DNA from: Clostridia bacterium | GTDB lineage: Bacteria > Bacillota_A > Clostridia > Oscillospirales > CAG-272 | Length of the DNA: 39,488 bases | Direction of reading: 5' to 3' | Assembly (NCBI GenBank): GCA_017462125.1 | Contig: JAFTRQ010000032.1 | Location: forward strand, 1-39,488 | In this document: piece by piece, positions 1 through 39,488 of the stretch | Layout of the letters: every line of letters begins with the position of its first letter | Numbering within the stretch: position 1 is the stretch's first letter | Notes under the pieces: model-generated | Told to the model about the DNA's origin: nothing | Seen by the model: only the letters and a program-made list of their open reading frames with translations | Databases searched by the model: none | Program-made: the position numbers and the translations under genes

Positions 1-3
1 ATG

Positions 4-205
4 AGTGGTATTCTTTGCTATCGCAAAGAGTGGTATTGCCCTTCGGGCAGTGATATTGTTCGGCTATGCCTCACAGTGATATTCTATTCGCCGGATAACT
101 CGCGCAGCGAATACCACTCGGCGTAAGCCGAATATCACTGCATGAGCAATATCACTCGCCAAAGGCGAATAGAACTGGCGTGTTCTCCGTTAAGGAGAAC
201 ACGCC
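4..205. repeat. Cluster of short hairpins built on AGTGRTATT motif
   Basis: A 9-nt motif AGTGRTATT occurs four times forward (4-12, 29-37, 49-57, 75-83) and three times as its reverse complement (110-118, 131-139, 148-156). Several copies are followed by small perfect hairpins such as CTTTGC-tatc-GCAAAG and GCCC-ttcg-GGGC. The block ends in a 12-bp perfect stem with a 5-nt loop (177-188 pairing with 194-205), followed by a T-run at 218-223. The forward copies face the reverse copies, so the whole block could fold back on itself. No reading frame explains it. It lies downstream of the Nudix gene and might act as a transcript 3' end. No family name is assigned. Confidence 0.7.
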
Positions 206-248
206 AAAGGGGCGCGGTTTTTTATGATCGCAAATAATTCTAATGAAA

Positions 249-737
249 TTATAATGTTCTTTTCATCATCAACTTGAATGACGGCTTTGTTACATATTCC
301 AAATAAGTGGGTCTGCCGGCATATTCCGAAAATGCTTTAAATCTTTCAATAATAGCGGGGTTTGTTATGAGATTCAACACTTCTGCTTGGGGAACAAATA
401 CGGATTCCGTGTTTTCCTCGGAAGGTCTCGGTGTGCCACTCTTCGCCTTGCAAATAAAGTCGACCATAACCTTTGTGGTAATTTCTTTAACACCGTTATA
501 TCCCGGATATTTTCCCGTATTTGATGAAATGCAGAACAATTCTCCCACTTCGATATCGACACCGGTTTCTTCCATAACCTCGCGCTTTACGGCGTCGATC
601 AGATTCTCACCAACCTCAACCTGTCCGCCGGGAAATACCCACCCTGAGCGAGGGGTTTTTACCATCAGAATCTCGCCAAGGTCGTTAAAAACGATTCCTG
701 CGACGGCAACGATATGCGTGGGCATAGTAATTGCCAT
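249..737 (-). CDS. Nudix hydrolase
   Basis: The protein is 162 aa and carries a perfect Nudix box G-x5-E-x7-R-E-V-M-E-E-T-G-V at residues 38-60, which binds the divalent metal and the diphosphate. The preceding segment GWVFPGG is also typical. Family members hydrolyse nucleoside diphosphates linked to another group (oxidised dNTPs, NDP-sugars, ADP-ribose and others); the substrate cannot be told here. The chosen ATG has GAGGGGG about 6 nt upstream, inside the end of the ribulokinase gene, and only 3 nt separate that gene's stop from this start. The two are therefore almost certainly co-transcribed and translationally coupled. Context hints at house-cleaning of a sugar-nucleotide or phosphosugar, but that is inference. 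Confidence 0.92.
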   Translation of the reverse strand: MAITMPTHIVAVAGIVFNDLGEILMVKTPRSGWVFPGGQVEVGENLIDAVKREVMEETGVDIEVGELFCISSNTGKYPGYNGVKEITTKVMVDFICKAKSGTPRPSEENTESVFVPQAEVLNLITNPAIIERFKAFSEYAGRPTYLEYVTKPSFKLMMKRTL

Positions 738-740
738 ATG

Positions 741-2390
741 TCAACCCCCTCGCTTCATATCGGTGAGTCTTTCCATCACCTGATTGACTCCCGTGCCGAA
801 ATAGTCGTGGAGGGTCTTGTATTCGGCAAAGAGCTTTCCGTATATTTCGCGGTTATCGGGATTGGGATAATAGACGCAATAGTCGGGGAGGGCGAGAGCA
901 TCGCAAGCCGTGAAAATATCGGGATAGATTCCGGCCGCTACCGTTGCGTTTATCGCCGCGCCGCGCGCGCAAGCCTGCTTCGTTCCTGCAATTCGGATGG
1001 GACGGTTTAAGACGTCGGCATAGATCTGCATCATCATCTCATCCTTTTGCGCGATGCCGCCTGCGGCGCATACGTTTCTGATCTCGGCACCACGCTCCTC
1101 AAATCGGTCAAAGATCACCTTGGTTCCGAACACTACCGACTCGATAAGCGCGCGGTAGATCTCCTCGGGGCGGGTCTGCAGAGTCAGACCCAAAATGAGA
1201 CCCGAAAGGTCGCCGTTGTCAAGGACGCTTCGATTTCCGTTATGCCAATCCAGCGCCAAGAGTCCGCTCTCACCGGGGTGAAGCGCTTTCGCCTTTTCGC
1301 GGAGCAGCTTGTGGATGCTTATATTTCTTTCGCGAGCTTCCTTCTCGTAAGCCTCGGGAACGCAGTTGCTTGTGAACCATGCGAAGATGTCGCCTACGGC
1401 GCTCTGTCCTGCCTCGTGGATATAGAGACCGTCAAAAAGTCCGTCGCCGACCGTGGCGCAGATGCCGTCCACGGAGATGCTCTCCTTGGTGTTCAGCAGA
1501 TAACCGGACGAGGTGCCGATGGTCATAGTCATGTCGCCGTCGCGCACCATATTCAAAGCAGGGATAGCGGAGTGCGCGTCGATCAGGGGTGTGCTGATAG
1601 CCGTACCGACCTGAAGCCCCGTAAGACAAGCGCCAAGGCTGTTCATTTTGCCTGCGGGGTCGCTCATTTTGCCGACGTTGTCTCCAAGCTTCGTTCCCAT
1701 AATGCCCGAAAGGCGGGGGTCAAGGGCGGCGAAAAAGTCGTTTGAGGGGAAGCCGTATTCCTTTGTCCAAAGGTTTTTGAAGCCTGCAAGGTTGGGGTTG
1801 TGCACCTCGTTACCGCAGAGCAGATAGGTGATCCACTCGCCCGCCTCAAGGAAGCGGTAGGTCTCCTCATAAATTTCGGGCGCGTCGTGAAGGATCTCAA
1901 GCACCTTCGGCAATACCCACTCGGAGGAAATTCTGCCGCCGAAATAGGGGAGCCATTTTTCTCCTCTTGTCTTGGCGAGGCTGTTGATCAGGTCTGCCTC
2001 GGGCTGTGCGCCGTGGTGCTTCCAGAGCTTGGCGTAAGCATGGGGCTCGTTCCAATATTCCTTCCTGTAGCATAGGGGCTGCATATTTTCATCAACGGGA
2101 ATCAAGGTGCAGGAGGTAAAATCCACGCCGAGACCGACCACGTCGGATACGGAAACTCCCGATTGCTTCATAACGCATGCAACCGTGGTCTCCAAGACCT
2201 CAACATAGTCCTCGGGGTGCTGAAGAGCATAGCTCGGGGGCAGCTTTTTACCCAAGGGGAGGGAAACGTCCATTACTCCGTGGGCGTATTCAAGTGTGGA
2301 TTCGGCGATCTCCTTGCCGCTCTCGACGTCCATCAGTATGGCCCTGCCCGAAAGCGTGCCGAAATCGATTCCAATTACGTATTTTGACAT
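741..2390 (-). CDS. araB: L-ribulokinase (FGGY carbohydrate kinase)
   Basis: Phosphorylates L-ribulose to L-ribulose 5-phosphate in arabinose catabolism; cytoplasmic. The 549-aa protein opens with the FGGY ATPase signature GIDFGTLSGRAILMD and continues with a ribulokinase-typical LPPSYALQHPEDYVEVL segment near residues 50-66. The C-terminal FGGY half has AAGGIAQKDEMMMQIYADV. Length matches AraB (about 550-565 aa). The ATG at 2390 is chosen because GAGGTG lies 4 nt upstream; a longer frame begins at TTG 2402 and would bury that site. A TTGAAT-17-TATAAT promoter precedes it. No araA or araD is in the window, so the rest of the pathway must be elsewhere, or the kinase serves another ketose. Confidence 0.93.
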   Translation of the reverse strand: MSKYVIGIDFGTLSGRAILMDVESGKEIAESTLEYAHGVMDVSLPLGKKLPPSYALQHPEDYVEVLETTVACVMKQSGVSVSDVVGLGVDFTSCTLIPVDENMQPLCYRKEYWNEPHAYAKLWKHHGAQPEADLINSLAKTRGEKWLPYFGGRISSEWVLPKVLEILHDAPEIYEETYRFLEAGEWITYLLCGNEVHNPNLAGFKNLWTKEYGFPSNDFFAALDPRLSGIMGTKLGDNVGKMSDPAGKMNSLGACLTGLQVGTAISTPLIDAHSAIPALNMVRDGDMTMTIGTSSGYLLNTKESISVDGICATVGDGLFDGLYIHEAGQSAVGDIFAWFTSNCVPEAYEKEARERNISIHKLLREKAKALHPGESGLLALDWHNGNRSVLDNGDLSGLILGLTLQTRPEEIYRALIESVVFGTKVIFDRFEERGAEIRNVCAAGGIAQKDEMMMQIYADVLNRPIRIAGTKQACARGAAINATVAAGIYPDIFTACDALALPDYCVYYPNPDNREIYGKLFAEYKTLHDYFGTGVNQVMERLTDMKRGG

Positions 2391-2418
2391 AAAACACCTC
2401 AAAACGATTTTTATTTAG

Positions 2419-2447
2419 ATTATACTCTGTTTTGTCTGTGAATTCAA
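2419..2447 (-). promoter_or_regulatory. Sigma-A type promoter of araB-nudix
   Basis: On the minus strand TTGAAT (2442-2447) and TATAAT (2419-2424) are separated by 17 nt. The start codon of the kinase lies about 30 nt downstream of the -10. A GGACAAT sequence (2456-2462) abuts the upstream side and could be part of an operator, but this is speculative. Confidence 0.75.
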
Positions 2448-2491
2448 TGCTTTTTTCGGACAATATTTTATCATATTCCGATTCGATTGCT

Positions 2492-4429
2492 TCAACGGAG
2501 CGTGAGAACGAGAATGACCGGATCGAAAACGCCCGCGGTCACGTTTGTGGTCAAGGTGTTGCCGTTTTCGGTAAAGCTCACGCTTTCGTAGTCGCCGTTG
2601 GGGCAAAGCTTTTTGATCTCGGCGACTCTACCGTTGACCGTCAGGGGCAGATCCTCGATAACGTCAAGGCTCATGTTGAGGATGGCGCAGAACAGCTTGC
2701 CGTCCTTCATTTCGGCCGCCTTCATAAGAACCTCTGCATCCCCGGGATAGTAGGCGGGAAGAGCGTCGAGATCCTGCAAGATCTGAGCAAGCTGCGCTTT
2801 TCTGGTTTGATTCAGGAATCCGAAGGCTTCAATCAGATTGTATGCGAAGGTGGATTCGCCCGCAAAGACGACGGCTATGCCGCCGAGAGCATTTTTATAC
2901 GAGGTAACACCGGGAAAGATGATATCTTTATGGACGCCGTCCCTCAAATGGTAAACGTCGGAATAGACCTTGACGTCGCTGGAGCGAGGAATCAGCTCTC
3001 GGATTCTGGGCTGAGCCGAGCTTGAGCCGCAGGGATAGAAGATCTCGCCGCTTGCATTGAGAGCATCGGAGGGGCGGTCTTTTACGTCAACACCGAGATA
3101 TTCTCCGAATCCGCGGGACACAAGCCGCTTGGCGGCAGTGGAGTCAAGGACTGTCTTGCCCGAAAGAATGGAAAGAAGCTCTTCGTCGGTAAAGTATTTA
3201 TCCTTGGCGCCGTCAAAGAAATATACACCCTCGCCATCGGGGGAGAAATGCATAGGAAGACCGAAACGGTCAAGAACGTGTGAGCACCAGCCGTTGATGG
3301 CTGTGGGGATCGTATCGTTTTTGCTGAGCATATGAGCGGGGCGGGGAGGAATCGGGATCTTACAGCCCTGCCAGATCAAATCGTCGTTGATCTCGGCAAG
3401 CTTCGCGTAAAATCCGCTGTATTTTTCAAGCTTTTTTCTATAAGCCACACCGCTTTCGGGCTCGAAGGAGGAAAGTCTGGTGATCCAATGCTTCGCACCC
3501 TTTGCGCCCTCCAATATTGTAAAGGTAAAATGCGAATGCAGCTTTGCGGCGGGGGTGGAATACCTGTTTTGAGGACAGGTGTCTGTTTCGGCAAGAATAT
3601 AGTCGGGCTTTTTTCCCAAAGCCGCAATCTGGGTTGCCGCGCGGTGCATGATCTGAGCAAAGTCTCTTGGATTGTAGGCGCAATAATTGGCATTGTTGAT
3701 CCTGACCACCACGGGATTGCCCTCTCCCGCCATAATGGTGGCGATGTCATAAGCACCTTCAGTGCCGTCACCGCAGGCGCAGAAGGATCCGGGGATCTTA
3801 GGGTCCACAGAGTCTATTCCCGCTCTGATCTCACGGGCGCAGGCGGTAAGGGAATCGATCTGCGTTTTTACAAAGGCATCAGCGCATTCTTTGTCGCCTG
3901 CCGCGATCCTTGCGCAAAGCTCCTCACGAGACAGCTTCTCTCCCGTAAGCTTTTCATATTCCGCAAGATGAAGCGGGCAGGCACATCCGCCGCTGCCGTC
4001 TCGGAAAATCAGTCTGAAATCATCGTCAAGCATAATGTGATGAGGATGTGTGGAGGCGATTCTTGCCGTTGCGGCGCGGATATATTTTTGAAAGCCCTTA
4101 TCCAGAGGACAGCAGACCTCGGGAGATATACCCGTGGTAAGCGCTACGTATTTCTGAAATGCCGAGGGCTGATTTAGCTTCCAGCCGTGTCCGATCGACG
4201 CTTGGATCAATACGCCGGAAGGAAATTCCATACTGTCAAGCTTTCCCTTGTACTTTTCGTACGATTGACAAAGTAAGTCTGCCTTATCAATGGTAGGGTC
4301 ACCCTCGGGTGTCAGGGTCATGCAGAACAAGGGCATCGTGGCAATGCCGTTTTTGACCTGATATTCAATGTCATCACAAAATTCATCGATGTGATTCTGA
4401 TTCAGACTCATGATAGAATAGTTAAGCAT
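2492..4429 (-). CDS. Predicted intracellular glycoside hydrolase, GH42-like architecture
   Basis: A 645-aa protein without signal peptide. The N-terminal two-thirds (about residues 1-390) read as a TIM barrel: LFCMTLTPEGDP, IGHGW, HIMLDDDFRL (about residue 130) and YILAETDTCPQNRYSTP (about residue 280). A Rossmann-like middle segment (about 390-540, with the GKTVLDSTAAKRL stretch) resembles the trimerisation/amidotransferase-like domain of GH42 beta-galactosidases. A beta-rich tail follows. I assign the architecture, not the family. ATG 4429 has AGGAGG 5 nt upstream; ATG at codon 7 is an alternative. The gene is divergent from the tandem TIM-barrel genes and has its own promoter. Catalytic acids are not assigned with confidence. 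It could also be an uncharacterised DUF family. Confidence 0.6.
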   Translation of the reverse strand: MLNYSIMSLNQNHIDEFCDDIEYQVKNGIATMPLFCMTLTPEGDPTIDKADLLCQSYEKYKGKLDSMEFPSGVLIQASIGHGWKLNQPSAFQKYVALTTGISPEVCCPLDKGFQKYIRAATARIASTHPHHIMLDDDFRLIFRDGSGGCACPLHLAEYEKLTGEKLSREELCARIAAGDKECADAFVKTQIDSLTACAREIRAGIDSVDPKIPGSFCACGDGTEGAYDIATIMAGEGNPVVVRINNANYCAYNPRDFAQIMHRAATQIAALGKKPDYILAETDTCPQNRYSTPAAKLHSHFTFTILEGAKGAKHWITRLSSFEPESGVAYRKKLEKYSGFYAKLAEINDDLIWQGCKIPIPPRPAHMLSKNDTIPTAINGWCSHVLDRFGLPMHFSPDGEGVYFFDGAKDKYFTDEELLSILSGKTVLDSTAAKRLVSRGFGEYLGVDVKDRPSDALNASGEIFYPCGSSSAQPRIRELIPRSSDVKVYSDVYHLRDGVHKDIIFPGVTSYKNALGGIAVVFAGESTFAYNLIEAFGFLNQTRKAQLAQILQDLDALPAYYPGDAEVLMKAAEMKDGKLFCAILNMSLDVIEDLPLTVNGRVAEIKKLCPNGDYESVSFTENGNTLTTNVTAGVFDPVILVLTLR

Positions 4430-4465
4430 ACAAACCTCCTTGATTACGCTCGGTAAGTCAAGTTC

Positions 4466-4494
4466 AGTTTAACATAAATGCGTTCCGTTGTCAA
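4466..4494 (-). promoter_or_regulatory. Promoter of the GH42-like gene
   Basis: Minus strand TTGACA (4489-4494) and TAAACT (4466-4471) with a 17-nt spacer, about 37 nt before the start codon. Confidence 0.75.
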
Positions 4495-4532
4495 GGCTTC
4501 GCCTGTTTTTTACGAAAAATCCGACAATTCGA

Positions 4533-4561
4533 TTGACATATTGATTTTGTAGTGATATAAT
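4533..4561 (+). promoter_or_regulatory. Consensus promoter of the tandem TIM-barrel/mgsA operon
   Basis: TTGACA (4533-4538), a 17-nt spacer and TATAAT (4556-4561): a full consensus. It is divergent from the promoter at 4466-4494, with 38 nt between the two -35 boxes. An 8-bp inverted repeat CCGACAAT (4521-4528) / ATTGTCGG (4582-4589) brackets it, the right arm touching the GGAGG site, and may be an operator. Confidence 0.85.
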
Positions 4562-4599
4562 TTAATTTGAAATATATTTCTATTGTCGGAGGTATAAAA

Positions 4600-5466
4600 A
4601 TGAAAATAGGAATCACAGCGGGCTCATATACCCGTTACGGAATTTCCGAGGGCTCGAGAAAGGCCAAGGAGCACGGATACGATTGCTTCGATTACAGCAG
4701 ATTCGTCGATACCGAGACCGAGTTTTTTAAGCTTCCCGAGGCTGAATTCAAGGCGGAGATTGTGAAGCAGAGAGAGCTTATCGAGGCGGAGGGAATCGTT
4801 GTTTGGCAGGCGCACAGCCCTTGGCGGCATCCTGCAAGAGATTCGACACCCGAGGAGAGAGCGGAGAGACTTACCTCCTTCTTGAAGGCTATTCGCGGCG
4901 CGGGATATATCGGCGCGACCCACTTTGTCGTGCACGCTATTATGCCCTTTGGTACCAACAGCCCCGAGAATCCCGAGCTGATGCGGGATATGAATGCGGA
5001 GTTTATGGGCAGACTTGCAAAGGAGGCACAGGAATACGGTGTCAAGCATATCGACGTGGAAAACCTTCCTTTCCCCGCGCTTCCCATTAATCATACGAAC
5101 CAGTGCCTTGATTTTGCAAAGCGCATGAACAAGGAAACGAACAGCGATATCTTCAAGGTCTGCCTTGACACAGGCCACTCTAATTTCTGCGGTGAAAATC
5201 CTGCCGACGCTGTTAGAATGCTTGGCAAGGAATACTTGGGCTCGCTCCACGTTCACGATAACAACGGTAAGGCAGATCAGCATCTGACTCCCGGTAACGG
5301 AAACATCGATTGGGTCGATTTTTCCAACGCTCTTGCGGAGATCGGATTTGACGGCTGCTTCTCCTACGAAACCAACGTGCCCAACAGCATTCCTGCAGGC
5401 GAGGAGAGAGACCGCCTTGAAAGAGAGCTTGCGCAGACCGCGCTGAAGCTTGCAAAAAGGATATGA
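4600..5466 (+). CDS. Sugar phosphate isomerase/epimerase family TIM-barrel protein, copy 1
   Basis: The 288-aa protein belongs to the xylose-isomerase-like / AP-endonuclease-2 TIM-barrel superfamily, which uses bound divalent metal to isomerise or epimerise sugars, and also includes glycoside-eliminating enzymes. Candidate metal ligands lie in IDVENLPFP, CLDTGHSNFCG, LHVHDNNGKADQH and FSYET. ATG 4600 is preceded by GGAGG at 6-7 nt; an upstream in-frame TTG (4567) would begin before the ribosome binding site and is rejected. It is followed 29 nt later by a near-identical paralogue and then mgsA, apparently one operon. Substrate unknown; the family is too broad to name a reaction. Confidence 0.88.
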   Translation: MKIGITAGSYTRYGISEGSRKAKEHGYDCFDYSRFVDTETEFFKLPEAEFKAEIVKQRELIEAEGIVVWQAHSPWRHPARDSTPEERAERLTSFLKAIRGAGYIGATHFVVHAIMPFGTNSPENPELMRDMNAEFMGRLAKEAQEYGVKHIDVENLPFPALPINHTNQCLDFAKRMNKETNSDIFKVCLDTGHSNFCGENPADAVRMLGKEYLGSLHVHDNNGKADQHLTPGNGNIDWVDFSNALAEIGFDGCFSYETNVPNSIPAGEERDRLERELAQTALKLAKRI

Positions 5467-5495
5467 TCCGTTGCGCTTTCCTCTGATATACTGAT

Positions 5496-6362
5496 ATGAA
5501 AATAGGAATCACGGCGGGCTCGTATACCCGGTACGGAATCAGCGAGGGCGCGAGAAGAGCGAGAGCTCACGGCTACGATTGCTTTGATTTTGGAGGATTT
5601 ATCCATACGGAGACCGACTTCTTCAGATTGCCCGAGGCGGAATTCAAGGCTGATCTGACCCATCAGCGAGAGCTGATCGAGGCGGAAGGCATACAGATCT
5701 GGCAGGCGCACGCACCTTGGTGTTGTCCCGAAAGAGATCTGACTCCTGAGGGCAGGGCGGAGCAGCTGCGTTGCTATCTGAAGGCGGTGCGTGGCGCGGG
5801 ATATTTGGGTGCTACCCATTTTGTGATCCACGCCATTATGCCCTTTGGAATGAACAGCCCCGAGGATCCCAAGCTGATGCGGGATATAAACGCGGAGTTT
5901 ATGGGCAGACTTGCCGATGAGGCAAGGGAGTACGGTGTCAAGCATATCGACGTGGAAAATCTTCCTTTCCCCCTGCTCCCCATCAATCACACCCGACAGT
6001 GCCTTGACTTTGCAAAGCGTATGAATCAGGAAACGAACAGCGATATCTTCAAGGTCTGCCTTGATACGGGACACTCGAATTTCTGCGGAGAAAATCCCGC
6101 CGATGCTGTAAGAATGCTTGGCAAGCAATACCTCGGCGCGCTCCACGTTCACGATAACAACGGTAAGGCGGATCAACATTTCACGCCCGGAAACGGCAGT
6201 ATCGATTGGGTTGATTTCTCCAATGCCCTTGCGGAGATCGGGTTTGACGGTTGCCTTTCTTACGAGACGGCAGTATCGAACGAAATTCCCGAGGGAGAGC
6301 AGAGAGACCGCCTTGAAAAAGAGCTTGCGCAGTATGGGCACAGACTTGCAAAAAATAATTGA
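5496..6362 (+). CDS. Sugar phosphate isomerase/epimerase family TIM-barrel protein, copy 2
   Basis: Tandem paralogue of the preceding gene: also 288 aa, alignable without gaps, about 80% identical by my hand count (56 differences). The putative metal-ligand segments IDVENLPFP, CLDTGHSNFCG and LHVHDNNGKADQH are unchanged. Differences cluster at residues 30-85, for example YSRFVDTE versus FGGFIHTE and SPWRHPARD versus APWCCPERD, which would line the barrel mouth if the usual topology holds. The start ATG has no clear Shine-Dalgarno sequence, unlike copy 1, so it may be translated less or by coupling. Ten nucleotides separate it from mgsA. Confidence 0.88.
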   Translation: MKIGITAGSYTRYGISEGARRARAHGYDCFDFGGFIHTETDFFRLPEAEFKADLTHQRELIEAEGIQIWQAHAPWCCPERDLTPEGRAEQLRCYLKAVRGAGYLGATHFVIHAIMPFGMNSPEDPKLMRDINAEFMGRLADEAREYGVKHIDVENLPFPLLPINHTRQCLDFAKRMNQETNSDIFKVCLDTGHSNFCGENPADAVRMLGKQYLGALHVHDNNGKADQHFTPGNGSIDWVDFSNALAEIGFDGCLSYETAVSNEIPEGEQRDRLEKELAQYGHRLAKNN

Positions 6363-6372
6363 GGTTTAAAAT

Positions 6373-6756
6373 ATGAGAATAGCACTGATTGCACACGATA
6401 AAAAGAAAAACGAGATCATTGAGCTGGCAAAGACGTACAAGGACGTGCTTGCAGGTCACGAGCTTTACGCCACGGGAACTACGGGTACGCTGATCATGGG
6501 CGAGACAGGTCTACCCATTCACAGAATGAAGAGCGGCCCTCTCGGCGGAGACCAGCAGATAGGAGCAATGGTTGCCGAGGGCAAGATCGATCTGATCATC
6601 TTCCTTCGCGACCCCTTGACCGCACAGCCTCACGAGCCCGACGTATCGGCACTCTTGCGTCTCAGCGACGTGCAGAGCATTCCGCTTGCAACCAACGCGG
6701 GAAGCGCCACCGTTATGCTTGAGTCAATGAAGAACGGGATCGGATTTAACAAATAA
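6373..6756 (+). CDS. mgsA: Methylglyoxal synthase
   Basis: Converts dihydroxyacetone phosphate to methylglyoxal and phosphate in the cytoplasm, relieving phosphosugar overload. The 127-aa protein has the family's conserved blocks: IALIAHD (H8), ATGTTG phosphate-binding loop (34-38), [11 protein letters not shown] with the catalytic Asp (D60), FLRDPL (D80), and HEPDV (H87), then ATN near residue 107. It matches E. coli MgsA block by block but lacks the longer ends, as in other Bacillota. GAGG overlapping the previous gene's stop serves as ribosome binding site. A strong terminator follows. Lying behind two sugar isomerase-like genes, it probably acts as an overflow valve for triose phosphate from that pathway. 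Confidence 0.96.
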
Positions 6757-6761
6757 TACAG

Positions 6762-6797
6762 AAAAAGCCTTCTCCGCTTTAACAGAGAAGGCTTTTT
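6762..6797. terminator. Bidirectional terminator between mgsA and the permease
   Basis: A 13-bp perfect stem AAAAAGCCTTCTC / GAGAAGGCTTTTT with a 10-nt loop. It carries a T-run in both directions, so it can end mgsA on the plus strand and the permease gene on the minus strand. Confidence 0.92.
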
Positions 6798-6801
6798 GTA
6801 A

Positions 6802-7977
6802 TTATAAAACGATCATCATAGTAACCGTCAGAATGATCAAAAATCCGAAATTGAGCGCCGAGAAGAGACCGATGTACTGCAGGGTCTTTCCCTTGACGTG
6901 TGAGGTGTATTCGCGGAAGGTAATCAGGCTTGCGAGAGAGGAAATCAGCGTACCTACGCCGCCGATATTGACACCGAGAAGCAGCTCGCGGTAGTTTTCG
7001 GTGAACTCCGACAAAAGGATCGCCGAGGGTACGTTGCTGATGACCTGACAGGAAAGAATACTTGTCAGAAGAGTATTCTTTTCCAGAAGCATCGAGAAGA
7101 AATCGCTGACAGCATCGATTCGGGCAATGTTTCCCGCAAGCAGGAAAAATGCTACGAAGGTCAGAAGCAGGGGATAGTCCACCTTTTTCAGCGCATCCTT
7201 ATCCGCGAAGAAAACTGCGATCAATACCACGGGGAGACAGACGTAGTAGGGAACGGCTCTGAAGACTGTCAGAATCGAAAGCGCGAAAAGCACGAGATAG
7301 AAGACGGTGCGCTTGGGAGCGATCTTTTCCCGATCATCCGAGTCCAGCGTGAGTGCTTCCTTGGGGATGAACAGGCATCCTACGGTGAAGAGCACGATCG
7401 ACAGCACGAAGGGCAGGAGCATGATGCTCATGAATTCGCCTGTGGGGACGTTGAATTTCGTATAAATATAAAGATTTTGGGGATTGCCGAAGGGGGTCAG
7501 CATACCGCCGAGGTTTGCGGCGATGTTTTGCAGGATAAAGATGGGAGCCATATACTTTTCCTTGCCGGTGGAGGTCAGGGAAATGTATCCCAAGGGAAGG
7601 AAGGTAATCAGCGCCATATCGTTGGCGAGAAACATCGAGCCGATAAACGTGATATAGACCAGAGCAAGGGAGAGCGTTCTGGTGTTACCCGCGCAGGTGA
7701 CGATCTTGCGCGCTACGATCGTAAAGAATCGGATGTTTTTCAACGCGCAGATCACGGCAAGCGTGCAGAACAGGCAGGTCAGCGTTTTCAAATCGAAATA
7801 GCCGAGATATTCTGCGTCGGGCTTGACGATAAAGCAGGATATGATAGCCAGCACGGATGCGATGACGAGCACCGTGTTTGCGGTTACAAAGTTTTTAACG
7901 CGGATGGCCGCGCCATATATCAGTTGGCGAGGGTCTACGCGGTGATTGCTGTGGTGACGCGCTAAAGTTCTGTTCAT
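6802..7977 (-). CDS. SLC13/ArsB-type ion or dicarboxylate permease
   Basis: A 391-aa polytopic membrane protein with about ten hydrophobic stretches. It begins with a short charged N-terminus and then VLVIASVLAIISCFIV. Diagnostic of the ArsB/NhaD/SLC13 (IT) superfamily are FIGSMFLANDMALITFLPLG (about 110-130) and the re-entrant-loop segment NLGGMLTPFGNPQNLYIY (about 155-172), with the inverted-repeat counterpart SCQVISNVPSAILLSEF (about 312-330). Substrates in this superfamily include di/tricarboxylates, sulfate, arsenite and Na+/H+; the sequence does not decide. It is preceded by its own consensus promoter. AAGGAAG 6-7 nt upstream is the ribosome binding site and is part of an inverted repeat. 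Confidence 0.85.
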   Translation of the reverse strand: MNRTLARHHSNHRVDPRQLIYGAAIRVKNFVTANTVLVIASVLAIISCFIVKPDAEYLGYFDLKTLTCLFCTLAVICALKNIRFFTIVARKIVTCAGNTRTLSLALVYITFIGSMFLANDMALITFLPLGYISLTSTGKEKYMAPIFILQNIAANLGGMLTPFGNPQNLYIYTKFNVPTGEFMSIMLLPFVLSIVLFTVGCLFIPKEALTLDSDDREKIAPKRTVFYLVLFALSILTVFRAVPYYVCLPVVLIAVFFADKDALKKVDYPLLLTFVAFFLLAGNIARIDAVSDFFSMLLEKNTLLTSILSCQVISNVPSAILLSEFTENYRELLLGVNIGGVGTLISSLASLITFREYTSHVKGKTLQYIGLFSALNFGFLIILTVTMMIVL

Positions 7978-7980
7978 AAA

Positions 7981-8048
7981 AAAGCTTCCTTTATCATAAT
8001 ATACTCAAACACAAACCAAGGAAAGAGTATATCACTAAAAGGAAGCTT
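7981..8048 (-). promoter_or_regulatory. Nested inverted repeat over promoter and RBS of the permease
   Basis: AAAGCTTCCTTT at 7981-7992 is repeated inverted near 8037-8048, and ATATACTC at 8000-8007 is repeated inverted at 8025-8032 (GAGTATAT), all symmetrical about one centre. The distal arms fall in the -35/-10 spacer and -10 of the permease promoter; the proximal arms lie in the leader and over the Shine-Dalgarno sequence. The predicted transcript would hold only the proximal half, so DNA-level operator action is more likely than an RNA switch. Confidence 0.6.
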
Positions 8049-8054
8049 TGTCAA
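8026..8054 (-). promoter_or_regulatory. Promoter of the SLC13-type permease
   Basis: Minus strand TTGACA (8049-8054), a 17-nt spacer and TATACT (8026-8031). It sits in the 93-nt gap after eutH, so the permease need not depend on eutH transcription. Confidence 0.85.
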
Positions 8055-8070
8055 TAGCTTTTTTTAATTT

Positions 8071-9159
8071 TTATCCGACTTTTTCATCGCGCAAGGTCTG
8101 CTTTTTCGAGATCAGCGCGGCAAGCGCCACCGCAAGGACTCCCGAAATCAGCTTTCCTATGATCACGTAGGGCAGATAATCGGCTTTAAAGGAGAGCGTG
8201 AAGGCGAGATGATCGGCCAAGGTAAACGCGGCGGATATGGCAAAGGCGGAGTTCAGGATCACGCCTCGGTCGTCCATCTCCTTCATCATTCCGAAGGTGG
8301 TAACGCTGGTGGCAAGGGTGGATACGAAGCCGAGAAGGCTTTTTTCATTCAAGCCTGTTTTTTTGCCGAGAGCGCCCATAGGCTTTGCAACCAGCTTGGA
8401 TACAAGATAAAGCAAGGGGAATGCGCCCGACATTACCACGGCGATGTTGAATACCACGTCGGCGCCCTCCTCGATGGAAGCCGTATAGGGTACGATGTCA
8501 AGTCCCAAAAGATATTCGAGGATACCGATGATCAGTCCCGCAATGACGATCACGCGGATCGCAATCCCGAAGACGTTGAATATTTTTACCGAGGTGTTGG
8601 GAAGCTTCAAGAGACCTACTGCCAGAATAACAGACAGCAGAAGCAACGGGATCAGATTGAGCAGAAGGGGAAGTATGCCCACTCCCGCCATTAGACCTGC
8701 GACGAAGCATCCCAAGGGGATGGTGCAGATACCGCACAAAAGTCCCAAAAGGATGCTCTTGCGCTGGCTTTTTTCGGTGGCTCCCATAACGAAGGGAAGC
8801 GTGAAGGAGACCGTTGCCCCCATCATAGAGCCGATGATCAGCCCGCTGAAGTAGCCGATCTCGGAGTCGTTTGCTATCACGAGGGAAAGAGGTGCCCCGC
8901 CCATATCGTTGGCAAGCAGAGAGCCGATGAATGCCGAGGGATCGATGAGGATCAACTCCGACAACGCCTTCAGCGGCGCGCCCAACAGCTGAGCGAAAAG
9001 CGGCGCGAGCACGATCATACCCACCATAGAGAGCACAAGCTCGCCAAGCATCATAAAGCCTTTTCTGAATTCCGCTCCCAAGCCGAAGCGGTTGCCGATG
9101 ATCAGATCGACAGCGCCGAGGACGGCGAAGATTGCCATAATTGCGGTTACTGCGTTCAT
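8071..9159 (-). CDS. eutH: EutH-type ethanolamine permease
   Basis: An integral membrane protein of 362 aa from the EutH family, which facilitates ethanolamine entry at low pH or low concentration. About ten hydrophobic helices are visible. Family-typical blocks are LLANDMGGAPLSL (about residue 80-92), GSMMGATVSFTLPFVMG (about 110-126) and NEKSLLGFVSTLATSVTTF. ATG 9159 follows an AGGA site and a perfect promoter; an upstream frame extension to 9225 crosses that promoter and is rejected. No ethanolamine ammonia-lyase, shell or EutJ/EutT genes are nearby, so here it is a stand-alone transporter, perhaps for a related small amine. Confidence 0.9.
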   Translation of the reverse strand: MNAVTAIMAIFAVLGAVDLIIGNRFGLGAEFRKGFMMLGELVLSMVGMIVLAPLFAQLLGAPLKALSELILIDPSAFIGSLLANDMGGAPLSLVIANDSEIGYFSGLIIGSMMGATVSFTLPFVMGATEKSQRKSILLGLLCGICTIPLGCFVAGLMAGVGILPLLLNLIPLLLLSVILAVGLLKLPNTSVKIFNVFGIAIRVIVIAGLIIGILEYLLGLDIVPYTASIEEGADVVFNIAVVMSGAFPLLYLVSKLVAKPMGALGKKTGLNEKSLLGFVSTLATSVTTFGMMKEMDDRGVILNSAFAISAAFTLADHLAFTLSFKADYLPYVIIGKLISGVLAVALAALISKKQTLRDEKVG

Positions 9160-9190
9160 TATTCCTGACCTTTTCAAAATTGATGATACT

Positions 9191-9219
9191 ATTATACCAT
9201 CCGTTGCGGATTTTGTCAA
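9191..9219 (-). promoter_or_regulatory. Perfect consensus promoter of eutH
   Basis: Minus strand TTGACA (9214-9219), 17-nt spacer, TATAAT (9191-9196). The -10 lies 31 nt before the chosen ATG. Confidence 0.88.
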
Positions 9220-9370
9220 GTGCAAAGTAATCGATGGGTCTGAATCATAAAGCTCTCTTATACGGCATAAAAATTAAGACGTGCCTGCGTTTTAATGCCA
9301 ATCAATTCCCGATATGGGGAAGAAAAACAAAAAAAGCTTGGAAATGATCCAAAAAATTACCGCATTTCTA

Positions 9371-9399
9371 TTGCAAAATGAAAAGATTTGTGGTAAAAT
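9371..9399 (+). promoter_or_regulatory. Promoter of the uL15-like membrane protein gene
   Basis: TTGCAA (9371-9376), 17-nt spacer, TAAAAT (9394-9399). The transcript leader would be about 65 nt. AAAGGAG at about 9459-9465 is the ribosome binding site. Confidence 0.7.
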
Positions 9400-9471
9400 A
9401 ATAATAAGAACGCTTACAAAGCCGATTTTTGGGCTATAGTTTTTGATAATCATTGTAAAGGAGATGAATAT

Positions 9472-10329
9472 ATGCCTCAGGCTATCGGTTCCGAATATAG
9501 TACGTTGTCCAATATTCTGTATTGGATTTCGATCGTCCTCACCGTTTTGGTTTTCGTTCAGTTGATCCACTTTATCGTTTTGGTGGTAAAGATGTATAAG
9601 CGCCACAAGAAAAAGAAGGAGCTGTACGAAGAGAGAGAAGAAGCACTCGAGGAGGTCGAGGCGATCAATGAAGAAAATGCGAAAGCACAGGAGCAATCCG
9701 AAAAGGGCGGCGAAAAGCTGATGAGCCTTGCGGGTCTCTTCCTGCTTGCGGCATTTCCTACACAGCTGTTGGTAGTTTGTGTAATTTTGGCGCTTGAATG
9801 CGGTGCGCTTACTTTTTCCAATGCGTATATTACCAAGCAGCTTCAAAAGCCTATCGAGGAAGAGCCTGTTCCCGAGCCCGAGCCTATCCCCGAGCCCGAG
9901 CCCGAGCCCGTTCCTGCTCCTGCTCCCGTGGTCATTCCCGTCGTTGCTCCTGCAGGTCCCTCTGAGGACGAGGAGGTGCTCGTTGCGGGTCTTGTCCGTG
10001 AGACCATCACCATTGAAGAAGCGCATAACGCGATTCCCGATGACGTTGCGGCTCATTTCGTCGAGGTAAAGAAATCCGAGGAAGAAAAGAAGTATGCAAA
10101 GAAGTGCATTATCAATATCGATATTCTGTCGGAGCACTTTGCTACGGGTGAAACCGTGAATTTGGATACGCTTAAGGCGAAGGGCTTGTTGCCCCAGAAG
10201 GCTGATTTTGTCAAGGTGCTTGCCCGCGGTATGCTAGATAAGGCGCTGACGGTAGAGGCGCAGGATTTCTCTGCCGACGCGATCAAGATGATCATTCTTA
10301 CAGGCGGTAAGGTCATTAAAAAGGCTTAA
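9472..10329 (+). CDS. Membrane-anchored protein with uL15-like C-terminal domain
   Basis: A 285-aa protein in four parts. Residues 13-39 form a transmembrane helix. Residues 40-80 are a highly charged probable coiled coil (KRHKKKKELYEEREEALEEV). Residues 84-118 are hydrophobic and form one or two further helices. Residues 127-163 are a Pro-Glu/Pro-Ala linker. The C-terminal part (about 212-284) closely resembles the C-terminal half of ribosomal protein uL15: INIDILSEHFATGETVNLDTL, then AKGLLPQ, VKVLARGMLDKALTVEA, and FSADAIKMIILTGGKV. It is not the ribosomal L15 gene, because it lacks the N-terminal rRNA-binding part and ribosomal neighbours. It might tether something to the membrane; function unknown. 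Own promoter and terminator make it monocistronic. Confidence 0.8.
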   Translation: MPQAIGSEYSTLSNILYWISIVLTVLVFVQLIHFIVLVVKMYKRHKKKKELYEEREEALEEVEAINEENAKAQEQSEKGGEKLMSLAGLFLLAAFPTQLLVVCVILALECGALTFSNAYITKQLQKPIEEEPVPEPEPIPEPEPEPVPAPAPVVIPVVAPAGPSEDEEVLVAGLVRETITIEEAHNAIPDDVAAHFVEVKKSEEEKKYAKKCIINIDILSEHFATGETVNLDTLKAKGLLPQKADFVKVLARGMLDKALTVEAQDFSADAIKMIILTGGKVIKKA

Positions 10330-10342
10330 CCGACAGTACATA

Positions 10343-10381
10343 AAAAAACGACCGTCTCATGATGTGAGGCGGTCGTTTTTT
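10343..10381. terminator. Bidirectional terminator
   Basis: AAAAAACGACCG-T-CTCA pairs with TGAG-G-CGGTCGTTTTTT, with a short loop and a T-run on both strands. It ends the uL15-like gene and also the convergent regulator, whose stop codon (10380-10382) overlaps it. Confidence 0.92.
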
Positions 10382-11501
10382 AAGGAGCCTCCATTCTTTC
10401 TGCGGATAGGAGGCAGGAGGGGTCGGAAATGTACTCCGAAAGAAAGCGGCAGAGCTCGGCTCTGCTTGTGCAACCGCAGATGTCCTTCATTTTGCGAATG
10501 CGGTATTTAACTGCGGTTTCGGTGAGAAAGCAAGCCTCCTCGATCTCGGCTTGCTTTTTGCCGTCAAGCAGCATCCTAAGGATAGACAGATCGGTAGTAT
10601 CGCATTCCGAGAGAAGATTTTCCACCTGCATCATTTCCCGCAGCTCGGGGTCTGTATAAAAGCCGTCCGACTCTCCGCTCCGCTCGGAGATCAGAAAATG
10701 GGAGAGGTCGGGAGAGGAGAGCGTATCGGAGGTCTCGCGATGGATCATCTTCCAATCGGTGCGCATATGGATCCCGCTGATGACCTCGCTTTTCGAAAGA
10801 CAGTCAGCGATCATAAAGGCGAGCTGTCCAAAGCTTTCAAAGTTCATCATCACCGTGGTGATGGTAGGCGAGAAGCAGCCCGAAATCAGGGTGCTGGAAT
10901 AACTGACAATATGCAGGGAGTTGACGTCCTCGTTGGCGCGCTTCAAATGTCTGATCAAAGAAATTGCGGCAAAATCGTTGGTACAGACTACGCTTTGATA
11001 GCGGTGCGCAAGGTGCTTGCGGTAGAAGGCGTCAAAGCAGGTGTCAAGGGAGCCCTCGTTGCTGAAGGTATCCTCCTCTTTGCCGCCGGATGACAGAAAG
11101 GCGTCCTTTCGGCAGATATCCGAGAGGGAATTGGGATTGACGGCAAACAGCGCCGTTCGCCCCCGTCCGCGATCCCGCAGATGGGAGAGGATGGCGTACA
11201 TGGAGCTTTGCGTGTCGGCAGAGACGGTACTGACGCCGTCTCCAAGCGTGCTCTGCGGGATCTGTCCCAGCACGATGGGATGAATTCCCATAGCGCGTGC
11301 GGAGCCAACGGTGCGGCGCATCCACTTTTCGTTGGCGCCGATGATCACAAGCTGCCTGTCCTCGCCCGACGTAACGCTTGCGGGCAGCTCAAAGGAGATA
11401 TTCAGATTAACGCGCTTTTTTCTTGCTTCTGCCTTCAGGCCTGACAGAATGCGTCGGCACCATACGGTGGTACTGAAGGGGGCTTCGATCAGAACGTACA
11501 T
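10380..11501 (-). CDS. Transcription regulator: LacI-type sensor with C-terminal LuxR-like HTH
   Basis: A 373-aa protein. Residues 1-255 look like a periplasmic-binding-protein/LacI sensor fold: start MYVLIEAPFSTTVWCRRILSG, then LVIIGANEKWM, IHPIVLGQIP, VVCTNDFAAISLIRHL and ISGCFSPTITTVMMNF. The usual N-terminal LacI helix-turn-helix is missing. Instead residues about 310-360 (TDLSILRMLLDGKKQAEIEE, then TETAVKYRIRKMKDICGC) form a LuxR/GerE-type HTH. Such proteins bind a sugar and control neighbouring genes. It is transcribed divergently from the DUF5107-TPR gene, its most likely target together with the downstream glycosidase operon. No strong promoter could be recognised upstream. Confidence 0.78.
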   Translation of the reverse strand: MYVLIEAPFSTTVWCRRILSGLKAEARKKRVNLNISFELPASVTSGEDRQLVIIGANEKWMRRTVGSARAMGIHPIVLGQIPQSTLGDGVSTVSADTQSSMYAILSHLRDRGRGRTALFAVNPNSLSDICRKDAFLSSGGKEEDTFSNEGSLDTCFDAFYRKHLAHRYQSVVCTNDFAAISLIRHLKRANEDVNSLHIVSYSSTLISGCFSPTITTVMMNFESFGQLAFMIADCLSKSEVISGIHMRTDWKMIHRETSDTLSSPDLSHFLISERSGESDGFYTDPELREMMQVENLLSECDTTDLSILRMLLDGKKQAEIEEACFLTETAVKYRIRKMKDICGCTSRAELCRFLSEYISDPSCLLSAERMEAP

Positions 11502-11640
11502 AATGGAGGATTCCTTGTCTCGAATAAGGTGTAATTTTTTGGAGCTGATCTGACAGCTTTTTTGACTTTCTTTTTTGCTTGCTGTGCTTTATAATATAAT
11601 TATCATAATATTAGTATATCACGAATTGGGAGAGATTTCA

Positions 11641-14600
11641 ATGAAAAACGTAAATTTAATCAAAACCTGTGAAAAGATCCCGACCTATATTCCCAAGGCG
11701 GCGAATACCTTGCCGATGTTTTTTGAGAAAAAGCCCTATCAGGGCGCTTCGGGAAAGCTGTATCCGATTCCTTATTCCGATGGGATCACGGACGAAAAGA
11801 AGGACGTGGACTACACTGTCTACACCCTTGAAAACGAGTACATCTATACCAAGCTCCTTCCCGAGGTGGGTGGTAAGATACTCCGCGCCTACGATAAGGT
11901 GGCAGACAAGGATTTCATCTATTATAATGAAGTGATCAAGCCCGCGCTTGTGGGCATTGCGGGTGCTTGGATCTCGGGCGGTATTGAATTCAACTGGCCT
12001 CAGCACCACCGTCCCACCACCTTTATGCCCCTTGAAGCGGCAGTAGAGGAGAATGCCGACGGCGGCAAGACCGTCTGGATGGGCGAGATCGATCCTCTTT
12101 ACGGCATGAAGGGCATGATGGGTGTGACCGTGGATAAGGGAAGAAGCTATATTAAGGCGAAGATCCGTCTGTATAACCGCACCGCGGAGGCGAAAACCTT
12201 TATGTGGTGGGCGAATATGGCGTTTCCTGCAAATAAGAACGTCAGAACCGTATTTCCTCCCGACGTGGAGTGGGTAAACGATCACGATAGGAGAGCGGTG
12301 CTGTCCTGGCCTGTAGCAAAGGGTGTTTACCATACCGCGCGCCCCTTCAATTACGGGGAGGGCACGGATCTGTCTCTTTGCGATTCCGTTAAGGTGCCCT
12401 CGTCCTTCCTGATCTCGCAGGGACAGTCGGATATGGATTTCGTATCGGGCTACGATATGGCAGAGGATGCGGGATTTGTTACTGTGGCAAACCATCACAT
12501 CGCCCCCGGTAAAAAGATGTGGCATTGGGGTGTTGGCGATTTCGGTGAAATGTGGTGCTCCAATCTGACCGATAATAATGGCCCTTACATCGAGCTTATG
12601 ACCGGTGTTTACACTGACAACCAGCCAGATTTCACCTGGATCGCGCCTTACGAAACCAAGGAGTTTGAGCAATATTGGTATCCCGTTCGCAATATCGGAG
12701 AGGTCAAGAACGCCACTGTTGACGCGGCGCTCAACCTTGAAAAAAGAGATAACGAGATATACGTGGGTCTGAACGTGACGGGCATTTTCAAGAATGCCGA
12801 GGTCAGAGTTGAGAGCGGCAAGGACGTGATCTATTCCGAGACCGTTACCCTTGATCCCACCGAGGCATATCAGCTGACGCTTCCTCTCAGAGATCTTGAC
12901 TTTAACAGCATCACGGCAAGCCTCATTTCCGAGGACGGCAAGACTCTGGTCTCCTACAAGCCCTATATCAGAGGCAATAAGAAGCCCATCGAGCCCCGTC
13001 AGCCCGTCAAGAGACCTGCGGAGATCGAGAATATGGAGGAGCTTTATATCAACGCGCTCCATCTTGAGCAGTACAAGCAGCACAACTATGAGGCGAAGGA
13101 CTATTATCTGGAAGGCCTCCGCCGCGACCCTATGGACAGCCGTTGCAATACCGCGATGTCCCGTCTTGCTCTCCGAGACGGTGAGTATGAGAGGTGCGTG
13201 GAGTATGCCGATAAGGCTATCGCGCGTCTGACTCTCCGCAATATGCACCCCACCGACACCGAGGCGCTTTATAACAAGGGAATTGCCCTCAAATATCTCG
13301 GCAGACTTGACCAGGCGTATGACACCCTCTGGCGCGCGGCTTGGAATTACAGCCACCGCTCTGCGGCATACTTTGCCCTTGCGGAGATAGATTGCATCAG
13401 AGGTGACTATACCGAAGCCATCCAAAAGCTTGAGGTTTCTCTCGGACTTAATGCGGGACATACCAAGGCGAGAAACCTGCGGGCGGCGATTCTCCGAACA
13501 GTCGGTTGCAAGAGTGCCAAGGCGGTTGCCGAGGAGAACGCGGCGTTCGATATGCTCGATCTCTTTGCGCAATGCGAGCTCGGCTTCCATAAGAATAATT
13601 CCGAGGCGCTCGTAGCCTTTGCGGCGAAGCCCGAGAATATTCTCACCGTCCTTGCAGACTATATGGATGCGGGACTTTACGAGTCGGCGCTTGCTGTTGC
13701 AGATCTCTTTGCAGACGTGGAGAGCCCGATGATCGAATATTATAAAGCATACTGTATGGCTCACTGTGACAAGGATGCAACCGAGCAGGTGGAGCGCGCG
13801 GAGAAGCTTGATACACCTTACTGCTTCCCCTATACCCAATGGGATATGGTCGTGCTGGAATGGGTGGCACAGGCGGGAGATTGCGCAAACGCGGCATATT
13901 ACCTGGGTTGTATTTATTATGACCGAAAGAGATATGAGGATGCGGCAGAGCAGCTTGAGCGTTGTGTTTCTCTTAATAGCGCCCACGGCGCGGCTTGGAG
14001 AAACCTTGCCCTCTACTACTTTGACAAGGCAGGTAAGGCGGAGAAAGCCAAGCTTTGTATGGAGCAGGCATTAAAGTATAAGAGAAGCGATCCCCGAATT
14101 CTCTTTGAGTATCAACAGCTCCTCAAGAATATGAACCGTGCGCCCGAGGAGAGACTTGCGGTGTATGATGAATATGCGGACCTTTTGGCACAGAGAGACG
14201 ATTGCTATCTTGACAAGGTGTTCCTCACCACGCAAACGGGACGCTATCAGGAGGCCATTGCGTTGGCGGCAGTCAAGCGCTTCCATATCTATGAGGGCGG
14301 CGAGGGCAAGCTGACCAAGCTCCACGCATGGATGCACGTGCTTTACGGAGCAGAGCTCCTTGACAGCGGCAAGACAGCAGAAGCGTTGGCAACGCTTGAG
14401 AACGGTGTCAATATGCCAAAGTCCTACGGTGAGGCGAAGACCTTCTTTAATCAAGAGGCGCACATCTACTACAATATCGGTCTGATCGCAGAGAATGCAG
14501 GCGATAAGCAGGCTGCAAGGGTGGCGTTTGAGAAGGCGGCTGAATACAAGGCGGCTTGCTCGCCCATCTCGCTCTGGCGCGCGCTGGCTCTTATGAAGCT

Positions 14601-14898
14601 TGGCAATGAGAGCGAGGCGAGGGCTGTGCTTGACGAGATGATAGCGGTTGCCGATAATAAGCTTGCAAACCGTGATCTTCGCACCTATTACGGTGTGGGC
14701 TCACCCTCTCCTATGCCCTTCGAGTATAACATTATCAAGCAGAACACCTGCGAGGGCTCGATACTCAAAGCGTTCGCGCTTCTCGGCTACGGCAGGCTTG
14801 CGGAAGCTGAGGAGACGGTAGCGGCGGTCAGAGAGCTTGATCCCTATAGCTTTGATCTTTACGTTTTCGATGCTCAAAAGGGAAGAATTAACATATAA
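11641..14898 (+). CDS. DUF5107 domain protein with C-terminal TPR array
   Basis: A 1085-aa cytoplasmic protein. Residues about 1-370 resemble DUF5107, a galactose-mutarotase-like beta-sandwich: YTLENEYIYTKLLPEVGGKI, WISGGIEFNWPQHHRP, MWWANMAFPAN and MWHWGVGDFGEMWCSNLTD. A second beta segment follows to about 460. From about residue 485 to the end are tetratricopeptide repeats, for example AMSRLALRDGEYERCVEYAD, ALYNKGIALKYLGRLDQAYD, AYYLGCIYYDRKRYEDAAEQ and HIYYNIGLIAENAGDKQAAR. A 22-codon upstream extension is rejected because GGGAGAG sits 6 nt before ATG 11641. TATAAT-like -10s occur near 11590. DUF5107 proteins accompany glycoside hydrolases; the substrate and reaction are not known to me. 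Confidence 0.88.
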   Translation: MKNVNLIKTCEKIPTYIPKAANTLPMFFEKKPYQGASGKLYPIPYSDGITDEKKDVDYTVYTLENEYIYTKLLPEVGGKILRAYDKVADKDFIYYNEVIKPALVGIAGAWISGGIEFNWPQHHRPTTFMPLEAAVEENADGGKTVWMGEIDPLYGMKGMMGVTVDKGRSYIKAKIRLYNRTAEAKTFMWWANMAFPANKNVRTVFPPDVEWVNDHDRRAVLSWPVAKGVYHTARPFNYGEGTDLSLCDSVKVPSSFLISQGQSDMDFVSGYDMAEDAGFVTVANHHIAPGKKMWHWGVGDFGEMWCSNLTDNNGPYIELMTGVYTDNQPDFTWIAPYETKEFEQYWYPVRNIGEVKNATVDAALNLEKRDNEIYVGLNVTGIFKNAEVRVESGKDVIYSETVTLDPTEAYQLTLPLRDLDFNSITASLISEDGKTLVSYKPYIRGNKKPIEPRQPVKRPAEIENMEELYINALHLEQYKQHNYEAKDYYLEGLRRDPMDSRCNTAMSRLALRDGEYERCVEYADKAIARLTLRNMHPTDTEALYNKGIALKYLGRLDQAYDTLWRAAWNYSHRSAAYFALAEIDCIRGDYTEAIQKLEVSLGLNAGHTKARNLRAAILRTVGCKSAKAVAEENAAFDMLDLFAQCELGFHKNNSEALVAFAAKPENILTVLADYMDAGLYESALAVADLFADVESPMIEYYKAYCMAHCDKDATEQVERAEKLDTPYCFPYTQWDMVVLEWVAQAGDCANAAYYLGCIYYDRKRYEDAAEQLERCVSLNSAHGAAWRNLALYYFDKAGKAEKAKLCMEQALKYKRSDPRILFEYQQLLKNMNRAPEERLAVYDEYADLLAQRDDCYLDKVFLTTQTGRYQEAIALAAVKRFHIYEGGEGKLTKLHAWMHVLYGAELLDSGKTAEALATLENGVNMPKSYGEAKTFFNQEAHIYYNIGLIAENAGDKQAARVAFEKAAEYKAACSPISLWRALALMKLGNESEARAVLDEMIAVADNKLANRDLRTYYGVGSPSPMPFEYNIIKQNTCEGSILKAFALLGYGRLAEAEETVAAVRELDPYSFDLYVFDAQKGRINI

Positions 14899-15469
14899 TT
14901 CACTAAAAGTCGCAGATAATGGTGTAAAATGTAAATGATAATTTACAATTTAGCGGTGTCCTCACGGCGAAGCCGGTTTGAAAGTTTTGCGTCGCTTTTT
15001 CAAAAGCGACCGCCGATCCAACGCGCGGAGCGTTGGTCGCTCGTCGCAACGAGCGAAATCTCTTTTGCTGCATTTCTTTTTTGCTAAGCTTTTTTCTTTG
15101 TGCCTTTGGTGTCAAAGAAAAAAGCGGGTAAGCGATTTGAAAAGGCTTTATGAATAAGGGGAATCCCACACTTGTGCGATTCCTCACTTCGCCGATGGCG
15201 AAGTACACCCACCGCAAGCGGTCCTCCCCTCTGCCAAGCAAAGCTTGGCATTCACCCTTCTGTGGCGCTTTGAAAGGATAAGGGAGTTTCGCCCTCTGCG
15301 GAGGGCGACCGCCGATCGCGACGTGTTACTTCGGGCACAAGTGCCCTCGTCGTGAGTTTTCTTCGAAAACATCACCAAGCGGCGAGCATTTGAAAAAGCT
15401 CGAGCAAAACTTTCAAACAGACATCGCCAAACAGTTCAACAAATCAAAATTTGAAACCAAGGTAATCAA
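14899..15469. repeat. Hairpin-rich non-coding region with 15-bp terminal inverted repeats
   Basis: The 571-nt gap contains no supportable gene. GTTTGAAAGTTTTGC (14976-14990) recurs as a perfect inverted copy at 15404-15418, bounding 443 bp. Inside each arm is a similar hairpin (14991-15010 and about 15384-15403) followed inward by CCG-rich sequence, so the two ends are opposed copies of one repeat. Between them are many small stems: CCAACGC/GCGTTGG, CGCTCGT/ACGAGCG, a 13-bp stem at 15088-15100 with 15113-15125, CTTCGCC/GGCGAAG, and TGCCAAGC/GCTTGGCA. It could be a small non-autonomous mobile element or a composite of dispersed palindromes. Confidence 0.7.
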
Positions 15470-16354
15470 ATGATCAAAGATTCAATTACAATAAAAAGCG
15501 GCAAGTGGCAGGCACATATCTGCCCTCGACTTGGCGGTAACGTAATTCAGTTGACCTATGCAGGTCAAGACGTTCTCCGTCCTCTTGACGATGAGGAGCA
15601 GTTAAAGGAAAACCCATATTTGCAGGGTGCGCCCATACTTATGCCTGCAAACAGAACGTTCGAGGGTAGATTTTCCTTCGAGGGCAGGGAGTACAGTCTC
15701 CCTCTCAACGAGCCTCAGAACAATTGCAATCTTCACGGCTCGGTGCTGTATGAAGCGTTTGACGTTGTAAGCACGGACGAAAAAAATGCCGTCTTAAGAC
15801 TTGTTGACAAGACCTGCAAAAGCTATCCCTTCCCGTTTTCGCTGACGGTGACCTATTCCTTGTCGATGGGCGGTCTTTCAGCCGATTACGAGATTGAAAA
15901 CATCGGAGACGGCAATATGCCCCTGACCTTCTGTCTCCACACCACCTTCATGGAACCCGAGAAATTCACGGTTCCCATCGATATGTGTCAGGAAAAGGAC
16001 TCTCACCACATCCCCACGGGCAGATATATTGAGCTTAACACGGCGGAGAGAGAGATAGCCGAATGCTCGCCCTCTCGCGGCAAAGTGATTTCGGGATACT
16101 ATCGCTCCTGCGGAAATACTGCCCACGTCGGCGACTATATCTACTCGGTTTCCGATAATTTCGACCATTGGATATTCTACAACGGAGCAGGCAAGGGCGG
16201 ATTTTTATGTGTTGAGCCTCAGGCGGGGGCTGTCAACGGCTTGAATACGGACGACGGACATATCGTACTGTCGCCCGGTGAAAAAATAAGATTTGAAACT
16301 CAAATTTCTGAAAATGAAACTTCTGGAGGTGCATTATGCTGGAAGAAAAGGTAA
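15470..16354 (+). CDS. Aldose 1-epimerase (mutarotase) family protein
   Basis: A 294-aa GalM-like beta-sandwich protein. The catalytic set is present: NR at 61-62, His89 in NLHG, His157 in FCLHTTF, and the catalytic base Glu249 in VEPQAG. Such enzymes interconvert alpha and beta anomers of free aldoses in the cytoplasm. AAGG lies about 8 nt before the ATG. The gene overlaps the next glycosidase gene by 19 nt, so the two are translationally coupled. Its job is probably to supply the anomer needed by a downstream kinase or dehydrogenase after glycoside cleavage. The exact sugar is unknown. No promoter is evident in the repeat-rich upstream DNA. Confidence 0.9.
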   Translation: MIKDSITIKSGKWQAHICPRLGGNVIQLTYAGQDVLRPLDDEEQLKENPYLQGAPILMPANRTFEGRFSFEGREYSLPLNEPQNNCNLHGSVLYEAFDVVSTDEKNAVLRLVDKTCKSYPFPFSLTVTYSLSMGGLSADYEIENIGDGNMPLTFCLHTTFMEPEKFTVPIDMCQEKDSHHIPTGRYIELNTAEREIAECSPSRGKVISGYYRSCGNTAHVGDYIYSVSDNFDHWIFYNGAGKGGFLCVEPQAGAVNGLNTDDGHIVLSPGEKIRFETQISENETSGGALCWKKR

Positions 16355-17460
16355 TTAAAGGCAAATGGTCGCGCGAGAAGGCGTGGGAGTGGTACAATTC
16401 TCAGCCATGGATCCGCGGATTTAACGGTTACCCCTCAAACTGTGTAAACCGTATCGCTTTTTGGCAGGAATACAACCACGAGGCGGTGTTTGAGCAGATA
16501 GATTACGAGTTTGATCTTGCGAGAAAGACCGGTCTTAACAGCGTAAGGGCAATTCTTCAGTTTGAGGTCTGGCTCTATGAGCACGATAGCTTTATGAATA
16601 ATCTTGAGGAATATTTTACTCTTGCGGATAAGCATGGCATTAAGGTAATGCTGACCTTGGCAGGAGATTGCAACGTGCCTCGAGAGCTTTACCGCTTTAA
16701 CAAAGACAATTTCGGCGAGCAGAAGGTGGATTGGGGTTACCACAGCGGTATAAAGAGAGGTCAGCATTCCGGTCTTAATTCCGATCACGGCTACGCGCTT
16801 TACGACGAGCCCGAATATGCCGAAAAATTCCTTCAGATGGTGGACGAGATCGCGGCAAAGTACGCAAAGGATTCCCGTCTTCATATCTGGGACGTCTGGA
16901 ACGAGCCCGGAAACAGCAAGAGAGGCGAGATGTCCTGTCAGTTAATGGAAAAATGCTTTGAGATAATCCGTTCTCACGATCAGATTCAGCCTATCACCAC
17001 CGCGTCCTGGAAGTACACAGGAAAAGGACAGTTCCGTGTAAAGGACAATATCGAGCTTCGCGCTATGGAGCTTTCCGATATCATTTCCTTCCATTGCTAT
17101 CAGCCCGTTCACGACGTTGTGGGTATTATCGAGGCCTTGAAGGAGGACTATGGCAGACCTATCATCAATTCCGAGTGGCTCAACAGAATCTTTGAGAACA
17201 GCATTCACCGCGTGCTCCCCATTTTCTATATTGAAAATATCGGTAGCTACCATTGGGGCTTGATTCAGGGCTATTCTCAGACCTACGAGCCAGTCCTTCC
17301 GCTCTACGCGATGGCGGAGAAGAATCCCGCTTACGACACCCGTAAGTGGATGCACGACCTCTACCACTTCAACGGTCATCCTTACGATAAGACGGAGATC
17401 GAATTGATTCAGCAGCTTGCCAAGATGGCAGATGAAAAATTTGAGAAGGGTGGAAGATAA
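16336..17460 (+). CDS. Clan GH-A glycoside hydrolase (GH5-like), intracellular
   Basis: A 374-aa TIM-barrel enzyme with no signal peptide. The retaining catalytic pair is visible: acid/base Glu190 in HIWDVWNEPG (end of strand 4) and nucleophile Glu280 in RPIINSEWL (strand 7). Aromatic subsite residues appear in WIRGFNGYPSNCVNRIAFWQ and in IGSYHWGLIQG. Homologues are often annotated as beta-xylanase or cellulase, but a cytoplasmic location suggests action on imported oligosaccharides or glycosides. GGAGG lies inside the preceding gene 7 nt before the ATG. It is the middle gene of a three-gene operon (15470-18089). Confidence 0.85.
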   Translation: MLEEKVIKGKWSREKAWEWYNSQPWIRGFNGYPSNCVNRIAFWQEYNHEAVFEQIDYEFDLARKTGLNSVRAILQFEVWLYEHDSFMNNLEEYFTLADKHGIKVMLTLAGDCNVPRELYRFNKDNFGEQKVDWGYHSGIKRGQHSGLNSDHGYALYDEPEYAEKFLQMVDEIAAKYAKDSRLHIWDVWNEPGNSKRGEMSCQLMEKCFEIIRSHDQIQPITTASWKYTGKGQFRVKDNIELRAMELSDIISFHCYQPVHDVVGIIEALKEDYGRPIINSEWLNRIFENSIHRVLPIFYIENIGSYHWGLIQGYSQTYEPVLPLYAMAEKNPAYDTRKWMHDLYHFNGHPYDKTEIELIQQLAKMADEKFEKGGR

Positions 17461-17462
17461 TT

Positions 17463-18089
17463 ATGATCAGACTGATGAAGCACCTCGTTGACCCCGAAAA
17501 GTGCTCCGTGTTGTACGACCGTCCTTTTACCAAGGAAAGCCTTGAAGAGGATTTTGAAATCAAGGGCGGCAAATGGTATGTGGAGGACGGATGGCTTGTG
17601 GGCGAAAACCGCGAAAACTCGGCGGCGATGGTTATGAGTAAGGGTGAATATTTCGGAAACGTGCTTATTGAGTTCGATGCCGAGACCGTTTTGCCCGCAA
17701 CGAGGGATATTAACCTGACCTTCCACGGAAGCTGGGATGAAGAAAAGAATATTCGCGACGTGGCGTACGTTTTCGGCCTTGAGGGTTGGTATCAAGGCTT
17801 TGTTGGATTTGAAAAGTCGCCCGAATACAAATTCGTGGTCAATACCGCACTGCTTGACTTTGTTCCGGGCAAGAGATACCATATCGTTGTCGGAAATATC
17901 GAAAATTGCCTCTTCGTTGCCGTGGACGGCGTAGTTGCACTTGAGGTCCGCGATCCCGATCCCATTGATTTCGATAAATACGGCAGAGTCGGCTTTGAGG
18001 CATTCTGCACCCGTGTCAGATATACGAACGTCAAGATCAAAAAATGCGAGTATATCGACGATTTCTCGCTTTATACGCCGGAGTTTTGA
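17463..18089 (+). CDS. Concanavalin-like beta-sandwich protein (DUF1080/DUF1961-like)
   Basis: A 208-aa protein made of alternating beta-strands: GGKWYVEDGWLVGEN, VLIEFDAETV, DINLTFHGSW, YHIVVGNIENCLFVAVDG and GRVGFEAFCTRVRYTNVKI. The order resembles the ConA-like lectin/glucanase sandwich of DUF1080 (3-keto-disaccharide hydrolase) and DUF1961 proteins. There is no signal peptide, so it is cytosolic, and it starts 2 nt after the GH-A stop codon. It may bind or further cleave the same glycoside. A hydrolase versus lectin role cannot be decided. A strong terminator follows directly. Confidence 0.7.
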   Translation: MIRLMKHLVDPEKCSVLYDRPFTKESLEEDFEIKGGKWYVEDGWLVGENRENSAAMVMSKGEYFGNVLIEFDAETVLPATRDINLTFHGSWDEEKNIRDVAYVFGLEGWYQGFVGFEKSPEYKFVVNTALLDFVPGKRYHIVVGNIENCLFVAVDGVVALEVRDPDPIDFDKYGRVGFEAFCTRVRYTNVKIKKCEYIDDFSLYTPEF

Positions 18090-18096
18090 CAATCCC

Positions 18097-18139
18097 AAAA
18101 AGATAACCGCTTGAATTAAACTCGGGCGGTTATCTTTTT
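18097..18139 (+). terminator. Rho-independent terminator of the mutarotase-glycosidase operon
   Basis: A 14-bp perfect stem AAAAAGATAACCGC / GCGGTTATCTTTTT with a 15-nt loop and a T-run, 8 nt after the stop codon of the ConA-like gene. Confidence 0.92.
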
Positions 18140-18212
18140 GGTTATATCCTTCGATTTTTGTATAATCTCCGCAATTAGTACACTTTTTGCAATGTTAATT
18201 AACAAAAAACAA

Positions 18213-18241
18213 TTCCCAAAAGTCAAAAAATCGGGTATAAT
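18213..18241 (+). promoter_or_regulatory. Probable promoter of the amidotransferase-like gene
   Basis: TATAAT at 18236-18241 with a weak -35 TTCCCA at 18213-18218 and 17-nt spacing. The ATG follows 30 nt after the -10 and has a good GGAGG site. Confidence 0.6.
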
Positions 18242-18271
18242 GAGGTATAGTACTTTTTTGGAGGTGCTCTT

Positions 18272-20134
18272 ATGAAAATTGCCGTAATATCGAGGTCGGA
18301 AAGCGATCTTGAACAGATCCTTTCGGAATACGGAGAGATTACTCGAATTTCTCCCGATGATAAAATCGATCTTTCGGGCTTTGATGCCTGTGCGATTTTG
18401 GGCGGTGTCGACGATGAGCTTTTACTCCTTCCCATACACCTGCGATTGGAGCTGGAGCGATTCAGAGGAACGGGAAAGCCCGTGTTTTCCGAATGGTGCG
18501 CAAGCGTGGGATATGCATATGCCGACGAGGGCTGTGCGGTTTCCACGGTTTCTCACCGTATGGTCTACGTGGGCGAGGACAAAGGAGAGCTGCACCAAGG
18601 GGATCTTTTGGACGATCGCGCCAACACCTTTGTTCCTTTTCCCGGCTTGACCGTCACCTGCAAGCCGATTTTGTGCTTTTGCGGACACGTGATCGCGCAC
18701 GATCGCATCGAGTCGTTGCCAAGGTATTCCGCATCCGCTTATGCGCTTTGGGAACTTGACAATAACACGCTGATGTGTGCCTTCCGTCTCTGCAATTACG
18801 TTAGGGCGAGATTTGCTCCCCAAAGCCGTTGGGATGCTATCGTATCGCTGATCGTCTCCCATCTTGTGGGCAGAGAGGCTTGTGTGCACACAAAGGCGAA
18901 GGTATCTATGGATCATTCTGCGGTCACGCCCCGAGAAACCTTTTCTCGCGGACTTGAATGGTTTGACGGCGCAAATATTCTGATCGAAAACGGCGAGAGC
19001 GGTGTTATTGAAGGACTTTCACACCGCATAAGACCCGACGGAAAACAGATCTACAGCCGCACTGTCCGAAACGATTGCTCGGGCGAGGTTGGCGGCGCGT
19101 ATTTCTTTGACGCATATCTGAACGGCAGCGAAGACTCCCTTGTCCGCTTTGAGAATCTGCAAAAATTTTGCTTCGAAAAGCTTTACGAGAGGGAGGGCGC
19201 ACACAGAGGCTTGATGCGCTGGAGCACCACCGCGTGGGAGGTTTGCTATCAGGATGACGTGGCAAGGACGGTGTTGGGCAGTCTGCTTTCCATGCAGCTG
19301 ACGGATTCAAAAAAATATCTGCCCGAGATCTGCGCGGCGCTTGATTATCTTTTGAGTACAACGGGAACAGACGGCTTGCGAGTCAGCAGAACAGACGCGC
19401 AATTCCTGTCGCCCGAGCGGATCGATACCTTAAAGAACTCCCCCTCAAGCTTCCCTTGCGCCCATCACAACGGCTATTATATGGCGGTACTGCTTCTTGC
19501 ATACGGCTTGACGGGAGAAAAACGCTATTTTGACACGGCTTTGAAGGGAATCGAAACCCTTATGAACGCTTTTCCCAACACGATCCGCGAGCACAGCGAG
19601 ACGCAAGAGCTCTGCCGTCTTGTATTGCCTCTTTCTTGTCTGTATGAGATAACAAAGGAAGAGAAGCACTGTGAATATCTGTATCGCGTTTTGGATCGGT
19701 TGGAGCAATATCGCGACAGCCGCGGCGGATATCTTGAGCATGACACGGGTTACCAAGCCAAGAGAAGTCGGACCTCGGGCACGGAATCCTCGCTTTTGGC
19801 GGAAAACGGCGACCCTGTGCAGGACCTTTTGTATTCGGTCAATTGGCTTCCTCTCGGCTTTGCTTACGGCTACAAGGCTACGGGAGACCGGCGCTTCCTT
19901 GCGCTTTGGCGAGGCTTGGTCACGTTTTTCTCGGAAATTCAGACCGTGAGTGAGGATAAATGGCTGAACGGCTCCTGGTGCCGCGCCATAGATTCCTCGA
20001 GAAGAGAGGCATACGGTATGCCTCACGACGTTGGCTGGGGACCTTGCGCCGTGGAGAGCGGCTGGACGGTTGGCGAGATACTGATGGGCATCGGATTCGG
20101 TCTCGCGCTCGGTATGGAGAGCGAGATTGATTAA
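18272..20134 (+). CDS. Unknown protein: class-I amidotransferase-like N-terminus plus alpha/alpha-barrel
   Basis: A 620-aa cytosolic protein that I cannot name. Residues 1-190 have a Rossmann-type start (MKIAVISRS), a GG motif in CAILGGVDDEL, and a nucleophile-elbow-like GKPVFSEWCASVG with Cys76, resembling class-I glutamine amidotransferase or ThuA-like folds. Residues about 220-620 are helical with six-hairpin (alpha/alpha) features: WSTTAWEVCYQDDVARTVLG, FPCAHHNGYYMAVLLLAYGL, LPLSCLYEITKEEKHCEYLY and a final GWGPCAVESGWTVGEILMG. This is like GH88/GH105/AGE-type barrels. The combination suggests carbohydrate chemistry. GGAGG lies 7 nt before ATG. It is apparently monocistronic with its own promoter. 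Confidence 0.6.
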   Translation: MKIAVISRSESDLEQILSEYGEITRISPDDKIDLSGFDACAILGGVDDELLLLPIHLRLELERFRGTGKPVFSEWCASVGYAYADEGCAVSTVSHRMVYVGEDKGELHQGDLLDDRANTFVPFPGLTVTCKPILCFCGHVIAHDRIESLPRYSASAYALWELDNNTLMCAFRLCNYVRARFAPQSRWDAIVSLIVSHLVGREACVHTKAKVSMDHSAVTPRETFSRGLEWFDGANILIENGESGVIEGLSHRIRPDGKQIYSRTVRNDCSGEVGGAYFFDAYLNGSEDSLVRFENLQKFCFEKLYEREGAHRGLMRWSTTAWEVCYQDDVARTVLGSLLSMQLTDSKKYLPEICAALDYLLSTTGTDGLRVSRTDAQFLSPERIDTLKNSPSSFPCAHHNGYYMAVLLLAYGLTGEKRYFDTALKGIETLMNAFPNTIREHSETQELCRLVLPLSCLYEITKEEKHCEYLYRVLDRLEQYRDSRGGYLEHDTGYQAKRSRTSGTESSLLAENGDPVQDLLYSVNWLPLGFAYGYKATGDRRFLALWRGLVTFFSEIQTVSEDKWLNGSWCRAIDSSRREAYGMPHDVGWGPCAVESGWTVGEILMGIGFGLALGMESEID

Positions 20135-20232
20135 CTGATTTGCGGCAAAAAACGAATCATAAGAGAATCGGAGGACTGTCAATTGCCCGAAAAAGCTATG
20201 AGCGATTTTCCTTTTTGTGTATAAATTAACAC

Positions 20233-20261
20233 TTGATTATAGTCCGTCGATATGTTATAAT
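20233..20261 (+). promoter_or_regulatory. Promoter of the GltD-like gene
   Basis: TTGATT (20233-20238), 17-nt spacer, TATAAT (20256-20261), 32 nt before the start codon. Confidence 0.82.
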
Positions 20262-20293
20262 TTTTATAGCAATTATGGAATCGAGGAATCAGT

Positions 20294-21520
20294 ATGGCAC
20301 TACATATCATGGACGAGGCGAATCGTTGCTTGCAATGTAAAAATCCGCAATGCATCAAGGGCTGTCCCATAAAAACACCGATACCTGAAGTAATAAGGCT
20401 GTTAAAGGAAAATAAGCTGGATGAAGCCGGATGGATGCTTTTTGAGAACAATCCTTTAACCACTGTATGCTCCCTCATATGCAATCACGAGAAACAGTGC
20501 GAGGGGCATTGCGTGCTTGGGAAAAAGGGTGTGCCCGTGCATTTTTCTACTATTGAACAGTATATTTCGAGGACTTATGCTCCCAAAATGACGAAAGGTC
20601 CCAAGCCTTGGAACGGAAAAAGAGTTGCTATTGTGGGGTCCGGCCCTGCGGGTATTACTATCGCGATCATTTTGGCGAGATACGGATATCAGGTAACAAT
20701 ATTTGAGAACAAGAGTGAGATTGGCGGAGTTCTGCGTTACGGAATCCCCGAATTTCGTCTGCCCAAGGCTGTGCTTGATGATATTCAATACCGTCATATT
20801 GAAATGAAGGGAATCAAGATACGCCCCAATACACATATTGGCGGCGCGATCGGAATTGACGATCTTTTTCGGGACGGTTATAAGGCGATTTTTGTGGGCA
20901 CGGGCGTTTGGAAGCCAAATGCTCTGCATATCAAGGGAGAAACGTTGGGGCACGTGCATTTCGGCATCAACTATCTGAACAGTCCCGATTCATTCAGATT
21001 GGGGCAGAGGGTGATTGTCATTGGTGCGGGAAATGCGGCGATGGACGTGGCAAGGACGGCGATACGGCACGGTGTGGAATATCTGACCTGTTTTTCGATT
21101 ACCAAGCAGGTGGCGGCAAGTAATTATGAGTATAGCTATGCCAAGCTGGAAGGGACACAGTTTGAGTATAATAAGCGCCCTGTGGAGATCGTTGACGAGG
21201 GAGTGATATTTTGCGACGTTGTCGAAAACGAGGACGGAAGCTTTACCGACGTTGCGGGAAGTGAAAGCCTTTATGAGGCAGACAGTGTGATCATTTCTAT
21301 CAGCCAAGGACCGCAAAACGTGATCGTGAATACCACCAAAGGGCTTGACACAAGTGCGCGCGGTCTTCTGATAGCGGATGAAAAAGGTAACACTACAAGG
21401 CCCGGCATTTTTGCCAGCGGCGACGTGGTTCTGGGAGCGCGAACTGTAGTGGAAGCCGTGGCACACTCCAAGATCGTTGCAGAAACTATGCATGAATATA
21501 TACAATCCTTGGAAGAATAA
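20294..21520 (+). CDS. Stand-alone GltD-like FAD/NAD(P) oxidoreductase
   Basis: A 408-aa flavoprotein of the glutamate-synthase small-subunit family, which passes electrons from NAD(P)H through FAD to iron-sulfur clusters. The N-terminal cluster motifs are C12-x2-C15-x4-C20-x3-C24 and C59-x3-C63-x5-C69-x3-C73. The FAD loop is VAIVGSGPAG (about 111-120), the NAD(P) loop is VIVIGAGNAAMDVARTA (about 235), and the C-terminal FAD contact is GIFASGDVVLGARTVVEAV. No large subunit (GltB) is near, so it may serve another acceptor or act as a ferredoxin:NADP-type or sulfide dehydrogenase-like enzyme. GAGGAA is the ribosome binding site. Confidence 0.88.
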   Translation: MALHIMDEANRCLQCKNPQCIKGCPIKTPIPEVIRLLKENKLDEAGWMLFENNPLTTVCSLICNHEKQCEGHCVLGKKGVPVHFSTIEQYISRTYAPKMTKGPKPWNGKRVAIVGSGPAGITIAIILARYGYQVTIFENKSEIGGVLRYGIPEFRLPKAVLDDIQYRHIEMKGIKIRPNTHIGGAIGIDDLFRDGYKAIFVGTGVWKPNALHIKGETLGHVHFGINYLNSPDSFRLGQRVIVIGAGNAAMDVARTAIRHGVEYLTCFSITKQVAASNYEYSYAKLEGTQFEYNKRPVEIVDEGVIFCDVVENEDGSFTDVAGSESLYEADSVIISISQGPQNVIVNTTKGLDTSARGLLIADEKGNTTRPGIFASGDVVLGARTVVEAVAHSKIVAETMHEYIQSLEE

Positions 21521-21532
21521 TACTTTAAATGA

Positions 21533-21565
21533 AAAATCGAGTGGATGTGAAGTCCACTCGATTTT
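21533..21565. terminator. Bidirectional terminator
   Basis: A 13-bp perfect stem AAAATCGAGTGGA / TCCACTCGATTTT with a 7-nt loop, between the convergent GltD-like and AraC genes. Confidence 0.9.
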
Positions 21566-21568
21566 GTA

Positions 21569-22357
21569 TCATGATTCCTGTCTTTGCAGATATTGCTTTG
21601 GCGATACACCGATCACCTTTTTAAACGTGCTTGAAAAATAGAGCGGGTCGTTAAAGCCCGAGAGCAGGGCAACGTTTTTGATGGAATCGATTCCGTGATC
21701 GAATAAAAGCCGTGCGTAATTTATGCGCTTGTTGCGCAAGTATTCCGAAAAGCTTACGCCCATTTCTTTTTTGAAGAGAGAAGAGAGATATTTGGGATGA
21801 TAGGATAATTCTTTTCCGATGGATACGATCGAAAGATTGTGGTCGTTGAAGTCGTTTTCAATTATTTTCAATATTGCGGATACAGTATCGTTGTTTGTGG
21901 TTTTTTCTGCTCTCATACAGGAAAGCGTGTGCAGGATAACGCTTTCGGCAGCTAAGTCGACGTTTTCCGAGGATGCGCGGAACAGGCTTTCCTTCCACAG
22001 AGGAATCGTGCCGCCCAAATTATCAAAGAATCGATTGCTTTTGCATATGTCGAATCGGTGAAGTAGGCTTTCGGCGCGGTTTCCGCTGAAATCTATGTAG
22101 ATCAAGGAAGCATTATTGGATTGTATATGAGAGAGCTGTTCGTCGGGAAAGGCGAATATAAGGTCTCCTGTGCGGAAGTCAAAATTCTTTTGGTTAATAG
22201 AAAGAGTGCCATCCCCTTGTATGATCAAGAGCATTCTGTTTTTTTTGAGCGGATTGGAGGAGGAAAGATTTTCGAGATTTGATTCCAAAACGAAGCAGTG
22301 TATCAGTATGGAGTCGGAAAGGGAAGGCGTGTAGAATTTACATATGTTGCTGTTCAT
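21569..22357 (-). CDS. AraC-family transcription regulator 1
   Basis: A 262-aa regulator with an N-terminal cupin sensor (MLLIIQGDGTLSINQKNFDF, then GDLIFAFPDEQLSHIQ) and a C-terminal double HTH (about 165-262). The HTH reads LSIVSIGKELSYHPKYLSSLFKKEMG, then FSEYLRNKRINYARLLF, and the AraC signature IKNVALLSGFNDPLYFSSTF followed by KVIGVSPKQYL. The sensor probably binds a sugar or derivative. It is divergent from the GH109-like oxidoreductase pair, with a 217-nt region carrying both promoters, and is the likely activator of that pair. Confidence 0.93.
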   Translation of the reverse strand: MNSNICKFYTPSLSDSILIHCFVLESNLENLSSSNPLKKNRMLLIIQGDGTLSINQKNFDFRTGDLIFAFPDEQLSHIQSNNASLIYIDFSGNRAESLLHRFDICKSNRFFDNLGGTIPLWKESLFRASSENVDLAAESVILHTLSCMRAEKTTNNDTVSAILKIIENDFNDHNLSIVSIGKELSYHPKYLSSLFKKEMGVSFSEYLRNKRINYARLLFDHGIDSIKNVALLSGFNDPLYFSSTFKKVIGVSPKQYLQRQES

Positions 22358-22416
22358 TATGCATTGGCCTTTCTGATCAAGTCGATCTTTGATTTGAAAC
22401 TTGGATGGTTTGCTTC

Positions 22417-22445
22417 AGTATAACATAACGGAAAACAAATTGCAA
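22417..22445 (-). promoter_or_regulatory. Promoter of AraC regulator 1
   Basis: Minus strand TTGCAA (22440-22445), 17-nt spacer, TATACT (22417-22422). Confidence 0.78.
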
Positions 22446-22487
22446 GAGAAACCTTACTATTTTACATAATTGCATTGAATTTATCCA

Positions 22488-22516
22488 TTGATTTGAGCGG
22501 ATTCTCGTGTTATACT
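22488..22516 (+). promoter_or_regulatory. Promoter of the tandem GH109-like gene pair
   Basis: TTGATT (22488-22493), 17-nt spacer, TATACT (22511-22516). It faces away from the AraC promoter with 42 nt between the -35 boxes, room for an AraC operator. Confidence 0.8.
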
Positions 22517-22574
22517 AAATTTGTAATTTCATATAAAATGGAATTTTTAAGGCTTTTGTGTCGGAGGATGCGAG

Positions 22575-23825
22575 ATGGAAAAAATCAGAATTGGTGTCTT
22601 CGGTGTCGGAAGAGGTATGGATATTGCCAAGAATTTTATGTTGCTTGGCTGTGATATTGTGGCTGTCTGCGACAATCATGCAGAGCGACTTCAACAGGTT
22701 GCGGCGACGTTGGATTGCTCGGTTGCGGTGTACGATGATTTCGATAAATTCATCGAGCACGATATGGACGCTGTGATTGTGGCGAACTTTTTCCACGAGC
22801 ACGCGCCCTATACTATACGCCTTTTTGAAAAGGGGATTCACGTTTTCTGCGAGTGCATAAGCAACGGCACCATGGCGGAGGGCGTTCAGCTTGTCAAGGC
22901 CTTTGAAAAGCACAAGTCCAAGGCTGTCTATATGCTGGCAGAGAATTATCCTCATATGAAGTTTAACCGCGAGATGAAGAGGATCTGTGACGGTGGCTCT
23001 TTGGGTAAGCTCCTGTATGCCGAGGGTGAGTACAATCATCCCGTTAACGCTGCCGATTGCGCGTTTACCAAGAGATACATTTACTCCGAGAACCATTGGC
23101 GCAACTATCTGCCCAGAACCTATTATATCACGCATTCTCTGAGTCCTATCATGTGGGCAACCGGAGCTACCCCCAAAAAGGTCACTGCCTTCAGCGTATT
23201 CGCTCCCATCAGGGGTGATGTTTCCAATGGCTGTTATGCAGGTGACAGTGCCTCTATCATAACCACACAGAACGATGACGGATCTGTATTCCACTTTACC
23301 GGCAGCGCAAAGTTCGGTGCGCATAACGTCACCTACCGTATCTGTGGCGCCAACGGCTCTGTGGAGAATATGCGCGGTATGGAGAATCAGATCATGCTTC
23401 GCTATAATGAGTGGTCGAAGCCCACGAAGGATACCCGCGCAACGTTGCGTTACGAGCCTCAGTGGAATGACCCCGACGAGGAGCTTATCAAGCATAGCGG
23501 ACACGGCGGAGGAGATTTCCTCGTTGCGAGAATGTTCCTCAACTGTATTCGCGAGAAGCGTCAGCCTGAGTTCCCGTTTGACCTTTATTCCTCTGTAAAT
23601 ATGTCAAGTGTTGCGATACTTGCCCAGAGATCGGTGCTGAATGGCGGTATGCCTTATGATATTCCCGATTTCCGTTGCGAGGAGGATTGCAAAAAGTACG
23701 AAAACGATTACGAAAGCCCCTTTTATTGCTCGGACGGCAGAGTGCCCACCATCCCTTGCTGTACCGATCCATCCTATAAGCCCACGGAGAAGCAGCTTGA
23801 GCTCTTCCGTGAGGTCATTAAATGA
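22575..23825 (+). CDS. Gfo/Idh/MocA-family protein, GH109-like, copy 1
   Basis: A 416-aa NAD(P)-dependent protein with an N-terminal Rossmann fold (IRIGVFGVGRGMD). At the position of the usual Glu-Lys-Pro motif of dehydrogenases it has E93-C94-I95 (HVFCECISNGTMAEG), so the conserved lysine is absent. Other segments resemble NAD-dependent glycosidases of GH109: AENY (122-125), AEGEYNH (149-155), WRNYLPRTYYITHSLSPI (175-192) and GHGGGDF (309-315). It may hydrolyse a glycoside by transient oxidation at C3 rather than act as a net dehydrogenase. GGAGG precedes ATG 22575. It is followed by a close paralogue 47 nt later. Substrate unknown. Confidence 0.85.
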   Translation: MEKIRIGVFGVGRGMDIAKNFMLLGCDIVAVCDNHAERLQQVAATLDCSVAVYDDFDKFIEHDMDAVIVANFFHEHAPYTIRLFEKGIHVFCECISNGTMAEGVQLVKAFEKHKSKAVYMLAENYPHMKFNREMKRICDGGSLGKLLYAEGEYNHPVNAADCAFTKRYIYSENHWRNYLPRTYYITHSLSPIMWATGATPKKVTAFSVFAPIRGDVSNGCYAGDSASIITTQNDDGSVFHFTGSAKFGAHNVTYRICGANGSVENMRGMENQIMLRYNEWSKPTKDTRATLRYEPQWNDPDEELIKHSGHGGGDFLVARMFLNCIREKRQPEFPFDLYSSVNMSSVAILAQRSVLNGGMPYDIPDFRCEEDCKKYENDYESPFYCSDGRVPTIPCCTDPSYKPTEKQLELFREVIK

Positions 23826-23872
23826 GATTTGCCTTATACACAATGTAATATAATTATGAAAAGGAGAACGTT

Positions 23873-25117
23873 ATGAAAAGAATCAGAATAGGTGTCTTCG
23901 GAGCAGGAAGAGGAATGGATATCGCCAGAAATTTTATGCTTCTCGGCTGTGATATCGTTGCGCTTTGTGATAACAATACCGAGCGCAGAGAGCAAGCGGC
24001 AAAGACGCTTGACAGCAGCGTCGCGGTATATGACAATTTCGACGCGTTTATCGAGCACGATATGGATGCGATGATCGTCGCAAACTATTTCCATGAGCAC
24101 GCACCCTATGCGATCCGTTGCTTTGAAAAGGGAATTCACGTTTTCAGCGAATGTATCAGTAACGGCACGATGGCAGAGGGAATTGAGCTTCTTGATGCCT
24201 TTGAGAAGAGTAAATCGATCTATATGCTGGCGGAGAACTATCCTCAGATGCTTTTTAACCGCGAGATCAAGCGCATTTGCAGCGGAGGTACTCTTGGTAA
24301 GATACTTTACGCCGAGGGTGAATATAATCATCCCGGAGATCCCTTTGACGTTGCCTTCAAGAAGAGATATAACTATTTTGAAAAGCATTGGCGTAACTAT
24401 CTTCCGAGAGCTTATTACGTCACGCACTCTCTGGGGCCGATTATGTGGGCAACAGGCGCGACACCCAAGAAGGTAACCGCCTTCAGCGTTTTTGATCCCA
24501 TTACGGCAGAAGCTCCCACGGCAAGTAACGTAGGTGACCGTGTTTCGATCATCACCACGCAGAACGACGATGGCTCGGTGTTCCGCTTCGTGGGCTGTGC
24601 CGCATTCGGTGCACATCATAACGCGTACCGCGTTTGCGGAGTGAACGGTCAGATCGAAAATCTTCGCGGAATGGGTGCGCAGGTTATGCTCCGATATAAC
24701 TCCTGGACCAAGCCAACCCCCGATACCCCTGAAAACTCGCTTTACACTCCCGATTGGAACGATGCCGACGAGGAGATCATCAAAACAAGCGGCCACGGTG
24801 GCGGTGATTACCTGACCGCAAGAATGTTCCTTGACTGTATCCGTGAAAACCGTCAGCCCGAGCATCCCTTTGATATTTATTCCGCGGTGAATATGTCCTC
24901 GGTTGCCATTCTTGCGCACAGATCTGTGTTAAACGGCGGAGTGCCCTACGATATCCCCGATTTCCGTACCGAAGAAGCAAGAGCGCAGTATAAGGATGAC
25001 CGTGAAACCCCATTCTATGGCGAAAACGGAACAGTTCCCACCATCCCTTGCTGTACCAATCCCGACTTTAAGCCTACAGAGAAGCAGGTGGAGCTTTTCA
25101 GAGAGGTTATTAAATAA
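23873..25117 (+). CDS. Gfo/Idh/MocA-family protein, GH109-like, copy 2
   Basis: A 414-aa tandem paralogue of the preceding gene, clearly most similar to it over the whole length. It shares every unusual feature: GVFGAGRGMD, HVFSECISNGTMAEG in place of an EKP motif, AENYP, AEGEYNHPG, YYVTHSLGPIMWATG and GHGGGDY. Differences are concentrated in residues 155-175 and 210-225, likely substrate loops. GGAGAA with a 7-nt spacing is the ribosome binding site. It is probably co-transcribed with copy 1 and ended by the hairpin at 25167-25226. The two may form hetero-oligomers or handle related glycosides. Confidence 0.85.
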   Translation: MKRIRIGVFGAGRGMDIARNFMLLGCDIVALCDNNTERREQAAKTLDSSVAVYDNFDAFIEHDMDAMIVANYFHEHAPYAIRCFEKGIHVFSECISNGTMAEGIELLDAFEKSKSIYMLAENYPQMLFNREIKRICSGGTLGKILYAEGEYNHPGDPFDVAFKKRYNYFEKHWRNYLPRAYYVTHSLGPIMWATGATPKKVTAFSVFDPITAEAPTASNVGDRVSIITTQNDDGSVFRFVGCAAFGAHHNAYRVCGVNGQIENLRGMGAQVMLRYNSWTKPTPDTPENSLYTPDWNDADEEIIKTSGHGGGDYLTARMFLDCIRENRQPEHPFDIYSAVNMSSVAILAHRSVLNGGVPYDIPDFRTEEARAQYKDDRETPFYGENGTVPTIPCCTNPDFKPTEKQVELFREVIK

Positions 25118-25166
25118 TTCATACAAAACGCATCTTTTAACGAAATTATTCTCGTTTCCTGCGTAT

Positions 25167-25226
25167 AAAAGCCATCACGTTTAGCGTGCTATCCTTAACG
25201 GACAACACCCTTTCGTGATGGCTTTT
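25167..25226. terminator. Terminator-like hairpin with long loop
   Basis: AAAAGCCATCACG (25167-25179) pairs perfectly with CGTGATGGCTTTT (25214-25226) across a 34-nt loop. It lies between two convergent transcription units and can serve both. Confidence 0.75.
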
Positions 25227-25256
25227 GTATTCCGTTTGCAAGTCATAAATTCCAGA

Positions 25257-25490
25257 TCATTCGTTAGGTGCCAATTCCCATAAATGACCGCACCCTGTTA
25301 TGATCTTGTAGGACTTTTCGCAGCTTTCGCATTTTATTTCTGCCCACTGGTCGTTAAAACCGGGCACGCGCTCGTATACGATCCTTCCTTTGCCGCAGGG
25401 GCAAGCATATTCGAAGTGCAGAGTAGGCCAATTGGCTCCATTGGGGTAACGTTCCTCCTTCAAGAGGAGATCTGCGGTTTGATCGTTCAT
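25257..25490 (-). CDS. Small cysteine-rich (zinc-ribbon-like) protein
   Basis: A 77-aa protein with cysteines C30-x-C32 and C54-x2-C57 plus C67 and H69, a spacing that could bind one zinc (ACPCGKG and IKCESC). No known family is recognised. ATG 25490 is preceded by GGAGG 6 nt upstream; a longer frame to 25523 would overlap the AraC gene. It begins 16 nt after the stop of AraC regulator 2, so it is in the same transcript. It may be an accessory of that regulator or simply a hitchhiking gene. Confidence 0.75.
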   Translation of the reverse strand: MNDQTADLLLKEERYPNGANWPTLHFEYACPCGKGRIVYERVPGFNDQWAEIKCESCEKSYKIITGCGHLWELAPNE

Positions 25491-25506
25491 AATTATCCTC
25501 CGATAT

Positions 25507-26319
25507 TTAAATTTTTCCTGCAATTTTTCTGTATTCCTTTGGCGTCAACCCCGTATAGTCCTTAAACGTTTCGCGGAAGTAGGTGGGTGAATTGAAGCCA
25601 TGCTTGGCGGAGATGCTTTCGATGGGCAGAGTGGAGGAGCGCAGGTCGTGGGCGGCGCGCTCAACTCTCAGCTGATTGCGGTACTTTATCGGTGTGATCT
25701 CAAGCTTCTCGGTAAAGATATGGTGCAATCTTGATTCGCTGACAAAGCAGACGGCGGCAAGATCGGCCACCGAAAAATTTTCTGTGTAATTCTTTTCGAT
25801 ATACTCGATCGCCTTTACCAGCACGGGGTTGTATTTTTCGGGATCGGCAACAGCAAGCAGGGGAAGTGCCTTTGCGTAAAAAGCGTAATAGAGGCCTAAG
25901 GCTTCGATCTTTTTCACCCTTTCCTCGGTTTGCATTAAAGTAAAGATCTGCTTGATCGCGTCGAGCGTTTCGAGTGTGGACAGCTCGGATATTTTCTGCA
26001 GGGCAAAGCCACCCGAGGACAGAGAGCTGTCGTAGCTGTTGGATACCACGTTAAGATTGTAATATTCCACGTGAGGATCACCCTCCCAAATGGCAGTATA
26101 ATGCACTCCCTCGGGGATATAAAAAAGATCTCCGCAGGTAAGCGCCAGCTTTTTTGCTCCCGCGTTTATTGTCAGACGCCCTTGGACGATGTAAATGAAG
26201 CTGGAATTGGAGCTTCCCGCACTTGCGTCAAAATAGTGATTGGTCTCAAATATCGACCGCCGCACCTCAAGCTCTGTCATACAGAGCTTTTTCTTGTGTA
26301 TTTCTATGTGGTTTTGCAT
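25507..26319 (-). CDS. AraC-family transcription regulator 2
   Basis: A 270-aa regulator with an N-terminal cupin (SFIYIVQGRLTINAGAKKLA, GDLFYIPEGVHYTAIWEGDP) and a C-terminal AraC double HTH from about 170: FSVADLAAVCFVSESRLHHI, then ITPIKYRNQLRVERAAHDL, then IESISAKHGFNSPTYFRETF and GLTPKEYRKI. ATG 26319 is chosen because AAGGTG lies 6 nt upstream; the frame's earlier GTG codon is part of that site. It is divergent from the Gfo/Idh/MocA gene at 26435 through overlapping promoters, its likely target. Confidence 0.93.
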   Translation of the reverse strand: MQNHIEIHKKKLCMTELEVRRSIFETNHYFDASAGSSNSSFIYIVQGRLTINAGAKKLALTCGDLFYIPEGVHYTAIWEGDPHVEYYNLNVVSNSYDSSLSSGGFALQKISELSTLETLDAIKQIFTLMQTEERVKKIEALGLYYAFYAKALPLLAVADPEKYNPVLVKAIEYIEKNYTENFSVADLAAVCFVSESRLHHIFTEKLEITPIKYRNQLRVERAAHDLRSSTLPIESISAKHGFNSPTYFRETFKDYTGLTPKEYRKIAGKI

Positions 26320-26359
26320 TTTAATCACCTTAAACAGCAGTATTGTTTCCTTTTAGGAC

Positions 26360-26388
26360 AGTATACCATATTTACATTTTGTTGTCAA
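26360..26388 (-). promoter_or_regulatory. Promoter of AraC regulator 2 (overlaps opposite promoter)
   Basis: Minus strand TTGACA (26383-26388), 17-nt spacer, TATACT (26360-26365). Its -35 lies inside the spacer of the plus-strand promoter at 26371-26399. Confidence 0.85.
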
Positions 26389-26399
26389 TCATTTATAAT
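26371..26399 (+). promoter_or_regulatory. Promoter of Gfo/Idh/MocA gene 3 (overlaps opposite promoter)
   Basis: TTTACA (26371-26376), 17-nt spacer, TATAAT (26394-26399). Eighteen base pairs are shared with the minus-strand AraC promoter, so the two RNA polymerases should exclude each other. Confidence 0.82.
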
Positions 26400-26434
26400 A
26401 AAAATGTAGAAATTCTATTTAAAGGGAGATTGTT

Positions 26435-27442
26435 ATGAGAAAAATCAGAATCGCGCAGATCGGCGTGAACAGATACTCGCACGCTTTGTCTGTTTTCAAT
26501 AGCTTGAAGACCCAGCCCGAGCTTTTTGACATCGCGGGCTACTGCCTTGTTGAAGGCGAAAGAGAGAGATTCCCCAATCAGCTTTTTGTGTTTGAAGGCT
26601 ACCCCGAGCTGACCCTGGAGGAGATATTGAACGACCCCACCATTGAGGCGGTGACCGTTGAGACCGAGGAGATCCACCTGACAAAGTACGCCATTATGGC
26701 GGCAGAGCACGGCAAGATGATCCATATGGAGAAGCCGGGCGGCACGTCTTTAGAGGAATTTGAGAAGCTGATATTCCTTGTAAAGGAAAAGAATCTCGTT
26801 TTCCATACGGGCTATATGTACCGCTATAATCCTACAATCAGAGAGGTTCTTGAGAACGCGAAGGCGGGCGTATACGGTGATATTATCAGCGTTGAGGCGC
26901 AGATGTGCGGATTTAATGACCCAACAATGCGCCAATGGCTTGAAGTGTTTCCGGGCGGAATGATGTTCTATCTCGGTTGCCATCTTGTTGACCTTATTCT
27001 CACACTTAAAGGTCTGCCCGAAAAGGTATATCCCTTCAACCGCAGTACCGGTAAGGATGGCGTAACCGCCTGCGATTACGGTCTTGCGCTTTTCGAGTAT
27101 CCTGAGGGAATGTCTATCGCCAAGACCTGCAACCTTGAGCACGGAGGCTTTGAGCGTCGCAGACTTGTGGTTTGCGGAACAAAGGGTGCGGTTGAGCTTT
27201 GCCCCCTTGAGTGGCTTACTAAGCAGAAGGCAAATCAGTTTACCGAGAAGGTTGATTACACCTCGGGAACGAATTGGCACTCTCGCGGTGAAAAATCCGT
27301 CGGCGAGGTTCACGACCGCTACGACGGTATGATGCAGGGCTTTGCGGCGATCTGCCGAGGCGAGAAGGTCAACGAATATACCCCCGATTACGAGCTTACC
27401 CTCTTTAAATACGTCCTTATGGCGTGCGGAGAGAATATTTAA
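26435..27442 (+). CDS. Gfo/Idh/MocA-family oxidoreductase 3 (canonical EKP)
   Basis: A 335-aa NAD(P)-dependent sugar or cyclitol dehydrogenase. Unlike the tandem pair at 22575-25117 it keeps the canonical Glu-Lys-Pro motif (E99-K100-P101 in HMEKPGG). It also has GGMMFYLGCHLVDLIL with His183 and Asp186 in the usual catalytic positions, so it can act as a true dehydrogenase. The N-terminal nucleotide loop is IRIAQIGVNRYSHA, less glycine-rich than typical. GGGAGA is the ribosome binding site. Control is probably by the divergent AraC regulator 2. Substrate unknown. Confidence 0.88.
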   Translation: MRKIRIAQIGVNRYSHALSVFNSLKTQPELFDIAGYCLVEGERERFPNQLFVFEGYPELTLEEILNDPTIEAVTVETEEIHLTKYAIMAAEHGKMIHMEKPGGTSLEEFEKLIFLVKEKNLVFHTGYMYRYNPTIREVLENAKAGVYGDIISVEAQMCGFNDPTMRQWLEVFPGGMMFYLGCHLVDLILTLKGLPEKVYPFNRSTGKDGVTACDYGLALFEYPEGMSIAKTCNLEHGGFERRRLVVCGTKGAVELCPLEWLTKQKANQFTEKVDYTSGTNWHSRGEKSVGEVHDRYDGMMQGFAAICRGEKVNEYTPDYELTLFKYVLMACGENI

Positions 27443-27483
27443 GAACCCATTTTACATACACAATATTTATCGTAAAAACCATT

Positions 27484-27549
27484 TTTGAAAGTTTTTGAAG
27501 TCAAGAAACTTTTTTAAAAAGTTTCTTGCGGGTGCAGGGCAGAGCCCTG
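27484..27549 (+). repeat. Dispersed palindromic repeat, TTTGAAAGTTTT family (copy D)
   Basis: TTTGAAAGTTTTTG (27484-27497) is followed by a 13-bp stem CAAGAAACTTTTT / AAAAAGTTTCTTG (27502-27514 with 27516-27528) and a second small stem CAGGGC / GCCCTG (27535-27540 with 27544-27549). It occupies almost the whole gap before the quinone oxidoreductase gene and begins with the same box as the repeats at 14976, 15404 and 28700. Confidence 0.65.
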
Positions 27550-27563
27550 TAGAAAGGATTATT

Positions 27564-28544
27564 ATGAAAGCAATACTTGTAGGAAAGAACAGAGAGCTTA
27601 CCTGGAGTGACGTGCCGGATCCTATTGTTGGAGCCGAGGACGTGCTTGTAAAAATCGAATATGCGGCGCTGAACCGTGCCGACCTTATGCAGAGAGCGGG
27701 CGACTATCCGCCTCCTCCCGGATGCCCCGATTGGATGGGACTTGAAATTTCGGGTGAGATCGTAGAGCTTGGCGAGAAGGTTGCCGAATTGTCAAATTGG
27801 AAGAAAGGCGACAAGGTCTGCGCACTGCTTGGCGGTGGCGGTTACGCAGAGTACGTTAACGTAAAGTATGATATGCTGATGCCCGTGCCCGAAAACAGCA
27901 CGATGGCAGAGGCGGCGGCTATGCCCGAGGCTTTTGCCACCGCATACCTTAACCTCTTCCACGAGGGAAAGGCGAAGGCGGGCGACACCCTGCTGATGCA
28001 GGCGGGTGCCAGCGGACTTGCCAGCGTTGTCATTCCTATGGCAAAAGCGTTCGGTCTCCGTGTGATTACCACAGTTCTGGGTGCGCAGAAGGCTAAAGAG
28101 ATCGCGCACCTCGGTGCTGACGTTGTTGTTGATACTACCACCGAAAACCTTGAAGACGTGCTGAAGCGCGAGCTTGAGGCAGGTCACCCCGTTGACGTTG
28201 CCATCGACTGCTTGGGCGGCGCGAATATGGGCAAGTGCCTCCATTATCTGAAGCACGGCGCAAGATGGATTATGATCGCGGCTCTTGCGGGTCAGTTTAC
28301 CGAGATCGACCTCAAGAACATCTACGTTCGCAACGTTCGTATCATCGGCAGCACCCTCCGTTCGAGAACTCCCGAGTTCAAGGCACAGCTTCTCGCAGAA
28401 CTTGTTGAAAACGTATGGCCCAAGGTTGCGACGGGTGAGGTCAAGCCCACAATGTATAAGGAGCTTCCTATCCAGCAGGCTGAAGAGGCGCACGCGATCC
28501 TTGAAAGCGGAGTTCACGTAGGCAAGGTTGTATTGAAGGTTTGA
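27564..28544 (+). CDS. NAD(P)H quinone oxidoreductase, PIG3-type MDR family
   Basis: A 326-aa zinc-independent medium-chain dehydrogenase/reductase. Family blocks: LNRADLMQRAGDYPPPPG (about 35-52), GLEISGEIVELGEKV, DKVCALLGGGGYAEYV (about 92-107), the nucleotide-binding loop MQAGASGLASVVI (about 148-160) and IIGSTLRSR (about 272). PIG3-like enzymes reduce quinones or alkenals with NADPH and would help detoxify reactive carbonyls or reduce an enone sugar intermediate. ATG 27564 has AAAGGA upstream; the longer frame from 27495 reads through the palindromic repeat and is rejected. No own promoter seen; read-through from 26435 is likely. Confidence 0.9.
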   Translation: MKAILVGKNRELTWSDVPDPIVGAEDVLVKIEYAALNRADLMQRAGDYPPPPGCPDWMGLEISGEIVELGEKVAELSNWKKGDKVCALLGGGGYAEYVNVKYDMLMPVPENSTMAEAAAMPEAFATAYLNLFHEGKAKAGDTLLMQAGASGLASVVIPMAKAFGLRVITTVLGAQKAKEIAHLGADVVVDTTTENLEDVLKRELEAGHPVDVAIDCLGGANMGKCLHYLKHGARWIMIAALAGQFTEIDLKNIYVRNVRIIGSTLRSRTPEFKAQLLAELVENVWPKVATGEVKPTMYKELPIQQAEEAHAILESGVHVGKVVLKV

Positions 28545-28551
28545 TTTTTAC

Positions 28552-28592
28552 GTTCTTTTTTCTCTTCTTTGGAGAAGAAGAGAAAAAAGAAC
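28552..28592. terminator. Long perfect hairpin, possible terminator or processing site
   Basis: GTTCTTTTTTCTCTTCTT pairs perfectly over 18 bp with its reverse complement at 28575-28592, with a 5-nt loop. No T-run follows on the plus strand, so termination is uncertain. It sits 8 nt after the quinone oxidoreductase stop codon. Confidence 0.6.
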
Positions 28593-28698
28593 CAAAAAGA
28601 GAAAAAACTTCTCTGAAAAATGGCTTTGTTTGAGGATAAAGATTCTTTTGCTAAAATGCCGTTCAGAAAGATATAATTTAGACAAACCAAATATTTTT

Positions 28699-28748
28699 AT
28701 TGAAAGTTTTTGCCGAGCTTTTTTTCAAAAAGCTCGTCGCCGGAGGCA
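28699..28748 (+). repeat. Dispersed palindromic repeat forming the leader of an epimerase gene (copy C)
   Basis: TTGAAAGTTTTTGC (28700-28713) is followed by stem CGAGCTTTTT / AAAAAGCTCG (28714-28723 with 28727-28736) and TCGCCGGAGGC. The same box plus stem layout occurs at both ends of the 14976-15418 block. The GGAGG used to start the epimerase gene lies at the tail of the repeat. Confidence 0.7.
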
Positions 28749-28755
28749 AAGAAAT

Positions 28756-29775
28756 ATGAAAAAAGTATTAGTGTTAGGTGCAACGGGTGCTATGGGACAG
28801 TATCTCACGCCCCGACTTGCCGAGATGGGATATTCGGTTGACGGCGTGTCGCTTGACGCGGCGATATCGAGCTATCCTAATCTCAAATATATTCAGGCAA
28901 ACACGAAAGCCGAGGGCGTCCTCGACTCTCTGCTTGCAAACAATTACGATTGTATCGTGGATTTTATGATCTATGACCGTGATACCTTTGCCGACGTAGC
29001 GCCCAAGCTTTTGGACGCAACCGATCACTATATCTATTTGTCTTCCTATCGCGTTTATGCAAACGAGGAGGTTCCGATCAAGGAGACCTCACCTCTGCTG
29101 AATGACGTTCTTTCCGAGGATGAAAAGAAGCTTGGGCATAATGACTACTGTCTTTATAAGGCAAGGGGAGAGCGGATACTGCACGCAAGAGAAAAGAAAA
29201 ATTGGACGATCATCCGCCCTGCGATCACTTATTCTCTCGGCCGCTATCAGCTTACGACGCTTGAAGCCGGCGTAGTGATCAATCGGGTGAGAGAGGGCAA
29301 GACAGTATTGCTCCCCGACGCGGCTATGCCAATTCAGGCTACGATGTCCTGGGCGGGAGACGTGGCAAGAATGATCGCAAGTCTTGTTTGCAATGAAAGG
29401 GCAATGGGCGAGACCTATACCGTTTCAACCTCGGAGCATCATACCTGGCAGGAGATTGCCGAGTATTATAAGGACCTTGTCGGTCTTGATTACAGGATCA
29501 TTCCTGCTGAAAGCTTTATCGATCTGTGGGCGGGACCCAAAGGCCCCAATAATCCCAACAGGATCCATGCCGAGTGGCAGCTCTATTTTGACCGTTGCTT
29601 CACCAGAATTATCGACAACTCCAAGATCCTTGAGATTGCGGGAATGAAGCAAAGTGAGCTGATGCCTCTGTACGAAGGCTTGAAGCGTGAGCTTACAGCG
29701 CTTCCTGCTGATACCGTGATACCGTCTAACCACGTGAATAAGGCGATGGACGCGTATCTTGAAATGATAAAATAA
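28756..29775 (+). CDS. NAD-dependent epimerase/dehydratase (extended SDR), copy 1
   Basis: A 339-aa cytosolic protein with an N-terminal Rossmann loop KKVLVLGATGAMGQYL (the GxxGxxG pattern of extended SDRs). It has a DFMIYD segment, YLSSYRVYAN, and a Y-x3-K pair in NDYCLYKARGE. IIRPAITYSLGRY follows, as in sugar-nucleotide epimerases. Such proteins change sugar stereochemistry or dehydrate sugars using bound NAD. ATG 28756 is preceded by GGAGG supplied by the upstream repeat; a longer frame to 28630 crosses that repeat and is rejected. It is followed 24 nt later by a related gene. Confidence 0.88.
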   Translation: MKKVLVLGATGAMGQYLTPRLAEMGYSVDGVSLDAAISSYPNLKYIQANTKAEGVLDSLLANNYDCIVDFMIYDRDTFADVAPKLLDATDHYIYLSSYRVYANEEVPIKETSPLLNDVLSEDEKKLGHNDYCLYKARGERILHAREKKNWTIIRPAITYSLGRYQLTTLEAGVVINRVREGKTVLLPDAAMPIQATMSWAGDVARMIASLVCNERAMGETYTVSTSEHHTWQEIAEYYKDLVGLDYRIIPAESFIDLWAGPKGPNNPNRIHAEWQLYFDRCFTRIIDNSKILEIAGMKQSELMPLYEGLKRELTALPADTVIPSNHVNKAMDAYLEMIK

Positions 29776-29799
29776 AAGTCACGTAATGGAGGAAAAGCT

Positions 29800-30753
29800 A
29801 TGACCTCATACGAAAACAAAAGAGTATTACTGATCGGTGGCGGCGGAACGCTGGGAACCTACACTGCAAAAGAGCTTTTGCGCCTTGGCGCATACGTTGA
29901 CGTGGTCTGTCCCGAGACCAAGGTGTCGGATCACGAAAAGCTTTGCTTTTATCAGGGAATGGGAACCGAAGCGTTTCTTTCAACGTTGTTTGAAAAGCAG
30001 CGTTACGACGGCATCGTGAATTTCATTCATTACCCCCATGAGGAGGAGTATCGGCAGATCCACGGATTTTTGATGGAGCATACCGATCATTTGATATTTT
30101 TGTCGTCCTACCGTGTCTATGCCGACGAGCAGCATCCGATCACCGAGACGGCTCCCAGACTTTACGACGTCATCGACGATCCCCATCTTTTGAAGTACGA
30201 GACCTACGCGATCCCGAAATCCAAGTGTGAGGACTTTTTGAGAAACGAATGCGCGGGTCAGAATTGGACCGTCGTGCGTCCCGTTATCTCCTTCTCCCAC
30301 CGCCGCCTTGATCTCCTGCTTTATTCGGGCAGAGAGATTCTGGATTACGCCGCCGCGGGCAAGGAAATGCCAATGCCGGAGACTGTCAGAAGCTATTCCG
30401 CAGGCATCGATTGGGCAGGAAACTCGGGCAAGCTCATTGCCAATCTGCTCTTCAAAAAGGATGCGATGGGCGAGATCTTCACCGTCTATTCGGGTCACGG
30501 TATGACCTGGGGCGAGGTGGCAGACACCTATACGGAGCTGACGGGTGTCAAGATCCGTTGGTGCCCTCAGCAGGAGTTCCTTGATTATATCTATAAGATC
30601 AAGCAGGACCCTTGGTATTGGAAATATGACCGCATTTATAACCGCGATATCGATTGCTCGAAGATATTAAGAGTGACGGGGCTTACCGCTTCTGATTTTG
30701 CATCGGTCAAGGAAGGCATTTTAGCCGAGCTTGCAATCTTAAACAAAAAATAA
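29800..30753 (+). CDS. NAD-dependent epimerase/dehydratase (extended SDR), copy 2
   Basis: A 317-aa paralogue of the preceding gene, much more divergent than the other gene pairs in the window. It keeps RVLLIGGGGTLGTYTAKELL, the IVNFIHYPH segment, FLSSYRVYADE and a Y-x3-K in TYAIPKSKCED, then VVRPVISFSHRRLD. Shared odd features of both copies are a DRCF/DRIYNRD segment near residue 280 and I(D/D)CSKIL/NSKIL, which suggest a common reaction. GGAGG precedes the ATG by 7 nt. The lipoprotein gene starts 15 nt downstream, so the three form one operon. Confidence 0.87.
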   Translation: MTSYENKRVLLIGGGGTLGTYTAKELLRLGAYVDVVCPETKVSDHEKLCFYQGMGTEAFLSTLFEKQRYDGIVNFIHYPHEEEYRQIHGFLMEHTDHLIFLSSYRVYADEQHPITETAPRLYDVIDDPHLLKYETYAIPKSKCEDFLRNECAGQNWTVVRPVISFSHRRLDLLLYSGREILDYAAAGKEMPMPETVRSYSAGIDWAGNSGKLIANLLFKKDAMGEIFTVYSGHGMTWGEVADTYTELTGVKIRWCPQQEFLDYIYKIKQDPWYWKYDRIYNRDIDCSKILRVTGLTASDFASVKEGILAELAILNKK

Positions 30754-30768
30754 ATTTGTGAGGATTTT

Positions 30769-32268
30769 ATGAAAAGATTTATTTCTGTATTGATCGTATT
30801 TTCTATGTTGCTGTCGGCTTTGGCGCTTGCAGCTTGTGAAGATAAGGAAGGGGCAGAGCGGGAATCGGATACTGAAGGGAAGGTAATATCTGCCGCAACC
30901 GATATAACTCCCTCGGAAACCGAGACGGAAGAGGCAGGCGACGTTCCGGATATCGACGTTAAAAATTACGGAGACACGGTGTACTTGACTGTACAGAGTG
31001 ACAACCGTATGGACACTATTTGGGCAGAGGAAAGCTCAGCGGACGCTATGTCACAGGCGTTGTATGACAGACAGATGAAGGTCAAGGATCATATCGGTGT
31101 CGACATATATGCAAAGGATGCGGGGCGTCCCGCGGAATACGCCGCGCCCTTTATGACCGCAGTGAAGTCAAAGGATGGCTCGGTGGACGTGCTGCTTGCC
31201 TGCTCCTACGTTGGAATCACTTCTATCATACAGGGCGGATATATTCAGGATCTGAACAATATTCCCGAGCTTGATCTGGAAGCGGATTATTGGAATGTTG
31301 ATTATATGGACAGTATTGCGATCGAGGGCAAAAGATATCTGGGCTACAGCGATATGAATATGGCCAAAACTCACGTGATCACCTTTAATAAGGATATCAT
31401 GGAGCAGTATAGCGATGCGTTGGACGAATCGGTTTATGACAGCGTTCGCAATTATCATTGGACCATTGATGAAATGATCTCGCTTGCAAATCTTGTTTAC
31501 GTTGACAGTACGTCGGACGGAAAAACCGTGGATGATACCTTTGGCCTCGTAGGCAAGCAGTGGATCCCGTTTATCATATTCGGATCCTCCTGCAATATCA
31601 AGTACGTGGATATGAATGAGCAGGGCGAGTATGCTGTGTCGGTCTATAACGATGTGAACAAGAGCAAGATGGCTACGCTTATTGATAAGCTGTCAACCCT
31701 TGCGGCCTCGGATTCCGCATGGCTTTGGGATAACAGCAATACGACTCCCGAGACCTATCTCTACGACGGCAGAGCTCTGATGGAGCTCCGTCACACGCAT
31801 AATGTGATCGAATACCTCAATCATGACGTGAACTTTGGTATGCTTCCTTACCCGATGTTTGATGAGGCGCAGAAGGACGTGGGTTATCTCTCCCTGAACT
31901 GGGACGGATATATCTGTATGCCCTCTTATATCAGAAATCAGACTATGGCTGCCGAGACTGTGGAGTTGCTTTCACACTATAGCGACAACGTAAGGCTGAC
32001 CTACTATGAAAAGCTGCTTGGCAAGCAGGTTGCGGATGCACCCGATGACAAGCAGATGTTGGATATTATCTGGGACAGTATTGTCAGTGATTTCGGTCTG
32101 ACTTATATGAGCATTGACGTCAGCTTGAATAATATATTCTATATGATCCCAATGCTGACGCTTCCTCATTCTACGTATGAGCTGGCATCCTTCGTTCAGA
32201 CTAACGAAAGAACAGCGAATAAGAAGATTTCAAAGTTCATCAAGGAAGTGCAGAGCGCTGCCAATTAA
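30769..32268 (+). CDS. Extracellular solute-binding lipoprotein 1
   Basis: A 499-aa secreted lipoprotein. The signal peptide (1-22) ends in a lipobox LAAC with Cys23 as the lipidated residue, followed by a Glu/Thr/Ser-rich tether (about 24-62). The mature part is of the ABC sugar-binding type 1 fold: DVLLACSYVGITSIIQGGYI, NIPELDLEADYWN, HVITFNKDIMEQY, HWTIDEMISLANLVY and a C-terminal MPSYIRNQTMAAETVELL. It should deliver a carbohydrate to an ABC importer, but no permease or ATPase gene is in the window. GAGGATTTT is the ribosome binding site, and the gene is co-oriented with the epimerases. A paralogue lies convergently downstream. Confidence 0.87.
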   Translation: MKRFISVLIVFSMLLSALALAACEDKEGAERESDTEGKVISAATDITPSETETEEAGDVPDIDVKNYGDTVYLTVQSDNRMDTIWAEESSADAMSQALYDRQMKVKDHIGVDIYAKDAGRPAEYAAPFMTAVKSKDGSVDVLLACSYVGITSIIQGGYIQDLNNIPELDLEADYWNVDYMDSIAIEGKRYLGYSDMNMAKTHVITFNKDIMEQYSDALDESVYDSVRNYHWTIDEMISLANLVYVDSTSDGKTVDDTFGLVGKQWIPFIIFGSSCNIKYVDMNEQGEYAVSVYNDVNKSKMATLIDKLSTLAASDSAWLWDNSNTTPETYLYDGRALMELRHTHNVIEYLNHDVNFGMLPYPMFDEAQKDVGYLSLNWDGYICMPSYIRNQTMAAETVELLSHYSDNVRLTYYEKLLGKQVADAPDDKQMLDIIWDSIVSDFGLTYMSIDVSLNNIFYMIPMLTLPHSTYELASFVQTNERTANKKISKFIKEVQSAAN

Positions 32269-32284
32269 GAATTTTGTTATCAAT

Positions 32285-32322
32285 AAACGTCCCCATCACG
32301 TCAAAACGTGATGGGGACGTTT
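32285..32322. terminator. Strong terminator between convergent lipoprotein genes
   Basis: A 17-bp perfect stem AAACGTCCCCATCACGT / ACGTGATGGGGACGTTT with a 4-nt loop and T-rich tail on the plus strand. The minus strand also has a short T-run. Confidence 0.92.
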
Positions 32323-32430
32323 TATTTTTGTCAAAAAGATTTACAGATGCTTAAACGGATTTTGATCTGAGAAGAAGCAATATTGGGTAATGCCCGTTTT
32401 CATCCGGTTGAACCAATCTGATATTTATGA

Positions 32431-33921
32431 TTAATGTCCGTTTGCCTTCAAGGTTTTTATGTATTTGGCGAGAGCCTTGTTGGCGGCGGATTCGCAGGAA
32501 CTGATGTAGGACGCTACGTTGAGAGTGCTGTTAACGTAGGAAACCTCGGGAAGCATATAGAGCAGGTCGCCAAGAGAAGTGCCGATGGAAGTATAGGTCA
32601 AGCCGATATCAGATACGATGCCTCCCCATACAAGATCAAGCATTTGGCTGTCGTCGGGCGCGTCCGATGCTTGCTTGCCCAAAATCTTTTCATAAAAGGT
32701 CTTTCTTACGTCATCACTGTAATAGGAGAGCAGCTCTACGGTCTCTGCGGCCATTTCGGGAGCTTCGATATAGGCGGGCATGCAGATATATCCGTCCCAG
32801 TTCAGGGAGAGGTAACCCACGTCCTTCTGCGTTTCATCCAGCATGGGATATGGCAGGATTCCGTAGTCAACGTCATAGTTGAGATAGGTCACCACTCTGT
32901 AAGTGGGAACAAGCTCCATTAAGGTGTTACCCTCATATAGGTGAATTTGGGTCGTACCCTCATTTTTAAACCAGAACCAAGAGGAGTCTGCTGCGGCAAG
33001 AGCGGTCAGCTTTTCCACCAACGTTGTGGTTTTTGCTTTGTTCAGGTCGTTGTAGATCGAGACCTTCAATTCGCCCTTTTCATTGGGCTCTACGTATTTG
33101 ATATTGGAGCTGGTTGCGAAAACGAGGAAGGGGATCCATTGGTTTCCCGTGATTCCAAAGGTGTCGTCCGCGGTTTTTCCGTCCGCGGTGTTGTCAATAT
33201 AGACCTCGCTTGTAAGCGATAACATCTTATCCAATGTCCAACGGTAGCCTCGTACAGTATCATAGATCGATTCGCCCAACGAATCTCCGTATTTTGCCAT
33301 CATTTCCTTGTTGAAAAGGATCATGTGTGCCTTTGCCAGATTGTAGTTGCTGTAGCCAAGGTAGATCGCATCGCTGACGGTCAGATTTTCCATATATTCG
33401 CGGTTCCAATAGTCGGCATCCAGATCAAGCTCGCTGAAGTTGCGCAGATCCTGCAGGTATCCCTCTGATATCAATCCCGCTACACCGAGATATGGGTTAG
33501 GAAGCAGAACGTCAACCGAGCCATCCTTGTTTCTCACGGCGGTTTTGAAGGGATCGATATAGCCGTTGGCAACGTTTGTGCCAATGATGTCAACGCCGAG
33601 ATGATCCTTGATCTTCAATTGTCTCTCGTAAACGGCTTGAGACATCGCGTCACCCTTGCTTTCCTCTACCCACATAAGATCAAACCAGTTGTCGGTCTGA
33701 ATGGTCATGTACAGGGTGTCGTTATAATTCTTTTGGGCGATTTCAGGTGCGGGAGCGGTCTCTTGTTCAAGAGCGGTGGTGCTTTCCGTAGCGGAGATCT
33801 CGGAAACAGCAGATTGCTCGCTGCCTGTCTCTTTTTCGCCATCGTCACAGGCGACCAACATAAGTTGGGAAAGCAAAACCGTAAGTAATAAAACGATAGA
33901 AATTATACGTGTTTTAACCAT
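32431..33921 (-). CDS. Extracellular solute-binding lipoprotein 2
   Basis: A 496-aa paralogue of the lipoprotein at 30769, in opposite orientation. The signal peptide ends in lipobox LVAC (Cys25), then a Ser/Thr/Glu-rich tether to about residue 62. The shared core is clear (KDGSVDVLLPNPYLG, ELDLDADYWNREY, VGYLSLNWDGYICMPAYI). By eye about 55-60% of the aligned core is identical. The ends differ more, notably RPAEY versus ANGYID near residue 110, where ligand specificity could lie. AAGGAG is the ribosome binding site; a perfect promoter lies 70 nt upstream of the start. No transporter genes adjoin. Confidence 0.87.
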   Translation of the reverse strand: MVKTRIISIVLLLTVLLSQLMLVACDDGEKETGSEQSAVSEISATESTTALEQETAPAPEIAQKNYNDTLYMTIQTDNWFDLMWVEESKGDAMSQAVYERQLKIKDHLGVDIIGTNVANGYIDPFKTAVRNKDGSVDVLLPNPYLGVAGLISEGYLQDLRNFSELDLDADYWNREYMENLTVSDAIYLGYSNYNLAKAHMILFNKEMMAKYGDSLGESIYDTVRGYRWTLDKMLSLTSEVYIDNTADGKTADDTFGITGNQWIPFLVFATSSNIKYVEPNEKGELKVSIYNDLNKAKTTTLVEKLTALAAADSSWFWFKNEGTTQIHLYEGNTLMELVPTYRVVTYLNYDVDYGILPYPMLDETQKDVGYLSLNWDGYICMPAYIEAPEMAAETVELLSYYSDDVRKTFYEKILGKQASDAPDDSQMLDLVWGGIVSDIGLTYTSIGTSLGDLLYMLPEVSYVNSTLNVASYISSCESAANKALAKYIKTLKANGH

Positions 33922-33990
33922 TGTTATGTCTCCTTACCAAACTGATGGATTCAAGAAAAACCGGAAATGATCCGAGCTCTCTATATGTGA

Positions 33991-34019
33991 ATTATATCAA
34001 TCACTTTCAGATGTGTCAA
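33991..34019 (-). promoter_or_regulatory. Perfect consensus promoter of lipoprotein 2
   Basis: Minus strand TTGACA (34014-34019), 17-nt spacer, TATAAT (33991-33996). Confidence 0.88.
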
Positions 34020-34024
34020 GTTAA

Positions 34025-34064
34025 TGTCCGAAATTTATATATATTGTCCGGAATTTATATATGA
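34025..34064. promoter_or_regulatory. 20-bp tandem direct repeat between divergent promoters (putative operator)
   Basis: TGTCCGAAATTTATATATAT (34025-34044) is directly repeated as TGTCCGGAATTTATATATGA (34045-34064), with mismatches at only three positions. The 20-nt period is about two helical turns, so both sites face one side of the helix. The block sits 5 nt from the -35 of lipoprotein 2 and 6 nt from the -35 of the sialidase-like gene, as expected for an AraC-type dimer site. Confidence 0.7.
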
Positions 34065-34070
34065 TAATTA

Positions 34071-34099
34071 TTGACAATGCTGAGCGGATGTGATATACT
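34071..34099 (+). promoter_or_regulatory. Consensus promoter of the sialidase-like gene
   Basis: TTGACA (34071-34076), 17-nt spacer, TATACT (34094-34099), about 45 nt before the start codon. Confidence 0.87.
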
Positions 34100-34144
34100 G
34101 AATTTGTTGAATTCAACCATAAAAGTACAATCGAAACGGAGCGT

Positions 34145-35230
34145 ATGATGGAAAAATATTTGATAACCGATTTTGCAAGATACAGGAACGACGAGTCGTT
34201 GGATATGAAATACGGCAGAGAGCCCGTGATCGCGCTGATGCCTGACGGAACCTTGATCTGTGTCATAACCACCGGAGGACCTTACGAGCCTCATTGGGAT
34301 AATTACGTGGTGATCCTTCGAAGCCGTGATGGCGGAAAGACGTGGACCGATCCGGAAAAGCTGTTTTCTCATAAAAAAAGAGGAGTTTGGGCAACCGAGA
34401 TCTATACGGGCTATGAGCACCCGATGATGGTGCTTTATACGTATACAGGCGACAATCCATATAAAGAGCTGCAGACCTTTGTGTCCTATACCTATGATAA
34501 CGGAGAGAGCTGGACAGAGCCGAGAACGATAGCAGCGTATGCAAACGGTCTTTGCCTGCGCCGTGGATTCAAAATGAGTAACGGTGAGACCCTGTTCCCG
34601 ATTTATCACACCAATATGCACAAGGACTTCGGTGATTTTCTGCCACGCGACGATGCACATTTTTGGGATCTTTCCGACCATGCAAGCGGAGTGATCGTTT
34701 CCTCTGACGGCGGCAAGAGCTATACTCCTTACGGTGATTTTGGCTTGCACACCCCAACACCGCAGGACGGCGAATTTTGTGATTTTGATAGAGATAATCC
34801 AAGCGAGCTGTGGGAGCCGAATTGCGTAGAGCTGGAGGACGGACATCTTGTAATGTATATGAGAGCAAGTAAACGTCCCTATATCAACAGCGCGGAGAGC
34901 TTCGATTATGGCAGAACGTGGAATTTCAGAGGAAGCATTGATCTTGGCAGTGCCAATACCAAATTGACGATGTTCAAAATCAAGGACACGGCATTTTTGG
35001 TCACCAACGTTAATAAGAGCATCGAAAGCCGTGACAGAACCAAGCTGCAGATTATGAAAAGTAAGGATTGCAAGGATTGGGAGTTTGTCGCCTTTGTGGG
35101 AGAGGAAAATCAGTGGATATTCTATCCCCACGTCGCCATAGACGAGGAGCATGAGACGGTTTATCTTTCTTACGAGGATGTCAGAAGGCATTATTTGAAT
35201 AAGTACAGCTTCAGTGAGCTTGGCGTTTAG
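34145..35230 (+). CDS. Sialidase-family BNR-repeat protein, intracellular
   Basis: A 361-aa six-bladed beta-propeller candidate. Asp-box (BNR) repeats are seen as SRDGGKTW (60-67), TYDNGESW, SSDGGKSY and SFDYGRTW. An Arg in YGREP (about residue 25) takes the position of the catalytic FRIP/YRIP arginine, and WEPNCVELEDGHLVMYMR is typical of exo-sialidase-like proteins. No signal peptide is present, so it would act on an imported sugar. Many family members have other substrates (for example rhamnosidic or keto-acid glycosides), so sialic acid is not assured. Two consecutive ATGs (34145, 34148) share the GGAG site; the second has the better spacing. Confidence 0.83.
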   Translation: MMEKYLITDFARYRNDESLDMKYGREPVIALMPDGTLICVITTGGPYEPHWDNYVVILRSRDGGKTWTDPEKLFSHKKRGVWATEIYTGYEHPMMVLYTYTGDNPYKELQTFVSYTYDNGESWTEPRTIAAYANGLCLRRGFKMSNGETLFPIYHTNMHKDFGDFLPRDDAHFWDLSDHASGVIVSSDGGKSYTPYGDFGLHTPTPQDGEFCDFDRDNPSELWEPNCVELEDGHLVMYMRASKRPYINSAESFDYGRTWNFRGSIDLGSANTKLTMFKIKDTAFLVTNVNKSIESRDRTKLQIMKSKDCKDWEFVAFVGEENQWIFYPHVAIDEEHETVYLSYEDVRRHYLNKYSFSELGV

Positions 35231-35271
35231 CTTCAGGTAAATGGACGCGGAATTATGTTTGTAACCGTAAC

Positions 35272-35310
35272 AAAAAAGCATTGGAAACACAAAGCTTCCA
35301 ATGCTTTTTT
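35272..35310. terminator. Bidirectional terminator
   Basis: AAAAAAGCATTGGAA (35272-35286) pairs perfectly with TTCCAATGCTTTTTT (35296-35310) across a 9-nt loop; it serves both the sialidase-like gene and the convergent thioesterase gene. Confidence 0.93.
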
Positions 35311-35317
35311 GATGAAT

Positions 35318-36070
35318 TTATAAAGCGTGCAATCCAACAACCGCCTCAAGACAGGTTTCTCCCGCTTCGTTCAGCGTTCGGACGTCGATCGTTCCGTCCT
35401 CGCGCATCTCACCTCTGGTAACGGTAAGCGTTGCGCCCAAATGAGACTCCTTGATATAGGAGAGGGAAAGGGAGCTGACCGTATAAGCTTTGCTTTCGTC
35501 GGTCATTTCCGCGAGAAAATCGCAGAGCATATCGGGATAGTGGGTGTTGTTCATATGCATATTGTAGTCGATATCGGAATAGTTGATCCTGCGCTTGCCA
35601 ACCTCAAAAAAGGGTGCATCCTTTGCAAACTTCGCCTTGGGGGGCAGGACCGTCGGGTCAACGGGGTCATCGTAGTAGAATTTCCCACCGAAAAAGTCGT
35701 AATTTGACGCCCTGACCATGTTTTTGTTTTCAAGATCGATCAGCACCCAAGTGGTTGCCGCCTCGGCGATCTTCTCGCCATTTCGCAAAATATCGAAATA
35801 ACGCATAAAAATGTAGCTTTTCGCTTCCTTGCACCAGGTGCGCACCTCGATCTCCTCATATGCGTGGAGAGGCTTGTAAATATTCAGCGAAAGAGCACCG
35901 AGGATAAAGGCAAGCCCCTTCTCGTCGCGGAGCTTTTCAAGGGGAAGACCCGAGCTTTCGCATTGGCGATTTGCGGTCTCCTGCATATATTCCACGATCT
36001 TTGACGGGCGAACGCAACGGTTTGCATCCGTGTCGTGCCAACAGGTTTTGATTTTATTTACAAATTTCAT
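35318..36070 (-). CDS. Acyl-ACP thioesterase (FatA/FatB family)
   Basis: Releases free fatty acids from acyl carrier protein in the cytoplasm. The 250-aa protein is two hot-dog domains: the first with TCWHDTDANRCVRPSKIVEYMQ and SYIFMRYFDILRNGEKIAEA, the second with the catalytic DYNMHMNNTHY (Asn/His) segment, near residue 170. Length is right for bacterial acyl-ACP thioesterases. ATG 36070 is used; the frame's earlier codon is TTG. No Shine-Dalgarno sequence is visible, because the start lies 12 nt beyond the aldolase terminator hairpin. It may be expressed only by terminator read-through, or by an unseen promoter. Confidence 0.9.
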   Translation of the reverse strand: MKFVNKIKTCWHDTDANRCVRPSKIVEYMQETANRQCESSGLPLEKLRDEKGLAFILGALSLNIYKPLHAYEEIEVRTWCKEAKSYIFMRYFDILRNGEKIAEAATTWVLIDLENKNMVRASNYDFFGGKFYYDDPVDPTVLPPKAKFAKDAPFFEVGKRRINYSDIDYNMHMNNTHYPDMLCDFLAEMTDESKAYTVSSLSLSYIKESHLGATLTVTRGEMREDGTIDVRTLNEAGETCLEAVVGLHAL

Positions 36071-36082
36071 ATACAATTAAAT

Positions 36083-36106
36083 AGCCCGCCGAAAATTCGG
36101 CGGGCT
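36083..36106 (-). terminator. Terminator-like hairpin after fructose-bisphosphate aldolase
   Basis: An 11-bp GC-rich perfect stem AGCCCGCCGAA / TTCGGCGGGCT with a 2-nt apex, followed on the minus strand by ATTTAATT, a weak T-tract. It separates the aldolase from the thioesterase gene. Confidence 0.8.
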
Positions 36107-36126
36107 TTCTCCAAATATTATTTGAA

Positions 36127-37086
36127 TCAGAGGGTTCCCGCGCTGCCGAGAACGTTTTGGATCTTGTGCATTACCATCTTCTTGACCTCGGCACGAGCAA
36201 CGGTCAAGTAGGTTCTGGGATCAAATACCTCGGGCTGATCGTGCATTACGCGACGAATACCTGCGGTCATAGCAAGACGGATATCGGAGTCGATATTGAT
36301 CTTACAAACTGCCATGGAGGCTGCCTTTCTGAGCTGCTCCTCGGGGATACCTACTGCATCGGGAAGCTTGCCGCCGATGGCATTGATCTCCTGAACGTAC
36401 TCCTGGGGAACGCTGGATGCGCCGTGGAGAACGATGGGGAACTGGGGAAGTCTCTTCTCGATCTCTTCAAGAATATCGAAGCGGAGAGGGGGAGGAACGA
36501 GAATACCCTGCTCGTTTCTTGTGCACTGCTTGGGAGTGAACTTGTACGCACCGTGGGAGGTACCGATAGAGATCGCAAGAGAGTCAACGCCGGTCTTGGT
36601 AACGAACTCTTCAACCTCCTCGGGACGGGTATAGGAGGACTTTTCGGCAACTACGTCGTCCTCAACGCCTGCGAGAACTCCGAGCTCACCCTCAACAACT
36701 ACGCCGCGCTCGTGCGCATACTCAACGACCTTCTTTGTGAGGGCGATGTTGTCCTCGAAGGAGTGATGGGAGCCGTCGATCATAACGGAGGTGAATCCAC
36801 CGTCGATACAAGCCTTGCAGATCTCGAAGTCTGCGCCGTGGTCCAAGTGGAGAGCGAGGTCAATGCCGCTGTCCTTGATTGCCGCCTGAGCAAGAGCCAT
36901 CAGGTATTCCTGCTTTGCGTACTTTCTCGCGCCTGCGGATACCTGGAGAACGACGGGGGAGCGAAGCTCGCCTGCAGCCTCTGTGATCGCCTGAACGATC
37001 TCCATGTTGTTGATGTTGAACGCACCGATGGCGTAACCGCCCTCGTATGCCTTTTTAAACATTTCTTTTGTGTTTACAAGTGCCAT
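36127..37086 (-). CDS. fba: Class II fructose-bisphosphate aldolase
   Basis: Cleaves fructose 1,6-bisphosphate to glyceraldehyde 3-phosphate and dihydroxyacetone phosphate; zinc-dependent glycolytic enzyme. The 319-aa chain has the class IIA signature: LALHLDHGADFEICKACIDG with catalytic Asp82 and zinc ligand His83, MIDGSHHSFEDN, VEGELGVLAG, SIGTSHGAYKF and VLHGASSVP. The ATG at 37086 is chosen; a 26-codon extension to 37164 overlaps the promoter -10 region and is rejected. It is distant from the sugar genes and probably constitutive. A possible source of the dihydroxyacetone phosphate used by MgsA. Confidence 0.97.
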   Translation of the reverse strand: MALVNTKEMFKKAYEGGYAIGAFNINNMEIVQAITEAAGELRSPVVLQVSAGARKYAKQEYLMALAQAAIKDSGIDLALHLDHGADFEICKACIDGGFTSVMIDGSHHSFEDNIALTKKVVEYAHERGVVVEGELGVLAGVEDDVVAEKSSYTRPEEVEEFVTKTGVDSLAISIGTSHGAYKFTPKQCTRNEQGILVPPPLRFDILEEIEKRLPQFPIVLHGASSVPQEYVQEINAIGGKLPDAVGIPEEQLRKAASMAVCKINIDSDIRLAMTAGIRRVMHDQPEVFDPRTYLTVARAEVKKMVMHKIQNVLGSAGTL

Positions 37087-37149
37087 TTTTTTCGCCTTTC
37101 TTATCTGACGGTAAGGAAGCTCCGACAGAAGGTTTATATTTTTTACTGT

Positions 37150-37177
37150 ATAATATTTTACCACACAATTATGTCAA
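37150..37177 (-). promoter_or_regulatory. Promoter of fba
   Basis: Minus strand TTGACA (37172-37177) and TATTAT (37150-37155) with a 16-nt spacer, about 60 nt before the aldolase start codon. Confidence 0.78.
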
Positions 37178-37250
37178 AATCAATAGCGTAAAGGAATTTT
37201 TTATAACAAATTTACGCGGGGGTAGGGAGATTTTCTTGTAAAACGGCGAC

Positions 37251-37289
37251 AAAAAAGGCGAGCGGAGGCAATTCCTGCTCCGTTCGCCC
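37251..37289 (-). terminator. Terminator of the EndoA/MazF gene
   Basis: On the minus strand GGCGAACGGAG and CTCCGCTCGCC form a stem with one mismatch around a 10-nt loop, followed directly by TTTTTT (37251-37256). Confidence 0.85.
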
Positions 37290-37295
37290 TGAAAA

Positions 37296-37748
37296 TCAAC
37301 CGAGAACGTCCTGATCTCCGCGCTCACTTTCGTAAGTCTGCGCTACAGAAGCCGTGGCGGCAGGAGAATGGATAACACCTGCGGCTTCGGATGCTCCGCC
37401 ACCCAATCCAAAGCTGACGGCGATCGCGTTGTTGACCTGCGTCATAACTGCTCCGTCAAGATGCCCCATCTTTTCCTTCAAGCGGCGCTTGTCAAGCGTT
37501 CTGATCTGCTCAAGAAGGATCACCGAGTCCTTGGCAAGCCCCACCTTGTCGGCGTGAACGTCAATGTGAGTAGGCAGGCGGGTCTTTCCCATCCGAGAGG
37601 TGATGGCGGCGGCGATCACCGTGGGGCTGTAGCGGTTGCCCACGTCGTTCTGTATGATAAGTACAGGCCGCAATCCCCCCTGCTCGCTTCCAACAACCGG
37701 GCTGAGATCTGCGTAGAATATATCTCCTCGTTTTATATTCGGTAACAT
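37296..37748 (-). CDS. EndoA/MazF-type mRNA endoribonuclease toxin, orphan
   Basis: A 150-aa PemK/MazF fold: [45 protein letters not shown] and [13 protein letters not shown], all as in Bacillus EndoA (ribonuclease cutting at UACAU in that species). The catalytic Arg and Thr positions (R27, T50 by my count) are present. About 35 residues beyond the core (after IAVSFGLGG) are Ala/Ser-rich and unusual. No MazE/EndoAI antitoxin ORF lies upstream or downstream, unlike the usual antitoxin-toxin pair. A terminator follows it and the aldolase gene has its own promoter, so it is transcribed alone. Confidence 0.92.
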
Positions 37749-38072
37749 TTTCGTGTCATTCCTTTCCGTTTCGTTGCCCTATCGGCATGTCTCTACGCCA
37801 ATATTCTTGCCGCGCCGGAAGGGCGTTTAAACATAAAAAGGGAAAATATCCTTACGGAATTTTTTGGATATGGGACACGGCAAGTTTGTCCTTCGCAAAG
37901 AACGAGCTTGCGGTTGCCGCGCCCTATTCCATTATATGCGTGCCTGGCGGTAAATGATCTGTTTCACGCAAGGCTGTCGGGGCAATATTTACATATATTT
38001 ACTTGACAAAAGGTGGGAAAGGGTGTATCATATAAGATTGAAGATGTTAAAATATGCTTGAGGTGTTTGTTG
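37749..38072. other. Intergenic region between endoA and the LtaS-like gene
   Basis: This 324-nt gap contains the promoter at 38003-38031 and a weak minus-strand -10-like TATAAT (37931-37936) with no good -35. A short ATATCC/GGATAT stem lies near 37846-37870. I see no antitoxin gene or structured RNA. Confidence 0.55.
38003..38031 (+). promoter_or_regulatory. Promoter of the LtaS-like gene
   Basis: TTGACA (38003-38008), 17-nt spacer, TATCAT (38026-38031), 41 nt before the start codon; GAGGTG precedes the ATG. Confidence 0.82.
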
Positions 38073-39488
38073 ATGAGTAAGAAAAATAACAAAAAGCACA
38101 GTTTACAGAATAAATCACAGGTTGGACACGGCGGCGCTTCCCATAAGGCGAAGGGAAGCGGGAGAGCGTACCTGCTCAAAAGGAAGATCCCTCTGTCGCT
38201 TCTCCTTGCCCTGACCTTGCCTTTGACGGTCTGCTTCTTCGGTCCGTTCGAGACCTATTGTGGCAATATCGGTGAGTTTTTGTTCTCGCTCGGTGATTTC
38301 CTGCCGCTCTGTCTCGCTGTCGGAGTCGTGATCGCGGCTGCGGTCTTTGCCGTTCTGATGCTGCTTGACGGCATCGCTTACGATATTGCCTGTGCTGCTT
38401 TAACGTGGCTCAGCGTGATGGCCTTTGCGCAGAGATATTATCTGAATATGGGTGTTAACGCGCTTGCGGGCGACGGCGTCGGTATTACCGAGGCGGATCC
38501 TGCCGCAGTAGTGGTGAATACCGTAATATGGATCGCGGTCGGCGCAGTAGTAATCGCGGCACTTATCCTCTTGAAGAAAAAGAACGTTGCCCCCTTTTTC
38601 GTATCCTGCGCGGTACTGCTGATCGCAGTGCTTGCAACGCAGACGGTGGGCTTTGTTGCGCTGTCGGCAAGCACCGACGTTTATACGCCTGTTGATCAGC
38701 GTGTTGTCGCTGAGGATGAGCAGGAGGATACGGTCAAGGAGCCCAGCGTGCTTACCTATGAAAATCTGAACGAGCTGTCAGACGGAAAGAACGTGGTGTT
38801 CTTCCTCATTGACCGATTTGACGTAAGATATTTTGAAAAGCTGCAGAAGACAGAGCCGGAATTCCTTGAAGGGCTTGACGGATTCACCTTCTATAACGAT
38901 TACACCAGCCTGTACTGCAGGACCTATCCTGCCGTTGCGTCTATTCTGACAGGTCAGGAAAACGATTTTTCGGATACCAGATTGAATTATTTCAAGAACG
39001 CATATACCGACGGAGGACATTTGCGTGATCTTCACGAAAACGGATATGACGTTAACGTTTACACGGAGAAATATTACGTTTACGACAACGCCTCCTATAT
39101 GTCGGATTACGTTGGTAATACCTCGGGAGTAAACGGATACACCATCGACAGCAACGTCGGACTTTCCTCCGATATGCTGCGTCTGTCGCTGAGCACCTAT
39201 CTGCCGTTTTCCATGAAAAATCTTGTGGGCTATATGAGCACACCCGATTTCAACGCTCATGCCGTATACGAAAGTGATCAGCCCGAGTTCAATGCGGATA
39301 TGAGGGACGTGTATAATTATATCACGCAAAACGAGTTCACTACTGTAAAGAGCGAGGGTCAGTTCAGCTTCATACATCTTTACGGATGTCATACTCCCAT
39401 CAAGTACAACCTCAATTGGGACGAGGCGAACGAAAAGGAAAAGAACGATACCACGATGGCGCTCAAGCAGAGCTTGACGATCATTTAC
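38073..39488 (+). CDS. LtaS/sulfatase-superfamily membrane enzyme, C-terminus beyond the window
   Basis: At least 472 aa are visible and the frame stays open to the window edge. A charged Lys-rich N-terminus (1-37) is followed by about five transmembrane helices (about 40-58, 78-99, 103-122, 148-168, 173-198), then an extracytoplasmic domain. That domain begins NVVFFLIDRFDVRYF (Asp248, metal site) and carries RTYPAVASILTG with a probable Thr284 nucleophile, plus FIHLYGCHTPI. This is the alkaline-phosphatase/sulfatase superfamily as in lipoteichoic-acid synthase or phosphoethanolamine transferases. The start is supported by GAGGTG 8 nt upstream. Product identity beyond superfamily is not known. 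Confidence 0.8.
   Translation, partial: MSKKNNKKHSLQNKSQVGHGGASHKAKGSGRAYLLKRKIPLSLLLALTLPLTVCFFGPFETYCGNIGEFLFSLGDFLPLCLAVGVVIAAAVFAVLMLLDGIAYDIACAALTWLSVMAFAQRYYLNMGVNALAGDGVGITEADPAAVVVNTVIWIAVGAVVIAALILLKKKNVAPFFVSCAVLLIAVLATQTVGFVALSASTDVYTPVDQRVVAEDEQEDTVKEPSVLTYENLNELSDGKNVVFFLIDRFDVRYFEKLQKTEPEFLEGLDGFTFYNDYTSLYCRTYPAVASILTGQENDFSDTRLNYFKNAYTDGGHLRDLHENGYDVNVYTEKYYVYDNASYMSDYVGNTSGVNGYTIDSNVGLSSDMLRLSLSTYLPFSMKNLVGYMSTPDFNAHAVYESDQPEFNADMRDVYNYITQNEFTTVKSEGQFSFIHLYGCHTPIKYNLNWDEANEKEKNDTTMALKQSLTIIY

Follow-up and report, generated by a model that had tools for sequence, protein, structure and literature searches.

To our knowledge, ribosomal protein domains seldom occur outside translation. 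The closest described relative of the protein considered here is the C-terminal globular domain of uL15 (rplO; Pfam PF00828), which agrees with it in fold and core motif along some 75 residues. The sister of uL15 in PF00828, archaeal and eukaryotic eL18 (L18e), is ribosomal and not membrane-bound, and matches the protein more weakly than uL15 (21.7 bits, cut-off 85). In gut bacteria, surface proteins with MBG or Listeria-Bacteroides (Flg_new) repeats generally terminate either with a sorting signal or with a simple anchor. Such proteins are the upstream partner or the fused ectodomain of several members of the family described here, in which, unlike in ordinary MBG/Flg_new proteins, a folded domain of ribosomal type follows the anchor. 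TonB-type Pro/Glu spacers are similar in composition to the tether of the protein, but the TonB matches are weak and below cut-off, the likeness is one of low complexity only, and a uL15 domain stands where TonB has its own C-terminal domain. The protein, P0001, is a membrane protein of 285 residues with a uL15 tail, and its gene lies on the forward strand at 9472..10329, stop codon included (ORF list and homologues), of the window, that is, the whole stretch of 39,488 nucleotides that was analysed. It differs from uL15 (rplO) in being a membrane protein, in the missing N-terminal half, in changes at domain positions 55, 58 and 64 and in its separation in trees from the rplO of 18 hosts. While the uL15 domain itself is known, its use at the very end of envelope proteins and giant surface proteins seems to be undescribed in the literature searched, the available parts of which yielded no description of a uL15 tail on membrane or giant surface proteins. 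This agrees with the first-pass annotation, which knew of no described function, though an automatic NCBI name, 'uL15 family ribosomal protein', exists; it is carried by two of the 81 homologues, and one more is named ribosomal protein L15 by its source.

The C-terminus of P0001 is a true uL15 C-terminal domain. It matches PF00828 (Ribosomal_L27A) with 52.6 bits against a cut-off of 21.5, over model positions 1-72 of 72. The last ~75 residues give a confident AlphaFold2 (AF2) model, and a structure search returns ribosomal uL15, with 18-35% identity among the 50 structure alignments listed; the domain has the uL15/L18e fold. The first-pass annotation had noticed from the letters alone that the C-terminus follows uL15, and had named the lack of a profile match or an unrelated predicted fold as grounds for withdrawing this; both the profile search and the structure prediction bear it out. 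Chance similarity or misannotation of the domain is ruled out by the profile and structure matches. That the whole protein is a misannotation, a fortuitous similarity or a frame artefact has a negligible probability: the sole point in favour of an artefact, an open frame on the minus strand as well (9292-10137), is countered by the PF00828 match, the AF2 model, the structure search and the homologues.

P0001 is not rplO. It fails the rplO equivalog TIGR01071 (41.6 vs 77.95 bits), of which only model positions 69-143 are matched, and where rplO has a basic Gly-rich N-terminal extension (about residues 1-70), P0001 has membrane helices and a Pro/Glu linker. This extension is present in 19 host rplO frames, namely 18 that were aligned and L093. 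A search for a normal rplO elsewhere, as proposed in the first-pass annotation, was made in 20 genomes picked from the 80 tail loci; a frame of rplO size (146-184 aa) was found in 19 of them, while G004 is without one. PF00828 has 49 matches in the 20 genomes, 30 of which, one to four per genome, are not of rplO size.

The gene for P0001 seems to stand alone. On its left is a divergent gene for EutH (PF04346; 8071-9225), and on its right a convergent, regulator-like frame with no Pfam match; with these two neighbours in the window, the context of the spc (ribosomal-protein) operon is absent around the gene. A consensus scan gives a promoter-like site on the forward strand (TTGCAA, 17 nt and a TG-extended TAAAAT; 9371..9399), which is weak because the region has four such sites and shuffling predicts 1.7. 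A ribosome-binding site, AAAGGAG, is read from the sequence on the same strand (9457..9463). The gene is followed by a hairpin terminator (10343..10381, assigned to neither strand; fold -26 kcal/mol, z -7.9), which is absent from the list of a simple scan and was scored by folding; it is T-rich on both sides and therefore usable in both directions. The window has no tRNA and nothing that reaches the gathering score of an Rfam model. Elsewhere in the window, two pairs of adjacent genes are highly similar by eye and probably arose by tandem duplication, one sugar-isomerase/epimerase-like (4567-5466 and 5496-6362) and the other oxidoreductase-like (22575-23825 and 23873-25117). Two similar lipoprotein-like genes, by eye of the solute-binding type, form a convergent pair (30769-32268 on the forward and 32431-33921 on the reverse strand).

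All parts of P0001 are given here on the forward strand. Transmembrane helix 1 (residues 14-40; 9511..9591), its ends set by eye in an AF2 helix of residues 5-70, probably has its N-terminus outside. A K/R-rich segment and charged coil follow (residues 41-83; 9592..9720), placed on the cytoplasmic side from K+R counts in 32 homologues, and then a second hydrophobic segment (residues 84-120; 9721..9831), tentatively read as a hairpin with a central Pro. A Pro/Glu-rich linker (residues 127-164; 9850..9963), with 15 Pro and 8 Glu among 38 residues and pLDDT below 50 at residues 150-158, leads to a conserved EEA helix module (residues 165-203; 9964..10080) and to the uL15 (Ribosomal_L27A) domain (residues 207-285, Pfam core 213-282; 10090..10326), delimited by the profile, the AF2 model and the structure search. 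This order of transmembrane helices, charged coil and Pro-Glu linker before the uL15 part had been observed correctly in the first-pass annotation. Among the 32 relatives picked from the 81 homologues for topology and conservation, mean pairwise identity is 30% in the membrane part, 57% in the EEA module and 68% in the uL15 domain.

In these homologues, the N-tail before helix 1 has 0.09 K+R on average, and the stretch after it 6.6, with at least two in 32/32. The second hydrophobic segment is 36-44 residues long (37 in P0001), and residues 118-128 behind it contain at least two K/R in 24 of the 32. We infer that this segment forms a hairpin in P0001, so that the uL15 tail would be cytosolic. 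A single second membrane pass would instead place the domain outside; AF2 gives one helix at residues 98-125, with low confidence upstream of residue 98. Judged by eye and from hydropathy, the cytosolic side also fits short relatives whose single helix is followed by K, and relatives with an ectodomain between two helices. It agrees with L059, a tail protein without a membrane helix, and with proteins that own the unnamed middle domain described below, where no membrane helix is evident by eye. On the other hand, P0073 and L066 (L066:2322-3725) conflict with an arrangement of repeats outside and tail inside: a Flg_new-type repeat, assigned by Pfam match for P0073 and by eye for L066, comes after their membrane helix and before the middle domain, and shares a side with the uL15 tail. 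All in all, the tail probably lies on the cytosolic side; charges and homologues support a domain that is exposed to the cytoplasm and carried by a flexible tether, either Pro/Glu-rich or acidic. The first-pass annotation, which had put a uL15 fold on a membrane protein and under the membrane, is thus in keeping with the positive-inside pattern.

Proteins with such a tail make up a large family, which occurs in uncultured Clostridia and Bacilli of the gut. Among the 7993 candidates sharing most words, which alone were scored in the protein database search, there are 81 homologues including P0001, all with PF00828. A scan of genome contigs with P0001 alone gave 68 pattern stretches and no relative, and a scan with alignment A2 gave 273 relatives among 286 stretches. 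The best 80 of these 273 make up the locus set and come, by record title, from uncultured Clostridia, Borkfalkia and other chicken-gut genera, Anaeroplasmataceae, Mollicutes and Bacilli. In the order of genome G001, 129 of 147 genomes matched; judged by match span and frame, only G001 and G151 have the tail type, the remaining matching genomes having frames of rplO size. In the order of G010, 24 of 151 genomes matched at E <= 1e-18, including the known positives G010, G011 and G014, and 11 of the 35 matches lie in frames of at least 1491 aa.

The last domain of these mostly membrane-anchored proteins is the C-terminal half of uL15 only, followed by at most 8 residues in 80/80 loci and at most 25 in 81/81 homologues. 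The region before it usually starts with a membrane helix and continues through a tether, either Pro/Glu-rich or acidic, to the EEA helix motif, which the middle domain often precedes; P0001 has this layout with its anchor, tether, EEA module and terminal uL15 domain. Of 161 tail proteins, 121 have the strict EEA motif and 141 the loose one, as compared with 2 and 15, respectively, of 722 other genes of the loci. Frame lengths range from 167 to 1998 aa among 68 tail frames intact at the 5' end. Tail frames exceed 1000 aa in nine of the 80 loci (L020, L030, L034, L037, L040, L044, L061, L068 and L074), and two of these nine, giants with full stop-to-stop frames of 5220 and 5092 aa, carry MBG surface repeats.

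In some family members, the uL15 tail is fused to, or encoded right after, a large surface protein. In L030, L044 and L068, one frame encodes MBG repeats followed by a membrane helix, then a second hydrophobic segment, an acidic tether and the middle domain, and finally the uL15 tail. L014 and L017 have this arrangement divided between two genes separated by 8 bases, and their upstream proteins share one similarity cluster with the three fused proteins. The split form is also seen in L043, L048, L053, L054 and L075; seven tail genes start 2-24 bases after the gene of a large protein whose C-terminus is a membrane helix, representing fewer than seven independent cases because L014/L017 and L053/L054 look like related pairs. 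When each tail gene was paired with the same-strand upstream gene within 60 bases, in the 68 of 80 loci that have the tail in the gene list, a large upstream protein with a C-terminal membrane helix was found in 7 of 17 tail pairs vs 3 of 225 background pairs, i.e. the other pairs of the same loci. The p-value (Fisher, 2.4e-7) is only indicative, because the first examples had already been seen when the criteria were chosen, and because some of the loci are related to one another. Among the five of the seven upstream proteins that were scanned, four have surface repeats: MBG (MBG_2/MBG_3) in L014 and L043, and Flg_new, with 8 and 11 stretches, in L053 and L054, respectively. The scan found no surface domain in the upstream protein of L048.

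The tail domains differ from rplO at basic positions. P0001 has E262, D265 and I271, i.e. acidic, acidic and hydrophobic residues, at domain positions 55, 58 and 64, which we take to be rRNA contacts in uL15. Position 55 is K/R in 18/18 host rplO vs 19 of 147 distinct tail domains, being acidic in 113 of them; position 58 is basic in 15/18 vs 1/147, and acidic in 122 tails; position 64 is basic in 16/18 host rplO vs 2 of 161 tail rows. L093, a further host rplO with V at position 55 and K at 58, is part neither of these counts nor of the two trees below. Both basic residues, at 55 and 58, are retained in a single tail, P0080. Among ten Bacilli-titled tails, four have E, three K and three V at position 55, and position 58 is D in 10/10. 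The conserved set specific to tails, taken from the 81 homologues and one locus, is D10, K50, E55, D58, D62, K65, M66, L69 and T70. Since charges are reversed at likely RNA-contact positions, the tail probably docks another protein, and not the ribosome.

In a first tree, 47 tails and 18 host rplO domains lie on opposite sides of one branch (99/98). A second tree, with ten Bacilli- or Mollicutes-titled tails, was built because the locus rows of the first were all titled as Clostridia or lacked a Bacilli title; here the rplO domains are again on one side of a branch (96/91). Both trees are unrooted and short (77 and 76 columns), each with 47 of the 161 tail rows, and the bootstrap of the first had not settled. 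Long rows are P0078 and P0080 in the first tree and P0081 in the second, where it is a long branch meeting the rplO group. A recent copy of the host rplO is not supported, as tails and the 18 host rplO fall on two sides of a branch in both trees. The ten Bacilli-titled tails are not grouped; they require five changes on the tree, of which the starred branches force at least two, and transfer or repeated loss is therefore likely. The pattern fits a single origin of the tails followed by transfer. A phage or plasmid gene was considered as well and rejected: tblastn of P0001 gave no match in either of the two collections, and there was no PHROGs match.

We lean, with modest confidence, towards a tail exapted for docking at the inner face of the membrane, because a conserved, charge-remodelled fold ends a flexible tether on otherwise unlike membrane proteins. 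The tail would lose canonical rRNA binding, and its newly conserved charged surface would hold a cytosolic protein partner or other tails, so that the docked tail might anchor, cluster or position envelope proteins at the inner face. P0001 would be the stand-alone form, with anchor, tether, EEA module and uL15 tail and no ectodomain. Of the two ideas of the first-pass annotation, an exapted protein-protein module thus fits better. The other, recruitment of ribosomes or RNA, in which the domain tethers 50S subunits, assembly intermediates or RNA to the membrane and aids, for example, translation and export of giant surface proteins, is the main rival but appears unlikely. The fold is truly that of uL15, giant frames are among the linked cargo, and the mean net charge of the domain is still slightly positive, at 2.9 in tails (81 homologues and one locus) vs 1.7 in rplO. 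A few tails also lie by translation genes: L059:8651-12942 by rpsL-rpsG-fusA-tuf and L010:920-2002 by infC-rplT (both named by eye), and L003:6544-7122, of the L003 lineage, beside an EngB-like GTPase (by eye). The neighbours considered were 78 immediate ones of 110-520 aa from 68 of the 80 loci, six near-identical Anaeroplasmataceae loci being skipped; 67 of them were scanned, and the 11 left out are mostly opposite-strand frames with a spurious look. Pfam finds among the 67 one S12, one IF3 and two L19, the L19 neighbours belonging to two more tail loci, by size L050 and L058. The commonest family is the iron alcohol dehydrogenase (Fe-ADH; 8/67), and no steady translation or cytosolic partner gene was seen among the 67 neighbours scanned (25 commonest of 63 families). 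Against recruitment also speak the canonical basic positions, reversed or lost in most tails (55 and 58 being mostly acidic), and the missing N-terminal half of uL15. The uL15 site on the mature ribosome is already taken, and the tail of the fused giants is made last and therefore too late to help its own chain.

The tail might also be a passive knob, a small stable fold that only blocks export or degradation of the C-terminus and has no specific partner. It is always at the extreme C-terminus in the set examined, on diverse proteins and behind a long tether, as this would predict; the constraint, with 68% mean identity and conserved tail-specific residues, exceeds the need of a generic plug, and L059 bears the tail without a membrane helix, which makes a mere knob quite improbable. 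The layout of the giants, i.e. an ectodomain, the membrane, a long tether and a conserved domain, would suit outside-in signalling, in which the tail is the cytosolic output of a receptor and releases or recruits a regulator upon engagement of the ectodomain. On the other hand, none of the scanned tail proteins (20 with Pfam, 8 with NCBIfam) has a kinase, HTH or protease domain above its cut-off, a winged-helix match in L038 staying below it (19.9 vs 28 bits), and the stand-alone form P0001 has no ectodomain; signalling is given slightly less credence still than the knob. An extension of the docking-tail reading is conceivable, if rather doubtful as a whole: a ribosomal domain may have turned, perhaps once, into an inner-face coupling tag for giant adhesins and spread in gut Clostridia and Bacilli, and the tag on both anchors and surface proteins would gather them round one cytosolic machine, possibly the translation or secretion apparatus.

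The family is a clean case of exaptation, in which membrane proteins and giant surface proteins consistently end in a ribosomal domain whose charges are changed at likely RNA positions. It offers a handle on how the mostly uncultured gut Clostridia may arrange their largest surface proteins from within. It is also a warning for annotation, because the automatic name quoted above can put envelope proteins in the ribosome.

Ahead of the EEA/uL15 tail, 64 of the 80 tail loci have the middle domain once, twice or three times, some of them cut by contig ends. The members scanned gave it no name from Pfam, NCBIfam or PHROGs; it is folded and compact, with pLDDT ~97 and the motif SFxAKLIQ...RGKTLCLYLALDP (e.g. 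P0057 residues 114-270). The domain also occurs in tail-less proteins with a Cys-rich N-terminus (e.g. L036:8566-9681), a form with 180 homologues; one among the 120 listed has a name from its source, 'hypothetical'. In L066 and L079, the tail is spread across two frames, by assembly error, pseudogene formation or frameshift.
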